From contig CAKZJE010000107.1 in the NCBI GenBank assembly GCA_936941155.1, positions 62,001 through 126,000 of the forward strand: a stretch of DNA of 64,000 nt. Reading direction: 5' to 3'. Below are positions 1 through 64,000 of this stretch, piece by piece; position 1 is the stretch's first letter; each line of letters opens with the position of its first letter. Source of the DNA: an uncultured Methylomonas sp. Its GTDB lineage: Bacteria > Pseudomonadota > Gammaproteobacteria > Methylococcales > Methylomonadaceae. Both the position numbers and the translations under genes were made by a program. Below the pieces are notes generated by a model. It was not told where the DNA came from, made no database searches, and saw only the letters and a program-made list of their open reading frames with translations.

Positions 1-246
1 TTTAAACGCAATAAACGTAGCAATCCGTATTTAGAATCACCAGAAGTAGTGATTGAAATTGTTTCACCGTCGAATACCCGCGCTGAAATGGATTTAAAAA
101 AACAGCTTTATTTTGAGAAAGGCGCACAAGAATTTTGGTTATGCGATAAAGATGGCGCGATATTATTTTTTAATCCGCAACAACAACTCGCAAAAAGTGG
201 CATTATTTTGGACTTTCCACCGCAAATTGCCATTGATTTTGCTTAA
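1..246 (+). CDS. Uma2 family (DUF820) endonuclease-like protein, C-terminal part
   Basis: The reading frame is open from the first base, so the true start lies left of the window and only the last 81 residues are visible. The segment has the Uma2/DUF820 core: a Pro-Glu followed by VVIEIVSPSNTR, then the conserved Lys and Tyr-Phe-x-x-Gly-Ala-x-Glu-Phe-Trp-Leu. These families have a restriction-endonuclease-like fold (PD-(D/E)xK type); their cellular role is mostly unknown and they are often abundant, mobile genes. The Glu in VIEIVSP and the Lys of the KKQLYF segment are the expected catalytic-type residues. Family assignment is firm, function is not. Confidence 0.8.
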   Translation, partial: FKRNKRSNPYLESPEVVIEIVSPSNTRAEMDLKKQLYFEKGAQEFWLCDKDGAILFFNPQQQLAKSGIILDFPPQIAIDFA

Positions 247-419
247 TTTATAGATTAACCGCAAAATGAAAAGTGAGTATTCATACTCTAGGTCGATTAG
301 TTGACAGTTTCCTTTCACAACATTACAGGAACGGTTAAACTACTTTGCACCTTTTTGGTGAATTTTTATGTTTTTTTTGCACAAGTTATGAGCATTTTTA
401 ATTTCCAATTAACCATTTT

Positions 420-809
420 ATGAAATCTATTTTATCCACTTTAACGTTAGTCACAGGAATATTACTCATAGCAGGATGCGCAACCACATCCCCGCGTGAT
501 ACATCGCTCTGGGCATCTTTAGCGATTGACCGCAATCAAGGTCGTGCTTATGGCGTATCGTATGATTATCCTAGCGCACAAGAAGCGGACGCACGGGCAA
601 TTAAAGAATGTGGTGTAGGTTGTCATGTAGTTAAAAACTTTACCGCAGGTTGCGGAGCTTATGCAGCCGATCAAGCTCGCAATGGCAAGGCATCAGGTTG
701 GGGAACTGCATCAACAGAAGCGGAAGCTAAAAGCATTGCTTTAAACTATTGCCGCCAATACGGTGGTACTAACTGCATCATTCGAGTGTGGAGTTGCAAC
801 TCTCACTAA
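420..809 (+). CDS. Lipoprotein with DUF4189 domain
   Basis: A 129-residue protein with a type II signal peptide: short basic start, hydrophobic stretch and lipobox LIAGC with the lipidated Cys at residue 20. The rest is a DUF4189 domain: WASLAIDRNQGRAYG near residues 31-45, alternating Ala-rich segments, and repeated Cys residues (CGVGC, AGCGAYA, NYC, NCI, SC) that probably form disulfides after export. The domain looks like an internal duplication: an Ala-rich stretch with a conserved Trp-Gly or Tyr-Gly and 'EA.A...A...C' recurs (EADARAIKEC and EAEAKSIALNYC). No function is known for DUF4189. No clear Shine-Dalgarno precedes the ATG. It stands alone, 41 bases before the next gene. Confidence 0.8.
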   Translation: MKSILSTLTLVTGILLIAGCATTSPRDTSLWASLAIDRNQGRAYGVSYDYPSAQEADARAIKECGVGCHVVKNFTAGCGAYAADQARNGKASGWGTASTEAEAKSIALNYCRQYGGTNCIIRVWSCNSH

Positions 810-850
810 TTTGCAAATAACTCCCCTTATTAATCTGAATATTAATTATT

Positions 851-1138
851 ATGAACCAATGCCCTGAATGCGGTCAAAAACGCCAAGCCGATGAATATAG
901 ATGCCTTAATTGCGGTTGTTTTTATTCTCAATTAGATGAAATTCTTGCCGCAGAAGAAGCCGAACAATACAGAACTTCAATTAAAGGTCGTTTAAATGCC
1001 ATAAGAACCGCAGACCACCCTAAACAAGCATTATTCGACGAACTCAGCAGCATCAAAAAAAATACATCAGGTAAAACTTTTTTTACTTTATGGGTTATTT
1101 TTGCCTTTATTTTCGCACTCATCGTATCTGTTTTATAG
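851..1138 (+). CDS. Zinc-ribbon protein with C-terminal membrane anchor
   Basis: A 95-residue hypothetical protein. The first 25 residues hold two Cys pairs, CPECG and CLNCGC, the pattern of a zinc ribbon. A charged helical middle (residues 28-72) follows, then a single C-terminal membrane segment of about 20 hydrophobic residues (FFTLWVIFAFIFALIVSVL). This tail-anchored zinc-ribbon layout recurs in many bacterial proteins of unknown role. It is in the same direction as the DUF4189 lipoprotein, so the two could share a transcript. No specific function is proposed. Confidence 0.65.
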   Translation: MNQCPECGQKRQADEYRCLNCGCFYSQLDEILAAEEAEQYRTSIKGRLNAIRTADHPKQALFDELSSIKKNTSGKTFFTLWVIFAFIFALIVSVL

Positions 1139-1463
1139 CTATTAGTCATCAGCAGAAAACGCCGAAAAACACTCCAATGGCACGACTTATGCTTTTAATA
1201 TATAGCAAATGGGTCTTAAAAGTCTCTTTTCACATTGGAGCAACTATAAACGGCAAGTTAATAAAGGTTTTAGGTGCGCAAATAAGTTTTGTCTTTACTA
1301 GTGAGTTTAAAAAATTTGACAACAACATCAATCTTAAACACACTAAACATAGAAATTATTTGTACTTTAAAGAAAATTTAAATCGCATGATAAGTTAATT
1401 TTCTTTTTAAATCTTTAACTTATAAAAGAACGTATTTTTTTATTCATTAACGGGAGTTAATAA
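1139..1463. other. AT-rich gap without a convincing gene
   Basis: About 325 bases between the zinc-ribbon gene and the STAS gene. A plus-strand open frame ends at 1398, but it starts inside the preceding gene, has no ribosome-binding site and encodes a low-complexity basic peptide with no recognisable motif, so it is not called. No strong hairpin is seen. The last bases before the STAS gene hold its ribosome-binding site (GGGAG). Confidence 0.5.
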
Positions 1464-1769
1464 ATGGCCGTAGAAACAAGTTTAGACTCTGAAAAGCAGC
1501 TTTTAGAAATTAAAATTTCAGGACGCTTCGATTTTAGTGTTCACCAAGATTTTCGCAAAGCAACACAACAAGCAAGTAGCGGAGTGACAGCTATAACAGT
1601 CGATATGAGCGAAACAGACTACGTCGACAGTTCAGCATTAGGTATGTTATTAGTGCTTCGTGACAAAGTTGGCGAAAACAAAGATGCCATCAGCATTAAA
1701 AATGCAAAACCAGAGGTGCGAAAAATTCTGGATATTGCCAATTTTGATAAATTATTTACTTTAAACTAA
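1464..1769 (+). CDS. STAS-domain protein (anti-sigma factor antagonist type)
   Basis: A 101-residue single STAS domain, the size of SpoIIAA/RsbV-type anti-anti-sigma factors. The domain covers the whole protein, with the beta-strand LLEIKISGRFDF near residues 13-24 and the phosphorylation loop YVDSSALGML at residues 53-62; Ser57 is the expected phospho-site. In the family, the unphosphorylated form binds a partner kinase or anti-sigma factor. A good Shine-Dalgarno (GGGAG) lies about 8 bases before the ATG. No kinase, phosphatase or sigma factor gene lies beside it, so its partner must be elsewhere. The domain call is firm, the pathway is not known. Confidence 0.85.
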   Translation: MAVETSLDSEKQLLEIKISGRFDFSVHQDFRKATQQASSGVTAITVDMSETDYVDSSALGMLLVLRDKVGENKDAISIKNAKPEVRKILDIANFDKLFTLN

Positions 1770-1871
1770 ATTTTATTACTTTTAAATAATCAACGCTTTT
1801 CATTACAGCAAATTTGAAGTTAAGCTTTTTTTAACGTTAGCAGTATATAAAATATAAATGGTGGAAAATAA

Positions 1872-2384
1872 ATGAATAAAATTTTAAGCATCTTCGCAAT
1901 TTCACTACTCGTGGGATGTGCGGCAACCCCTCCTTCCAATAGCCGATCGACCAGCTTGTTTGAAAATGCTTTCTCTCAAAGAAGCGATTCAAACACAGAA
2001 TGGTCAAAAACAGCATTGGATAAATACTTTAGAGAATGGGAATCGGTAAGATATAAATTTGGCGGACTTAGCAAAGAAGGCATTGATTGCTCGGGATTCG
2101 TTTATTTAACATTCTTAAATCAATTTGGCGTAAAACTCCCCCGCAATACCTCATTACAATCCAAAGTAGGTGAAACCGTAGCACAAAATCAATTGAAAAC
2201 AGGCGATTTGGTGTTTTTTAAAACACGTTTTTCAAGGCATGTCGGTATTTACTTAAACAACAGACAGTTTATACACGCCTCATTAACTCAGGGCGTAACA
2301 ACTTCTAGCTTAGATAGCAAATATTGGTCAACTGCTTATTGGACGGCCAAACGCTTGGACAGCAAGCTTTTGCAGCATTCTTAA
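1872..2384 (+). CDS. NlpC/P60 family lipoprotein, peptidoglycan endopeptidase
   Basis: A 170-residue lipoprotein (lipobox LLVGC, Cys16) with one NlpC/P60 domain in its C-terminal 120 residues, resembling MepS/Spr and NlpC. The papain-like catalytic set is present: Cys73 in IDCSGFVY, His123 in RHVGIY and His135 in FIHAS. Enzymes of this type cut the gamma-D-Glu to diaminopimelate or neighbouring cross-links in the stem peptides of murein, here presumably from the inner leaflet of the outer membrane. The gene ends just before a bidirectional terminator that separates it from the convergent rpe gene. Confidence 0.88.
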   Translation: MNKILSIFAISLLVGCAATPPSNSRSTSLFENAFSQRSDSNTEWSKTALDKYFREWESVRYKFGGLSKEGIDCSGFVYLTFLNQFGVKLPRNTSLQSKVGETVAQNQLKTGDLVFFKTRFSRHVGIYLNNRQFIHASLTQGVTTSSLDSKYWSTAYWTAKRLDSKLLQHS

Positions 2385-2443
2385 ACCAGTCTTAGCAGTT
2401 CACATCAATCTTTAAATAATTTATTTGTTCAAGCCTTAAAAGA

Positions 2444-2480
2444 AAAATGCCAGATACTTTTAAAATACCTGGCATTTTTT
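2444..2480. terminator. Bidirectional intrinsic terminator between nlpC-like gene and rpe
   Basis: Ten-base arms AAAATGCCAG and CTGGCATTTT flank a loop of about 15 bases. The arms carry A and T runs on their outer sides, so a T-tail follows the stem on both strands. It lies between two convergent genes and can serve both. Confidence 0.8.
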
Positions 2481-2516
2481 AGTTTCTCGCTTTATTTAGG
2501 TTAAGTAAAAAGCTAT

Positions 2517-3188
2517 TTAACCTGCTTTCAGCAGTTCAGCACGCATTTCATCAATCACTTGTTTATAATCGGGTTTGCCGAAAATTGCAGAGCCTGCAAC
2601 AAATGTATCTGCTCCAGCAGCTTTAATTTCACGAATATTGTCAACTTTCACACCGCCGTCAATTTCCAAACGAATATTAAAACCGCTTGCATCAATTCTT
2701 TTTCTCACTTCGCGTAATTTGTCCAATGCGGATGGAATAAAAGATTGTCCTCCAAATCCTGGATTAACTGACATCAATAAAATCATGTCTAGTTTATCCA
2801 TCACATAATCCAAATGGTGTAACGGAGTTCCAGGATTAAAAACCAATCCTGCTTTACAGCCACAATCTTTAATCAATTGCAAAGTTCTATCAATATGCAC
2901 AGATCCTTCGGGGTGGAAAGTAATATAAGTAGCTCCTGCTTTCGCAAAATCAGGAATGATTCTATCAACAGGCTCAACCATTAAATGCACATCAATCGGC
3001 GCAGTCACTCCATGCTTTCTTAATGCCTCACATACCAAAGGTCCAATCGTTAAGTTAGGCACAAAGTGATTATCCATCACATCAAAATGTACAACATCGG
3101 CACCAGCGGCTAAAACGCTATCAACTTCCTCGCCTAATTTAGCAAAGTTTGCCGAAAGAATAGAGGGAGCAATCCAGTTTTCATTCAT
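2517..3188 (-). CDS. rpe: Ribulose-phosphate 3-epimerase
   Basis: A 223-residue TIM-barrel enzyme of normal family length that interconverts ribulose 5-phosphate and xylulose 5-phosphate in the pentose phosphate pathway. Recognisable motifs are [13 protein letters not shown] at the start, the metal-binding [12 protein letters not shown] segment, [22 protein letters not shown] and the phosphate-binding LEIDGGV and [11 protein letters not shown]. If the host is a ribulose-monophosphate methylotroph, this step also regenerates the formaldehyde acceptor, but that is inference. The usual neighbours gph and trpE are not here; the gene stands alone between a terminator and the fdxA promoter region. 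Confidence 0.96.
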
Positions 3189-3444
3189 TTTTTAAGCCTC
3201 GTTTGTATTTTTATGTAAGCTTGGTTTACAGTTTCTATGCTAGCTATTATCTAGCACAACTTTGATAAGATCCCCTTATCGCTGAGCGATTGTAACATTC
3301 GCCCTTTATCAAATCCAGCGTATTTAAAACACACCTTGAAGCTATACACTTACTCTGAATCCTAATTATGAAATTTTCTGTTTTAACCTTACCCTCGAAC
3401 AAACCTAAAAAAACAAATTGCTTATTTTTTAAAATCTAAATTTC

Positions 3445-3453
3445 TGCTAGTAT
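3445..3453 (+). promoter_or_regulatory. Extended -10 promoter element upstream of fdxA
   Basis: TGCTAGTAT is a TGn-extended -10 hexamer (TAGTAT) about 40 bases before the fdxA start. No good -35 lies at 17 bases, which is tolerated for extended -10 promoters. The rest of the 305-base gap back to rpe is AT-rich and shows nothing else that can be supported. Confidence 0.4.
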
Positions 3454-3493
3454 AGTCGGTTCAATTTTTTTAACGAATTCTTGGTAAATAAAC

Positions 3494-3817
3494 ATGGCTT
3501 TTGTAGTCACCGAAAACTGTATTAAATGTAAATTCACTGATTGCGTAGACGTATGCCCTGTCGATTGTTTTCATGAAGGTCCAAACTTTTTAGTTATCGA
3601 CCCTGATGAATGTATTGATTGTACGTTGTGCGAGCCTGAGTGTCCTGCTGGAGCAATTTTTGCTGAAGACGAATTACCCGAAGGACAAGAGCAATTTTCA
3701 GCTTTAAATGCTGAGTTAGCTAAAATATGGCCTACTATTGCTGATGTAAAAGATGCTTTACCTGATGCTGAAGAATGGAATGGCAAAACAGATAAGTTAG
3801 AACTACTTGAAAGATAG
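3494..3817 (+). CDS. fdxA: Seven-iron ferredoxin FdxA (3Fe-4S / 4Fe-4S)
   Basis: A 107-residue ferredoxin of the Azotobacter FdI type, a soluble low-potential electron carrier. The cysteine spacing matches the family: Cys9, Cys17 and Cys50 for the 3Fe-4S cluster; Cys21, Cys40, Cys43 and Cys46 for the 4Fe-4S cluster; Cys25 is the extra free cysteine seen in FdI. The acidic C-terminal half (residues 55-107) is typical of FdxA. The gene is monocistronic: its own promoter lies upstream and a bidirectional terminator immediately follows, facing the end of the alpha operon. In many gammaproteobacteria fdxA neighbours mutS or rpoS; neither is here. Confidence 0.95.
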
Positions 3818-3846
3818 CCTCGTTCTTTCAAAATATCGATAGACAT

Positions 3847-3878
3847 AAAAAAAGCCGATTAAAATCGGCTTTTTTTAT
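3847..3878. terminator. Bidirectional terminator between fdxA and rplQ
   Basis: Arms AAAGCCGATT and AATCGGCTTT pair over a very short A-rich loop, with A-run on the left and T-run on the right, so a U-tail forms in either direction. It ends fdxA on the plus strand and the whole alpha ribosomal operon on the minus strand. Confidence 0.9.
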
Positions 3879-3891
3879 TAATGAGGTTTTA

Positions 3892-4254
3892 TTATTCGTC
3901 TCTACCCACAAGTTCTACATACGCCATTGGAGCTGCATCACCTGTTCTAAAACCACATTTCATAACTCTTAAATACCCGCCTGGTCTATCTTGATAGCGA
4001 GGACCTAATTCGTTGAATAATTTAGTCACAGCATCACGATCACGTAGTTTTGCAAACGCTAAACGTCTATTTGCAACAGAATCTACTTTAGCTAAAGTAA
4101 TTAATGGCTCTGCAAATCCACGTAATTCTTTTGCTTTTGGTAACGTGGTTTTAATTAATTCATGCTTTAAAATCGAAGTAACCATATTGCTAAACATAGC
4201 TTTTCTATGGCTGCTATTTCTATTTAATTGTCTTCCAGATTTACGATGTCTCAT
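3892..4254 (-). CDS. rplQ: 50S ribosomal protein L17
   Basis: The 120-residue L17 starts with the conserved [17 protein letters not shown] and lies 22 bases after rpoA, as the last gene of the alpha operon (rpsM-rpsK-rpsD-rpoA-rplQ). It binds 23S rRNA near the exit-tunnel side of the large subunit. Transcription stops at the terminator shared with fdxA. Confidence 0.97.
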
Positions 4255-4276
4255 TTTGAGATAACCTTAAGTTTAG

Positions 4277-5287
4277 TTAAATTCCAGTTTGGCTTTGATC
4301 TGCTAAATTCTCAGGTGGCCAATTCTCTAGCCTCATTCCTAAAGACAATCCTTTTATAGCCAATATATCTTTAATTTCAGTTAATGATTTTTTGCCTAAG
4401 TTAGGAGTTTTTAGCAATTCAACCTCAGTGCGTTGAATTAAATCACCTATGTAAAATATATTTTCTGCTTTTAGGCAATTAGCAGAACGAACTGTGAGTT
4501 CTAAATCATCAACTGGTCTTAGTAACACAGGATCAAAGGCTTCTTCTTCGATAATCGCTTCTTCTGCTATTTGTTCATTAACTTTTTCAAAATCAACAAA
4601 AACAGACAACTGGTCATGAAGAATGGTAGCAGCAAGCTTAATTGTTTCTTCAGGATCGACAGTTCCATTAGTTTGCAATTCAATAACTAGTCTATCTAAA
4701 TTAGTTCTTTGCTCAACCCTTGTGCTTTCAACATGATAAGCAACTTTAACTACAGGACTAAAAGCAGAATCAACTATTAAAACACCAACAGCAGCAGAAG
4801 AGTCAACAAGCTCTTTTTTAGCACTTGCAGATACATACCCACGACCACGCTCAACTTTTAATTTAATGTTAAGCTCACCTGCTTGAGTTAAATGAGCAAT
4901 AATTAAATCAGGATTAACAATTTCAACGTTATGAGGTAAGTTTATATCCGCAGCAGTTACAATTCCAGCACCGCTTTTATTAAGCGACAAAACAACTTCG
5001 TCTCTTGAATGCAAAATAACAGCAAGCTGCTTTAAATTCAACAATATATCAATAACATCCTCTTGAATGCCATCAATAGTTGTATATTCATGCAAAACAC
5101 CATCAATTTCAACTTCTGTAACTGCGCATCCTGGGATAGATGACAGCATAACTCGTCGAAGCGCATTACCAAGAGAATGACCAAAACCACGCTCTAGGGG
5201 TTCAATGACAATTCTTGAATGATTAGCAGTATGACTGACAACATCAACCAATTTTGGTTTTAGCAAGCCAGCAATAGATTTTTGCAT
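4277..5287 (-). CDS. rpoA: RNA polymerase alpha subunit
   Basis: A 336-residue alpha subunit. The N-terminal domain (about 1-235) carries the dimer and beta/beta-prime contact segments ([26 protein letters not shown]). After a flexible acidic linker rich in Glu (around 240-255) comes the C-terminal domain, with the DNA- and activator-contacting helix-hairpin-helix region [11 protein letters not shown] and the [12 protein letters not shown] motif. It assembles the core enzyme with rpoB and rpoC, both in this window. It follows rpsD by 19 bases in the alpha operon. Confidence 0.98.
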
Positions 5288-5306
5288 AGTTATATCTCAG
5301 ACCAAA

Positions 5307-5927
5307 TTATTTAGAATAAAGCTCTACAACCAGCTGCTCATTAATATCACTACCTAAGTCAACGCGATCAGGCAATGACTTAAAAACACCTGTCATTTCC
5401 TTAGCATCAACCTGAACCCAGACTGGAAATCCATACTGTTCTGTGACATTCAAAGAATCAATAATTCTTTGTTGTTTTTTGGCTTTGTCTCTAATTTTTA
5501 TTTCATCGCCTGCTTGCACATGATAAGATGGGATGTTAATAACTTGGTTATTTACAAAAATTGCCTTATGTGAAACTAACTGGCGAGCTTCAGAACGAGT
5601 AGAAGCAAACCCCATGCGATATACAACGTTATCAAGTCTTGTCTCTAAAAGAGACAAAAGATTTTCACCTGTCGCGCCTTTCTGCATATCAGCCAAGTGA
5701 TAATAATTTCTAAACTGCTTTTCCAAAACCCCGTAAATTCTTCGAATTCTTTGCTTAGCTCTTAATTGCAAAGCATAGTCAGAACTTCTAGCGCGCTTTG
5801 CGCCATGCTGACCTGGTCTTTGATCTAACTTACACTTACCTTCTAAGGACTTTCCTCTACTTTTTAAAAATAAATCAGTTCCTTCTCTACGACTTAACTT
5901 GCAAGTTGGGCCGAGGTATCTTGCCAT
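5307..5927 (-). CDS. rpsD: 30S ribosomal protein S4
   Basis: A 206-residue S4 of standard length with the start [16 protein letters not shown] and the S4 RNA-binding domain from about residue 95 ([30 protein letters not shown]). It is a primary 16S rRNA binder that helps start 30S assembly. In E. coli S4 also represses translation of the alpha operon by binding the rpsM leader; whether the short leader here folds the same way cannot be told by eye. Confidence 0.98.
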
Positions 5928-5946
5928 AATAACTACTCCAGAATTC

Positions 5947-6333
5947 TTAAACGCGGCGTTTTTTAGGTGGGCGACATCCGTTATGTGGAATCGGAGTCAC
6001 ATCTACTATATTGGTAATTTTAAATCCCAAGTTGTTAAGAGACCTAACAGCAGATTCACGACCTGGTCCCGGCCCTTTAATCATAACATCAAGATTCTTC
6101 ATTCCATATTCCAATGCAACGCCCCCAGCTTTTTCTGCTGCAACTTGTGCAGCAAAAGGAGTGCTTTTTCTTGACCCCCTAAATCCTGACCCACCCGATG
6201 TAGCCCAAGACAGCGCATTACCTTTTCTATCAGTAATGGTTACAATTGTATTATTAAATGACGCATGCACATGAGCAATGCCATCAGCCACTTCTTTTTT
6301 AATGCGCTTTTTAGAACGATTTTGAGTTGCCAT
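5947..6333 (-). CDS. rpsK: 30S ribosomal protein S11
   Basis: S11 of the platform of the small subunit. The ATG beginning [15 protein letters not shown] gives 128 residues, matching the family; an in-frame TTG four codons upstream is less likely. The conserved [20 protein letters not shown] and the C-terminal [18 protein letters not shown] are present. It lies 30 bases after rpsM and 19 before rpsD in the alpha operon. Confidence 0.97.
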
Positions 6334-6363
6334 TATACTTTTCAAGCCTTTTAAAATAATATC

Positions 6364-6720
6364 TTATTTTCTGATTGGTTTGCGTGGACCTTTACGAGTG
6401 CGAGCATTCGTTCTTGTGCGTTGACCTCTTAAAGGCAACCCTCTTCGATGTCTAATTCCACGATAACAACCAAGATCCATTAGTCTTTTAATATTCATCG
6501 AGACTTCACGCCGCAAATCACCTTCGACTGTCATTTTGGAAATAACACTGCGAATTGATTCTAACTGCTCTTCTGTTAGCTCTTTTATTTTTAAAGACGG
6601 TTCGATACCCACTTCTTTACAGATGTTTTTTGCAGTTTGGCGTCCAATTCCATATATAGCTGTTAACGCAATTTCTGCATGCTTATGCTCTGCTACATTT
6701 ATTCCGGCAATACGTGCCAT
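6364..6720 (-). CDS. rpsM: 30S ribosomal protein S13
   Basis: A 118-residue S13, first gene of the alpha operon after its own promoter. It has [19 protein letters not shown] at the start, the helix-two-turn-helix core ([12 protein letters not shown]) and the basic tail [20 protein letters not shown] that reaches the P-site tRNA. A ribosome-binding site GGGAG precedes the ATG by about 7 bases. Confidence 0.97.
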
Positions 6721-6760
6721 CTAGATACTCCCATGATGGTATTCTACAGTTAAGCGCGAA

Positions 6761-6789
6761 ATTATAGCATGTAACCAAATCTAGCGCAA
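6761..6789 (-). promoter_or_regulatory. Sigma70 promoter of the alpha operon (rpsM)
   Basis: On the minus strand: -35 TTGCGC, a 17-base spacer, and an extended -10 TGC-TATAAT. This nearly ideal promoter lies between rpmJ and rpsM and puts the start of transcription about 30-35 bases before rpsM, leaving only a short leader. It separates the alpha operon from the upstream spc operon, although read-through from spc is also possible since no terminator is visible. Confidence 0.8.
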
Positions 6790-6795
6790 CAAATT

Positions 6796-6909
6796 TTAGC
6801 CTTGACGTTGTTTATGTCTACCGTCTACACAAATAACCCTCACAACACCACTTCTTTTTACAACTTTACAATTGCGACAAATCTTTTTAACAGATGCTCT
6901 AACTTTCAC
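6796..6909 (-). CDS. rpmJ: 50S ribosomal protein L36 (zinc type), GTG start
   Basis: A 37-residue L36, easily missed because it is short and starts with GTG. The start is fixed by the ribosome-binding site AGGAGC six bases before the GTG and by the family length of 37-38. Zinc ligands are all present: Cys11 and Cys14 (CRNC), Cys27 and His32, so this is the zinc-binding (C+) form. It lies 27 bases after secY, its normal place at the end of the spc operon. Confidence 0.93.
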
Positions 6910-6936
6910 AGCAAGCTCCTAACTTTATTTAAAATA

Positions 6937-8259
6937 TTATTTCTTAAGGTTGGCTTTTTTCATAAGGCCATCATATTGTTGTGACATTAAATGCGTTTGC
7001 ATTTGTGATATAAAATCCATCACAACAACGACTATAATCAAGAGTGACGTGCCGCCAAAATAAAACGGAACATTCCAATAAACTATCAAAAACTCTGGTA
7101 ACAAACAAACTAAAGTAATATAAAACGCACCAATTAAAGTGAGCCTAGTCATAACCTTATCAATATAAACCATTGTTTGAACACCAGGTCTAACTCCAGG
7201 TAAAAAAGCACCTGATTTTTTTAAGTTATCCGCTGTTTCTTTTGAGTTAAATACTAACGCTGTATAAAAAAAACAAAAGAATATAATAGCAGCAGCATAA
7301 CACATTACATAAATTGGTTGACCAGGCGATAAAACAGTTTGAATATCATGCAACCAAGAAAATCCCTCTGTATCTCCAAACCAACCGGCAATAGTCGCAG
7401 GAAACAAAATAATACTTGATGCAAAAATGGGAGGTATAACACCAGCCATGTTTAATTTAAGAGGTAAAAAACTAGTTTGCCCAGCATACATTTTACGTCC
7501 TTGCTGACGCTTAGGGTAGTTTATCGTAATGCGTCTTTGTCCTCTTTCTACAAAAACTACTAACGCTGTAACTGCCATAGCAATCAAAAACAATAAAACA
7601 ATAAATGCTCCATTCATTTCTCCTGTTCTTGCAAGCTCAAGAGTTCCGCCAATTGCCTTAGGCAAACCTGAAACGATACCTGCAAAAATAATCAATGAAA
7701 TACCATTTCCTATTCCCCTTTCTGTCACTTGCTCACCAAGCCACATCAGAAAAAGAGTTCCTGTAACAAGTGTAATGGTAGTTATAACCAAAAAACTAGT
7801 TCCAGGGTGCAAAACCACAGACAAACCACCGGCTGTTTGACTTTGTAAAGCAAGAGAAATGCCTATAGCTTGAAAAGTGGCCAAAACAACAGTTCCATAT
7901 CTTGTATATTGAGAAATTTTACGTCGCCCTGACTCACCTTCTTTTTTTATCTGCTCCATTGCTGGAATAACAACAGTCATTAACTGCATAATAATTGAAG
8001 CAGATATATAAGGCATAATACCAAGAGCAAATAAACTTAAACGCATAAGAGCACCGCCTGAGAACATATTAAACATGCTCAGTATAGATCCTTTTTGCTG
8101 TTCAAACATCAATGCTAAAGCTTTCGGGTCTATTCCTGGTACAGGTATATGAGCTCCTACCCTGTAAACAAAAAAAGCACCAAGAACAAAAAACAACCTA
8201 GATCTAAGCTCTGATAGATTACCTAATTTATCTGACATTTGCGTTCTTGATGTACTCAA
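6937..8259 (-). CDS. secY: Protein translocase channel subunit SecY
   Basis: A 440-residue membrane protein with ten hydrophobic helices that forms the protein-conducting channel with SecE (also in this window) and SecG. Conserved signs are the early [10 protein letters not shown] segment, the plug region [21 protein letters not shown], the [16 protein letters not shown] helix, the cytoplasmic loop [19 protein letters not shown] and [16 protein letters not shown] near the end. It follows rplO by four bases in the spc operon. Confidence 0.98.
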
Positions 8260-8263
8260 CTTA

Positions 8264-8698
8264 TTACGCCTCTATTCTACCACCGGCTGCTTCAATAGAT
8301 GCTTTCGCTCCTACTGTAACTTTAATGCCTTTCAGTGTTATCGACTTAGTTATCACGCCTGATTGAATAACTTTAGCATTTTTTGAAAATGCTGGAATTA
8401 AATTCGCAACAATCAATGCATTCAAATCAATAATATCAGCATCAACGAGTTCTAACTCATTTAATCTTACTTCGGCAGAATATTTTTTGGTGCGAGAAGA
8501 AAAACCTACTTTAGGCAATCTACGCTGTAAAGGCATTTGACCGCCCTCAAAGCCAACTTTATGAAACCCACCAGCTCGTGATTTTTGCCCTTTGTGACCT
8601 CTACCGCAAGTCTTTCCAAGACCAGAACCTATACCACGCCCTACTCTTTTAGCTTTCTTATGTGAACCCGCAGCAGGCTGAATGCTATTTAGAAACAT
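8264..8698 (-). CDS. rplO: 50S ribosomal protein L15
   Basis: A 144-residue L15. The Gly- and basic-rich N-terminal extension that threads into 23S rRNA ([21 protein letters not shown]) is clear, followed by [20 protein letters not shown]. Its ATG overlaps the rpmD stop by one base (TAATG), so translation is probably coupled. It is a late assembly protein of the large subunit. Confidence 0.97.
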
Positions 8699-8883
8699 TA
8701 AACTTCCTCAACTTTGAGCATATACGATATTTTGTTTATCATGCCTCTGTTTTCAGGAGTATTGATAACTTCAACCGTTTGATGTATTTTGCGCAAACCC
8801 AACCCTTTTAAACAAGCTTGATGGCTTGCAAGACGACCAATTTTGCTTTTGGTCATGGTTACATTTAATTTTTTATCGGCCAT
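8698..8883 (-). CDS. rpmD: 50S ribosomal protein L30
   Basis: A 61-residue L30 of the short bacterial type, with the characteristic [20 protein letters not shown] and [15 protein letters not shown] segments. It follows rpsE by two bases and overlaps rplO by one base in the spc operon. Confidence 0.96.
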
Positions 8884-8885
8884 TA

Positions 8886-9395
8886 TTACTGTCCAGTAAT
8901 TTGTTCAACAGTTAATCCGCGTTTTGCAGCAATCTGTTTAGCACTATGCATGTCAGTCAAACCATTAATTGTTGCTCTTACAACATTAATTGGGTTGCTT
9001 GTACCAATACATTTAGCTAAAACATTATGCACACCAACAACTTCAAATACAGCACGCATAGCACCACCAGCAATAATACCAGTACCTTCCGATGCAGGCT
9101 GCATATAAACTTTAGCTGCACCTGTAGTCGCCATAATTGGATACTGCAAGGTATCGCCTTTTAAGGCAACTTTTCTCATATTTTTACGTGCTTGCTCTAA
9201 AGATTTTTGAATAGCAATAGGAACTTCGCGAGCTTTGCTCACGCCATAACCTACACGCCCCTCACCATCACCAACTACTGTTAATGCTGTGAAACCAAAA
9301 ACCCTACCGCCTTTTACTACTTTTGCAACGCGTCGCACATTTACTAATTTCTCTTGCAACCCGTCAGTACTACCTTGAGATGGTGCTGTAGCCAT
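8886..9395 (-). CDS. rpsE: 30S ribosomal protein S5
   Basis: A 169-residue S5 with its double-stranded RNA-binding domain ([20 protein letters not shown]) and the fidelity-related [18 protein letters not shown] loop. The second domain carries [19 protein letters not shown]. It lies nine bases after rplR. S5 sits with S4 at the decoding side, and ram-type changes map to this interface; nothing unusual is visible. Confidence 0.97.
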
Positions 9396-9404
9396 TATTT
9401 TCCC

Positions 9405-9761
9405 CTAGAACTTCAATCCAGCTTCACGTGCAGCATCTGCTAATGCTTTAACACGACCATGATATTTAAAACCTGAACGATCAAATGCAACTTCGGTAAC
9501 ACCTACAGCAACTGCTCTTTGAGCAACAATCTTGCCCACTTCTTTAGCTGCTTCTGTATTACTAGTGCTTTTTAACGCCGATTTAATATCAGCTTGAGTT
9601 GTAGAAGCACTTGCAAGCGTTGTTGATCCATCTTTGCTTAGAACTTGCGCATAAATATGCTGAGAGGTTCTGTGAATTGTCAACCGGTTTGCGCCTAATT
9701 GTCTGATTTTACAGCGTAGTTTTAAAGCACGCTTTAATCGGGATGTCTTTTTATCCATCAC
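9405..9761 (-). CDS. rplR: 50S ribosomal protein L18
   Basis: A 118-residue L18 that binds 5S rRNA together with L5 and L25 (rplE and rplY in this window). Basic start [20 protein letters not shown], then [15 protein letters not shown] and the C-terminal [24 protein letters not shown], all typical. Six bases separate it from rplF. Confidence 0.97.
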
Positions 9762-9767
9762 TTTACC

Positions 9768-10301
9768 TTACTTCTTTTTGGCTTCTTTTCTAACAACATT
9801 CTCATCAGAATATCTGACTCCTTTACCTTTATATGGCTCTGGCGGACGATAAGCCCTGATTTCTGCTGCGACCTGACCTACTTTTTGTTTATCCATTCCT
9901 TTGATAACAATTTCAGTCTGACTTGGTGTTTCAATGCTAATTCCGGCTGGTATTTCATATCCCACAGGATGAGAAAAACCTAAAGTAAGGTTAAGTATAT
10001 TACCAGCTGCTTGAGCTCTGTAACCAACCCCAATCAAAGTTAGCTTTCTCTCAAAGCCTTTAGAAACGCCTGTTACCATATTAGTAACTGTTGCTCTCAC
10101 TGTTCCTGCTTGAGCATTAGCTTTTTTTACACTTTCATCCCATTTAACTTGGATTACGTTATCGTTGATTTCAACACTAACGCCACCTTTTAGTTCAAAT
10201 GACATTTGACCATTGCTTCCTTTTACAGTCATGTTAGTTCCATCCAACTTAACATCGACTCCTGTAGGAATAGCAATTGGCGCTTTAGCAATTCTTGACA
10301 T
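9768..10301 (-). CDS. rplF: 50S ribosomal protein L6
   Basis: A 177-residue L6 made of two similar domains. Family marks are [12 protein letters not shown] at the start, [19 protein letters not shown] in the middle and [16 protein letters not shown] near the end. It lies near the sarcin-ricin loop where elongation factors bind. Spacing to rpsH is 15 bases. Confidence 0.97.
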
Positions 10302-10316
10302 AAACAGGCCTACTAC

Positions 10317-10712
10317 TTAACAAACTGTGCAAATAACTTCACCACCGTGTCCAATAGCACGAGCGGCTCTATCCGTCATAACACCATTTGAGGTTGATAC
10401 GATAGCAATGCCTAACCCGCCTAAGACTTTCGGTAATTCGTCTTTAGATTTATAGATGCGTAAACCTGGTTTACTAATCCGCTTAACTTTTTCAATTACA
10501 GGTACACCGTTAAAATACTTCAACACGATAGTCATCTCGGTGTGACTACCTCTTGTTTCAGTCGTGTACTCAGAAATATATCCTTCGTCTTTTAAAACTT
10601 TTGCAATTGCAACTTTTAGTTTAGAAGAAGGCATACTTACACTTTTTTTGCTAGCAGATTGACCATTCCTAATACGGGTCAGCATATCTGCTACTGGATC
10701 TGTCATACTCAT
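10317..10712 (-). CDS. rpsH: 30S ribosomal protein S8
   Basis: A 131-residue S8 beginning [18 protein letters not shown] and ending with the conserved [22 protein letters not shown]. It binds helix 21 of 16S rRNA; in E. coli it also represses spc translation at a site near rplE. The internal region before rplE was not folded here. Confidence 0.97.
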
Positions 10713-10748
10713 TTATCAATTCTCCAAAAGCCTGAATCTAGTTCAGAA

Positions 10749-11054
10749 TTACCAACTTGCCTTTCCTAAACCAGGAACATCACCGCGCATTGTGGCTTCT
10801 CTTAGCTTATTACGGCACAGACCAAATTTACGATAATATCCATGTGGACGACCTGTTAAATTACAGCGATTACGCAGTCTTGCAAAACTGGAATCTCTGG
10901 GTAATTTTTGAAGTTGCAAAACAGCAGACTCTTTTTCTTCAAATGAAGTATTAGGATTTCTAATAAGTTCTTTTAAAGCACCGCGTTTTTGCGCGTGTTT
11001 TTTTACTAATTTATTACGCTTATCTTCCCGCGCAATCATTGATTTTTTTGCCAT
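10749..11054 (-). CDS. rpsN: 30S ribosomal protein S14 (zinc-free form)
   Basis: A 101-residue S14 of the long type. It lacks the paired CxxC motifs of the short, zinc-binding version (about 61 residues) and so is the zinc-independent form. The conserved [20 protein letters not shown] and the C-terminal [11 protein letters not shown] are present. It is in the standard place between rplE and rpsH. Confidence 0.97.
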
Positions 11055-11068
11055 ACTAAAATCGCCCT

Positions 11069-11608
11069 TTAGTTCTTAAATGGAAAATTAAAAAGCTTTA
11101 ACAAAGCCAAACCTTCTTCATTAGTTTTCGCTGTTGTTGTAATAGCAATATCCATCCCACGCAGAGCATCAATTTTATCGTAATCAATTTCAGGGAAAAT
11201 GATTTGCTCTTTAACGCCCATTGAATAATTACCACGCCCATCAAAGCTTTTAGGGCTCATTCCACGAAAATCACGAATCCGAGGAATAGAGATATTAATT
11301 AATCGATCTAAAAATTCGTACATTTTATCGTTGCGTAAAGTTACTTTACAACCAATCGGCATGTCATCACGAATTTTAAATCCAGCAATCGATTTTCTTG
11401 ACATGGTAACAACCGCTTTTTGACCGGCGATTTTTTCCATGTCTGCAACAGCAGCTTGCAAAACTTTTTTATCAGCTACTGCCTCACCCACTCCCATATT
11501 GAGAGTGATTTTTACCAACCTTGGCGCTTCCATAACTGATTTGTATGCAAATTGCTCAATCAGCGCGGGTAAAATCTTTTCTTTATATTCAGTTTTTAGT
11601 CTAGCCAT
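11069..11608 (-). CDS. rplE: 50S ribosomal protein L5
   Basis: A 179-residue L5 that anchors 5S rRNA and contacts P-site tRNA. Typical segments are [20 protein letters not shown], the [12 protein letters not shown] turn, and [21 protein letters not shown]. It lies 16 bases after rplX. Confidence 0.97.
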
Positions 11609-11624
11609 GATTTTTATCTATTCC

Positions 11625-11942
11625 TTACGCATCAACAACTTGATCAGTTGATTTAAAATATCTAACTTTACGTCCGTCATCTAAAAATCTGAATCCTACC
11701 CGATCCGCTTTTTTTGTTTCAGGGTTAAATAAACCAACATTAGATATGTCGAGCGGCATGTCTTTGTCAATTATTCCACCTTGAACACCGGCATTTGGGT
11801 TTCCGCGTTGATGTTTTTTAGCTTGGTTAATCCCTTTGACTAGTATTTTATTGTCTTTGAGAACCTGAGTTACCGTACCTTGCTTGTCTTTGTCTTTACC
11901 TGTACGAATAATTACAGCATCACCTTTTTTAATTTTTTGCAT
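11625..11942 (-). CDS. rplX: 50S ribosomal protein L24
   Basis: A 105-residue L24 with the KOW motif at its start (KGDAVIIRTGKDKDKQGTV) and HQRGNPNAGVQGGIIDKD in the middle. It is an assembly initiator of the large subunit, near the tunnel exit. It follows rplN by 12 bases. Confidence 0.97.
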   Translation of the reverse strand: MQKIKKGDAVIIRTGKDKDKQGTVTQVLKDNKILVKGINQAKKHQRGNPNAGVQGGIIDKDMPLDISNVGLFNPETKKADRVGFRFLDDGRKVRYFKSTDQVVDA

Positions 11943-11954
11943 CTTGCTACCTTC

Positions 11955-12323
11955 TTATAAAACTTCTGGAGCTAAAGAAATGATTTTCATAAACTTCTCA
12001 CCCCTTAACTCACGGGTAACAGGTCCAAAAATACGTGTGCCGATAGGTTGTAGTTGGTTATTCAATATAACTGCTGCATTACCATCGAAGCGAATCACAG
12101 AACCATCAGGCCTGCGCACTCCTTTGCGGGTTCTCACCACTAACGCATTATAGACATCGCCTTTTTTTACTCTGCCACGAGGAATCGCATCTTTAACGCT
12201 GACTTTTATTATATCGCCAATCCCAGCATAGCGTCGGTGCGAACCGCCTAAAACCTTGATACACATGACCCTTTTTGCACCGCTGTTATCGGCGACGTCA
12301 AGGTTAGTTTGCATCTGAATCAT
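11955..12323 (-). CDS. rplN: 50S ribosomal protein L14
   Basis: A 122-residue L14, the usual first gene of the spc operon. It starts [18 protein letters not shown] and holds [15 protein letters not shown] and the terminal [13 protein letters not shown] 48-base gap separates it from rpsQ, the widest within the S10-spc run, but no convincing separate promoter was seen there. Confidence 0.97.
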
Positions 12324-12371
12324 TATTAAATCCCAACCATCTCAATATTAACTTGCTTTCAAAAACGTGAT

Positions 12372-12635
12372 TTATTTATTCGCGCTTTCAATAATTTCAA
12401 CCATTCTAAATGTTTTTCTTTTGGAAATTGGCCTACATGAAGTAATCGCTACTAAATCACCTTCTTCGCATTGATTATTTTCATCATGGGCTAATAACTT
12501 GGTAGAACGTTTGATATATTTACCATAAACAGGATGTTTGATAATACGTTCTACCAAAACAGATACTGTCTTATCCATTTTATTGCTAACTACACGACCT
12601 GTGATCGTGCGCAGTTGTTCTGTATTTTCACTCAT
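12372..12635 (-). CDS. rpsQ: 30S ribosomal protein S17
   Basis: An 87-residue S17, an OB-fold primary 16S rRNA binder. It has [19 protein letters not shown], the [19 protein letters not shown] loop and [15 protein letters not shown]. Its start overlaps the end of rpmC by four bases, indicating coupled translation at the end of the S10 operon. Confidence 0.97.
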
Positions 12636-12829
12636 GCTGATGCACTCGCTATTTCATTTAATACGGTATGAATACGCGCTATATCACGTCTTACCTTTTT
12701 TACTTGATCAGGCTTACTCAACTGACCAGTACCTTTTTGCATTCTCAGATTAAACTGTTCACGTGCTAATTCAAGCAACATAGAACTTAATTCATCTTTA
12801 GTTTTTTGACGTACTTCACTTATTTTCAT
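12632..12829 (-). CDS. rpmC: 50S ribosomal protein L29
   Basis: A 65-residue helical protein at the tunnel exit. The start [18 protein letters not shown] and the middle [16 protein letters not shown] are typical of L29. It overlaps rplP by one base and rpsQ by four. Confidence 0.96.
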
Positions 12830-13242
12830 TACATTATCGTCCGCGCAGCAAAAGTTGTCTTTACCGGAAGCTTAGCTGCTGCTAGCAGAAATGCTTCACG
12901 CGCCAATTGCTCTGGCACACCTTGAACTTCGTACAACATAGTCCCTGGTTTAATTTGAGCAACCCAGTATTCTACACTACCTTTTCCTTTTCCCATACGA
13001 ACTTCTAATGGTTTTTTAGTAATAGGCTTATCAGGGAATACTCTAATCCACATTTTACCACCACGTTTCACATGACGAGTAATTGCTCTACGAGCTGCTT
13101 CAATTTGACGGGCTGTTATTCTACCACGAGTTGTCGCTTTTAAGCCATATTCACCGAAACTGACTGAAGAGCCGCGCACCGCAATACCATTGTTTTTGCC
13201 TTTGTGCTGCTTACGAAATTTAGTTCTTTTAGGTTGAAGCAT
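12829..13242 (-). CDS. rplP: 50S ribosomal protein L16
   Basis: A 137-residue L16, starting [19 protein letters not shown] and containing [19 protein letters not shown] and [17 protein letters not shown]. It organises the A-site tRNA region of the large subunit. Two bases separate it from rpsC. Confidence 0.97.
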
Positions 13243-13244
13243 GA

Positions 13245-13931
13245 CTATTTCCCTTCAACAGTTTTTTTAGATTCTGTGTTCTCTGCTGCTAGATGTGCAT
13301 CCATATCGAACACCTCACCTTTGAAGATCCACACCTTTATGCCGATAATACCATATGTTGTATTTGCTTCAGCTGTACCATAATCAATATCAGCACGCAA
13401 AGTATGCAACGGCACACGACCTTCTCTATACCACTCGCCACGAGCAATCTCAGCACCATTCAAACGTCCACCAACATTGATTTTGATGCCTTCAGCACCT
13501 AATCTCATCGAGTTTGACACAGCACGTTTCATAGCGCGGCGATACATGATACGTTTTTCTAATTGTTGAGCAATACTTTCTGCAACTAATCTTGCATCTA
13601 ATTCAGGTTTTCTAATCTCTTCAACATTAAGCTGAACAGGAATCCCCATAATAGCAGAAACATCACGTCTTAATTTATCAATATCTTCACCTTTTTTACC
13701 AATCACTATACCAGGACGAGCTGTGTGAATGGTAATATGCGCATTGCTTGGTGGTCGATTAATCTGAATTCTACTTACCGATGCGTGAGCTAATTTTTCC
13801 CTAATATAATCACGAACTTTTAAATCCTGAAGCAAAAACACTGGATAGTCTTGGCTATTTGCATACCATCTTGATGTCCAATCTTTTACAATCCCGAGGC
13901 GTATGCCTGTTGGATGTACCTTTTGTCCCAT
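13245..13931 (-). CDS. rpsC: 30S ribosomal protein S3
   Basis: A 228-residue S3 with the N-terminal [18 protein letters not shown] and the KH domain containing [14 protein letters not shown]. The C-terminal half holds [21 protein letters not shown]. It shapes the mRNA entry channel with S4 and S5. It follows rplV by 12 bases. Confidence 0.97.
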
Positions 13932-13943
13932 TTTTATATACCC

Positions 13944-14279
13944 CTATTCGTGTTCTGCTACTTTAACGGTGATATGGCAGGTTCTTTTCAGGATGTGGTT
14001 ACCACGTCCTTTTGCTCTTGCACGCATTCTTTTTAACACAGTTCCTTCATTAACAAACACAGTCGTTACAACTAGTTCATCAATATCGGCACTTTCGTTA
14101 TGCTCAGCGTTTGCAATCGCAGACTCTAAAACCTTTTGCATAATTCCAGCTGCTTTTTTTGAACTAAACTTTAATAAATTCAGTGCTTTTTCAACTGGCA
14201 AGCCACGTATTTGATCACCAACCAATCTTGCTTTTTGAGCAGACATTGGGGCATTACTTAATTTTGCTGAAATTTCCAT
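13944..14279 (-). CDS. rplV: 50S ribosomal protein L22
   Basis: A 111-residue L22; its beta-hairpin loop (around residues 80-100, [19 protein letters not shown]) lines the exit tunnel near the macrolide site. No insertion or deletion in this loop is visible, so the drug-sensitive form is likely. Spacing to rpsS is seven bases. Confidence 0.97.
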
Positions 14280-14286
14280 AGAGTTC

Positions 14287-14559
14287 TTACCTTGATTTCT
14301 TATCAGCTACATGCCCTTTATATGTGCGAGTCGGCGCAAATTCACCCAATTTATGACCCACCATATTTTCAGAGATAAGAACCGGAACATGCTGACGACC
14401 ATTATGTACGGCTATAGTTAAACCCAACATATCTGGGCTAATCATTGATCTTCTTGACCAAGTTTTAATTGGTTTCCTATTATTGCTACTTACTGCACTC
14501 TCTACTTTCTTCAGTAGATGATGATCAATAAATGGACCTTTCTTAATTGAACGTGGCAC
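14287..14559 (-). CDS. rpsS: 30S ribosomal protein S19
   Basis: A 90-residue S19 with [19 protein letters not shown] at the start, [20 protein letters not shown] and the end segment [17 protein letters not shown]. It pairs with S13 in the head of the small subunit. It lies 11 bases after rplB. Confidence 0.97.
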
Positions 14560-14570
14560 GCTTTGCCCCC

Positions 14571-15398
14571 TTATTTCTGGTTACGTCGTCTGACAATCAT
14601 ATTGTCAGTGCGTTTGTTCTTACGAGTTTTATAACCTTTAGTCGGCATACCCCATGGTGAGACGGGATGTCTACCACCTGATGTACGACCCTCACCACCA
14701 CCATGTGGATGATCTACCGGGTTCATTGCCACACCGCGAACAGTTGGACGAACACCGCGCCATCTTTTGGCACCTGCTTTACCTAAAGAAATCAAGTTGT
14801 GTTCTGAGTTAGAAACCTCTCCCACAACTGCTTTACAATCTGCCATCACTTTACGCATTTCACCAGAACGTAAACGCAATGTAACATAAGCACCATCTTT
14901 AGCCACTAATTGCGCTGATGTTCCAGCACTGCGGGCGATTTGTGCGCCTTTGCCGGACTTTAGTTCAACACAATGAATTGTTGTACCTAAAGGCATATTA
15001 CGCAATGGCATACAGTTCCCAGGTTTAACAGCTGTAGTTTCGGCAGATAATACTTCTTGCCCTACTTTCATCCCTTTAGGAGCGATAATGTATCTACGCT
15101 CACCATCTTTAAACAACAGCAGAGCAATATTAGCCGTTCTATTAGGATCATATTCCAAACGCTCGACAACCGCAGGAATATCAACTTTATTTCTTTTGAA
15201 ATCAATAATCCGGTAGTGTTGCTTATGTCCACCACCTACATGGCGCGTTGTGATACGCCCATTATTATTTCTGCCACCAGTTCTACTTTTTTTTTCAAGC
15301 AGCGGTGCAAATGGCTTACCTTTATGCAAGTCATCATTTTTAACTCTTATTACAGACCGAGATCCTGGTGATGTCGGTTTTGATTTTAGAATAGCCAT
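14571..15398 (-). CDS. rplB: 50S ribosomal protein L2
   Basis: A 275-residue L2, one of the most conserved large-subunit proteins. The peptidyl-transferase-proximal stretch [20 protein letters not shown] includes the invariant His. The C-terminal [19 protein letters not shown] is basic as expected. A 40-base gap separates it from rplW. Confidence 0.98.
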
Positions 15399-15438
15399 GC
15401 TATCTACCGTTCCTATTGATTCTTAACACTTTAACTTT

Positions 15439-15738
15439 TTAAGCTTTCGCGAAATCGATGTCATGACCTTCTTTAAGCTTTACATAAGCTTTTTTCCAGT
15501 CAGATCTTTTCCCCAACGCGCGTCCGAAGCGTTTAACTTTCCCTTTAATATTAAGGACCTGAACACTATCAACCTCAACATTAAACATTAGTTCAACTGC
15601 ACTTTTAATTTGCTTTTTAGTTGCTACTTTTTGAACTTTAAAAACAAAGCGTTTATCAACCTCTGCTGCAACTGAACTTTTTTCTGAAACAATTGGCGCC
15701 AGTAAAACATTTGCAACTCTGCTCTCTGCTACACTCAT
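15439..15738 (-). CDS. rplW: 50S ribosomal protein L23
   Basis: A 99-residue L23, the docking site of trigger factor and SRP at the tunnel exit. LLAPIVSEKSSVAAE, RFVFKVQKVATKKQIK and the basic KVKRFGRALGKRSDWKKAYV are typical. It overlaps rplD by four bases (coupled translation). Confidence 0.97.
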   Translation of the reverse strand: MSVAESRVANVLLAPIVSEKSSVAAEVDKRFVFKVQKVATKKQIKSAVELMFNVEVDSVQVLNIKGKVKRFGRALGKRSDWKKAYVKLKEGHDIDFAKA

Positions 15739-16355
15739 GCTAAACGCTCCTCTATTTGCTTTAACGCACTTGAAGTGACGATAACTTTATCAGCAGAAAC
15801 TAATGAAACAGGATTTACGCTCTCAGCAGTTGCAACTTCAACATAAGGTATATTCCTTGAGGCCAAAATTAAATTTTCATTCACTTCATCTGTGATAATC
15901 AAAATACGTTTGCCATCAATGCTTTTTAATTTTTGATTGAAATCTTTTGTTTTTGACGTTGTAGGTGTAATGTCATTGCTAACAACTAATCTTTCTTGTC
16001 TTAACAATTCAGAAAATATAGATCGAATACCTACTTTGTACATTTTCTTATTAATTTTTTGCTCAAATGAACGCTGTTTTGCAGCAAACGTCACACCACC
16101 TGAACGCCAAATTGGCCCACGTGTAGTACCCGCTCTAGCACGACCAGTGCCTTTTTGACGGAATGGCTTTATACCACCACCACTTACTTCTGAGCGAGTT
16201 TTTTGCGCTTTAGTTCCAGCACGAGCACCAGCCAAATATCGAGTAACTAACTGATGAATTAATGTTTCATTGAATAACTGACCAAATACTTGCTCTGCGA
16301 CTTCCATCGCACTAGCAGAATCCTGATCATTTATTACAGGTACTTGCAAAGTCAT
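15735..16355 (-). CDS. rplD: 50S ribosomal protein L4
   Basis: A 206-residue L4. The long tunnel loop (KPFRQKGTGRARAGTTRGP, about residues 65-85) contains the expected macrolide-site residues. In E. coli L4 represses the S10 operon at its leader; here tuf abuts rpsJ with a one-base overlap, so that leader is absent (see findings). Three bases separate it from rplC. Confidence 0.97.
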   Translation of the reverse strand: MTLQVPVINDQDSASAMEVAEQVFGQLFNETLIHQLVTRYLAGARAGTKAQKTRSEVSGGGIKPFRQKGTGRARAGTTRGPIWRSGGVTFAAKQRSFEQKINKKMYKVGIRSIFSELLRQERLVVSNDITPTTSKTKDFNQKLKSIDGKRILIITDEVNENLILASRNIPYVEVATAESVNPVSLVSADKVIVTSSALKQIEERLA

Positions 16356-16358
16356 AAT

Positions 16359-17009
16359 TTAACCTTTATTCCTTTTTTTTGATGCAGCTCTAATAATTAC
16401 GTCGCCGCCTTTAGCTCCAGGAACTGAACCTGTAACCAAAATCAAGTTTCTTTCTATATCCACAGAATGAATTGTCAAATTTTGTACAGTAGTCTTGACA
16501 GCCCCCATGTGGCCGGCCATTTTTTTACCTTTAAAAACTCGTCCAGGCGTTTGACATTGTCCGATAGAACCCAACACTCTATGAGAGCGCGAGTTACCAT
16601 GTGTAGCATCCTGCATCCCAAAATTATGACGTTTTATACCGCCAGCGAAACCTTTACCTATACTAGTGCCACACACATCTACTATTTGACCTGCTGTAAA
16701 AGTGCTTAACGGAAGCTCGGAACCAGCAGATAAATCCTCTCCTTCGCCATCGGCTAATCTGAATTCCCAGAGGCCTCGACCTGCGGTAACGTTAGCAGCA
16801 GCGTAATGCCCTGCCATCGCTTTATTCACTTTTGAAGATTTTTTATCACCAACAGCAATTTGAATCGCACGGTAACCATCATTATCCAAACTCTTCACCT
16901 GTGTTACTCTGTTTGAGTCAATTTGGAGAACAGTTACAGGTGTAGATGAACCATCTTCACTAAAAACTCGGGTCATACCACACTTACGACCAATAAGACC
17001 TATTGACAT
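16359..17009 (-). CDS. rplC: 50S ribosomal protein L3
   Basis: A 216-residue L3 with [20 protein letters not shown] at the start and the extension [21 protein letters not shown] that approaches the peptidyl-transferase centre. The Gln in the [20 protein letters not shown] segment is the site methylated by PrmB in relatives. It follows rpsJ by 31 bases. Confidence 0.97.
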
Positions 17010-17040
17010 CTGCCAATTCCTCTACTTAAAATTTTACAGC

Positions 17041-17352
17041 TCAATTGAGCTTAATTTGAACATCTACCCCTGCTGCAAGATCCAACTTCATCAGTGCATC
17101 AACGGTTTTTTCTGTAGGTTCCACTATATCAAGTAACCTTTTATAAGTTCTTAATTCGTATTGATCCCGTGCATCTTTGTTTACATGCGGTGAAATCAAT
17201 ATTGTGAAACGTTCTTTTTTAGTAGGCAAGGGAATAGGGCCTTTAACTTGAGCACCTGTTCTTTTTGCTGTTTCTACTATCTCTCCTGCTGACTGATCAA
17301 TTAGTTTATGATCAAAAGCTTTTAAGCGGATACGGATAGTTTGATTTGCCAT
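17041..17352 (-). CDS. rpsJ: 30S ribosomal protein S10
   Basis: A 103-residue S10 (NusE), which also takes part in NusB/NusG antitermination complexes. [20 protein letters not shown], the [15 protein letters not shown] loop and [12 protein letters not shown] are conserved. Its ATG overlaps the tuf stop by one base (TAATG), which fuses the str and S10 operons into one unit. Confidence 0.98.
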
Positions 17353-18551
17353 TATTTCTTCTCATTTTTGTCAAGAATTTCAGCAACAACACCTGCGCCA
17401 ACAGTACGACCACCTTCGCGTATAGCAAAACGTAAGCCCTCTTCCATAGCAATCGGAGAAATCAGCTTTACTGTTACTGACACATTGTCTCCTGGCATAA
17501 CCATTTCTGTTCCTTCTGGAAGATCAACTGCTCCAGTTACATCTGTTGTTCTGAAATAGAACTGCGGACGATATCCATTAAAGAAAGGAGTGTGCCGCCC
17601 ACCTTCCTCTTTTGATAAAACGTAAATTTCAGATTTGAAATGAGCATGTGGCTTAATAGTGCCTTTGTGTGCTAATACTTGACCACGTTCAACATCATCT
17701 CTTTTTGTGCCTCTTAGCAACACACCTACGTTATCACCTGCTTGTCCTTGGTCAAGTAACTTACGGAACATCTCAACGCCTGTGCAAGTTGTTGTTGTTG
17801 TAGGTCTAATCCCTACAATTTCAATTTCTTGCCCAACCTTAACAATGCCACGCTCAATACGACCAGTTACCACTGTACCACGACCAGAAATAGAAAATAC
17901 ATCTTCAATTGGCATTAAGAATGGTTTATCAGTAACCCGCTCTGGCTCAGGAATATAACTATCTAAATAACCAGCAAGCTCTAATATTTTCTCTTCCCAT
18001 TTAGCATCGCCTTCCAATCCTTTTAGAGCAGAACCGCGCACAACTGGAATATCATCCCCTGGAAAATCATACTGAGACAGTAAGTCACGAACTTCCATCT
18101 CAACTAATTCCAATAACTCTTCGTCATCTACCATATCGCATTTATTCATAAAAACAACGATATATGGAACACCTACTTGACGAGCTAATAAAATATGCTC
18201 ACGAGTTTGAGGCATAGGACCGTCAGTTGCAGCAACTACTAGAATAGCTCCGTCCATTTGAGCCGCACCAGTAATCATATTTTTTACATAATCAGCATGA
18301 CCTGGACAATCAACATGAGCATAATGACGATGATCTGTTTCATACTCAACGTGAGATGTATTAATAGTAATACCACGCGCACGCTCTTCTGGAGCGTTAT
18401 CAATTTGATCAAATGCCTTTGCCGTTCCACCAAACTTTTTAGATAATACCGAAGTAATAGCCGCTGTTAATGTAGTTTTTCCATGATCGACATGCCCAAT
18501 CGTGCCTACGTTTATATGTTTTTTTGTACGGTCAAATTTTTCTTTAGCCAT
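17352..18551 (-). CDS. tuf: Elongation factor Tu
   Basis: A 399-residue GTPase that delivers aminoacyl-tRNA to the ribosome. G1 [10 protein letters not shown]3 DCPGHADY, G4 NKCD and the switch I region [15 protein letters not shown] are all present; domains 2 and 3 follow ([32 protein letters not shown]). It lies 24 bases after fusA and is the only tuf in the window: the copy normally found between tRNA-Thr and secE is missing. Confidence 0.98.
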
Positions 18552-18575
18552 GAGTTAATACCTTTAATTTAAATT

Positions 18576-20672
18576 TTATGAAGACTTTTTAATAATAGCT
18601 TCCGCAATTGCTGCAGGTGCTTCATTATATTTTTCAAACTGCATACTGTATGTAGCACGACCCTGTGTTGCAGAACGCAAATCTGTCGCATACCCAAACA
18701 TTTCTGACAAGGGTACCTCGCATTCTATCGTTTTTCCTGAAGGAGTATCATTCATCCCGTGAATAACCCCGCGACGTCTATTGATATCACCAACAACATC
18801 TCCCATATGTTCTTCAGGCGTAACAATTTCCACTTTCATGATAGGCTCAAGAAGGACTGGATTCGCCTTTTTTGCTCCTTCCTTGAAGCACATAGATCCC
18901 GCAATTTTGAAAGCCATTTCATTAGAGTCAACATCATGATACGACCCATCAAACAAGCTAACTTTAACATCAACAACTGGGTATCCAGCAATCACACCAT
19001 TTTCCAGTTGTTCTTGTACGCCTTTATCCACAGCGGGAATATATTCTTTTGGAACAACCCCTGCCACTATTTCATTGACAAAAAGATAACCACTCCCTAA
19101 TTCGCGAGGCTCAATCCGCAACCAAACATGTCCGTATTGCCCACGTCCTCCAGACTGACGAATAAACTTCTCCTCATGTTCAACAGCACTGCGAATAGTC
19201 TCTCGATATGCAACTTGAGGAGCACCTACATTAGCATCAACACTAAACTCCCTTTTCATCCTGTCAACTATAATATCTAAATGCAACTCCCCCATTCCAG
19301 AAATAATAGTTTGACCTGATTCTGCATCGGTATTTACTCGAAATGAAGGATCTTCTTGCGCTAACTTAGCTAAAGCTGCACCCATTTTTTCTTGATCAGC
19401 TTTAGTTTTAGGCTCTACAGCTATAGAAATTACCGGCTCCGGAAAGTCCATTTTCTCTAGAATTATATCGCTTTCAAGACTGCATAAGGTATCGCCTGTA
19501 GTCGCAAACTTAAGACCTATTGCAGCGGCAATATCACCAGCTCGAACTTCTTTAATTTCTTCACGACTATTAGCGTGCATTTGCACGATTCGTCCAATCC
19601 GTTCTTTTTTATTTTTAATAGGATTAAAAACGCTATCACCTGACTTTAAAACGCCTGAATAAACTCTGAAAAAAGTCAGTGTTCCTACAAAAGGGTCTGT
19701 CGCGATTTTAAAAGCCAACCCAGCAAATGAAGCATCATCTTGTGCTAAACACTCCAATTCTTCCTCGCCATTAGCTGAAACACCTTTAATTGCCATTACT
19801 TCAGTAGGTGCAGGCAAATACTCAACTATAGCATCAAGTACAGCCTGAACGCCTTTATTTTTAAAAGCAGAACCACAAAATGCTGGAACTACTTTATTAG
19901 CAAGTGTTTGCGCACGAATTCCTTGTTTAATCTCTAGATTATTCAGAAATCCTTCTTCTAAATACTTATCCATAAGCTCTTCACTGCCATCGGCTGCAGC
20001 TTCAATCATGTATTCGCGCCACTTTTCGCAAATTTCTTGCATTTCTTGAGGAATATCTTTTTCATCAAAAGTCATTCCCATATCAACATCATGCCAATAT
20101 ATAGCCTTCATTTTAATGAGATCAACCACTCCTCGAAATGAATCTTCCGAACCAATGGGTATTTGCATAGGTACAGGAACACTCCCTAAGCGACTTCTTA
20201 TTTGCTCAACAACCCGCAAAAAATTTGCACCAGAGCGATCCATTTTATTAACAAATACAACTCGTGGAACATGATATTTATTTGCTTGCCGCCAAACTGT
20301 CTCAGATTGAGGCTCAACACCGCCTACCGCACAAAAAACTGCACAAGCACCATCCAAAACTCGCAAAGATCTTTCTACTTCAATAGTAAAATCAACATGC
20401 CCTGGCGTATCGATAATATTAATCCGGTGCTCAGAAAACTGCTTTTCCATGCCACTCCAGAAACAAGTTGTGGTAGCAGAAGTTATGGTAATACCTCTCT
20501 CCTGCTCTTGCTCCATCCAATCCATTGTGGCAGCACCGTCGTGAACTTCGCCAATTTTGTGAGACACTCCAGTGTAATACAAAATTCTTTCTGTTGTGGT
20601 AGTTTTTCCAGCATCAATGTGAGCCATAATTCCCACATTACGATACTGTTCTATTGGAGTCTTCCTTGCCAC
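18576..20672 (-). CDS. fusA: Elongation factor G
   Basis: A 698-residue translocase GTPase with five domains. The G domain has [28 protein letters not shown] and NKMDRSGA; domain IV carries RGQYGHVWL and the domain V region [20 protein letters not shown]. It catalyses ribosomal translocation and recycling. It is in the classic str order rpsL-rpsG-fusA-tuf, with 22 bases after rpsG. Confidence 0.98.
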
Positions 20673-20694
20673 TAGATAACCTTATTTGCTTTTA

Positions 20695-21165
<471 letters not shown>

Positions 21166-21179
21166 CTATATCACCAGTA

Positions 21180-21554
21180 TTAGCTTTTAGGTCTCTTTGT
21201 TCCATACTTAGAACGACCACATTTTCTGTTAGCCACCCCAGAAGTATCCAGACTACCACGCACAACGTGATATCTCACCCCTGGCAAATCTTTAACCCGA
21301 CCACCTCTGATTAAAACCACGGAGTGCTCTTGAAGATTATGTCCTTCCCCCCCAATATAACTACTAACTTCAGATCCGTTAGTTAACCGAACTCTAGCAA
21401 CTTTACGCAATGCTGAGTTTGGCTTTTTTGGAGTTGTAGTATACACGCGTGTGCACACACCTCTTCTTTGAGGACAAGCTTCCAATGCAGGAACATTGCT
21501 TTTTTCTATTTTTTTAGCACGAGGCTTACGAACCAACTGGTTGACCGTGGCCAT
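21180..21554 (-). CDS. rpsL: 30S ribosomal protein S12
   Basis: The 124-residue S12 starts at [15 protein letters not shown], preceded by the ribosome-binding site GGAGTAAT. A start 15 codons further upstream is open but has no such site and no family support. Both streptomycin-related lysines are unchanged ([11 protein letters not shown] and [10 protein letters not shown]), so a sensitive phenotype is expected. The conserved Asp of KDLPGVRYH is the usual methylthiolation site for RimO. It is the first gene of the str-S10-spc run, driven by the promoter just behind rpoC. Confidence 0.97.
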
Positions 21555-21662
21555 ATCTTTTATTACTCCGATATACAATTTAACTGCCAGACAATTCAAG
21601 AATTATCACCTGATTTCTTAAATTCCTTACCTGACCAAGCACTTAGCTCATGTGAGCCCAAT

Positions 21663-21691
21663 ATACTATACGCTACATCTCACTTGGTCAA
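21663..21691 (-). promoter_or_regulatory. Sigma70 promoter of the str operon (rpsL)
   Basis: On the minus strand: -35 TTGACC, a 17-base spacer and -10 TAGTAT, beginning only about a dozen bases after the rpoC stop codon. It gives a leader of roughly 100 bases before rpsL. The leader contains the near-palindrome GGCTCACATGAGCT and a second copy of the CTTGGTCA sequence inverted relative to the -35 region. Confidence 0.8.
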
Positions 21692-21702
21692 GCATTATTT
21701 TA

Positions 21703-24700
21703 TTACTCAATATTTAAAGCTTGCTTCAACGCCTCTTCAACCTCTATCGTATCAACAACAGAAGCTAAATCAACTTCAATTTGTTTTTCTGCAAAGCGTT
21801 TTTTCTTTCTTCCTTCATGATGCGCTAACCCTGTACCAGCAGGAATTAAGCGACCTACAATCACATTTTCTTTTAAACCTGTCAATCCGTCACTGATACC
21901 ACGCACTGCTGCATCAGTCAACACTCGAGTTGTTTCTTGGAACGAAGCTGCAGAAATAAATGACTCTGTTGCAAGTGAGGCTTTGGTAATTCCCAATAAA
22001 ACAGACTCATAGCTTGCCGGGATTTTCCCTTCTTTTTCCATTGCTTCATTGATTGCATTAATAGCACTGCGTTCAACTTGCTCGCCTTTAACATAATCAG
22101 TTTCACCCGACGCTGTCACTTCAACTTTTCTCAGCATTTGCCGAATAATAGCTTCAATATGTTTATCGTTAATTTTTACGCCTTGCAAACGGTAAACATC
22201 TTGAATTTCTTTAACTAAATAATCAGCTAATTCCTCGATACCTCTCAGTCTCAAAATATCATGTGGAGTTAACTCGCCTTCAGCTATCGTTTCACCTTTT
22301 TCTACAAACTCGCCTTCAAACACCGTAATATGTCGCCATTTTGGCACTAATGTTTCAAATTGCTCGCCAGTTGAGTCAGTGATAATAATACGTTGTTTTC
22401 CTTTTGTTTCTTTACCAAAAGAAACAGCACCTGTTGTTTCAGCAAGAATCGCAGGATCTTTAGTTTTTCTAGCTTCAAACAAATCAGCAACGCGCGGCAA
22501 ACCACCGGTAATATCTCTCGTTTTACTAGATTCTTGTGGAATTCTAGCAAGTACATCCCCCACCTTTACTTCGCCGCCGTTTTTAATGCCTGCAATCGCT
22601 CCAGCAGGTAAAAAGTATTGCGCTGGAATATCAGTGCCAGGCAAATAAATTCCTCCGCCTTGTGCATCAACCAACTTAACCATAGGGCGCAATTCTCTAC
22701 CAGCACTACCTCTTTGTTTAGGATCGGTAACAACTTGAGAACTTAAACCCGTAACCTCGTCAGACTGTTCTTGCACTGTGACATTGTCAACGAAATCTAT
22801 GAGTTGAATAAATCCTTCTACCTCAGTAATAACAGGATGCGTATGCGGATCCCAAGTAACAATAATGTCGCCGGAGTTAATTTTGCTACCCTCTTCCACA
22901 GATAACACAGCACCATAAGGAATCTTATAACGCTCCCGCTCTCTACCGTACTCATCCATGATTCCAACTTCGCCTGACCTAGAAACAGCAACCAGATTTC
23001 CTTCTCGGTTTTTTACTGTTTTCATATTATTCAGTTTAACGCTACCTGCTGCTTTAACTTGCACATTACTAATCGCAGCAGATCTAGAAGCCGCACCACC
23101 AATGTGGAAAGTTCGCATAGTTAGCTGCGTGCCAGGTTCACCAATGGATTGCGCTGCAATAACACCTACAGCCTCACCAATATTAACCATGTGCCCACGA
23201 CCTAAATCACGACCATAACATTTCGCACAAACGCCACGACGACTTTCACAAGTAATAATCGAACGCACTAAAATCTGATCTATACTGTTATCTTCAAGCT
23301 CAGCAACCCAGTATTCATCAAGCATTGTGCCATTTGGAACGATTAGTTTTTCGCCAGAAGCGTCCATGACATCGTTAATCACAACACGACCTAAAACTCG
23401 CTCAGCCAAAGCCTCAACAACATCGCCTCCTTCAATAATAGGAGTCATTGTCAAACCATTGCTTGTTCCGCAATCTACTTCAGAAATCACCAAATCTTGC
23501 GCAACATCAACTAATCTACGAGTTAAATAACCTGAGTTCGCTGTTTTCAATGCCGTATCAGCCAAACCTTTTCGCGCACCGTGCGTAGAAATAAAGTACT
23601 GTAATACGTCCAAGCCTTCTCTAAAGTTTGCTGTAATTGGCGTTTCAATAATCGAGCCATCCGGCTTTGCCATCAAGCCTCGCATCCCAGCAAGCTGACG
23701 AATCTGAGCTGCCGAGCCTCTCGCGCCAGATTCTGCCATCATAAAGATAGAGTTAAATGATTTTTGTCTAATCGAGTTACCTGACGCATCTTTAACTAAT
23801 TGACCATCGGCATCAACAACATCATCCTCTCCCAAGCCATCCATCATCACTTTAGCGACTTGATCGTTAGCATGAGACCAAATATCCACAACTTTGTTGT
23901 AGCGTTCGCCATCAGTAACTAAACCTGATGAATATTGCTTTTGAATCTCGCTAACTTCTTTTTCCGCATTTTTAATAATTTCACTCTTTTTGGCAGGAAT
24001 TTCCATATCCTCTATACCAAAAGAAATACCAGAGCGGGTTGCATATTTAAATCCTAAATACATCAACTGATCTGCTAATACTACCGTATCTTTAATCCCC
24101 AAATAGCGATAGCAATAATTAATCAACCGTGAAATGTTTTTCTTGGTCATTTCAACGTTGACGATGTCATAAGGCATTCCTGCTGGAAGAATTTCCCAAA
24201 TTAAAGCTCTACCTACTGTAGTCGTTTTTCTACTGGTAATTTCTTCAAAAACACCTTGTTCGTTTTTCAGTTTTTCAGTAATTCTGACTTGTACTTTACT
24301 TTGTAATTCAACAGATTTACTGTCTAAAGCTTTGTGGATTTCATTAATATTTGAAAAAACATGCCCTTCGAATTGACCGTTAGCATTTATTTTGCCGCCG
24401 CCTTTCGCATTCACTTTTTCACGACTAATGTAATACAACCCCAATACCACGTCTTGCGTCGGATTGATAACAGGTTCACCATTCGCAGGCGACAAAATAT
24501 TGTTGGTCGCCATCATTAAAGTACGCGCTTCCAATTGTGCTTCAATAGACAATGGGATATGTACCGCCATCTGGTCACCGTCAAAGTCGGCGTTAAACGC
24601 ACTACATACCAATGGATGCAGTTGAATCGCTTTGCCTTCAATCAAGGTTGGTTCAAATGCTTGAATACCCAATCTATGCAGCGTCGGCGCACGGTTTAAC

Positions 24701-25965
24701 AGAATCGGATGTTCGCGAATCACCTCTTCAAGAATATCCCAAACTTCCGAGCCTTCGCGCTCTACCATTTTTTTAGCCGCTTTAATCGTTGCAGCTAATC
24801 CGCGTAGTTGCAATTTGCTAAAAATAAACGGCTTGAATAATTCCAATGCCATTTTTTTCGGCAATCCACATTGATGCAATCTCAATGTCGGTCCAACCAC
24901 GATAACAGAACGACCTGAATAATCTACCCGCTTTCCTAACAAGTTCTGACGGAAACGACCTTGCTTGCCTTTAATCATATCGGCTAAAGACTTCAAAGGT
25001 CTTCTGTTAGTGCCGGTAATCGCACGACCACGACGACCGTTATCCAACAGCGCGTCAACAGACTCTTGCAGCATTCGTTTTTCGTTACGAATGATAATGT
25101 CAGGTGCGTTTAAATCTAGCAGGCGATTTAAACGATTATTTCGGTTAATAACACGGCGATATAAATCGTTCAAATCTGATGTTGCAAAGCGACCACCATC
25201 TAACGGCACTAAAGGACGTAATTCAGGCGGCAACACTGGCAATACCGTCATAATCATCCACTCAGGACGATTGTTTGATGCAACTAAAGACTCAATAACT
25301 TTTAAGCGTTTAGAGAATTTTTTAATCTTAGTTTCAGAATTAGTCGCATTAATTTCTTCACGCAGAATATTAATTTCTTCTTTTAAATCAATAGATTTTA
25401 ATAATTCAAAAACGGCTTCCGCACCCATTTTGGCAACAAAATCATCGCCATGCTCTTCAACTGCATCCAAATATTCATCATCTGTCAGCAATTGCCCTTT
25501 TTCCAAAGGAGTCATGCCTGAATCAAGCACCACAAAAGATTCAAAATACAAAACGCGCTCAATACCGCGCAAAGTCATGTCTAGCAATAACGCAATTCTG
25601 GATGGCAATGATTTTAAAAACCAAATATGAGCTACTGGGCTAGCTAAATCAATATGCCCCATCCGTTCACGTCTTACTTTAGATAACGTGACTTCAACGC
25701 CGCATTTTTCGCAAATTACGCCGCGATGTTTTAAACGTTTGTATTTACCACACAAACATTCATAGTCGCTAACAGGTCCAAAAATTTTGGCACAAAACAA
25801 CCCATCACGTTCCGGTTTAAAGGTACGGTAATTAATAGTCTCAGGCTTTTTTACTTCTCCATAAGACCAAGAACGGATCATATCAGGCGATGCCAAACCA
25901 ATATGGATTGCATTAAAGTCGTCTGAACGACCTTGACGCTTTAAGAAATTCATTAAATCTTTCAA
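21703..25965 (-). CDS. rpoC: RNA polymerase beta-prime subunit
   Basis: A 1420-residue catalytic subunit. Landmarks in order: N-terminal zinc site [19 protein letters not shown], the catalytic [12 protein letters not shown] with its three Mg-binding Asp, the bridge-helix region [20 protein letters not shown], and the second zinc site [16 protein letters not shown]. The length matches gammaproteobacterial RpoC. It follows rpoB after a 69-base gap and shares its transcript with rplJ-rplL-rpoB. Confidence 0.99.
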
Positions 25966-26034
25966 GAGCTTATCCTCTTTGTACTTATCTGTAAAACCAG
26001 AATAGGACGGTTAAAATTATTTAACACCAAACAG

Positions 26035-29000
26035 TTAATCCTGCTCTAATTCAATATTTACGGCCAATGAGCGTATTTCTTTAATCAATACATTAAAGGA
26101 CTCTGGCATTCCAGCTTCCATGGTGTGGTTGCCATCAACAATGTTTTTATACATGCGTGTTCTACCCGTGACATCGTCAGATTTCACAGTCAACATTTCT
26201 TGCAATGTATAAGCCGCACCATAAGCCTCTAACGCCCAAACCTCCATCTCTCCGAAACGTTGTCCACCAAACTGAGCTTTACCACCCAATGGCTGTTGCG
26301 TTACCAAGCTATAAGGGCCTGTTGAACGAGCGTGCATTTTGTCGTCTACTAAGTGGTTTAGCTTTAACATATACATGTAGCCAACAGTCACTTTCCGCTC
26401 AAATGGCTCACCAGTTAGTCCGTCATATAAAGTGACTTGTCCACTTTCAGGAAGATCAGCTAATCGCAACATAGTACGAATCTCTTCTTCGCTTGCACCA
26501 TCAAAAACAGGACTTGCCATTGGCACGCCAGCAACAAGATTGGTTGCCATTTCTAAAATTTCAGTATCAGAAAATGAGTTTAAATCTTCTTTTCGGCCGC
26601 TACTGTTGTAGATTTTTTCTAAAAAGCCACGAATCGTTGCGACTTTTTCTTTCTCTTCATCGTAGCGAGCTTCTAGCATTTTGCCAATTTTGACACCAAG
26701 CCCTTTTGCAGCCCAACCTAAATGCGTTTCCAAAACCTGTCCTACGTTCATCCGCGAAGGAACACCTAATGGATTTAATAAAATATCAACAGGATTACCA
26801 TCAGCGGTATAAGGCATATCTTCAATCGGTACAATCATGGAAATAACCCCTTTATTTCCATGCCGCCCCGCCATTTTATCGCCGGGTTGAATACGCTTTT
26901 TCACTGCCAAATAAACTTTGACCATTTTTAATACGCCGGGAGGTAAATCATCACCCATCGTGATTTTTTTCTTTTTGACTTCAAACTTTTCGTCAAAATC
27001 TTTGCGTTGCTGTTCAATTTGCTCGGTTACAGTTTCCAATTGCAGATTAACATCTTCATCTTTTAATCTGATTTTCAACCATTCTGATTGTCTTAAGCCA
27101 TTCAAATAAGCTTGCGTAACAAGCTCACCCATTTTCAAATTGTTCGGCCCAACAATTGCAGGTTTACCAATTAATAATGTGGCTACCCGTGCAAAAATAT
27201 CTTGCTCTAAGATTTTTAACTGATCGTCTAAGTCTTTTCTGAAACGTTTGATTTCAATTTCTTCAATTTCTAAGGCGCGTTTATCTTTTTTCACGCCATC
27301 ACGAGTGAAAACTTGCACGTCAATAACTGTACCACGCACACTACCAGGCACACGCAAAGAACTGTCTTTGACATCTGCTGCTTTTTCACCAAAAATCGCT
27401 CGCAATAATTTTTCTTCTGGTGTCAGTTGTGTTTCTCCTTTTGGAGTCACTTTACCAACCAGAATATCGCCGCCTTTCACTTCGGCTCCGACATAAACAA
27501 TGCCAGACTCATCCAGTTTCGACAGAGCCTCTTCACTCACGTTAGGAATATCAGCAGTAATTTCTTCAGGACTATGTTTAGTATCTCTAGCAACGCAAGT
27601 TTTTTCTTCGATATGAATCGTAGTAAATCGGTCTTCTTTTACCACGCGCTCAGAAACTAAAATCGAATCCTCGAAGTTATATCCATTCCAAGGCATGAAA
27701 GCGATTAGCATATTTTGCCCCAACGCTAACTCGCCCATATCGGTAGAAGGACCGTCTGCTAAAATATCGCCCGCATTAACAAGATCCCCCGGTCTAACCA
27801 ATGGTTTTTGGTTAATACAGGTATTTTGGTTAGAACGAGTATATTTAGTAAGATTATAAATATCGACACCGGGAGTTCCTGTTTCGGTTTCGGTATCATT
27901 CACTCGTACCACGATTCTTGCCGCATCAACGGCTTCAATAACCCCACCACGAGTCGCAACCACGACTACACCAGAGTCTTTTGCTACCACGCGCTCCATA
28001 CCCGTTCCAACTAAAGGCTTTTCAGCTCTTAAGGTAGGAACAGCTTGACGCTGCATGTTTGATCCCATCAATGCACGGTTCGCGTCATCATGCTCCAAGA
28101 ATGGAATAATAGAAGCCGCAACCGACACAATTTGTTTTGAAGAAACGTCCATGTATTGCACAGTTTCAGAGTTTGCTAAGGTAAACTCATCTTTGTAACG
28201 GCAAGACACTAATCCTTCAACCAATTTGCCTGTTTCATCTACTGCCACACTCGCCTGCGCAATAACAAACTCGCCTTCTTCAATCGCAGATAGAAAATCG
28301 ACCTGATCTGTTACATGACCATCAACAACTTTGCGATAAGGCGTTTCTAAGAAACCATAGGAATTAGTTCGTGCATACACAGACAACGAGTTAATCAAAC
28401 CAATGTTTGGTCCCTCTGGCGTTTCAATTGGACATACGCGACCATAATGGGTTGCATGTACGTCACGAACCTCAAAGCCTGCTCGCTCACGCGCTAAACC
28501 GCCAGGCCCTAACGCAGAAACACGGCGTTTATGAGTCACTTGCGACAATGGATTGTTTTGATCCATAAATTGCGACAACTGACTAGAACCGAAAAATTCT
28601 TTTACAGCTGCTGAAACAGGTTTCGCATTGATAATTTCTTGCGGCATATAGCCTTCAGAATCAGCAAGTGTTAATCGCTCTCTAACAGCCCTTTCCACAC
28701 GCACCAAGCCAACACGGAATTGATTTTCAATCATTTCTCCAACAGAACGTACACGTCTATTGCCTAAGTGATCTATATCGTCAACTATTCCATTGCCGTT
28801 ACGAATACTAATTAATTCTTTTAAAACATCAATAATGTCTTCTTTGCTTAACGTGCCTGAACCTTCAACTTCTTCTCTACCTAAACGGCGGTTAAATTTC
28901 ATTCTACCTACAGCTGATAAATCATAACGCTCGTCGGTAAAAAATAGATTTTCAAACAAGTTTTCCGCAGATTCTTTCGTTGGTGGTTCACCAGGACGCA

Positions 29001-30126
29001 TCATGCGATAAATTTCCACTAACGCTTCTAAGCGATTCGTCGTTGAATCTAAACGCATGGCATTGGAAATATAAGCACCGCGATCCAAATCATTGATAAA
29101 CAGCGTATTAATTTCTAAAACACCAGCATCAATAATTTTTTGTACCGACTCAGCAGTCAATTCTTCATTAACAGCGACTAATAATTCGCCTGTTGATTCG
29201 TCAATTAAATTGTGACCTAAAATTTTTCCATACAGATATTCTCTAGGCACTTCTATTTCAGTTATGCCTGCTTTATCCATTTGTCTAATATGTTTAGCCG
29301 TAATTCTACGACCTTCTTCAATCAGAACTTTATCTTCATGCTTAATGTCAAACGCAGCCATTTCACCGCGTAATCTTTCAGGAATAATATGAAACAGACA
29401 TTTATTCGCAGTTAAGGTAAAACGATTCATATCGAAGAAAATTTTAATCATTTCTTCGTTTTCGTATCCTAAACCTCTGAGCAAAATTGTAGCGGGGATT
29501 TTGCGTCTTCTGTCTATTCGCACAAATACAGCATCTTTATGATCAAATTCAAAATCTAACCAAGAGCCGCGATAAGGAATAACTCGCGCATTGAATAACA
29601 GCTTTCCTGATGAATGGGTTTTTCCTTTATCATGGTCAAAAAACACACCCGGAGAACGATGTAATTGCGAGACGATAACGCGCTCTGTACCGTTGATAAC
29701 AAAAGTTCCATTGTCAGTCATCAAAGGCAATTCGCCCATGTAAACTTCTTGTTCTCTAATATCCTTGACTACCTTTGCATTCACGGGAGCATCTTTGTCA
29801 TAAATGACTAATCTCACCAACACTCTTAAAGGTGCAGCAAAAGTTGCGCCCCGCTGTTGACACTCTCTTACATCAAAAGTAGGCTCTCCTAGTCTGTATT
29901 TCACATACTCCAGCACTGCATAACCAGAATGGCTGACAATAGGAAATACACTTGAAAACGCTGCGTGCAATCCACGATCTAAGCGTTTATCAGGTTCTGT
30001 ACCTGATTGTAAAAAACTGGCGTAAGAATCAATCTGTGTCGCCAAAAGATAAGGAACTTCAAGTACTTCAGTACTTTTCCCAAAATTATTACGGATACGC
30101 TTTTTTTCGGTAAAAGAATAGGTCAT
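26035..30126 (-). CDS. rpoB: RNA polymerase beta subunit
   Basis: A 1363-residue beta subunit. The ATG giving [17 protein letters not shown] was chosen because E. coli RpoB starts at the same point; a TTG eight codons upstream is open but less likely. The rifampicin region [17 protein letters not shown] and [14 protein letters not shown] has the sensitive-type residues. The catalytic-side [17 protein letters not shown] and the C-terminal [20 protein letters not shown] are present. A partial terminator lies between rplL and this gene, as in E. coli, where it sets the ratio of ribosomal protein to polymerase. Confidence 0.99.
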
Positions 30127-30183
30127 ATTGCTTACATACCTTTTCGTCAAGAATTATTGCTACTATTCACTTGCAGCAAACAG

Positions 30184-30215
30184 TAAAAGGCCGATGACAA
30201 AATTGCCATCAGCCT
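30184..30215 (-). terminator. Attenuator-type hairpin between rplL and rpoB
   Basis: On the minus strand, AGGCTGATGGCA and TGTCATCGGCCT pair over a four-base loop with two wobbles, followed by a short T-run (TTTTA). Its place, after rplL and before rpoB with no new promoter seen, matches the partial terminator known in the E. coli rplJL-rpoBC operon. Confidence 0.7.
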
Positions 30216-30251
30216 ACTTTGTGGGATAAAGCTTAGGCTTTTAGTCAAAAA

Positions 30252-30620
30252 TTATTTAATTTCGACTGTTGCGCCCGCTTCTTCAAGTGCTTTTTTCACA
30301 GATTCTGCATCAGCTTTGCTTACGCCTTCTTTCAGAGTTGTTGGAACTCCTTCTACTGCGTCTTTTGCTTCTTTCAAGCCTAATCCTGTAATAGTACGAA
30401 CTGCTTTAATAACAGCAACTTTATTTTCACCGAAAGATGTCATTATCACATCAAATTCAGTTTGCTCTTCAACAACAACTGCTGCTACTGCTGGACCTGC
30501 TGCTACTGCTACTGCTGCTGATACGCCAAATTTTTCTTCCATCGCTGAAATTAAATCAACGATTTCCATCACAGTCATGTTAGAAACTGCATCCAAGATA
30601 TCTGCTTGTGAAATTGCCAT
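30252..30620 (-). CDS. rplL: 50S ribosomal protein L7/L12
   Basis: A 122-residue stalk protein. The N-terminal dimer domain ([20 protein letters not shown]), an Ala/Val-rich hinge ([17 protein letters not shown]) and the factor-binding C-terminal domain ([36 protein letters not shown]) are clear. It recruits EF-Tu and EF-G to the ribosome. It follows rplJ by 52 bases. Confidence 0.98.
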
Positions 30621-30672
30621 TCTGTATTCCTCTTGTATAAATTAGGTTTTTAAAACTGGTTGTATGTAAGAT

Positions 30673-31167
30673 TTAAGCTGCTTCTTTCTGGTCTTTGACA
30701 GCTGCCAAAGTACGAACAAGTTTGCCGACTGGAGCTTTCATTACAGACATTAACATCGCAATACCTTGATCGCGTGTTGGTAATCTAGCCAGTCTATCCA
30801 GCTCGGAGCTGCCATATGCTTGACCGCCAATAGCCACAACTTTGGTGATTAACTTGTTATGCGTTTTAGCAAAATTGCTAATCAAACGTGCAGCACAACC
30901 AGGATCTTCCATTGAAAAGGCTATTAACAACGGTCCTACAAGACCTGCTTGCATACATTCAAATTCAGTTCCTGCCACTGCCCGTCTTGCTAATGTGTTT
31001 TTCACCACACGCAGATAAACACCCGTTTCTCTCGCAGTTTTACGCAGCTCGGTCATTTCCGTTACTGTTAATCCACGATATTCTGCTGCTACAGCAGAAT
31101 GGGCTTTAGCGGCGAATTCAGCAACTTCTTCTACGACAACTTTTTTGCTATCCAAATTTAGTGCCAC
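30673..31167 (-). CDS. rplJ: 50S ribosomal protein L10
   Basis: A 164-residue L10 that carries L7/L12 dimers on its C-terminal helix. It begins with GTG (MALNLDSKKVVVEEV), six bases after an excellent ribosome-binding site GGAGGT. AEYRGLTVTEMTELR and VYLRVVKNTLARRAV are conserved. In relatives the L10-L12 complex binds the mRNA leader to repress its own translation; the 190-base region upstream fits such a leader. Confidence 0.97.
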   Translation of the reverse strand: MALNLDSKKVVVEEVAEFAAKAHSAVAAEYRGLTVTEMTELRKTARETGVYLRVVKNTLARRAVAGTEFECMQAGLVGPLLIAFSMEDPGCAARLISNFAKTHNKLITKVVAIGGQAYGSSELDRLARLPTRDQGIAMLMSVMKAPVGKLVRTLAAVKDQKEAA

Positions 31168-31357
31168 AATCTACCTCCAATATTTTCTGATGCCACATCA
31201 GAAATCAATAAAACGTATCTTTCGATACCCCTCACGGTCCCTTTCACCAGCTTTGCGGTTTAAGCTTCCGTCTGCGCAGGAATGATTAAGCTATAAAATA
31301 CAGCTCCTGCGGTCTTTGACAGTTGCAGAAAAACCTGCAACCCAAAGTTTGTTACAC
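31168..31357 (-). ncRNA. Ribosomal protein L10 leader region (cis-regulatory)
   Basis: The 190 bases between rplA and rplJ are unusually long for this tightly packed operon and rich in foldable segments on the minus strand: TTGCAG/CTGCAA, a GATACG/CGTATC-type hairpin (GGGTATCGAAAGATACG), TCTGATG/CATCAGA just before the ribosome-binding site, and a GTGAAAGGGACCGTGAGGGG run. L10 leaders are a known RNA family at exactly this position. I did not fold it; exact limits are approximate. Confidence 0.6.
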
Positions 31358-32053
31358 TTACTCTTTAATACTGCTTTGTTCAATCCAAAGCCCTGGCCCC
31401 ATAGTAGAAGACAGAGTGATTTTTTTAATATAAACGCCTTTGGCAGCAGTCGGTTTTAACTTTCTTAAATCAGCCAATAACGCTTCTAAGTTACCTGCAA
31501 CAGCGTCAGCATCAAAAGAAATTTTTCCTAATGTGCAATGAACAATGCCGCCTTTATCAGTACGGTAGCGAACTTGACCTGACTTTGCATTTTTAACCGC
31601 AGTTACAACATCAGGAGTCACTGTTCCAACTTTAGGGTTAGGCATTAAACCTCTTGGCCCTAAAATTTGCCCTAACTGACCGACAACGCGCATCGCATCA
31701 GGAGAAGCAATTACAACATCAAAATTCATTTCGCCTTTTTTAACCAAATCAGCTAAATCGTCCATACCGACAATATCAGCACCAGCAGCTTTTGCAGCTT
31801 CTGCATTTGGACCTTGCGTAAACACAGCTACTCTGACAGTTTTGCCTGTTCCGTGTGGCAATACTGTTGCACCACGCACGTTTTGATCTGATTTTCTAGG
31901 ATCAACACCTAAATTAACGCTAACATCAACTGACTCTACAAACTTCGCAGTGCCTAATTCTTTTAATAAAGCAACTGCCTCAGCAACTGAGTACTGTTTA
32001 GTTCTGTTAACTTTCGCTTTTATAATTTTTGCTTTTTTAGACAATTTAGCCAT
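31358..32053 (-). CDS. rplA: 50S ribosomal protein L1
   Basis: A 231-residue L1 of the mobile L1 stalk, which guides deacylated tRNA out of the E site. [39 protein letters not shown] and [17 protein letters not shown] are typical. It overlaps rplK by one base. In E. coli L1 also represses rplK-rplA translation. Confidence 0.98.
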
Positions 32054-32484
32054 TACAGTCCCTCCACATTCAGACCCATGCTACGCGCACTGCCTGCAAT
32101 AATTCTCAAAGCAGCTTCCATATTCGCAGCATTTAAATCTTCCATTTTTGTTTTAGCTATTTCTTCTAATTGTGCACGAGTAATCGTGCCAACTTTAATT
32201 TTATTAGGAGTTTTGCTACCTGATTTAATCCCAGCTGCTTTTTTCAACAAAACAGATGCAGGTGGGGTTTTAGTAATAAAAGTAAAACTTTTATCACTAT
32301 AAACTGTAATAACAACAGGAAGAGGCAAACCTTGCTCTACTTCTTGAGTACGAGCATTAAAGGCTTTGCAAAATTCCATAATATTCACACCGTGCTGACC
32401 CAATGCAGGACCAACAGGAGGACTTGGTTTTGCCTCTCCAGCTTTTACTTGCAGCTTAATATAAGCTGTTATTTTTTTTGCCAT
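32053..32484 (-). CDS. rplK: 50S ribosomal protein L11
   Basis: A 143-residue L11 of the GTPase-associated centre. [20 protein letters not shown] and [18 protein letters not shown] are the conserved, methylated N-terminal region, and the C-terminal RNA-binding domain ends [13 protein letters not shown]. The short leader before it contains a G/C-rich stem candidate (GGGGAGCTG...GAACCC) that could be the L1 target, by analogy with E. coli; this is inference only. Confidence 0.98.
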
Positions 32485-32533
32485 GATTTAACTCCCAAAC
32501 GGGTTCAAACGCTTTACAGCTCCCCAAATAAAC

Positions 32534-32567
32534 AAAAAATCCTTGCCTTAACTAAAGACAAGGATTT
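32534..32567 (-). terminator. Terminator between nusG and rplK
   Basis: On the minus strand the arms AAATCCTTG and CAAGGATTT enclose a 13-base loop and run into TTTTTTG. It lies in the 101-base gap between nusG and rplK and should separate secE-nusG from the L11 operon, implying a further start point for rplK that I could not fix. Confidence 0.75.
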
Positions 32568-32585
32568 CTCAAAAAACCTACAAGA

Positions 32586-33119
32586 CTAATTTTTTTCAAC
32601 TTGTGCAAAATCTAATTCAACAGGTGTTGAACGTCCAAAAATTAACACAGATACTTTAAGCTTGCTTTTTTCGTAATTAACTTCTTCAATACTGCCATTG
32701 AAGTCTTTAAAAGGACCATCAATAATTCTTACCACTTCACCAGCTTCAAATAAAAACTTAGGTCTAGGCTTATTAACACCTTCTTCAACTTTATTTAAAA
32801 TAGCATTAGCTTCTTTTTCAGAAATAGGAGCAGGGCGATCCGAAGTACCACCAATGAAACCAAGCACTTTAGGAGTATCTTTCACCAAATGCCATGTTTC
32901 ATCAGTCAATTCCATTTGCACTAACACATAACCTGGAAAAAACTTTCTGTCGCTTTTGCGCTGCTGCCCCATGCGCATCTCAACGACTTCTTCAGTTGGA
33001 ACTAATATTTTTCCAAATAAGTGCTGCAATCCTTCTCTTTCTATGCGTTCTTCCAAAGCCTGCTTAACTTTATTTTCAAAACTAGAGTAAGCATGTACAA
33101 CATACCAGCGTAGAGCCAT
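32586..33119 (-). CDS. nusG: Transcription termination/antitermination factor NusG
   Basis: A 177-residue NusG with the N-terminal NGN domain ([31 protein letters not shown]) and a C-terminal KOW domain ([19 protein letters not shown]). It binds RNA polymerase and links it to Rho or to ribosomal S10. It follows secE by three bases, the normal pairing. Confidence 0.98.
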
Positions 33120-33122
33120 TAT

Positions 33123-33500
33123 TTACACCTGTCCTGTTAGGAGACGAATACCCCAAAAAAGAAACATATCAAGACACCACAAAACCAAACCAACAACAAA
33201 AACCATTACAACAACCATTAATGTGGTTCTAATTGTTTCTTCGCGAGTGGGCCAAACTACCCTTCTAACTTCTTGTTTAGACTCAAGAATAAAAACCCAA
33301 ACATTTTCACCAACCTGCGTGGTAAAAATCAAACCTATTGCTGCAAGCACTAGTGCAACTAACCCCAGCACTCTGTACAACAATGAAAAATCAGAGAAAT
33401 AATAGAATGCGGCCACACCAGCAACCACAAAGAGAATCGAAATAACTTGCTTAACAACATCAAATACTTGCGTTGCTGACTCTGCTGTCTGTGCGCTCAT
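33123..33500 (-). CDS. secE: Protein translocase subunit SecE
   Basis: A 125-residue SecE of the long gammaproteobacterial type with three membrane helices (residues about 14-32, 38-60 and 92-118). The conserved amphipathic stretch ESKQEVRRVVWPTREETIRT precedes the last helix, which clamps SecY. It lies directly after tRNA-Trp, in an operon with nusG. Confidence 0.96.
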   Translation of the reverse strand: MSAQTAESATQVFDVVKQVISILFVVAGVAAFYYFSDFSLLYRVLGLVALVLAAIGLIFTTQVGENVWVFILESKQEVRRVVWPTREETIRTTLMVVVMVFVVGLVLWCLDMFLFWGIRLLTGQV

Positions 33501-33541
33501 TAAATAACTTCGGGTAAATTAGAAATATTGAATATTTTTGA

Positions 33542-33617
33542 TGGCAGGCCAGGAGGGAATCGAACCCCCAACCTGCGGTTTTGGAGACCGCTGCTCTACC
33601 AATTGAGCCACTGACCT
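33542..33617 (-). tRNA. tRNA-Trp (anticodon CCA)
   Basis: A 76-base cloverleaf with encoded CCA end. Acceptor AGGTCAG pairs with CTGGCCT (one G-T pair), the anticodon loop is CTCCAAA (CCA, Trp), and the T-loop is TTCGATT. It lies just before secE and has its own promoter. Confidence 0.97.
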
Positions 33618-33641
33618 ATTCAAAAACGTAATGAACTGCTG

Positions 33642-33670
33642 ATTTTACTCTGAAAATGTTTTTTTTTCAA
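33642..33670 (-). promoter_or_regulatory. Sigma70 promoter of tRNA-Trp-secE-nusG
   Basis: On the minus strand: -35 TTGAAA, a 17-base spacer and -10 TAAAAT, placing the start about 15-20 bases before tRNA-Trp. It occupies the short gap between tRNA-Thr and tRNA-Trp, where relatives carry tufB. Confidence 0.75.
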
Positions 33671-33723
33671 GCTTTTTTAAAGCAACTCTATTTTTCACAC
33701 ATTCCACAACTAAAGCTCATATT

Positions 33724-33799
<76 letters not shown>

Positions 33800-33816
33800 T
33801 TTACAACAGGAAGTAT

Positions 33817-33890
33817 TGGAGCGGGTGATGGGAATCGAACCCACGCAATCAGCTTGGAAGGCTGGAGTTCTACCATTGAACTACACCCGC
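33817..33890 (-). tRNA. tRNA-Gly (anticodon TCC)
   Basis: A 74-base tRNA with encoded CCA. Acceptor GCGGGTG pairs with CACCCGC, anticodon loop CTTCCAA (TCC, Gly), T-loop TTCGATT. Second in the cluster. Confidence 0.97.
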
Positions 33891-33912
33891 GAAAAATCTC
33901 AGATGAAAAAAG

Positions 33913-33997
33913 TGGTGGAGAGGGGAGGATTCGAACCTCCGAAGGCAGAGCCAGCAGATTTACAGTCTGATCCCTTTGGCCGCTCGGGAACCTCTCC
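33913..33997 (-). tRNA. tRNA-Tyr (anticodon GTA)
   Basis: An 85-base class II tRNA with a long variable arm and encoded CCA. Acceptor GGAGAGG pairs with CCTCTCC, discriminator A, anticodon loop CTGTAAA (GTA, Tyr). First in the cluster, directly after a strong promoter. Confidence 0.97.
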
Positions 33998-34012
33998 AAA
34001 ATTTGAACGTTC

Positions 34013-34041
34013 ATTATCTCAGCAAAACTACAATTAGTCAA
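34013..34041 (-). promoter_or_regulatory. Sigma70 promoter of the tRNA-Tyr-Gly-Thr cluster
   Basis: On the minus strand: -35 TTGACT, a 17-base spacer and -10 GATAAT, about 15 bases before tRNA-Tyr. Close to consensus and in the expected place. It ends right at the stop of pth, so there is no room for a separate pth terminator. Confidence 0.82.
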
Positions 34042-34045
34042 GTTT

Positions 34046-34618
34046 TTATGCTGTATTAATTTTATTCATTGTAAATGCTATATCACCATCAACAATATTT
34101 GTTATAAAACTTTGACTTAAATCGAAAGCCTTTTCAATCAAACACATTTCATTTTTTGAAGGATTTGATAACACATAATCAGCAACAGACTTACCAGTAT
34201 TTGGTCGCCCTATGCCAATTCTTAACCTGTAAAAGTCTTTGGAATCCAAATGGGCTATTATATCTCTTAGTCCATTATGTCCTGCATGTCCGCCACTCAT
34301 TTTTAATCGCACTAAACCTGCTTCAAAATCTAATTCATCATGAATGACTAAGATTTCTTCTGGCTTAATCTTATAGTATCGTATAGCAGCTCCAACAGCC
34401 TGCCCACTACGATTCATAAAAGTTTCTGGTTTTAACAAAATAACTTTCTGCTTCCCAATATGAACATCGGCGGCTAGACTTTGGAATTTTATTTCTTTAT
34501 TCCAAGAAGCACATGCTGATTGAGAAACCAGACGATCCAAAAATAAAAAACCGACATTATGTCGGTTTTTTTCATACTGTTGACCAGGATTACCTAGACC
34601 AACTATAAGTTTAATCAT
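34046..34618 (-). CDS. pth: Peptidyl-tRNA hydrolase
   Basis: A 190-residue Pth that frees tRNA from prematurely dropped peptidyl-tRNA. GLGNPGQQYEKNRHNVGF includes the catalytic His, followed by FMNRSGQAVG, HDELDFEAG and SGGHAGHNGLRDI. It lies six bases after rplY, the usual pair; the GTPase ychF that often follows is not here, its place being taken by the tRNA promoter. Confidence 0.97.
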   Translation of the reverse strand: MIKLIVGLGNPGQQYEKNRHNVGFLFLDRLVSQSACASWNKEIKFQSLAADVHIGKQKVILLKPETFMNRSGQAVGAAIRYYKIKPEEILVIHDELDFEAGLVRLKMSGGHAGHNGLRDIIAHLDSKDFYRLRIGIGRPNTGKSVADYVLSNPSKNEMCLIEKAFDLSQSFITNIVDGDIAFTMNKINTA

Positions 34619-34624
34619 GCTTAA

Positions 34625-35221
34625 TTATTCAGCATCAGCTTTTGTTTTTGATGCCATAATAGATACTACCGGCAAGTTATGCTCAGATCCATGAGTTAAC
34701 TCAACAATTTCAACACCCGCAGGTAAAGTCAAATCAGATAAATGCACAGAATGTCCAACATCGATATTAGCTAAATCTACTGCTATAAACTCAGGCAAAG
34801 CAGAACTTAAGCAAGTTACTTCAACATCAACCATTGAATGCGCTGCAACACCACCTTTTTTCACTCCAACAGAAGTAGCTTCGTTGATAAAGTGAAATGG
34901 AACGCGAACTTTAATTTTATTTGCTTCATCGACACGCATAAAATCAAGATGTAAAACTTTTGGTTTTGCAGGATGTCTTTGAACACCTTTTAACACGGCT
35001 TTTTGGGTCTTACCATCTACAGTAATATCCAACACATGAGAATAAACAGCCTCATGAACCAAATGTTTCAAAATTTCATTATGTTCTAAAACCAACATTT
35101 CTGGAGCTTGATTTCCACCGTATATTACTGCTGGCACATCTCCTTGACGGCGCACAGCTTTAGCTGCACTTTTACCTGATTTATCACGGCTTTTTGCCAC
35201 AAATTCAAATACGCTAGACAT
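34625..35221 (-). CDS. rplY: 50S ribosomal protein L25 (CTC-type long form)
   Basis: A 198-residue L25/general stress protein CTC. The N-terminal 5S-rRNA-binding domain (RDKSGKSAAKAVRRQGDVPA, VIYGG) is followed by the extra C-terminal TL5 domain (VPFHFINEATSVGVKKGG), which E. coli lacks. It is in the prs-rplY-pth order. Confidence 0.96.
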   Translation of the reverse strand: MSSVFEFVAKSRDKSGKSAAKAVRRQGDVPAVIYGGNQAPEMLVLEHNEILKHLVHEAVYSHVLDITVDGKTQKAVLKGVQRHPAKPKVLHLDFMRVDEANKIKVRVPFHFINEATSVGVKKGGVAAHSMVDVEVTCLSSALPEFIAVDLANIDVGHSVHLSDLTLPAGVEIVELTHGSEHNLPVVSIMASKTKADAE

Positions 35222-35270
35222 TTTCTTCTCCGAAGCCCAGTGCTTTTATTGCACTAAAAATAAACTTAAT

Positions 35271-36224
35271 TTAATCAACATACAGCGAACTGACAGATTC
35301 ACCAGCTGCTATTCGTCTTATTGTTTCAGCGAGCATTTCTGCAACACTCAATTGCCGAATTTTACCTAATTGCGCCAGCTCTGGTCTCAAAGGAATTGTA
35401 TCCGTAACAATTAACTCATCTAAAACCGAATTCTTTATATTTTCTACCGCACGACCTGATAAAACAGCATGAGTACAGTAAGCGACAACTTTTACGGCAC
35501 CATGTTTTTTTAACGCCGTAGCTGCATGACATAAAGTCCCAGCCGTATCAACTAAGTCATCAATCATCACACAGGTTCGACCACTTACATCGCCTATAAT
35601 GTGCATAATTTCTGATACATTAGCTTTCGGACGACGTTTATCAATGATAGCTAAGTCTGCATCATCAAGCCGTTTAGCCAAAGCACGAGCTCGAACTACT
35701 CCTCCTACGTCAGGAGAAACAACAATTAAGTCTTGATATTTTTGCCGCCACACATCACCCAACAAAATAGGTGAAGCATAAACATTATCAACAGGAATAT
35801 TAAAAAAACCTTGAATTTGATCTGCGTGCAAATCTACTGTCAACACACGATCAGCTCCTGCCTTCCCTATCATGTTTGCAACTAGCTTTGCAGTAATAGG
35901 CACTCTCGCAGAACGAGACCGTCTATCTTGCCTTGCATATCCATAGTAAGGCATGACAGCTGTAATCCGTGAAGCCGATGCACGTCTAAGAGCATCAATC
36001 ATCACTAACAGCTCCATCAAATTTTCATTTGTTGGCGAGCAAGTTGGCTGAATCACAAAAACATCTTTTCCTCTGACATTTTCTTCGATTTCAACAGCAA
36101 CTTCCCCATCACTAAACCGCCCAACCGCAGCCATTCCAAGGCGCATATTAAGCTTTCTTACGATACCCGCTGACAACTCTGGATTAGCATTACCTGAAAA
36201 CACCATTACAGAGGCGTCACTCAT
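35271..36224 (-). CDS. prs: Ribose-phosphate pyrophosphokinase
   Basis: A 317-residue PRPP synthase using ribose 5-phosphate and ATP to make the precursor of purines, pyrimidines, His, Trp and NAD. The flexible loop and ATP site [20 protein letters not shown], the metal-binding [11 protein letters not shown] and the PRPP signature [13 protein letters not shown] are present. It lies between tRNA-Gln and rplY. Confidence 0.98.
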
Positions 36225-36263
36225 TTGGGCACTCCTAAAAAGATATAATTTAGTGAGATAAAA

Positions 36264-36338
36264 TGGCTGGGTCGCAAGGATTCGAACCTTGGTATGCGGA
36301 GATCAAAACCCCGTGCCTTACCGCTTGGCGACGACCCA
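36264..36338 (-). tRNA. tRNA-Gln (anticodon TTG)
   Basis: A 75-base tRNA with encoded CCA. Acceptor TGGGTCG pairs with CGACCCA, anticodon loop TTTTGAT (TTG, Gln), T-loop TTCGAAT. It is in the conserved place between ispE and prs. Confidence 0.97.
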
Positions 36339-36356
36339 ATATTTGAGAAATATTTT

Positions 36357-37238
36357 TTAGAATTTTTCCAACTCAGTTAGCAAAGGTGATTTATTTATCC
36401 CCTGAGCTATATAAACTTGCCAATTCTTGCTTAAAACATCGTATGCTTTTTTTGCATCCGCATTGCTCTCAAACTGAGCAAAAACACATGCTCCTGTACC
36501 TGTTAATCTTGCACTAGCAAAACAAGAAAGCTCGTACAGAGCATTTTTTACTGGCAGATACAAATTGCTTACAACATCAAGGCAATCATTTTTATCTTGC
36601 CCTGCAATAAAGCAGGATATTGTGATAGGTTTGCTATCTCGTGTCAACTCTTTTGTTGAAAAAATTTCTTTTGTATTAACATGACACTCAGGTTTAATTA
36701 CAACAACCCATTGTTCTGGAACAGTTATTCTTTCTAACCTTTCCCCGACTCCTTCCGCCCAAGCTGCGTATCCATAAATAAAAACAGGCACATCTGCACC
36801 CAATTGCAATCCAAGCTGCATTAGTTTTTCAGTAGAAAAATTAATATTCCATAACTTATTCAGCACTAATAGTGTTGTTGCGGCATCAGAACTCCCCCCG
36901 CCTAAGCCTCCGCCCATTGGTAAGTTTTTTTCTACTTCAATGCAAACACCGTATTGACACCCTGATTCAGCTTTTAACAAGTTAGCAGCACGAATTGTCA
37001 AATCGCTAGATTCAGGCACGCCCGATATAGGCTGTTTTAAATAAACGCGATTATCCGTCACTTGATGAAATGTAATCCAATCGCATAAATCTATGAATTG
37101 AAACACAGTTTGCAATAGATGATAGCCATCTTCTCTGCGCCCTACAATTCGCAACATCAGATTTAATTTTGCCGGTGCAGGCCATCTATTCTGCCATGCC
37201 AATGACAAATTATCGCTTTCAACCATCATATCGTCCAT
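36357..37238 (-). CDS. ispE: 4-diphosphocytidyl-2-C-methyl-D-erythritol kinase
   Basis: A GHMP kinase of the non-mevalonate isoprenoid pathway. PAPAKLNLMLRIVGRREDGYH at the N-terminus and the ATP-binding PMGGGLGGGSSDAATTL are clear; the third motif is RLTGTGACVFAQFE. The first ATG gives 293 residues and overlaps lolB by 13 bases; ATGs four and five codons later (the former overlapping the lolB stop as ATGA) are equally possible, since the family core starts only near WPAPAKLNL. Confidence 0.95.
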   Translation of the reverse strand: MDDMMVESDNLSLAWQNRWPAPAKLNLMLRIVGRREDGYHLLQTVFQFIDLCDWITFHQVTDNRVYLKQPISGVPESSDLTIRAANLLKAESGCQYGVCIEVEKNLPMGGGLGGGSSDAATTLLVLNKLWNINFSTEKLMQLGLQLGADVPVFIYGYAAWAEGVGERLERITVPEQWVVVIKPECHVNTKEIFSTKELTRDSKPITISCFIAGQDKNDCLDVVSNLYLPVKNALYELSCFASARLTGTGACVFAQFESNADAKKAYDVLSKNWQVYIAQGINKSPLLTELEKF

Positions 37239-37786
37239 TCATCAATAATTAATTTTAACTTAGCATCACCTTGCTCAACCCCTATTTTGCGGGGCATCCA
37301 TTCTGTACCCAAGTTCTGTAGTTGAAGATAATGCACATCCCAATTCGCCTGTTTAAATCCATCACCTTTTTCAGTATATAAGCCACTAGGATTCGGCAAT
37401 CCCAGCACCCAATAACGCAAAGCACTCACAGGAACAAATACACCCAATTGTTTTTGAATAAACTCATCAACTTGCGCAGATTGTTTCGGCTTATCATCAC
37501 CGCGATCTATAGTTACAGAGTCCTTAATGAGGGTAATTACCGCCGCCCCTTGACCTAAAGGCCCTGACAACTTGATTTCGTCTTTAGTCCCTGTATGCGC
37601 CCATACAACCGCAGCAGACCAGGACTCACGTCCATCAGAAAGAGAAAGACGACCTGAAAAAGACCATTGTTTTAATTTATATAAATGGGATTTTTCTGCT
37701 GCTTTGTAACTTACGTCCGATTTAATCGGCAACCCAGTACAACCCGATAACAACGCAAAACTAAGGAATAAAAATAGAAAACGCAT
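37226..37786 (-). CDS. lolB: Outer-membrane lipoprotein LolB
   Basis: LolB receives lipoproteins from LolA and inserts them in the outer membrane. The protein (186 residues from the ATG of MRFLFLFLSF) has a lipobox LLSGC and the LolB pattern WSFSGRLSLSDGRESWSA, LSGPLGQGAAVITL, YWVLGLPNPSG. GTG and ATG codons up to four positions upstream are also open; I chose the start giving the most normal signal peptide. It sits in the usual TPR-lolB-ispE order. Confidence 0.92.
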   Translation of the reverse strand: MRFLFLFLSFALLSGCTGLPIKSDVSYKAAEKSHLYKLKQWSFSGRLSLSDGRESWSAAVVWAHTGTKDEIKLSGPLGQGAAVITLIKDSVTIDRGDDKPKQSAQVDEFIQKQLGVFVPVSALRYWVLGLPNPSGLYTEKGDGFKQANWDVHYLQLQNLGTEWMPRKIGVEQGDAKLKLIIDEWTI

Positions 37787-37809
37787 CACAACCATCACTT
37801 TTTGTTAGT

Positions 37810-39273
37810 TTATTGAGCTTTTAACACTCGCTGTTGAAATTCAAGCAAAAACTCATCTTGCGGTGTTTTTTTCAAAGCTTCTTTAATCAGTTCTTCCACT
37901 TCTTTCTTTTTTCCCAATGCCCACAATGTATCAGCTAAATGCACCGCAATTTCATTTTCGGGCATTTTCTTATAAGCACCTTCCAAATATTTCAAAGCAT
38001 CAGCTAAATTACCTTTTTTAAATTGCAACCAGCCATAACTATCCACAATCATTGCTTCATCAGGCTGTAATTTAAGTGCTCGTTGCAAATATTTTTCCGC
38101 CTCATCATATCTATCCGTATGCTCTGTCAAAAAATATCCCAAAGCATTTAATGCCGCAACATCTTCTGGGTCTTGCGCTAGAATTTTCTGTATATCTTCT
38201 TCAAAAATAACAGAGCTATCCATTTTTTCAGCCGTCAATGCTCTGGCATATAACAATTCTCGGTTATCAGGATTATCTTTTAAGGCTTGAGTAAGAATAT
38301 CAACCGCTTTTTGATAGTTTTTTTGCAAGCTTTGCAATTCTGCCTGCATCACCAACAATTGCAAGCGTTGCTTAGCCACTTGCTCTTTTAGCAACAATCC
38401 ATCTAACCGTGATGCCGCTTCAGTAAACTTTTTTTGTTCGGTCAACACAGAAACTGAGGCTATCGCAGCGTCAAAAGCTAATGAACCTTGTTTTACTTTA
38501 TCAAACCAAGCGACCGCCTCAGCAAATTGTTTTTTCTTAAACGCTAACTTACCTGTGTAAAGCAGCAACTCCGCTTCAAAATTACGCGCTTTTTCCCAAG
38601 CAGGTTGCAACACTAAAGCTTGCTGCACCTTATTTCTTGCCAATTCAATATTATTTTGCCTAACCGCTAAAATTGATTGGGTTAAAAATATCATTGCTTG
38701 TTGTGGACGCTGTTTTGCTAGCACATCCAAAGTTTGATAAATAAATTTAACCTCTGCTTCAGATTTCAACGATTTCTCTAAATCTAACAAGGTTTCTTCA
38801 AATGCCGCTGGATTATTTTTTAAAACAGCATTCAGATGTTTAATCAGTGCGGCTTGATTCTTATGCGTCACTGCTGAAGTTAATGCCATCTGCCGCGCTT
38901 CAATATTTTTATCATCTTTGTCCAACCACAGCGAGACCGCTTTTTCGGTTTTGGGCAAATTATCCAAATACATACTAATTTGCGTTGCTTTTTCAGCGAT
39001 ACGCGCATCATTAGTACGCTTTGCAGCTTCCAAATAAGCCTCTAAAGCCACATCATAATGCCGTCTTTGCAGTGCGGTCTCTCCGGTAAGCAATAAATAC
39101 AGCACATAACTATCAATAGCAGTGGGAGGATCTTTTTTAACAGGAGCTTCTGTTTCACCACTCACTACGACAGGCTCTGCACTAACGCTTTGATCCATCT
39201 TATCTGGATTACTTTGGCAAGCGGTTAGCAAAACCAGTGCGGTCGCCATTGTTATTAATTTAAAATCCAACAC
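37810..39273 (-). CDS. TPR-repeat lipoprotein
   Basis: A 487-residue exported lipoprotein (lipobox LLTAC, Cys19) built almost wholly of tetratricopeptide repeats. Typical TPR pairs are visible, such as YVLYLLLTGETALQRRHYDVALEAYLEA in outline at residues 55-85 and, near the end, EKYLQRALKLQPDEAMIVD and DALKYLEGAYKKMPENE. Proteins of this kind stand before lolB in many gammaproteobacteria; their role is unproven, possibly in envelope assembly. It diverges from hemA across a 144-base gap. Confidence 0.88.
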   Translation of the reverse strand: MLDFKLITMATALVLLTACQSNPDKMDQSVSAEPVVVSGETEAPVKKDPPTAIDSYVLYLLLTGETALQRRHYDVALEAYLEAAKRTNDARIAEKATQISMYLDNLPKTEKAVSLWLDKDDKNIEARQMALTSAVTHKNQAALIKHLNAVLKNNPAAFEETLLDLEKSLKSEAEVKFIYQTLDVLAKQRPQQAMIFLTQSILAVRQNNIELARNKVQQALVLQPAWEKARNFEAELLLYTGKLAFKKKQFAEAVAWFDKVKQGSLAFDAAIASVSVLTEQKKFTEAASRLDGLLLKEQVAKQRLQLLVMQAELQSLQKNYQKAVDILTQALKDNPDNRELLYARALTAEKMDSSVIFEEDIQKILAQDPEDVAALNALGYFLTEHTDRYDEAEKYLQRALKLQPDEAMIVDSYGWLQFKKGNLADALKYLEGAYKKMPENEIAVHLADTLWALGKKKEVEELIKEALKKTPQDEFLLEFQQRVLKAQ

Positions 39274-39367
39274 AACAAATCCTTAAGTTTGTTAAAATCT
39301 GCCTATAGATTAGCAGAAAAAAGCATTAATTCAGATAGCTTAAGTGATTCGATTTGGCTAAAAATGC

Positions 39368-39373
39368 TATATT
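39368..39373 (+). promoter_or_regulatory. Possible -10 element for hemA
   Basis: TATATT preceded by TGC gives an extended -10, about 45 bases before the hemA ATG, in the gap shared with the divergent TPR gene. No good -35 is present, so this is tentative. Confidence 0.35.
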
Positions 39374-39417
39374 CCTTAAAATATTCACTTCTAAAGCCCG
39401 TTTTCAACTCTAAAACC

Positions 39418-40677
39418 ATGACACTTATTGCCGTAGGGATTAACTACAATACTGCACCTGTTTCGATTCGTGAACGGCTTGCCTTCCCTGCCGACTGCCT
39501 AAACTTATCCCTCAAACAACTTTGGCAGACCAAAGAAATCAGCGAAGCCGCCATTTTATCAACCTGCAATCGCACCGAGTTTTATTGCGAAACCGAAACG
39601 AGCAACCAAGAAATTTTGATAGAGTGGATTGCCGATAACCGAAAAATTAAACCCGTTGACTTCACCCCTTATCTTTACAGCTACAGCGACAGCCAACTGA
39701 TTCGCCACATGTTTAGAGTAGCGTGTGGTTTAGATTCAATGATTTTAGGTGAGCCGCAAATTTTGGGGCAAATGAAAACCGCTTATCAAGCCGCCTACAA
39801 TGCAGGTACGTTGGGTAAATATTTAGGTAAATTATTTCAACATACGTTTACCGCCGCGAAAAAAGTTCGCACTGACACCGCAATTGGCTCAAGCCCTGTT
39901 TCAGTCGCTTTTGCAGCCGTGCAATTAGCTTTGCAGATTTTTGACAAACTCAGTGAGCAAACGGCCATTTTAATTGGCGCAGGTGAAACGATTGAACTTA
40001 CCGCCCGTCATCTTTATCAACACGGTGTCGGACGCATTATTATCGCCAATCGCACTTACGATAAAGCCCATGCGTTAGCTGCGCAATTTAATGGTTATGC
40101 GATTGCCTTATCCGAACTGCCAAAACATTTAGCTGAAGCAGATATTATCGTCTCATCAACCGCCAGCACTTTACCCATTTTAGGCAAAGGAATGCTGGAA
40201 AGTGCGATTAAAAAACGTAAACACAAGCCAGTCTTCATGCTGGATTTAGCTGTACCTCGCGATATTGAACCGGAAGTTGCGCAACTACCTGACGTTTATT
40301 TATATACCGTTGATGATTTGCAAAACACCATTGACCAAAATATGAACTCGCGGCGGCAAGCAGCTGAGCAAGCCGAAGAAATTATTGATACGCAAGTTGA
40401 ATATTTTTTAAATTGGTTACGCTCACAAGGTGCGCAAGCAACCATCAAAGATTATCGCCAACAAGCAGAGCTTGCGCGTGATGAAATGCTGCAAAAAGCC
40501 TTATCACAACTCAATAATGGCATATCAGCAGAAGAAGCAATGAAACGACTGGCGCATACACTAACTAATAAATTGATTCATACGCCTAGCATACAAATCA
40601 GAGAAGCAGGGATTAACGAGCGGCACGACTTAATTGCCGCTGCTAGAGAGCTGTTTAAATTGCAAAACAGTCAATAA
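39418..40677 (+). CDS. hemA: Glutamyl-tRNA reductase
   Basis: A 419-residue enzyme reducing glutamyl-tRNA to glutamate-1-semialdehyde, first committed step of C5 haem synthesis. The ATG of MTLIAVGINYNTAPV matches the family start; an upstream in-frame extension is rejected. The nucleophile Cys50 lies in STCNRTEFY; the NADPH domain has GAGETIELTARHL; LGEPQILGQMKTAYQ is also conserved. It leads the plus-strand hemA-prfA-prmC group. Confidence 0.97.
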   Translation: MTLIAVGINYNTAPVSIRERLAFPADCLNLSLKQLWQTKEISEAAILSTCNRTEFYCETETSNQEILIEWIADNRKIKPVDFTPYLYSYSDSQLIRHMFRVACGLDSMILGEPQILGQMKTAYQAAYNAGTLGKYLGKLFQHTFTAAKKVRTDTAIGSSPVSVAFAAVQLALQIFDKLSEQTAILIGAGETIELTARHLYQHGVGRIIIANRTYDKAHALAAQFNGYAIALSELPKHLAEADIIVSSTASTLPILGKGMLESAIKKRKHKPVFMLDLAVPRDIEPEVAQLPDVYLYTVDDLQNTIDQNMNSRRQAAEQAEEIIDTQVEYFLNWLRSQGAQATIKDYRQQAELARDEMLQKALSQLNNGISAEEAMKRLAHTLTNKLIHTPSIQIREAGINERHDLIAAARELFKLQNSQ

Positions 40678-40733
40678 TTGCATCAGCATAGCAAACGCAT
40701 TTATCCAACCTAACACGAAACTTTAAGCATTTA

Positions 40734-41819
40734 ATGAAAGCATCTATCCAACGCAAACTAGAAACCTTAAGCGAACGCTTTGAAGAAATCACGGTATTAA
40801 TGTCGCAACCGCAAATTCAAAATGACCAAAATAAATTTCGCAGCTTAGGACAAGAATATGCGCAAATCGAACCACTGGTAGTTTGCTATAAAGAATTTCA
40901 AACTAACCAAGAAAATATTGAAACTGCCAAAGAAATGGCAAAAGACAGCGATGCTGAATTGCGCGAACTAGCCAAAGACGAATTACTCGAAGCTGAAGAG
41001 CAACGCGAAGCTTTACAGAATAAACTGCAAATTTTATTGCTGCCCAAAGATCCTAATGATAATCGCAATATTTATTTAGAAATCCGCGCTGGCACAGGCG
41101 GCGATGAGGCTGCCATTTTTTCCGGTGATTTATGCCGCATGTATCAACGTTATGCGGAAAAACAAGGTTGGAAATCTGAAATTGTCAGTGAAAATCGCGG
41201 TGAACATGGCGGCTATAAAGAGGTTGTATTGCTGATTTCCGGCACAGATGTGTATTCACAACTCAAGTTTGAATCGGGCGCACATCGCGTACAGCGCGTG
41301 CCAGAAACCGAATCACAAGGACGAGTCCATACTTCCGCGTGTACTGTGGCAATTATGCCCGAAGTGGAAATGATGGATGATTATGATATTAATCCAGCCG
41401 ATTTGCGGGTTGATACTTATCGCTCTTCGGGCGCGGGCGGTCAGCATATTAACAAAACTGATTCGGCAATTCGAATTACGCATATCCCAACTGGCGTGGT
41501 TGTTGAATGTCAAGATGAACGCTCGCAACACAAAAACCGCGCCCGCGCTATGTCGCTGTTAAAATCGCGTCTTTTAGCAGCAGAGCAAGAAAAACATCAT
41601 GCCGAACAAGCCGAAACCCGCAAACTACAAGTCGGCACGGGCGACAGGTCAGAGCGGATTCGCACCTACAATTACCCGCAAGGGCGACTTACCGATCACC
41701 GAATTAATTTAACTTTGTACAAGCTTGATGAAATTATGCAAGGCGGCATGGAACACGTTATCCAACCGCTTATTAACGAACATCAAGCCGAACTCCTCAC
41801 TCAACTAGGCGACGAGTAA
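40734..41819 (+). CDS. prfA: Peptide chain release factor 1
   Basis: A 361-residue RF1 that reads UAA and UAG. The catalytic GGQ lies in [17 protein letters not shown] near residue 235. The stop-codon loop region reads [10 protein letters not shown], where E. coli has PAT, still fitting the RF1 P-x-T pattern. It lies 56 bases after hemA and six before prmC, whose product methylates the GGQ glutamine. Confidence 0.97.
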
Positions 41820-41825
41820 ACCGCT

Positions 41826-42668
41826 ATGCAAGACATTCAATCAGCAATCAGCGAAGCCAGCCGAATTCTAGCTGCCAGCTCAGACAGCCCAGAGTTGGAT
41901 GCAGAAATCCTGCTCTGTTTAATTTTGGAAAAAAACCGCAGCTATTTACGCAGTTGGCCAAAAAAACAACTTCATGCGCAACAGCGACTGCAATTCAAAG
42001 CGTTGCTAAAACAACGCCAGCACGGTACACCGATTGCTTATATGACCGGACAGCGCGAGTTTTGGTCGCGGGAATTTAGAGTAAGCCCCGATGTGCTGAT
42101 TCCAAGACCCGACACCGAATTACTGATTGAATTAAGCCTGCCGCTAATTCCCAAAGACAAATCCTGTAAGGTGATTGATTTGGGCACAGGCTCTGGGGTT
42201 ATCGCAGTGACTTTGGCAACTGAACGCCCTTATGCACAATTGATTGCCACTGATTTAAGCAGTGCCGCATTGAAAATTGCCAAGCAAAATGCCGAACATT
42301 ATCACTGTCGGAATATTCGTTTTCTACAAAGTAACTGGTTTAGCGAAGTGAGCGAAAACGCTTTTGATGTGGTTATCAGCAACCCACCTTATATTGCCGC
42401 TGATGACCCGCATTTGCATGAAGGCGATTTACGCTTTGAACCACAATCCGCTTTAATTGCAGATGATCATGGTTTAAAAGATATTTCGCTGATTGCCGAG
42501 TCTGCTTGCAAACACTTAAAAGAAGGCGGCTATTTATTGATTGAACATGGCTATAACCAACAACCGCAAGTGCAGGCCATTTTCGAGTCATTTGATTATG
42601 CCAATATTGCAACTCACACAGATTTAGCCGGCAATCCCAGGGTCACAGTCGGACAATGGCATCCTTAA
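41826..42668 (+). CDS. prmC: Release factor glutamine methyltransferase
   Basis: A 280-residue SAM-dependent enzyme that methylates the Gln of the GGQ motif in RF1 and RF2. The SAM-binding VIDLGTGSGVIAVTLA and the catalytic NPPYIAADDPHL are present, plus the N-terminal substrate helix domain. It is six bases after its substrate gene prfA. Confidence 0.96.
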   Translation: MQDIQSAISEASRILAASSDSPELDAEILLCLILEKNRSYLRSWPKKQLHAQQRLQFKALLKQRQHGTPIAYMTGQREFWSREFRVSPDVLIPRPDTELLIELSLPLIPKDKSCKVIDLGTGSGVIAVTLATERPYAQLIATDLSSAALKIAKQNAEHYHCRNIRFLQSNWFSEVSENAFDVVISNPPYIAADDPHLHEGDLRFEPQSALIADDHGLKDISLIAESACKHLKEGGYLLIEHGYNQQPQVQAIFESFDYANIATHTDLAGNPRVTVGQWHP

Positions 42669-42718
42669 CACTATAGAAACGCAACATCTTGCCTTTCTCC
42701 CTAACCCACACATCGCTT

Positions 42719-43135
42719 ATGAACCCAGCAGAAATCCAAATACCGCGCAAACTTGCCCAACAATTGCTCCATCATGCGCAAAATACGCCCGATAGCGAAG
42801 TGTGCGGCTTAATCGGTGCAAAAAATAATCAGCCTTGTAGCTGTTACCCCATTAAAAACATTGCCCCGCAACCAGAAACTCAATTTTTATTGGATGAAAC
42901 GCAACATATAACCGCACAAGTCGCGATGCGAGAAAAAGCGGAGTCTTTGTTTGCCATTTATCATTCGCATCCTTCTACCCCTGCCCTGCCCTCACAAACC
43001 GATATTGCACTGGCAACCTATCCAAACGCCTTACATTTCATTATTTCGCTCAATACCAAAGGCGTTTTAGAAATGCGCGGCTTTCAGATTAACAATGAAA
43101 CAGTGACTGAAATCATTCTAACGTTGATTGAATAG
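42719..43135 (+). CDS. JAMM/MPN (M67 family) metallopeptidase
   Basis: A 138-residue single-domain JAMM protein. The zinc site is complete: Glu27 (EVCGLIG), His82 and His84 in YHSHPSTP, Ser92 and Asp95 (PSQTD). Bacterial members act on ubiquitin-like sulfur carriers or related peptides, for example CysO. A TTG ten codons upstream is open, but the ATG giving MNPAEIQIPRKL fits the family. No moeB/thiF-type E1 or sulfur-carrier gene is adjacent, unlike many relatives behind prmC, so the substrate is unclear. Confidence 0.85.
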   Translation: MNPAEIQIPRKLAQQLLHHAQNTPDSEVCGLIGAKNNQPCSCYPIKNIAPQPETQFLLDETQHITAQVAMREKAESLFAIYHSHPSTPALPSQTDIALATYPNALHFIISLNTKGVLEMRGFQINNETVTEIILTLIE

Positions 43136-43140
43136 TGCAA

Positions 43141-43923
43141 ATGAAACTTTTCAAGTTGATTCGCATTACCGTCTTATTGCTGATTTTGATTGCGGTCGCT
43201 TTTTACACTAAACATCAAAAAGTAAAATCCAGATCATGGGCGCAACCACTGCATGTGGTGCTTTATCCGATGAATGGCGACAACAATAATCCGGTTGTTG
43301 ATAGTTATATGCGCAGCTTAAAAGAAGAAGATTTTTCTGAAATTGACGAGTTTTTTCAACGCGAAAGTCAAAATTTCAGCATTGTGACACAGCAACCCAC
43401 ACTGACTCATTTAGGAAAGATTTTAACCGAATACCCGCCAACTGAACCCACGCCTGAATCTGGCGTATTTTCTATCATCACTTGGAGTTTGAAGCTGCGT
43501 TATTGGACGTTTAATCACACTCCCGATGCCAGCGAAAATGCGCAGCGCGTTGTGGTATTTTTGTATTATCACGAAGCCGATAAAAATCGTGTTTTGCAGC
43601 ATTCTTTGGGCTTAGATAAAGGTTTGTTGACGATTGTTCATGCGTTTGCGGCAAAAGAGCAAGCTGCGCAAAATAACATCATTATTGCCCACGAAATCCT
43701 GCATACAGTGGGAGCAACTGATAAATATAATCCACAAAATCAGCCGTTATTTCCCAGCGGCTACGCAGAACCGGATAAGCAACCGCTCTATCCACAAACT
43801 CAAGCAGAAATTATGTCGGCTCATATTCCAATGTCGGAAGAAGAATCTCGCATGACAGATAATCTGAACCAATGTGTGGTCGGGCAACAAACTGCGTTAG
43901 AAATTAATTGGGTAAGTCGGTAA
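43141..43923 (+). CDS. Membrane-anchored HExxH zinc-metallopeptidase-like protein
   Basis: About 260 residues: one N-terminal membrane helix (LFKLIRITVLLLILIAVAF), then a periplasmic domain with the zinc motif HEILHTVGATDKY, i.e. HExxH with a third ligand-type Asp two residues after GAT. The motif context (HExxHxxGxxD) resembles archaemetzincin/metzincin-like clans, but I do not recognise the family. A GTG two codons earlier overlaps the TAG of the M67 gene (TAGTG), so the two are probably translated together. Function unknown. Confidence 0.65.
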   Translation: MKLFKLIRITVLLLILIAVAFYTKHQKVKSRSWAQPLHVVLYPMNGDNNNPVVDSYMRSLKEEDFSEIDEFFQRESQNFSIVTQQPTLTHLGKILTEYPPTEPTPESGVFSIITWSLKLRYWTFNHTPDASENAQRVVVFLYYHEADKNRVLQHSLGLDKGLLTIVHAFAAKEQAAQNNIIIAHEILHTVGATDKYNPQNQPLFPSGYAEPDKQPLYPQTQAEIMSAHIPMSEEESRMTDNLNQCVVGQQTALEINWVSR

Positions 43924-43953
43924 GTAAAGTTTTGAAATATGCAGGAGTCAAAT

Positions 43954-44087
43954 AGCTTTAGAGACTGTGAAAGTATTTAAAAAAATATCAAATCGCTATT
44001 TTTAACTCATTGATTTATATGCGTTGCCGGAGTCAAAAGTCGCGACTTTTGACTCCAAAATCGAATACTTTTACAGCCTCTTTAGCT
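43954..44087. repeat. Nested inverted repeat with perfect 28-bp palindromic core
   Basis: Outer arms of 24 bases (43954-43977 and 44064-44087) match with a few mismatches, beginning AGCTTTAGAGACTG and ending CAGCCTCTTTAGCT. In the middle, GGAGTCAAAAGTCG is followed at once by its exact reverse complement (44029-44056). No ORF. The layout is that of a miniature inverted-repeat element or a large cruciform-forming spacer. Confidence 0.75.
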
Positions 44088-44162
44088 ATTTCAATCGCCA
44101 ACAGCTAAAGCTGTTGTACTCCATCTTTAATAAACTTACGCTAGCCATTACTTCAATGTTCT

Positions 44163-44201
44163 GAAATTTTTCAAGACGATCAGTCGTCTTGAAAAATTTT
44201 C
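44163..44201. repeat. REP-like palindrome, copy 1
   Basis: Arms built on AATTTTTCAAGACGA and TCGTCTTGAAAAATT around a four-base centre TCAG. The same core (ACGAC-centre-GTCGTCTTGAAAA-TTTTC) occurs three more times in the window. Confidence 0.8.
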
Positions 44202-44255
44202 ATGCAACTTATCGCAAAACAACTTTGTAAAATATGCGTGACTTAAATCCTTAAA

Positions 44256-44804
44256 TCAGCTTAACAATCTATTTTTAAGATTTTTAAATACAGTGGTAAT
44301 TGCGTGCCATAACTCTTTAAAAAATGTTTTAAAGTGCACTTTTTCCTTCATCGCTTTCCCTGTCTCTTTCGTGCTGGCAATAATATTTTTAAAACGTTTA
44401 TCAGAAACCTGATCAATGCTGGCAATGGTGCGCGGATAATCAACCTTCCAGCGGTCTTCCTTCTGGTCTCTGATAACAAAGGTGATAAAAGCAGAACTAG
44501 CTTCCGCAGATTGACGTGCAATGCGAGTTTCCACTGTTGCGCCATCACAATCGTACTTTACCTTGCCAATTTGAAAAGACGAGTTGCGCAACTTTTCATT
44601 AAACAAGCGTTGTGAGGCGGCCGTGCTGTAATATTTTGCTTGTTCCAAATCATATTCAGACATCGCATCCCAAAATGCGATAGTCACATCATCAGGATTC
44701 GTTGGTTTATTGCAACCGGACAACAGTAAAAAACAAAAAAGCCCAACTTTTAACGCTGAGCTTTTTGTATTCACCTGTTTATTCAACAGCTTAATCATCG
44801 CCAC
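44256..44804 (-). CDS. Hypothetical lipoprotein (DUF4878-like)
   Basis: A 182-residue protein with a signal peptide and lipobox LLLSGC. The region NPDDVTIAFWDAMSEYDLEQAKYYS resembles the start of DUF4878/lumazine-binding-like domains, which are small NTF2-like folds, but this is only a resemblance. The C-terminal 30 residues form a basic helix. An ATG two codons in is also possible. The start overlaps the end of the yccA-like gene by up to 14 bases, so both are probably in one transcript. Confidence 0.65.
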   Translation of the reverse strand: MAMIKLLNKQVNTKSSALKVGLFCFLLLSGCNKPTNPDDVTIAFWDAMSEYDLEQAKYYSTAASQRLFNEKLRNSSFQIGKVKYDCDGATVETRIARQSAEASSAFITFVIRDQKEDRWKVDYPRTIASIDQVSDKRFKNIIASTKETGKAMKEKVHFKTFFKELWHAITTVFKNLKNRLLS

Positions 44805-45462
44805 CGAAAACGCCCAATATTTGCAACAAGCTTAAGAACAAGTTGTAAATTGAAACGTACAATGAAATAGTCGCCAAAATGTAGTTAGTTTCGCCACCAT
44901 GAATAATGTCGCTAGTTTGATATAAAATCATTGCAGACATTAACAAAATAAACATGGCAGAAACCGCCAACGATAAAGCTGGAATTGCAAATACCATTGC
45001 ACCAATGCCTGCTAAAAATGCCACCAAAATACCCACCATCAAAAATCCGCCCATAAAGCTAAAATCTTTGCGAGTTGTCAGTGCATAAGCAGATAAGCCT
45101 AAGAAAATCACACCTGTGCCGCCTAATGCGGTGAAAATTAATTGTTGTCCGTTGGCAAACGCATGTAGGTAGTGATTTAAAATTGGCCCTAGCGTTAAGC
45201 CCATAAAGCCTGTAAAAGCAAAAATAAACACTAACCCTAATGCTCTATTGCTGTACATAGAGGTCAAGAACAACAGTGCCATGTAGCCGCCAAACGTCAG
45301 CAAAAAACCAAACGGTGGCAATTGCAAATACATCGACAACCATGCAGTGAATGCACTAAACAGCAAAGTCATCGACAGCAGCAAATAAGTATTTTTCAAT
45401 ACTTTATTGGTTTCTAAAATACCCGCGCCCGCTTGAGCAGTAGATACGTTATTCATATTCAT
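44791..45462 (-). CDS. Bax inhibitor-1 / YccA family membrane protein
   Basis: A 223-residue protein with seven predicted hydrophobic helices and the BI-1/YccA pattern: N-terminal VLKNTYLLLSMTLLFSAF, central GLSAYALTTRKDFSFMGG and the terminal YQTSDIIHGGETNYILA and SIYNLFLSLLQIL. YccA in E. coli is a substrate and modulator of the FtsH protease and protects jammed SecY. Upstream lies a run of small membrane-protein genes in the same direction. Confidence 0.92.
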   Translation of the reverse strand: MNMNNVSTAQAGAGILETNKVLKNTYLLLSMTLLFSAFTAWLSMYLQLPPFGFLLTFGGYMALLFLTSMYSNRALGLVFIFAFTGFMGLTLGPILNHYLHAFANGQQLIFTALGGTGVIFLGLSAYALTTRKDFSFMGGFLMVGILVAFLAGIGAMVFAIPALSLAVSAMFILLMSAMILYQTSDIIHGGETNYILATISLYVSIYNLFLSLLQILGVFGGDD

Positions 45463-45556
45463 AACTTAACTCCTTGAGAAAGAAAAAACAGCATTAACAA
45501 CTTTGAAAGATTTAATAATCAATAGGTTACTATTTTCGCAGCCTGCGCGAATGTGG

Positions 45557-46009
45557 CTATTTTACCTCAGGCTCGAAAAACAAGCTGGTTTTTGACAGAT
45601 AGTCATGCCAGGCATAACTTTTTTTATCCCACACTATCCAGAAAAAACCTAATCCACACACTGCCAACGACAAAATTGCCGCCGCAAAACGCACTGCTGC
45701 TTGCTGCCAGCTTAAGGGGGTTTGATCAAACGTCAACACTTTGATTTTCCAAGCTTTTAGCCCCAAGGTTTGACCGCCGTGCGTCCAAAACCAACCATAA
45801 AAGGCGAAACTCACACACAATAAGTAGATTGGATAAAAAAATTGCCCCGAATGAAAGGCTTGACCAGCGTTAAGTGGCAATAATAGCGCGGTTGCTAAAA
45901 ACCAAATAGCAACTAAGAGGAGGGAATCGTAAATCATCGCCGCTAACCGGCGGAAAAAAGAGGGGGTAAAATCTGCTTTTACCCCTGACTTTATCTGTAT
46001 TTTTTTCAA
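45557..46009 (-). CDS. RDD family membrane protein
   Basis: A 150-residue protein with the family's signature near the start (FFRRLAAMIYDSLLL: Arg, then Asp of the first helix) and three membrane helices; GGQTLGLKAWKIKVL between helices 2 and 3 is typical. RDD proteins are of uncertain function, some linked to transport. Its ATG overlaps the upstream small gene by four bases. Confidence 0.85.
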   Translation of the reverse strand: MKKIQIKSGVKADFTPSFFRRLAAMIYDSLLLVAIWFLATALLLPLNAGQAFHSGQFFYPIYLLCVSFAFYGWFWTHGGQTLGLKAWKIKVLTFDQTPLSWQQAAVRFAAAILSLAVCGLGFFWIVWDKKSYAWHDYLSKTSLFFEPEVK

Positions 46010-46227
46010 TCTGCTTTTTCTGTTTGCTCTGCTTGCGACAAATTAAACAACGCTAGTTTTTGACCATAATACATACACAATGCCCCTAAACCAGCTAACA
46101 TCACCACTGAAAATAAAAACGGTGGTTTATGAAACGCTAAAACTGCAAAGTCTGCTATAAAAATACTGCCTAAAACGGGTTGATCAATTAAAGCACTTAT
46201 AATTTTGCTTATAATTTCTTTGTTCAT
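46006..46227 (-). CDS. Hypothetical small membrane protein
   Basis: A 73-residue protein starting MNKEIISKIISALID, preceded by a good ribosome-binding site (AAGGGG) seven bases before the ATG; a longer frame upstream is rejected. It has one or two hydrophobic helices (FSVVMLAGLGALCMYY) and a charged end. It overlaps the RDD gene by four bases, so the pair is translationally coupled. No function recognised. Confidence 0.6.
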   Translation of the reverse strand: MNKEIISKIISALIDQPVLGSIFIADFAVLAFHKPPFLFSVVMLAGLGALCMYYGQKLALFNLSQAEQTEKAD

Positions 46228-46468
46228 ACATTTCCCCTTCACTATCACTTTGACGCAAGTGTTATAAAAATAATTATTTAGCTTAAGGTAAGCCAAACGT
46301 GCATACTACAAGGCTTGATGCTTGGTTATGATGACCTGTCATAAACCTAAGCTACGGATTTTACTATACTCAAAAGGTTTCTGTAAAAGAAAGCTTGCGA
46401 TTTGAGCTAGAATCCGTGTCAATGATATGATAAAGCTATCTAATTAAACATAACAGGGAATTGAAGTC

Positions 46469-47830
46469 ATTTTAACCATCTCCACAAACAACACCTCGGC
46501 TACTCCCCCTGAGGTTAATTTCGCTGAGCGTCCAGCAACACTTTATTCACGCTCAGAACATAATATTTCGCGCTCTAATATTAGTGATAGCGCGTTAAAG
46601 GTTCTTTATCAACTAAAAAAATCCGGCTTTGAATCCTACTTAGTCGGCGGCTGTGTGCGTGACCTATTATTAGGCCGCGAGCCTAAAGATTTTGATGTTG
46701 TCACCAATGCTAACCCTGAGCAAATTCGTCGCATTTTTCGCAATTGTCGTTTAATCGGTCGCCGCTTTCGGCTGGCGCATGTTTTTTTTGGGCAAGAGTT
46801 GATTGAAGTTGCCACTTTTCGCGGCGGCGCGGATGAAGAAAGTGAAAATCAACACACGCATGAAGACGGTCGATTGCTGCGTGACAATATTTACGGCACT
46901 TTAGAAGAAGATGTATGGCGCAGGGATTTCACCGTCAACGCGCTTTATTACAATATTCGCGATTTTTCCATCATAGATTACACCAATGGCATGGCAGATC
47001 ATGCCGCTGGGATTTTGCGCTTGATTGGCGATCCTGTGACGCGCTATCGCGAAGATCCGGTCAGAATGTTGCGCGTGGTGCGCTTTGCCGTGAAATTAGG
47101 TTTTACGCTGGATGCCGCCTCTGAAAAACCGATTGCAGAACTTGCGCACTTATTAAATGGCGTTCCATCCGCTCGGCTTTATGATGAAATGCTAAAGCTT
47201 TTTCTGTCTGGTTATAGTTTGCAAACCTTTGAAATGCTTCGGCATTATGGTTTGTTTGCCGTGCTGTTTCCTGAAACAGACGAATGCCTGAATAGTGAAA
47301 CGGAAGGTTTTCCACGTTTGTTTTTAGCCAAAGCGTTAGAAAACTCTGACAAACGCATCGCGGATGGCAAAACGATTACGCCTTACTTTTTACTCTCCGT
47401 GTTTTTGTGGGAGCCTGTGCAAAGTGTGGCAGAACAAAAAATTGCTGATGGTGAAAATAAACTTTTTGCTTATCAAAATGCCGCCAATGAAGTGTTAAAT
47501 CGGCAAATCAAATGCACGGCAATTCCTAAACGCATCACCCAATCAATGCGGGAAGTCTGGCTGTTACAATCGCGTTTACAACAATGCACAGGCATTAAAC
47601 CTTATCGCTTACTCGCTCATCCACGTTTTCGAGCCGCTTACGACTTTTTAATGTTACGCGCAGAAACAGGTGGCGCAGACCCTAAATTAGCGCAATGGTG
47701 GACAGAATTTCAAATCGCTGATGAAATCAAACAAAAAAAGATGAGTCGCCCGAGCAGCAATACTAAAAAACGCAGCCCAAGGAAATCGCCTGCCTCGAAA
47801 GCTAAATTCAAAACCACTGATAACCTATGA
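46469..47830 (+). CDS. pcnB: Poly(A) polymerase I with AUU start codon
   Basis: PcnB adds 3' poly(A) tails that speed RNA decay. The frame contains the nucleotidyltransferase signature LVGGCVRDLLLGREPKDFDV with the catalytic Asp pair, then RNCRLIGRRFRLAHV and the RNA-binding region with RRDFTVNALYYN; the basic C-terminus is typical. No ATG, GTG or TTG exists in frame before this essential core. An ATT at the start coordinate follows AGGGA by nine bases and gives 453 residues, close to E. coli PcnB (465), which is itself known to start at AUU. The stop overlaps folK (ATGA). Confidence 0.9.
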   Translation: MLTISTNNTSATPPEVNFAERPATLYSRSEHNISRSNISDSALKVLYQLKKSGFESYLVGGCVRDLLLGREPKDFDVVTNANPEQIRRIFRNCRLIGRRFRLAHVFFGQELIEVATFRGGADEESENQHTHEDGRLLRDNIYGTLEEDVWRRDFTVNALYYNIRDFSIIDYTNGMADHAAGILRLIGDPVTRYREDPVRMLRVVRFAVKLGFTLDAASEKPIAELAHLLNGVPSARLYDEMLKLFLSGYSLQTFEMLRHYGLFAVLFPETDECLNSETEGFPRLFLAKALENSDKRIADGKTITPYFLLSVFLWEPVQSVAEQKIADGENKLFAYQNAANEVLNRQIKCTAIPKRITQSMREVWLLQSRLQQCTGIKPYRLLAHPRFRAAYDFLMLRAETGGADPKLAQWWTEFQIADEIKQKKMSRPSSNTKKRSPRKSPASKAKFKTTDNL

Positions 47831-48324
47831 ACCACGCCACACTCATCACAGCCTACATCGGTTTAGGGAGTAATTTAGCAGAGCCTTTAACACAGCTTCA
47901 AACTGCGTGTGCAGCCATTGCAAATTTAGCGCAAGTGGAAGAATTAGCCTGTTCTAGTTTTTATCAAAGTGCTCCCGTAGGCCCCCAAGACCAACCTGAT
48001 TTCGTCAATGCAGTCATGGCTATTAGCACTGATTTAGCGGCGTTGGATTTATTGGCTTGTTTACAAAAAATCGAACAGGAACAAGGTCGGGTTAGAACGG
48101 GCATTCGTTGGGGCGCACGCACTTTAGATTTGGATTTATTGCTGTACGGTGAACAGCAAATTAACTTGCCTACTTTGACTGTGCCGCATCCTGAAATCCG
48201 CAACCGCGCGTTTGTGCTTTATCCTTTATGCGAAATCGCCCCCGCTTTATTTATCCCTACGTTAGGTGCAATTGACACGCTGATTGCTAACTGCCCGTCA
48301 GCTGCTTTAAAAAAACTGGCATGA
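47827..48324 (+). CDS. folK: 2-amino-4-hydroxy-6-hydroxymethyldihydropteridine pyrophosphokinase
   Basis: A 165-residue HPPK of folate synthesis, transferring pyrophosphate from ATP to the pterin. AYIGLGSNLAEP, SSFYQSAPVGPQDQPDFVNA and the metal-binding RTLDLDLLLYG are present, with VPHPEIRNRAFVL near the end. It overlaps pcnB by four bases and panB by four, in the common pcnB-folK-panB order. Confidence 0.97.
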   Translation: MNHATLITAYIGLGSNLAEPLTQLQTACAAIANLAQVEELACSSFYQSAPVGPQDQPDFVNAVMAISTDLAALDLLACLQKIEQEQGRVRTGIRWGARTLDLDLLLYGEQQINLPTLTVPHPEIRNRAFVLYPLCEIAPALFIPTLGAIDTLIANCPSAALKKLA

Positions 48325-49142
48325 CTCTTTATAACTCCCCCCCTGCTCCACTCCGCAAAGCCTTATCTATTCTTGATTTAGCCGCCATGAAACAGGCGGG
48401 TGAAAAAATCAGTTGCTTAACCGCTTACGATGCCAGCTTTAGTGCCGTGCTTGATAAAGTTGGGATTGATGTGATGTTAGTCGGTGATTCACTGGGCATG
48501 GTGATTCAAGGCGCAATCAGCACCATTCCTGTCACCATTGAACAAATCGTTTACCACTGCCGCTGTGTCACACAAGCTAAACACAGAGCTTTTGTGATGG
48601 CGGATTTACCTTTTTTAAGCTACGCCACGCCCACAATGGCTATCGAAAATGCCGCGAAATTAATGCAATTAGGCGGCGTACAAATGGTGAAAATCGAAGG
48701 CAGCCATCTTGAAACCATTCGCACTTTAGTCAAATACGGTGTGCCAGTGTGCGGACATTTAGGGTTATTGCCGCAATGTATTAATCAACTCGGCTCGTAT
48801 CAAGTGCGTGGCAGAGAACCATTGGAAGCGGACAAAATTATTTCCGACGCGCAAAAACTGGAACAAGCAGGAATTGGTTTGTTAGTTTTGGAATGCGTGC
48901 CTGCTTCTTTGGCAAAAAAAATTAGTTTATTGCTAAAAATTCCAGTTATCGGCATCGGCGCGGGTGTCGATTGCGATGGGCAAGTGTTGGTTTTATACGA
49001 TATGTTAGGGATTAGCTTAGGGAAACGTCCGCGTTTTTCTAAAAACTTTATGCAGGGCGCGGAAAGCATTGAAGATGCCGTTGCCCGTTATCAACATCAG
49101 GTTAAAACCGGCGTATTTCCTAGTGAAGAGCACAGTTATTAA
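48321..49142 (+). CDS. panB: 3-methyl-2-oxobutanoate hydroxymethyltransferase
   Basis: A 273-residue TIM-barrel enzyme making ketopantoate for coenzyme A. Metal-binding LVGDSLGMVIQG, the catalytic VKIEGSHLE segment and GHLGLLPQCINQLG, plus IGIGAGVDCDGQVLVLYDML. It overlaps folK by four bases. The usual next gene panC is missing; a repeat-filled gap follows. Confidence 0.97.
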   Translation: MTLYNSPPAPLRKALSILDLAAMKQAGEKISCLTAYDASFSAVLDKVGIDVMLVGDSLGMVIQGAISTIPVTIEQIVYHCRCVTQAKHRAFVMADLPFLSYATPTMAIENAAKLMQLGGVQMVKIEGSHLETIRTLVKYGVPVCGHLGLLPQCINQLGSYQVRGREPLEADKIISDAQKLEQAGIGLLVLECVPASLAKKISLLLKIPVIGIGAGVDCDGQVLVLYDMLGISLGKRPRFSKNFMQGAESIEDAVARYQHQVKTGVFPSEEHSY

Positions 49143-49170
49143 CTGATCTTACGCATGAGACTCATTTTTT

Positions 49171-49263
49171 CCACGAAAAACACAAAAAGCACGAACAGAT
49201 TGCCTTTTAGAGAATCCCACAAACTTTAACTACCTATTTTCGTGTCTTTCGTGCTTTTGGTGG
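49171..49263. repeat. Imperfect inverted repeat, CACGAAA-type
   Basis: A left arm CCACGAAAAACACAAAAAGC-ACGAA and a right arm TTCGTGTCTTTCGTGCTTTT-GGTGG face each other over about 43 bases. Arms of this kind (runs of CACGAAAA) are seen in intergenic DNA of many unrelated bacteria. Confidence 0.6.
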
Positions 49264-49365
49264 ACAATTAAATCTCTGCATAACATCCGAAAATATCGAA
49301 TGTTGCGCACTTTACGCAGAAAACTCTAATCGTAGCGACTAAAGCGATTTAGCGGTAAGTTACAC

Positions 49366-49405
49366 AAAAAATTTTAAAAACGACCGGTCGTCTTGAAAAA
49401 TTTTC
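49366..49405. repeat. REP-like palindrome, copy 2
   Basis: Core AACGACCGGTCGTCTT with outer arms AAAATTTT / AAAAATTTTC. The centre is CCGG where other copies have CCAG or TCAG, so the palindrome is complete at the centre. Confidence 0.8.
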
Positions 49406-49547
49406 GGCATTTATCGTTGAATGATGTTGATAGGTGCGATGAGTGTTTTAGCCATACAGTGCGTAACATCCCTTATTAATCGCCTGTAAAATTCTATCTA
49501 TCCACGATATACTTAAATGACAGATAAATTCACTTATTTATATCACC

Positions 49548-49820
49548 ATGAAAATTAACCCAAACCTGCCCATTTCTTTTTCGCCAATGCACCGCTTGCA
49601 ATGGGAAGAGGCGCAAAACCGCGATGTTATTCTTTACCCTGAAGGAATGGTTGAACTCAACCACAGTTCAGCAGAGATTTTAAAACTTTGCGATGGCAAA
49701 CGAACTATCGAACAAATTATTTACGAATTGCATAGAAAATTTTCCACAACAGGTCTTGAAAAAGACATTACTCACTTTTTAGAGATTGCCCTACAAAATG
49801 GCTGGATCAAACAACCTTAG
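49548..49820 (+). CDS. pqqD: PQQ biosynthesis peptide chaperone PqqD
   Basis: A 90-residue RiPP recognition protein that binds the PqqA precursor peptide and presents it to PqqE. The family pattern is clear: [42 protein letters not shown] and [14 protein letters not shown]. It overlaps pqqE by 23 bases. pqqA, pqqB and pqqC are not in this window, so the PQQ genes are split in this genome or the rest lie elsewhere. Confidence 0.93.
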
Positions 49821-50922
49821 AATTACCCCGCCGCGCTGGTTATTAGCCGAGCTGACTTATAAATGCCCGCTGCAATGCCCGTACTGCTCAAACCCGTTAG
49901 ATTATGCCGCTCATTCCAACGAACTGAGCACCGAAGATTGGAAGCGCGTTTTAACACAAGCCCGAAAAATGGGCGCGGTGCAGCTTGGGCTTTCGGGTGG
50001 CGAACCGCTGACTCGCTTAGATTTGGAAGAAATTGTTCATCACGCCAAACAACTGGGTTATTACAGCAATTTAATTACTTCCGGTTATGGTTTAAGTGAA
50101 GGGCGAATTGAGGCTTTAAAAGAGGCGGGATTAGATCACATTCAAATCAGCATTCAAGCCAGCAGCGAAGATTTAAGCGACCATTTAGCCGGCACTAAGT
50201 CTTTTGAAAATAAAAAGAAAGTTGCACATTTGGTGAAAAAATACGGCTACCCGATGGTGTTGTGCGTGGTGATTCATCGCGAAAACATTCACCAAATGGC
50301 AGATATTTTGGCAATGGCAGAAGAACTCGGTGCGGATTATTTAGAGCTGGCAAATACCCAATATTATGGCTGGGCGCATGTCAATCGCGATGCGTTGTTG
50401 CCCACTAAAGAACAATTTGCCGAAGCCGAAGCGATTGCACAAGCGTTTAAAGAAAAAATCGCCGGCAAAATGAAAATTTATTACGTTGTGCCAGATTTTT
50501 ACGAAGGTCGTCCCAAAGCGTGTATGAATGGCTGGGGTACAACCTTTTTAACCATTGCACCGGACGGCGTGGCGTTGCCGTGTCATTCTGCGCGAGAATT
50601 GCCGGGCTTGGATTGTCCCAATGTAAACGATTTTAGCATTGAAGAAATCTGGACAAATTCAAAAGCGTTTAACTTCTTTCGCGGCTTTGAATGGATGCAA
50701 GAACCTTGTCGTTCCTGTGATGAAAAAGAGAAAGATTTTGGCGGCTGTCGTTGTCAGGCGTATTTATTATCAGGTGATATGTATGCAACAGACCCTGTGT
50801 GCAGCAAATCTTCACAGCGGCATTTGATTGAAGACGCAATTACTTCCGCAAAAAACACGGCTTTAAGCGACAATGAAAAACCACTGATTTTTCGCAATAG
50901 CAAAAATTCCAAATTATTTTAA
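49798..50922 (+). CDS. pqqE: PQQ biosynthesis radical SAM enzyme PqqE
   Basis: A radical SAM/SPASM enzyme forming the Glu-Tyr carbon link in PqqA. From the ATG of [15 protein letters not shown] it is 374 residues. The radical SAM cluster is Cys23, Cys27, Cys30 (CPLQCPYC); [15 protein letters not shown] follows. The C-terminal SPASM region holds the auxiliary-cluster cysteines ([44 protein letters not shown]). A TTG four codons upstream is open but has no ribosome-binding site. Confidence 0.95.
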
Positions 50923-50950
50923 TTTCCTGCCGCAAATCTGACAGATTCTC

Positions 50951-51248
50951 ACGACTGCCAGTCCTTTAAAGGCATAGGTATCTACACAAGATAGTTTGAT
51001 GGTTTTTATAACAAAAGCATTGATAATAAAGAATTTTTTGTAGGTTGGGTTAGCATTATTGAGCGAAGCGAGATAAGCGTAACCCAACATTCAGCGTTAA
51101 AATAGACGCACTTTGTTGGGTTACGCTCTTTTTTCTGACGAAAAAAGCAGCTAACCCAACCTACATATTTCAATATCCAATTGATATATAAACACTTTTT
51201 TAAACTAAAGATGTGTAGATAACTATGCTTTAAAGGACTGGCAGTCGT
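50951..51248. repeat. MITE-like element, copy 1 (about 298 bp)
   Basis: Terminal inverted repeats of about 40 bases (ACGACTGCCAGTCCTTTAAA at one end and its complement at the other, continuing through a conserved TATCTACACA). Inside are two hairpins, each with arms GTTGGGTTA / TAACCCAAC; the first loop holds ATTGAGCGAAGCGAGATAAG, the second CTTTTTTCTGACGAAAAAAG. No ORF. Same orientation as copy 3, opposite to copy 2. Confidence 0.85.
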
Positions 51249-51268
51249 AACTCCCCGTATTTTTGCGA

Positions 51269-51303
51269 AAGACCTGACAAGCTTTAAAAAATCTGTCAGG
51301 TCT
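51269..51303. repeat. Hairpin AGACCTGACA / TGTCAGGTCT
   Basis: Ten-base arms over a 15-base AT-rich loop. It could act as a weak terminator or belong to the same class of hairpins as the CCTTCCAGG repeats further right. Confidence 0.55.
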
Positions 51304-51360
51304 CAAATTCAAGGTCAAAGGACTTTTGACCACTCTCCCCATCTCACTCTTTAAAAATCT

Positions 51361-52743
51361 ATGCAAGCACTTCAATTTTCCGACACTGCGATTACCACGC
51401 CGTTATTACAAAGCATTGTGGCATTAGGCTACACCGAAATGACCCCGATTCAGGCAAAAACTATCCCATTGATTTTGGAAGGAAAAGATATTATTGCCAA
51501 AGCCAAAACAGGTAGCGGCAAAACGGTTGCCTTTGGAATTGGCTTATTATCCAATCTCGATGCCAGTGTTTATGAAACGCAAGCCTTAGTATTGTGCCCA
51601 ACTCGCGAACTTGCCGACCAAGTAAGCAAAGCCATTCGCTCCTTAGCGGCTTTTATCCCCAATATCAAATTATTAACCTTGTGTGGCGGCGTGCCGATTC
51701 GCCATCAACTCGCCTCACTCGAACAACACGCCCCGCATATTGTGGTTGGCACACCGGGCAGAATTAAAGATCATCTGATTCGCAAAAGTTTAGATTTAGA
51801 AACCGTGCGCGTTTTAGTGCTAGACGAAGCTGACCGCATGTTAGACATGGGATTTGAAGATGAAATTTCTTTTGTCGTAGCAGAAATGGTGGAAGAAAAA
51901 CAAACCCTTCTGTTTTCTGCAACTTATCCTGAATCCATTTTGGCAATGAGTGAACACATTCAGCATGAGCCGATTGAAATCAGCATTGATGAAGCGCATG
52001 AGGAAGGACAAATTGAACAATTGTTTTTCAAAGCCGAAGAACAAGATAAACCACAGGCGGTCGTTGCATTGCTGAGCAAATATCAACCAGACTCAACCGT
52101 GATTTTTTGCAACACCAAATACAATTGTCAAATAGTCGGCGATTGGTTAACGCAACAAGGCTATAGCGTTTTAGTATTAAACGGCGATTTGGAACAGCGC
52201 GAGCGCGATCAAGTGTTGCTACGCTTTGCCAATAAAAGCTGTTCGATTCTGGTGGCAACGGATGTGGCAGCGCGGGGCTTGGATATTAAAGATTTATCCG
52301 CCGTCATTACTTATGATTTATCGCATGACCCTGAAGTGCATATTCACCGAATTGGCAGAACAGGACGCGCTGGGCAGAAAGGCTTGGCATTTAGTTTGTG
52401 TGCCGGCAATGAATTGGAACGCGCTAAAGCTATTGCGGCTTATCAAAATGCGGATTTGAAATGGGATAAATTTAATGCAACGCGAATCCCTAAAAATACG
52501 ACGTTGAAACCTGCAATGGTGACGTTAGTGATTGATGGCGGACGCAAAAGCAAAATTCGTGCAACCGATATTTTGGGCGCATTAACCGGTGAAGCAGGAT
52601 TGTCAGGCAGTGAAGTGGGAAAAATTGATATTTTTGATGTGCGCACTTATGTGGCAATTAAACGTGCTAGTGCCAATATTGCGCTGACTCGTTTGCAGCA
52701 AGGCACAATTAAAGGGCGAAAATTGCGGGTTAAATCCTTATAA
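51361..52743 (+). CDS. dbpA: ATP-dependent RNA helicase DbpA
   Basis: A 460-residue DEAD-box helicase. Motifs: Q-motif (GYTEMTPIQAKTIP), I AKTGSGKT, II DEADRMLDMGF, III SAT, and VI HRIGRTGRAG. The C-terminal 75 residues (PAMVTLVIDGGRKSKIRATD, VGKIDIFDVRTYVAI) form the DbpA-type RNA-recognition domain that binds hairpin 92 of 23S rRNA, tying it to large-subunit assembly. The ATG follows a GTCAAAGG-rich hairpin stretch without a clear Shine-Dalgarno. Confidence 0.95.
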   Translation: MQALQFSDTAITTPLLQSIVALGYTEMTPIQAKTIPLILEGKDIIAKAKTGSGKTVAFGIGLLSNLDASVYETQALVLCPTRELADQVSKAIRSLAAFIPNIKLLTLCGGVPIRHQLASLEQHAPHIVVGTPGRIKDHLIRKSLDLETVRVLVLDEADRMLDMGFEDEISFVVAEMVEEKQTLLFSATYPESILAMSEHIQHEPIEISIDEAHEEGQIEQLFFKAEEQDKPQAVVALLSKYQPDSTVIFCNTKYNCQIVGDWLTQQGYSVLVLNGDLEQRERDQVLLRFANKSCSILVATDVAARGLDIKDLSAVITYDLSHDPEVHIHRIGRTGRAGQKGLAFSLCAGNELERAKAIAAYQNADLKWDKFNATRIPKNTTLKPAMVTLVIDGGRKSKIRATDILGALTGEAGLSGSEVGKIDIFDVRTYVAIKRASANIALTRLQQGTIKGRKLRVKSL

Positions 52744-52860
52744 GGAACGTGTAAAAATCAACTTAGGCAAGTTTATTCTTAAAATCGCTGAGGTCACGAC
52801 TGGCAGTCCTTTAAGGACTGCCAGTCGTAAAGTTGCCAAGTTTATTTCGTGCACGTTCCT
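52743..52860. repeat. Nested palindrome around a MITE-end fusion
   Basis: Outer arms AGGAACGTG and its partner in GCACGTTCCT, middle arms AACTTAGGCAA / TTGCCAAGTT, and at the centre a separate 33-base palindrome (52796-52828). The 118-base unit could form a long cruciform directly after dbpA. Confidence 0.65.
52796..52828. repeat. 33-bp palindrome made of the two MITE termini
   Basis: ACGACTGGCAGTCC and GGACTGCCAGTCGT are perfect inverted arms over a five-base centre (TTTAA). They equal the extreme ends of the three MITE-like elements, joined with the interior gone. Confidence 0.8.
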
Positions 52861-52947
52861 AAGCTTGAAAATTTAGTCAATTTTATTGCAAAACATTAGA
52901 ATAAAGAGCTTTTAAAAAAATAACGATAACTTTTTAAGGAGATTAGA

Positions 52948-53481
52948 ATGATAAAACAACTTTTCTTAGCAGCTACTCTAGCCTGCACTTTCACATTCAC
53001 AGCCAATGCTGCAACGGTTTTAACCGCAGCACAACAAACGGCAACCATCACAGCCCATAATAAATGGCGCACTGCGGTGGCTGTTCCGGCACTGAAATGG
53101 TCAGCAACCTTGGCAAATACCGCGCAAGCATGGGCAGATAATTTAAAAACCACGCAAGCCTGTAAACCTGTACACAGCAAAGCGGCTGGTTTAGGGGAGA
53201 ATTTATTCTGGGCAAGTGCAATGATGTATTCTGATGGCACGTCCAAAGTGCAAGCAGTTACACCTGCACAAGCAACGGATGCGTGGGGCAACGAAAGCAA
53301 AGATTACACTTATAGCACTAACACTTGTACTGCTGGTAAAGTCTGTGGTCATTACACGCAACTGGTTTGGAAAGCAACAACAGAAGTAGGTTGCGGCAAA
53401 GCTGTTTGCGCTGATAACACCCAAATTTGGGTTTGCAATTACACGCCTGCTGGCAATTACGTTGGGCAAAAACCTTACTAA
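52948..53481 (+). CDS. Secreted CAP-domain protein (SCP/PR-1 family)
   Basis: A 177-residue protein with a cleavable signal peptide (cut near ANA-ATV, residue 21) and one CAP domain. Family motifs are present in order: HNKWRTAVAVPALKWS, LGENLFWAS, WGNESKDYTY and CGHYTQLVWKATTEVGCG, then WVCNYTPAGNYVGQKPY. Cys pairs probably form disulfides. Bacterial CAP proteins are secreted or envelope proteins of mostly unknown role. A ribosome-binding site AAGGAG lies about 8 bases before the ATG. Confidence 0.9.
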   Translation: MIKQLFLAATLACTFTFTANAATVLTAAQQTATITAHNKWRTAVAVPALKWSATLANTAQAWADNLKTTQACKPVHSKAAGLGENLFWASAMMYSDGTSKVQAVTPAQATDAWGNESKDYTYSTNTCTAGKVCGHYTQLVWKATTEVGCGKAVCADNTQIWVCNYTPAGNYVGQKPY

Positions 53482-53526
53482 GGATTCGATCAATAATAAC
53501 TTCCCTAAATCCTTTATGAGATTTTC

Positions 53527-53573
53527 TGTAGGGGCGATTTTAATCGCCTAGTGCGAATAAATTCGCCCCTACA
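53527..53573. repeat. TGTAGGGGCGA / TCGCCCCTACA inverted repeat
   Basis: Eleven-base outer arms with an inner GATTTTAATCGCC segment. It lies between the CAP gene and the MFS gene. Similar TGTAGGGGCGAA palindromes are seen in intergenic DNA of many bacteria. Confidence 0.65.
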
Positions 53574-53597
53574 TCAACGTTTAAAAACAAAATTCCT

Positions 53598-54884
53598 ATG
53601 AAAAATTATGAAGTTGTTGACCAAGCAGCGATTGAACGGGCGTTATATCGAAAAGTCTCATGGCGACTTTTGCCATTTTTATTTTTACTCTTCGTGGTCG
53701 CTTATTTAGACAGAGTAAATATTAGCTTTGCCAAATTGCAAATGAACAACGATTTGGGCTTTAGCGATACTGTGTATGGACTGGGCGCGGGGATTTTTTT
53801 CTTAGGCTATTTCTTTTTTGAAGTACCGAGCAATTTAATTTTGCATCGGGTTGGCGCAAAAATTTGGTTGGCACGAATTATCATTTTATGGGGATTTATT
53901 TCCATAGCTACACTCTGGGTTAATTCCGTTGTTTCGTTTTATAGCCTGCGCTTTTTATTGGGGATTGGCGAAGCCGGATTTTTTCCCGGCGTGATTTATT
54001 ATTTAACCTTGTGGTATCCGAACACGCGCCGCACTCAAACGATCTCTTTGTTTTTATTAGCGATTCCCGTCACAGGCATTTTGGGCAGTGTGCTATCCGG
54101 TTGGATTATGGCAGTTTTTAACAACTGGCACGGCTTACACGGCTGGCAATGGTTGTTTATTTTGGAAGGCATTCCGGCTGTCTTGCTAGGTTTTTTAAGT
54201 TTTGCAGTGCTCAGTGATTCGCCCGCAAAAGCGCATTGGTTAAACGATAGTGAAAAAGCCATGCTGCAAGCCAATCTTGCCGCCGACACAACGTCTGAAA
54301 CTCAACAGCACGTCAATTTAAAAGAAATTTTAGCGTTTAAACGCTTATGGCATTTGGCGATTATTTATTTTTTATTGGTCACTGGCTTATACGGAATTTC
54401 ATTTTGGTTGCCGCAAATCATTCGCGATTTTGGCTCGCGCAGCTTGATTAGCATTGGTTTATTAAGTGCGATACCGTATGCGGTAGCCATTGTTGGCATG
54501 GTGCTGATTAGCATTCATTCTGACAAAACCCAAGAGCGGCGTTGGCATTTAATTGCCTGTGCAGCCTGTACTTGCCTTGGTTTTATTTTGACAGTTTGCT
54601 TTGAAGATTCGCTAGGACTGTCGCTGGCAGCGTTGTCGCTATCCACCATGAGCGTGTTATCGTCAGTCGCGATTTTTTGGTCATTTCCTACCGCACTCCT
54701 CTCAGGACGCTTAGCCGCTGGTGGCATTGCGCTGATTAATTCAATTGGCGGATTAGGCGGTTATGCAGGGCCTGCGTTGTTGGGATGGCTCAGAGATATT
54801 ACGCAACAAATGGAAAGCGGTTTGTTATTGCTCGCGCTGGCGCAAAGTTTGGCGATTTTGTTGATTACACGTTTGAAAACATAA
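53598..54884 (+). CDS. MFS transporter, anion:cation symporter family
   Basis: A 428-residue permease with about 12 membrane helices and the ACS-family marks AYLDRVNISFAKLQMNNDLG (helix 1), FFEVPSNLILHRVGAKIWLAR (helix 2 to loop) and GIGEAGFFPGVIYYLTLWYP (helix 4). Relatives carry organic anions such as tartrate, glucarate, hydroxyphenylacetate or phthalate. No catabolic gene lies nearby to suggest the substrate, so only the family is given. Confidence 0.9.
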   Translation: MKNYEVVDQAAIERALYRKVSWRLLPFLFLLFVVAYLDRVNISFAKLQMNNDLGFSDTVYGLGAGIFFLGYFFFEVPSNLILHRVGAKIWLARIIILWGFISIATLWVNSVVSFYSLRFLLGIGEAGFFPGVIYYLTLWYPNTRRTQTISLFLLAIPVTGILGSVLSGWIMAVFNNWHGLHGWQWLFILEGIPAVLLGFLSFAVLSDSPAKAHWLNDSEKAMLQANLAADTTSETQQHVNLKEILAFKRLWHLAIIYFLLVTGLYGISFWLPQIIRDFGSRSLISIGLLSAIPYAVAIVGMVLISIHSDKTQERRWHLIACAACTCLGFILTVCFEDSLGLSLAALSLSTMSVLSSVAIFWSFPTALLSGRLAAGGIALINSIGGLGGYAGPALLGWLRDITQQMESGLLLLALAQSLAILLITRLKT

Positions 54885-54896
54885 TCGAATGGTAAA

Positions 54897-54933
54897 CGGC
54901 GAAATAACAAAAATAACACTCACTATTTCGCCG
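54897..54933. terminator. Hairpin between convergent MFS and small exported protein genes
   Basis: Perfect ten-base arms CGGCGAAATA and TATTTCGCCG over a 17-base loop. No T-run follows, so this may be a weak or Rho-assisted stop for both genes. Confidence 0.5.
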
Positions 54934-54956
54934 AACAGCTCTCTTAATTACAATAA

Positions 54957-55313
54957 TTACAATGCTTTAAATGCTGCAATTGCTTTTTGAATTTCAGCAA
55001 CTGCTTTTTCTGACTGACCCGCTCTTACAGCTTTCATACCGTTATTTATATCAGACACACCTTTGTGCACTTCTAACGCCTGTCCTGCCACTTCAGCTGC
55101 ACTGCTACGCGCTGCTTTTAAATTTAGCGTAGCGGTTGAAAAATCGCTTTTTGTAGCGTTCTCTAACGCTTTTTCAAGATGCACAACTGTTTCAGCTGCT
55201 CCACTTTTTTCAGCAACAACAGGAGCAGCCGCTTCTTCTGCATAAGCGATAGAGCTACCAGCCACTAAAAGGCTAGAAACAAATAATGTGATGATAGTTT
55301 TTTTAATATTCAT
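54957..55313 (-). CDS. Small exported helical protein, SmbP-like arrangement
   Basis: A 118-residue protein with a signal peptide cut near AYA-EEA (residue 25). The mature part is Ala/Lys/Glu-rich and helical, with weakly repeated units (VVHLEKALENATKSDFSTA and LEVHKGVSDINNGMKAVRAG). The size and layout recall small metal-binding proteins of nitrifiers (SmbP), but the many histidines of that family are absent, so metal binding is doubtful. It converges with the MFS gene. Confidence 0.55.
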   Translation of the reverse strand: MNIKKTIITLFVSSLLVAGSSIAYAEEAAAPVVAEKSGAAETVVHLEKALENATKSDFSTATLNLKAARSSAAEVAGQALEVHKGVSDINNGMKAVRAGQSEKAVAEIQKAIAAFKAL

Positions 55314-55658
55314 ATAAAGATACGTTTTTTTTAAAGTTCAATTCATCAACTATGAATTGGCATGATTAGTTTGGTTTTCTTAAGCGTGAATTTTAATTTG
55401 CAATAAAAACCACCAAAGCACACAGCCACTAACCTTGCATCACCATAACAGATTGCCGCAGTAAAGAAAGCAGCAAATTTAATCTTTGCTGCATATTGTT
55501 TAACCCTTTTATTTTCTTGAAAAAAACAGTGAATAGAATCAACTACTCTGTTTGAAAAAGCTAAAAAAAAGAATTTTTGTGGCAGTGAAATTTCTCATTT
55601 AATTCAACTAAGCTCAGTTACAATGACGGAACTTTTAATCTGAAAAAATAAAATCGTG
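55314..55658. other. Gap upstream of moaB
   Basis: About 345 AT-rich bases between divergent genes. It should hold promoters for both the small exported protein and moaB, but no hexamer pair stands out, and no repeat of the families described elsewhere occurs here. Confidence 0.4.
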
Positions 55659-56177
55659 ATGACAGAAAAATCGTTTATTCCGTTAAAAATTGCTGTATTA
55701 ACTATTTCTGATACTCGTACTGAAGCCGATGATACCTCTGGAAATACCTTGGTAGAGCGCGTTAATGCCGCAGGTCATCAAGTTATCAGCAAAAAAATTG
55801 TCCCTGATAATATTTATCAAATTCGCGCCCTTGTTTCTGCGTGGATTGCAGAGGCTGAAGTCAACGTGATTATTAGCACCGGCGGCACAGGAGTCACAGG
55901 TCGCGACGGCACGCCAGAAGGGGTATCGCCATTATTAGACAAACAACTCGATGGTTTTGGCGAAGTGTTTAGAATGTTGTCGTATCAAGATATAAAAACC
56001 TCAACAATTCAATCGCGTGCCATTGCAGGCGTGGCGAATGGCACTTATATTTTTTGTTTACCCGGCTCATCGGGCGCATGTCGCACGGCGTGGGATTTGT
56101 TGATTCAAGAACAATTGGATGCGCGGACTCGTCCGTGCAATTTAGTGCAACTGATGCCGCGCTTGCTGGAGAAATAA
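55659..56177 (+). CDS. moaB: Molybdenum cofactor biosynthesis protein B
   Basis: A 172-residue MoaB/MogA-type protein that helps adenylate molybdopterin. KIAVLTISDTRTEADDTSG at the start, the substrate loop ISTGGTGVTGRDGTPEGV and FCLPGSSGACRTAWD are conserved. A GTG just before the ATG is also open. Its stop overlaps the next gene by one base (TAATG). No other molybdenum gene is near. Confidence 0.93.
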   Translation: MTEKSFIPLKIAVLTISDTRTEADDTSGNTLVERVNAAGHQVISKKIVPDNIYQIRALVSAWIAEAEVNVIISTGGTGVTGRDGTPEGVSPLLDKQLDGFGEVFRMLSYQDIKTSTIQSRAIAGVANGTYIFCLPGSSGACRTAWDLLIQEQLDARTRPCNLVQLMPRLLEK

Positions 56178-56551
56178 TGCGACCTAATTTTCTGTTACTC
56201 GCCGCTTGCTGTGCTTTCACTGGAGTCGGTTTTGGCGCATTTGGCGCACATGGCTTAAAGGCAATTCTCAGCCCTGAAATGTTGGAAGTTTACAAAACCG
56301 GAGTCACTTATCAAATGTGGCACGCTTTGGGCTTAGGCTTAATTGCTGTATTTAGCCAGCAAGCACCTAAGGCTAAATTGCTGCGCTGGGCAGGTTGGCT
56401 AATGTTTGCAGGGATTTTAGTGTTCTCAGGCAGTTTATATCTGTTAGCAATACTCAATTTAAAATGGCTGGGAATGATTACCCCATTAGGCGGCGTGATG
56501 TTTTTAGTGGCGTGGTTATTGGTCGCGTTGTTTGCAGCTAAGCAAAACTGA
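56177..56551 (+). CDS. DUF423 membrane protein (YgdD family)
   Basis: A 124-residue protein with four membrane helices and the DUF423 marks GFGAFGAHGLKAILSPE, YKTGVTYQMWHALGL and the last helices around MITPLGGVMFLVAWLL. The start chosen has the ribosome-binding site GGAG six bases upstream and overlaps the moaB stop by one base. Function unknown in the family. Confidence 0.9.
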   Translation: MRPNFLLLAACCAFTGVGFGAFGAHGLKAILSPEMLEVYKTGVTYQMWHALGLGLIAVFSQQAPKAKLLRWAGWLMFAGILVFSGSLYLLAILNLKWLGMITPLGGVMFLVAWLLVALFAAKQN

Positions 56552-56556
56552 GTGTC

Positions 56557-56852
56557 ACGACTGGCAATCCTTCGAGGCATAGGTATCTACACATCTTTAG
56601 TTTGCAAAATATTTATATATCAATAGGATATTGAAAATATGTAGGTTGGGTTAGCTACTTTTTTCGTCAGAAAAAAGAGCGTAACCCAACAAGGGTGTTT
56701 ATTTTAACGCTGCATGTTGGGTTACGCTTATCTCGCTTCGCTCAATAACGCTAACCCAACCTACAAAAAACTCTTTATTATCAATGATTTTTTTATAAAA
56801 ACTGTCAAGCTGTTTTGTGTAGATACTTATGCCTTCGAGGACTGCCACTCGT
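56557..56852. repeat. MITE-like element, copy 2 (about 296 bp, inverted)
   Basis: Same element as copies 1 and 3 but in the opposite direction: the hairpin with CTTTTTTCGTCAG comes first, then the one with CTTATCTCGCTTCGCTCAAT. Terminal repeats have drifted slightly (ACGACTGGCAATCC and GGACTGCCACTCGT). It lies between convergent genes, starting five bases after the DUF423 stop and reaching the yjbQ stop. Confidence 0.85.
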
Positions 56853-56857
56853 AAAGG

Positions 56858-57283
56858 CTACTGCGTTTTTCCATTGAGTGTCACCAGCAATTTTCTTGCT
56901 CCGCCATAATCACGATGTTCGCCTAAATAAATCCCCTGCCATGTTCCCAACGCTAAACGCCCATTTTGAATCGGAATCGTCAAACTAACGCCCAACAAAG
57001 AAGACTTTAAATGCGCAGGCATATCATCTGAACCTTCCAGCGTATGGGTAAAATACGCGGCATTTTCAGGCGCAACCCGATTGAAATAACTTTCAAAATC
57101 ATGTCGGACGCTGGGATCAGCATTTTCATTAATCGACAGCGAAGCCGAGGTATGTTGCAAGAAAAAATGCGCCAGCCCAATCTGCATTTTCTTTAATTCG
57201 GGCAACTGTTGCACAATTTCATCTGTGACTAAAAAAAAGCCACGCGCTTTCGCTTTCAAGGTTAAGTTTTTTTGTATCCACAT
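56858..57283 (-). CDS. yjbQ: YjbQ family protein (UPF0047)
   Basis: A 141-residue YjbQ. Conserved residues include HFFLQHTSASLSINENADP, then SDDMPAHLKSSLLG and GTWQGIYLGEHRDYGG, with clustered His that could hold a metal. E. coli YjbQ shows weak thiamine-phosphate-synthase activity and its real role is unclear. It is the family-typical length. Confidence 0.92.
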   Translation of the reverse strand: MWIQKNLTLKAKARGFFLVTDEIVQQLPELKKMQIGLAHFFLQHTSASLSINENADPSVRHDFESYFNRVAPENAAYFTHTLEGSDDMPAHLKSSLLGVSLTIPIQNGRLALGTWQGIYLGEHRDYGGARKLLVTLNGKTQ

Positions 57284-57402
57284 AATTTGCTAGAATCATC
57301 AAGTTTAAGGTAATCCATCACGACGGATTGTTACATTGTAGAGACACAGCACAGCATTTATCACTACGATACCTTGCCAATTTTAAATTAAAGGAGCGTG
57401 TA

Positions 57403-57912
57403 ATGATTGAGTTAATCAAAAAATTTAATCCGAGAATTTGGTTCTTCATCGGCAGTATGAGCTGTTTTGCAATGCTAGGCATCGGAGCTTATTTGCAGTT
57501 TGTAGAACATTTAGAACCCTGTCCCCTGTGTATTTCGCAACGGATTGCCTTGTTTTCATTAGGAATTGTGCTGTTGATTGCCGCAATTCATAACCCCGCG
57601 CCCAAAGGTGTGAAAATCTACAGTATTTTAGGCACACTGGTTGCGGTGGCAGGCGGCTGTATTTCAACGCGCCACATTTGGATACAGCATTTGCCGCCAA
57701 ATGAAGTGCCTGAATGCGGCCCCGGTTTGGAATATGTGTTTGAAAACTTTCCATTAGCCGAAACGATTAAATTAATGCTCAATGGCACGGGTGATTGTGC
57801 AAAAGTGGATTGGACGTTATTAGGATTAAGCATTCCTGAATTAACTCTGATGGCTTTTTTGGGTCTGGCAACACTGAGTTTGCTGCAAATTTGGAATAGA
57901 CAACAGGATTAA
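57403..57912 (+). CDS. dsbB: Disulfide bond formation protein B
   Basis: A 169-residue inner-membrane protein with four helices that reoxidises DsbA and passes electrons to quinone. The first periplasmic pair is Cys40 and Cys43 (EPCPLC), the second Cys105 and Cys132 (PECGPG and GTGDC). The ATG follows a strong ribosome-binding site (AAGGAG); the frame continues 25 codons upstream without one. dsbA is not nearby. Confidence 0.95.
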   Translation: MIELIKKFNPRIWFFIGSMSCFAMLGIGAYLQFVEHLEPCPLCISQRIALFSLGIVLLIAAIHNPAPKGVKIYSILGTLVAVAGGCISTRHIWIQHLPPNEVPECGPGLEYVFENFPLAETIKLMLNGTGDCAKVDWTLLGLSIPELTLMAFLGLATLSLLQIWNRQQD

Positions 57913-57915
57913 ATA

Positions 57916-58188
57916 ATGGATCCAATGACTTCTTTGGTACTAGCCATTACCGTTTTAGTGCTAGTGCTGTATGTGTTTTTCTGGCTTATTGTGCCGTTGC
58001 TATGGAAATATTTGTTGTTGCCGTTAGGCAAACTCGCCTATTTCATCTTGCTGTTAGTATTTGGAATCAGTTTTTTTATGCTGTTTTTCGTCAGCAAACA
58101 ATTAGGTATTCCTGAAGATGTGCAGCTTATGATGGCAGCTTTTTCTGCGGTAGTCTCAGGGGTAAAGTGGGCAACTAAAAAAATGTAA
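57916..58188 (+). CDS. Hypothetical small membrane protein
   Basis: A 90-residue protein, three bases after dsbB and so probably co-transcribed. It has two long hydrophobic helices (residues about 6-35 and 38-62) and a short cytoplasmic C-terminus. No family is recognised. Confidence 0.6.
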   Translation: MDPMTSLVLAITVLVLVLYVFFWLIVPLLWKYLLLPLGKLAYFILLLVFGISFFMLFFVSKQLGIPEDVQLMMAAFSAVVSGVKWATKKM

Positions 58189-58526
58189 GCTTTTGCCGCC
58201 TACAAATATTACAAAGAAATGACTTAAGTTATGCACAAAAAATCAGAAAACTGTTTTTTCTCTGTCAAGTAGCAATTGCCAAGTATTTGATTTACAGAGA
58301 ATCTTTATAAGTTATTGAAAATAAATGACTTTGTATTTTGTTAATTAACTGGTCAATGTAACAAAACTGTAATAAAAACCGATACTAAGCAACACAAAAT
58401 CACAGTTATCCCCAGAGTTATCCACAGGTTTTGTGGATAACTCCATTTCTCTAACAATGATAAGCACTTAGCGCATTATTTGTTAGTTTTTCGTGCTAAT
58501 TACGTCATTTTATTGAGTGAAAAATT
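58189..58526. other. AT-rich gap with a DnaA-box cluster
   Basis: No gene. At 58229-58237 lies TTATGCACA, at 58406-58414 TTATCCCCA, at 58418-58426 TTATCCACA and, on the other strand, TTATCCACA again (read as TGTGGATAA at 58432-58440). Between the first box and the others is a long AT-rich stretch (TTGTTAATTAAC and neighbours). See findings for the possible meanings. Confidence 0.7.
58406..58440. promoter_or_regulatory. Three clustered DnaA boxes
   Basis: Two direct boxes, TTATCCCCA (one mismatch to TTATNCACA) and TTATCCACA, followed by an inverted perfect box, in 35 bases. The latter two form the palindrome-like TTATCCACAGG...TGTGGATAA. Confidence 0.75.
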
Positions 58527-59093
58527 ATGACAAAAAAGCAATTTATCCAGCAAATTGTGATCCGCGCCTTGCCAGAAATTAATAATTTATCCTCCACGAT
58601 TCAGTATGCTGAACAGTTGTGGGAAAGCTTGAATTATTATGGTTATGCAGAGGACAAAACCAGCACACCGCGTGAAGGTAAAGACTATTACAAACAACTT
58701 TCCGAAACTCAAAAAAGCGCGTTTGACAAATTTTGGGCGGCGTTTAATTACAAAAAAGATCGCAACGGTGCGGCAATGCGTTGGTTACAGTTGGGAGAAT
58801 TAAGTGCGGAACATTATAAATTTATTATTGAAGCGGCAAAGCAGGAAAATTTAAAGCCGGTTAATAAAGGACAAGTGCGCAAAATGGCGCAGGGTTGGCT
58901 TTTTGAGAGACGCTATGAAGACTTTACACCAACCGCTGGCAATCAAAAAAAGCAGCAAGATTTGGTTTTAGTGAATTTAAAAAACGAATTAACAAATCTT
59001 AAAAATCTATACAAACTCAGTCCAAATGCCGCGATTGCCGCACAAATTAAAGCAATGGAGACCAAAATTGCGACGTTTTCAGCACCTGTTTAA
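58527..59093 (+). CDS. Protein resembling phage replisome-organiser middle domains
   Basis: A 188-residue hypothetical protein. Residues about 63-135 show the pattern seen in phage replication proteins: Phe-Asp-x-Phe-Trp-x-Ala (FDKFWAAFNYKKDRNGAAMR), a central helix and a Trp-Leu-x-x-Arg-Arg-Tyr-Glu-Asp ending (GWLFERRYEDF, replacing the common 'WL..rW.D'). The last 40 residues form a predicted coiled coil. No catalytic motif. It starts just downstream of the DnaA-box cluster. The resemblance is from memory and would need a profile search. Confidence 0.5.
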   Translation: MTKKQFIQQIVIRALPEINNLSSTIQYAEQLWESLNYYGYAEDKTSTPREGKDYYKQLSETQKSAFDKFWAAFNYKKDRNGAAMRWLQLGELSAEHYKFIIEAAKQENLKPVNKGQVRKMAQGWLFERRYEDFTPTAGNQKKQQDLVLVNLKNELTNLKNLYKLSPNAAIAAQIKAMETKIATFSAPV

Positions 59094-59097
59094 ATCA

Positions 59098-59128
59098 GAC
59101 CTTCCAGGTTTTTAAAACCTGGAAGGTC
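59098..59128. repeat. CCTTCCAGG hairpin repeat, copy 1
   Basis: GACCTTCCAGGTTT-TTA-AAACCTGGAAGGTC, arms of 13-14 bases. It lies between convergent genes and could end both transcripts, though it lacks a T-run. An almost identical hairpin occurs at 63610. Confidence 0.75.
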
Positions 59129-59134
59129 TAAGCC

Positions 59135-60148
59135 TTAAAGACTTTCCAAAATATCGGCAATCAATTGCTGCCCTTGATAAATCAAGCCGGAATAAATCTG
59201 CACTAAACTAGCACCTGCGGCTAATTTCTCTTGTGCCTCAGCGGCTGTCAAAATCCCGCCTGCGGCAATAATCGGTAACTTTCCATTTAAAACTTGCGCT
59301 AATTGTGCAACAACATAAGTAGATTTTTCTTTCACTGGCGCACCGCTCAAGCCTCCCGCTTCATTTGCCAACGGATGATTTTTAATCATTTCGCGGTCAA
59401 TCGTGGTATTGGTAGCAATCACGCCATCTATCGCAAATTCTAATAACAAGCCGCCGATATGCGCAATTTCCTCATCGGATAAGTCTGGAGCAATTTTAAC
59501 CACTAGCGGCACATATTTATCATACTGTTTTTGAAGAATTAATTGCTCTTCTTTTAACGCAGATAACAGTTTTTTAATTTCATCGCCTTGCTGCAATTGC
59601 CGCAAATTTTTAGTATTTGGCGAAGAAATATTAATCGTGATATAGCTGGCAACGTCGTAGCTTTTCCGTAAACCAATTAAATAATCTTCCGTTGCCGCTT
59701 CAATCGGCGTATCAAAATTTTTGCCAATATTAATCCCTAAAATACCTTGGTATTGGCATTTTTTCACTTGCGCAATCAAATGATCCACACCTAAATTATT
59801 GAATCCCATGCGATTAATAATCGCTTGATGCTCCGGCACACGAAACAAACGCGGTTTAGGATTGCCCGGTTGTGGACGCGGTGTCACTGTGCCAATTTCT
59901 ACAAAACCAAATCCCAGCGCGGCAAGTGCATCAATATAATCGCCGTTTTTATCTAATCCCGCCGCCAATCCCAGCGAATTTTTAAAATTCAAGCCCATCA
60001 CAGTGACGGGTTTGTCTTTGTGAGAGGGCGCGGTCAATTGCGTGAGTCCGGTTTGGGCTGCGAATTTTAATAATTTGAGCGTCACGTTGTGCGCTGTTTC
60101 GGGATCTAATGAAAATAAAGCGGGGCGAAGGAGTGGATAAAGATTCAT
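59135..60148 (-). CDS. pyrD: Dihydroorotate dehydrogenase (quinone)
   Basis: A class 2, membrane-bound PyrD that oxidises dihydroorotate and reduces quinone. The ATG of [20 protein letters not shown] gives 337 residues, as in E. coli (336); a TTG four codons upstream is open. FMN and substrate motifs: [31 protein letters not shown] with the catalytic Ser, [12 protein letters not shown] and IAAGGI near the end. Confidence 0.97.
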
Positions 60149-60276
60149 AACAGTTTTCAATAGTAATATGTGGACGTAGGTAAACGAGTTTGAAGAGAAA
60201 TAGTTATTAGCGGATGTTACACACTGTAGAGGAAAAATACTAATCGTATAGGAAAGCTATTTCAGATAGACATTCT

Positions 60277-60318
60277 GGAAAATTTTCTAAGACGACCAGT
60301 CGTCTTAAAAAATTTCAG
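60277..60318. repeat. REP-like palindrome, copy 3
   Basis: Core AAGACGACCAGTCGTCTT with outer arms GAAAATTTTCT / AAAAAATTTCAG, related to copies 1, 2 and 4. Confidence 0.8.
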
Positions 60319-60339
60319 CTAAAAAAGGATGATTAATTC

Positions 60340-60635
60340 ACGACTGGCAGTCCTTTTAGGCATAAGTATCTACACAAGATAGCTTGACAGTTTTTATAAT
60401 AAAATCATTGATAATAAAGAGATTTTTGTAGGTTGGGTTAGCGTTATTGAGCGAAGCGAGATAAGCGTAACCCAACATGCAGCCTTAAAATAAACGAACT
60501 TTGTTGGGTTACGCTCTTTTTTCTGACGAAAAAAGTAGCTAACCCAACCTACATATTTCAATATCCAATTGATATATAAATACTTTTTAAACTAAAGATA
60601 TGTAGATAGCTATGCCTTTGAGGACTAACAGTCGT
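60340..60635. repeat. MITE-like element, copy 3 (about 296 bp)
   Basis: Same orientation as copy 1 and very similar throughout, including ATTGATAATAAAGA and the two GTTGGGTTA hairpins; ends ACGACTGGCAGTCC and GGACTAACAGTCGT. Flanked by two REP-like palindromes. Confidence 0.85.
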
Positions 60636-60667
60636 AGCTCTGCATTTTTCTAAATCAAATTTACCAA

Positions 60668-60703
60668 AGTTTTTCAAAACGACCAGTCGTCTTGAAAATT
60701 TTC
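60668..60703. repeat. REP-like palindrome, copy 4
   Basis: AGTTTTTCAAAACGACCAGT-CGTCTTGAAAATTTTC, the same core as copies 1-3. It lies about 50 bases after the thiO stop. Confidence 0.8.
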
Positions 60704-60752
60704 GGAGTTTCGCGGCAATTGACAGAAACTAATCTGTCTTGCGCAACAACCG

Positions 60753-61844
60753 TTATTCGGAACGAGTCAACCGATAAGGCAGCGGGTTGACTTCAGGCAA
60801 GCGTTTTAAAATTAAATCCGCCATCAATTTTGCCGAAGCCGGAGCCATTGTTAAACCATTTCTGAAATGTCCGGCATTAATACTTAAATTTTCAATCTCA
60901 GGATGATTATCTATATAAGGTATACCGTGCTCTGTGCCCGGACGTAAACCCGCCCAATGCGCAATCAGAAAAAAATCTTTTAAGGCAGGAAACAATTCCA
61001 GCGCGAATGATTTGAGCTTGTTTTTTACTTGTTCACTGGTGGATTTATCAAAACCCGCCTCTTCAACCGAGCTACCAACCAAGATTTTACCGTCGCGGCG
61101 CGGAATTAAATAATGGTCATCATCTAATATAATGTGCGAAAGCGTATCCGGTTGCGCTTGAAACAATATCATCTGTCCTCTAATCGGCTTAATTTGCAGT
61201 TTTTGCGACGCTGGGAATAAGTTTTGGGTAAATTCCCCCGTCCACGCTCCCGTTGCAATCACAACGTGATTAACAGAAAACTCGTCCAAATTTGTTTTAA
61301 GCGATTGAATTTTGTTATTTTTTTCTACCAATTCCGTAACAACACAATTTTCAATAAATTCCACACCTTGTTGCAACAGATAAGCTTTTAATGATTTTAA
61401 TAAACGTGGATTACGCGCTTGGGCAATAGTTGGCAACCAAAGTGGTTTTTCAACATTCGTATGAATCTCGGCAAAAAAACTTAAATCTGCCGCTTCAACT
61501 GGAATCTGATTCGTTTTACACCATGTTTTTGCCAATTCGCTGTCAGGGTTTTTGCTAATTAATAAACCGCTTTTTGTCCATTCGGGGTCAAGCCCTGTTT
61601 CTGCAAGTAAATCATTTGCTAATAAAGGATAGTTTTTAATACTCGGAATGACTAATTGCGTAATCGCGTCCGCTTGTCGCCAAGGGTACAGTGGCAACAA
61701 AATTCCCCCGCCCGCCCATGAAGACTCTTGTGCAGAGGCGTTTTTTTCAATCACGGTTACTTTTGCACCCGCCTGTTGGAGTTCTTTTGCGGTTAATAAA
61801 CCAATAATGCCGCCGCCAATGATGGTGATGTCTGTGTTTTTCAT
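60753..61844 (-). CDS. thiO: Glycine oxidase ThiO
   Basis: A 363-residue FAD enzyme that oxidises glycine to iminoglycine for the thiamine thiazole. The Rossmann motif IIGGGIIGLLTAKELQQAG is at the N-terminus, SSWAGGGILLPLYPWR and GAWTGE follow, and the C-terminal LRPGTEHGIPYI and NAGHFRNGLTMAPASAKLMA contain the substrate and FAD contacts. The thiazole genes thiS and thiG are not nearby. Confidence 0.93.
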   Translation of the reverse strand: MKNTDITIIGGGIIGLLTAKELQQAGAKVTVIEKNASAQESSWAGGGILLPLYPWRQADAITQLVIPSIKNYPLLANDLLAETGLDPEWTKSGLLISKNPDSELAKTWCKTNQIPVEAADLSFFAEIHTNVEKPLWLPTIAQARNPRLLKSLKAYLLQQGVEFIENCVVTELVEKNNKIQSLKTNLDEFSVNHVVIATGAWTGEFTQNLFPASQKLQIKPIRGQMILFQAQPDTLSHIILDDDHYLIPRRDGKILVGSSVEEAGFDKSTSEQVKNKLKSFALELFPALKDFFLIAHWAGLRPGTEHGIPYIDNHPEIENLSINAGHFRNGLTMAPASAKLMADLILKRLPEVNPLPYRLTRSE

Positions 61845-61854
61845 AACTTAACTT

Positions 61855-62100
61855 TTAGCTTGGGTGCTTTTGTAGATTTTTGCTCACATACTCTCGCAAT
61901 ACGGCATTTACCAAAGCTTGATAAGCGATATGCTTTTCACTGGCTTGTTTTTTTAAAAATACCAAAATGTCGTCATCCAATTGAAATGTGGCGGTTGTTT
62001 TTTTAGGGCGATAAAATTTGCCCCGAATGCCACCCGTAAAGTCATAATGGTCTGCTAATTCAAAATCATCAAACTTAGCTCTTTCTTCAAGCGTTTTCAT
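61855..62100 (-). CDS. brnA: BrnA-type antitoxin
   Basis: An 81-residue antitoxin with a ribbon-helix-helix type C-terminus (TATFQLDDDILVFLKKQASE) and an N-terminal part rich in Asp and Phe that should bind the toxin. The ATG chosen is preceded by GAGGTTAAAAATT; a longer frame upstream lies within the toxin gene. It overlaps brnT by 14 bases, as is usual for this pair. Confidence 0.82.
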   Translation of the reverse strand: MKTLEERAKFDDFELADHYDFTGGIRGKFYRPKKTTATFQLDDDILVFLKKQASEKHIAYQALVNAVLREYVSKNLQKHPS

Positions 62101-62371
62101 AATTTTTAACCTCGTTTGTATCTGCGTGTCGGGCTGAAATAATTCTAATGATTTCTTCGCCGTTATCAGTGAAAAATAAATTAGCAACAACTAAAATATG
62201 TCCGTGTTGGGTTGCGCCCGTTGTAATCCATCGTTCTTCGCAATAGTTAAAGCGGTGGTCTAATTTTGAAAGTTGAAAAGGATCGTCAAATACCATTTTT
62301 GCCTCTTCAAACGAAACCCCGTGTTTACGTTGATTTAGCTTATTTTTAGTTTCGTCCCACTCAAACTGCAT
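62087..62371 (-). CDS. brnT: BrnT family ribonuclease toxin
   Basis: A 94-residue BrnT. The family pattern is clear: FEWDETKNKLNQRKHGVSFEEA, VFDDPF, RWITTGATQHGHILVVAN and the IRIISARHADTNE ending with Arg and Arg-His. BrnT is an RNase-fold toxin that stops translation and is neutralised by BrnA, which also represses the operon. Toxin first, antitoxin second, is the normal order. Confidence 0.88.
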   Translation of the reverse strand: MQFEWDETKNKLNQRKHGVSFEEAKMVFDDPFQLSKLDHRFNYCEERWITTGATQHGHILVVANLFFTDNGEEIIRIISARHADTNEVKNYENA

Positions 62372-62706
62372 TTAAATAAATCCACATCGTAAATTTAAAA
62401 ACAGGAGTCAAAAAACATGTTTTTGATTCACGTTATTGCATATAAATACCGGCGCGAATTATCGCATTTTTTTGCTTATCAATGCGTAATATAGCCAAGC
62501 AGTCTGTTGTTTTTTTTACACAAATAGTGGTAAAAACCCATGAGTTATATATTACTTATTGAAATAGAAGGGATTAATTATGTTGTAGAAATAGCAGCAA
62601 AACTTGTAAGTGATAAACTATGCTGCTATTATTCGCCTGTAATAAAAGGCTGTGTTGCATAACAGCAAATTGTTTTTAAACAACAAACCTCTTGAGGGGG
62701 AATTCA
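62372..62706. other. Gap upstream of brnT and of the outer-membrane barrel gene
   Basis: About 335 bases. A palindrome GAGTCAAAAAAC-ATG-TTTTTGATTC (62405-62429) lies next to the brnT start and resembles the GGAGTCAAAA core at 44029. The final bases hold the strong ribosome-binding site GAGGGGG of the next gene. No gene is seen. Confidence 0.5.
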
Positions 62707-63597
62707 ATGACATTTCAAAAAACTAAATTAGTGCTGAGCATTGCTACAGCAACTTTAACATTAGCCGGTGCTATGGTTTCTCCACAAGCGTCTGCGGACT
62801 ATTGGAAATGCATAAAAAGCAAAACCAATACTTGTAAACATCACAAACATAAAAAAGTTGTAATCACAAAAACAGTAACTGTTACAGCACCTGCTGCGGC
62901 AGCTTATGACGACAGCGCATTGAAAGCTCAATTAGCTGCTCAAGCTGCTGAAATCAACGCATTGAAAGCTCAACCCGCTCCAGTTGCTCCAGAGCCTGTT
63001 TCCAAAAAAGGCAAAGACAACATGGTATTCTTCCGTGGCGGTTTTGCTCACTCAAATAAAGACCGTAACGGTGTTTCTATCAACAATGCAGTTGCTCTTG
63101 GTGGTGGTTTAGCTGGCGGCGTGGCAGATAAAGATGCTTGGTACATGGGTGCTGGCTTTGATTTTAGCTTAAGCGACGATTTATTCGGCTTATCTAAAGG
63201 CACTGAAGTATTAGCTGAATTGATGTTTGATTATAAAGAGTTTGGTACAGTTCCAGGCAACGCACTTGTTGGAACAGCGGCAGCAAACAACACTCGCTCT
63301 GTTACAGTAAACCAATTCACTTTAGCAGCATCTCCTAAAATTAAATTCTTAAAAGGTCAAGATTTCAGACCTTGGATTCAACCATTAGGTTTCGCATTAC
63401 AAGTAGTAAGTCCTCCAACTGAGTCAATCACTGTATTACAACCAGCAATGATGTTTGGTGTAGGTGCTGACTACAGATTGTGGAACAACATTTATGTAGG
63501 TGCTGATGCACGTTATCACCAAGCAATTGGCGGTACTATGGATGCTGTAAACACTAACGGCTTTACAGCTGGCGGTTATTTAGGTATTGGTTTCTAA
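62707..63597 (+). CDS. Outer-membrane beta-barrel protein with His/Lys-rich N-terminus
   Basis: A 296-residue exported protein. Signal peptide cut near ASA-DYW (residue 30). Residues 31-52 are unusual: two Cys and a cluster CKHHKHKK. Next comes an Ala-rich coiled segment (ALKAQLAAQAAEINALKAQ, about 71-90), then a C-terminal beta-rich domain of alternating strands ending in YLGIGF, the terminal aromatic of outer-membrane barrels. The start ATG has a strong ribosome-binding site (GAGGGGG). Similar proteins are frequent in methylotrophs, from general impression; the role of the metal-binding-like motif is unknown. Confidence 0.75.
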   Translation: MTFQKTKLVLSIATATLTLAGAMVSPQASADYWKCIKSKTNTCKHHKHKKVVITKTVTVTAPAAAAYDDSALKAQLAAQAAEINALKAQPAPVAPEPVSKKGKDNMVFFRGGFAHSNKDRNGVSINNAVALGGGLAGGVADKDAWYMGAGFDFSLSDDLFGLSKGTEVLAELMFDYKEFGTVPGNALVGTAAANNTRSVTVNQFTLAASPKIKFLKGQDFRPWIQPLGFALQVVSPPTESITVLQPAMMFGVGADYRLWNNIYVGADARYHQAIGGTMDAVNTNGFTAGGYLGIGF

Positions 63598-63609
63598 ATC
63601 TGCACGCTT

Positions 63610-63642
63610 AAACCTTCCAGGTTTTTAAAACCTGGAAGGTTT
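63610..63642. repeat. CCTTCCAGG hairpin repeat, copy 2
   Basis: AAACCTTCCAGGTTT-TTA-AAACCTGGAAGGTTT, nearly identical to the copy at 59098. It lies just after the barrel gene and before a true terminator. Confidence 0.75.
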
Positions 63643-63645
63643 GAA

Positions 63646-63684
63646 TAAAAAAGGAGAGTTTATTGCTAAACTCTCCTTTTTTTA
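63646..63684. terminator. Intrinsic terminator of the barrel gene
   Basis: Arms AAAAAAGGAGAGTTT and AAACTCTCCTTTTTTT over a short loop, with T-run on the plus strand and the matching A-run on the other. Confidence 0.9.
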
Positions 63685-63795
63685 TGCCTGCAATATTTCT
63701 GATTTACTTCAAATAACAAGATTGGCATTAGGATTTAAGAATTTACTCGATTAAACAGGTACAATTCTTTTTAAGTTCTATCCATTTTGATTTTT

Positions 63796-64000
63796 ATGAA
63801 AACTCTCTATCCTGAAATCTCCCCTTACACTACTTTTTTCCTAGAATCCAACAGCAATCATCGCGTTTATATTGAAGAAAGCGGCAATCCTGATGGCATT
63901 GCAGTCATTTTTTTACACGGCGGCCCCTGTTCCGGCACAAAACCCGATCATCGACGTTTTTTTAATCCAAAACTTTATCGGATTATCTTAATGGATCAGC
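63796..64000 (+). CDS. pip: Proline iminopeptidase, N-terminal part
   Basis: Starts at an ATG and runs open to the window edge, 68 residues. It begins MKTLYPEISPYTTFFLESN, then VYIEESGNPDGIAVIFLHGG and PCSGTKPDHRRFFNPKLYRI. HGGPCSGT is the oxyanion-side motif of the alpha/beta-hydrolase family S33 proline iminopeptidase, which removes N-terminal proline. The catalytic Ser (GGSWG), Asp and His lie outside. Confidence 0.9.
   Translation, partial: MKTLYPEISPYTTFFLESNSNHRVYIEESGNPDGIAVIFLHGGPCSGTKPDHRRFFNPKLYRIILMDQ

Follow-up and report, generated by a model that had tools for sequence, protein, structure and literature searches.

A predicted DARS-type DnaA-box element precedes a phage-type replication gene in a Methylomonas genus that seems to have lost priA

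Results

A cluster of DnaA boxes lies between dsbB and a phage-type gene

The window analyzed here is the whole stretch of 64,000 nucleotides taken from one contig of an uncultured Methylomonas sp. Near its right end, the gene order is dsbB, a 90-aa open reading frame, a non-coding element rich in DnaA boxes, a gene starting at position 58527 (the 58527 gene), and pyrD. The features of this region are as follows.

57412..57912, + strand: dsbB, the upstream anchor of the dsbB-element-priA arrangement
57916..58188, + strand: open reading frame of 90 aa, also found in the congeneric genome G060, with no family match
58229..58237, + strand: outlying DnaA box TTATGCACA, 177 bp before the core, a distance that is the same in the congeneric genomes G059 and G060
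58308..58320, + strand: IHF-like site TAAGTTATTGAAA (reverse of WATCAANNNNTTR), with one mismatch here
58354..58390, + strand: conserved block CAATGTAACAAAACTGTAATAAAAACCGATACTAAGC, which contains a pair of TGTAAYA repeats at a distance of 11 bp, recognized from the alignment of copies
58406..58440, + strand: predicted DARS-type core, with boxes TTATCCCCA at 58406 (+), TTATCCACA at 58418 (+), and TTATCCACA at 58432 (-)
58459..58471, + strand: flank GATAAGCACTTAG, a similar form of which is common to many priA-side copies of the element
58527..59093, + strand: 188-aa gene, a relative of Mu-like phage "replication initiation / primosomal" genes, located where relatives have priA

The four boxes reported in the initial annotation of this DNA are each exactly in place in the window sequence. 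Its description of their surroundings as AT rich also held, with a G+C content of 30% for the intergenic stretch 58189-58526 versus 40% for the whole window. The density of boxes, which had been called far above chance, was confirmed by two counts. When sites with at most one mismatch to TTATCCACA or matching TTATNCACA were considered (30 sites in the window), every other 250-base stretch of the window contained at most two. Across the 4.26-Mb genome, exact TTATCCACA occurs 76 times, versus 26 in a reversed control, and TTATNCACA occurs 287 times, versus 104; only three places in the genome hold at least two exact TTATCCACA boxes within 250 bp, namely the 58406-58440 cluster, a group of five at C31:144139-144295, and a pair at C31:163529/163553. 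The two boxes of this last pair (C31:163529-163561) are 24 bp apart and about 19 kb from the likely oriC described below, and they may mark a further DnaA site.

The second and third boxes of the core form a perfect stem (58415-58443). A terminator reading was rejected because this stem is followed by a poor tail and many relatives have only an imperfect version of it. No Rfam match was found in 57900-59100 up to an E value of 1, and promoter prediction returned no sigma-70 promoter for the + strand of 58189-59200. We take the TGTAAYA repeat block at 58354..58390 to be PhoB/OmpR-box-like. Further along, between pyrD and the next gene, the stretch 60260-60760 contains CGACCAGTCGTCTT-motif repeats and an inverted pair containing AACCCAAC/GTTGGGTT.

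The boxes have the core geometry of E. coli DARS1 and DARS2

DnaA-reactivating sequences (DARS) have been described for E. coli and its relatives. Their core is described as three boxes, spaced equally in DARS1 and DARS2, of which box I is opposite in orientation to boxes II and III (PMC5742627). We scanned for the geometry of the 58406..58440 core, with three boxes in the order +,+,-, starts 12 and 14 bp apart, and no more than two mismatches per box. The scan matched both E. coli DARS1 (NC_000913.3 813107-813141; mismatches 2, 0, and 1) and DARS2 (2969135-2969169; mismatches 2, 1, and 2), and E. coli datA did not fit. The DARS2 match falls exactly between the primer flanks given for a published deletion of boxes I to III (PMC4585315). 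The boxes at 2969091-2969120, which belong to a primer of that report, were considered as the DARS2 core and set aside; the scan locates the core a little further on, within the interval that the primers flank. Only the site at 58406..58440 fit in the 420,160 bp of the Methylomonas genome that were scanned (mismatches 1, 0, and 0), and none fit in 436,615 bp of viral contigs carrying relatives of the 58527 gene. A blastn search with 58300-58450 returned nothing useful in E. coli (best E value of 2).

We then compared the site with 48 distinct elements, which are the 53 distinct copies found minus those that were near-identical (fewer than six differences). The 12/14 arrangement was the best of 104 spacings tried on these elements, with a mean of 2.0 mismatches compared to 5.8 for the next. 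All 48 fit the geometry with 0 to 4 mismatches and a perfect middle box, and all 48 have the inverted third box at 14 bp within three mismatches; as the elements were chosen by likeness to the 58189-59093 site, in part with a pattern that includes the middle box and not the third, this uniformity is partly built in. Tandem arrays of the oriC type reached totals of 4 to 5 mismatches only with the third box off by 4 to 5 (9 of the 14 matches in loci L081-L110).

DARS2 has a regulatory flank with IHF sites and Fis. The element has an IHF-like site on one side: the motif YAANNNNTTGA is present in 40 of the 48 distinct elements, with the full consensus in 29, and in 36 of these 40 it stands at one of two adjacent positions (counts made with no shuffled control). 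Like DARS1 and DARS2, the element is non-coding and has three boxes, one of them inverted, and some genomes of the family carry more than one copy, as E. coli carries two DARS. It differs from them in its neighborhood, often standing before priA or near hrpA/dnaE, whereas the E. coli sites lie at bioD-uvrB and in the rppH-mutH region, and in the conserved TGTAAYA repeats of its flank, none of which were seen at DARS1.

Strong boxes with an IHF-like site nearby could also make up a datA-like or simple DnaA titration site, and E. coli datA shares with our element a 12-bp tandem pair as well as boxes with an IHF site. We consider this reading very unlikely, given that datA does not fit the three-box geometry and that the inverted third box recurs in every distinct element. 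Taken as a whole, the box geometry, conservation, and position observed here are best explained by a DARS-type DnaA-reactivating sequence, a prediction to which we assign a probability of roughly two in three. DnaA would assemble on the three boxes, two in tandem and one inverted, and bending by IHF and binding of a regulator to the TGTAAYA block would probably assist. This assembly would release ADP from DnaA, allowing it to be recharged with ATP.

The element is conserved across the family and often stands before priA

A BLAST search with 58189-58470 found matches in 190 of 237 family genomes at E values of ≤1e-5, a hand count in which weak matches may be box repeats only; the strongest matches were 71 to 86% identical. 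The remaining 47 genomes, including all 18 of genus g26, had no match at this threshold. An alignment of 32 copies from 30 loci contains the IHF-like site, the block of two TGTAAYA repeats, and the three boxes, and the two congeneric genomes, G059 and G060, repeat the 177/12/14 spacing of all four boxes. Of 34 genomes of the family searched with a rigid pattern, most of them closed, 24 contained the element; 40 genomes from other families of the order had none, and neither did the reversed control. The gap from GTAATAAAANCSG to the core was 31 bases in 28 of 28 pattern matches. These data bear on the suggestion in the initial annotation that the cluster might be an inherited phage origin. The neighboring gene is indeed a phage-type gene. 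The site, however, is one of the bacterial family, since it is also kept where the gene is missing and since the viral contigs scanned contain no fit to its geometry.

What lies beside the element was determined for 58 flank loci, a set made up of the best BLAST matches and the pattern matches in which some sites were fetched twice. The next gene was PriA-type in 28 loci, and DsbB was on the other side in 24. One of the downstream proteins is PriA by NCBIfam, and the others are PriA by TIGR00595 positions. In wider stretches, the element stood just upstream of PriA in 11 of the 13 loci with PriA, most of which had been picked for the element. Among four stretches picked for priA, the element was beside the gene in two (L154 and L159) and not in the other two (L155 and L158). 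Tandem copies about 350 bp apart were seen in G081 (L153:3393 and 3749, corresponding to G081:C1 near 572409 and 572764) and also in G080 and G083; the pair in G081 is 355 bp apart and lies between hrpA and dnaE.

One potential explanation for this arrangement is that the cluster serves mainly in transcriptional control, with DnaA and a PhoB/OmpR-like factor regulating priA or the phage-type gene without acting on the nucleotide of DnaA. The frequent PriA-type gene directly downstream is in line with such a role, as are the similar downstream flank around CACTTAG among copies and the pair of copies that G081 has behind hrpA and upstream of dnaE. Some copies (L057-L060, L132, and L138) are flanked by converging genes and there cannot drive a neighbor. 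Because of these copies, the element is not simply a promoter, and a promoter does not need the exact geometry of a DARS core. We regard control of transcription as unlikely to be its main function. With the predicted DARS-type element, DnaA bound at the boxes may still tune transcription of the gene behind it, since the element so often stands before priA in the family. The initial annotation had also raised the possibility of a site through which DnaA controls the replisome-like gene; the anatomy supports a DnaA-linked site in front of such a gene.

The cluster is probably not the chromosomal origin

The initial annotation had further proposed that the cluster may be the chromosomal origin. 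The location of dnaA was used as a proxy for oriC; an oriC trio pattern proved too strict, matching only 3 of 37 genomes. In the Methylomonas genome, dnaA (TIGR00362) sits on contig C112 and has no box within one mismatch in its upstream stretch. The densest cluster, at C31:144139-144295, consists of five exact boxes and one TTATACACA, followed by TTATCCACAGAAAACAGCGTTACTAATAATAATA, which reads like what we take to be a DnaA-trio unwinding module. The cluster is conserved in its entirety in G059 and G060 and also outside the genus, in members of genera g27 and g29. Its 3' part has weak matches in two closed relatives, no more than about 1.3 kb from the dnaA domain (E values of 2.4e-4 in G119 and 0.0026 in G157). 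Because the six-box, trio-bearing C31 cluster has these matches, weak as they are, to DNA beside dnaA, the 58189-59093 cluster is probably not oriC. Nor is the latter the best box cluster of the genome, the C31 cluster being richer.

GC skew, which had been proposed as a check, was calculated for C31 and C107 and decides nothing. On contig C107, the cumulative curve reaches its lowest point at about 112 kb, which is 8 kb from the 58189-59093 site, and on C31 there is no clear switch at 144 kb; both signals are weak. The distance between the element and dnaA is about 31 to 120 kb in G157, G173, G174, G180, and G185 and varies widely across relatives, from 31 kb to more than 1 Mb, and the element can be duplicated. 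Clustered boxes, AT-rich DNA, and an IHF-like site would suit a chromosomal or accessory origin, as would the nearby skew minimum and the shorter distances to dnaA in those five genomes, and the rival C31 site has its own weaknesses in the missing skew switch and the modest E values of its two matches. Set against the C31 cluster, the variable distances, and the duplications, an origin at 58189-59093 appears most improbable.

The likely oriC (L023:8139-8320, corresponding to C31:144139-144320) is itself away from dnaA, unlike in G119 and G157. It is flanked by what we take, by eye, to be genes for a MoxR-type ATPase and a short-chain-dehydrogenase-like protein. Two genes that look multicopper-oxidase-like by eye, at L002:4102-5859 and L023:9461-11095, are 82% identical; the first adjoins the relative of the 58527 gene in G060, and the second, in the Methylomonas genome under study, is separated from the likely oriC by about 1 kb. 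The positions of these genes point to rearrangements around both DnaA sites.

The genus seems to have lost priA

The PriA profile TIGR00595 scored over its cut-off in 292 of the 311 genomes of the order. All of these were among the 308 genomes outside the genus, and none of the three genomes within it reached the cut-off. The genome that carries the window is 99.98% complete, and its best residual PriA match is Mfd. A tblastn search with PriA against stretches of the genomes of the genus returned only Mfd- and RecG-like matches and chance matches. Sixteen of the 308 other genomes were also without priA over the cut-off (G065, G075, G111, G112, G131, G154, G189, G199, G210, G212, G230, G288, G027, G054, G056, and G302; calls read from best E values, with possible fragments in G065 and G212), and 13 of the 16 are less than 90% complete. 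The absence is not so easily explained in G302 (98% complete), G027 (93%), and G199 (90%), which are without a relative of the 58527 gene too. Judging from its three draft assemblies, the genus seems to have lost priA.

The position that priA occupies in relatives is taken here by the 58527 gene. In G059, a relative of this gene follows the element and lies at the end of its contig. In G060, the two have been separated by an inversion, so that the element stays with dsbB and the gene with pyrD. The flank GATAAGCACTTAG, which resembles that of many priA-side copies, is kept before the 58527 gene.

The 58527 gene is related to replication genes of Mu-like phages

The 58527 reading frame is open for 188 aa. 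Its middle section had been described as resembling phage replication proteins, and a profile search bore this out: residues 59-144 matched the PHROG "replication initiation protein" weakly when searched alone (E value of 0.0017) and better as a family, with 16 of 17 members matching (best E value of 3.4e-8). PHROG 270 was matched by 16, 9474 by 10, and 9327 ("primosomal protein") by 10 of the 17 members. The protein shares with these Mu-like phage proteins the domain FW.AF..K..R..AA.RW.QLG ... GWL..RR..D and, by sequence similarity, belongs to this replication/primosomal family, although it matches only part of the longer PHROG profiles. Relatives were found in 18 of 311 genomes, this one included, and at 41 loci of viral contigs. 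One relative, in L003, sits among MuA/MuB-type, DUF3164, and Mor genes: it follows a transposase, a MuB-type protein, and DUF3164 and precedes Mor. The 58527 gene, by contrast, stands alone on the chromosome between the element and pyrD, and no adjoining phage gene was recognized. The three copies in the genus form one clade (support of 100/99). Between the copies in this genome and G060, dN is 0.21 and dS is 3.3 (a value near saturation, for this pair only), from which we conclude that the gene is under strong purifying selection.

The structure model of the protein is all-helical (pLDDT of 83.8). A Pfam search found nothing of note, NCBIfam had no match at E values up to 10, and PDB gave no match by sequence and none convincing by fold. 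Foldseek returned nothing at E values of ≤0.001; BFVD entries named "replisome organizer" appeared at 0.055 and 0.12. A fold assignment was rejected, the VIA rows covering mostly the C-terminal helical hairpin. A tblastn search of 50,697 phage records found no match at an E value of 1. What the protein has in common with PriA is its position behind the same element; it does not match TIGR00595, and we found neither a sequence relation to PriA nor a helicase domain.

Discussion

The initial annotation overlooked the DARS geometry, the missing priA, and the conservation of the element across the family. A literature search of titles and abstract openings found no paper on DARS or on priA loss in this family.

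How the genus restarts replication may be connected with the phage-type gene. Phage Mu is reported to use the PriA of its host at replication forks; in cells with priB deleted, Mu infective centers dropped from 23% to <0.08% in a priA null and stood at 16% with a dnaC suppressor (PMC3334882). Because Mu needs host PriA and an altered helicase loader bypasses this need, a Mu-type bypass protein would be a logical donor. PriA could become dispensable for a Mu-like phage that encodes a helicase recruiter of its own, and likewise for a host that retained the gene. The 58527 protein may help to recruit the DnaB helicase, and its position together with the co-loss suggests that the phage gene took over the place of priA. 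A domesticated Mu-like phage gene would then stand behind the element, with priA gone. We propose tentatively, at odds clearly below even, that PriA was replaced by a domesticated Mu-like helicase-recruiting protein behind the DARS-bearing control region of priA, which would wire together DnaA recharging and restart.

Alternatively, the 58527 gene may be unrelated to the lost priA, and restart may proceed by PriC/Rep or through an altered helicase loader. PriA-independent restart via dnaC suppressors exists in E. coli (PMC3334882), and the 58527 protein is far smaller than PriA, with no helicase domain by Pfam. The location of the gene behind a priA-type element, both in its own genome and in G059, and the strong purifying selection argue the other way. 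This alternative, which is compatible with a DARS-type element, is a real possibility that falls somewhat short of an even chance.

If the DARS-type reading is correct, an element of this geometry before priA throughout the family would extend DARS to another gammaproteobacterial family and would tie DnaA recharging to restart genes. If the replacement of PriA is also correct, it would represent a rare swap of a core part of the replication machinery, and a lineage that has a phage gene instead of priA would provide a natural test of the minimal needs of restart.
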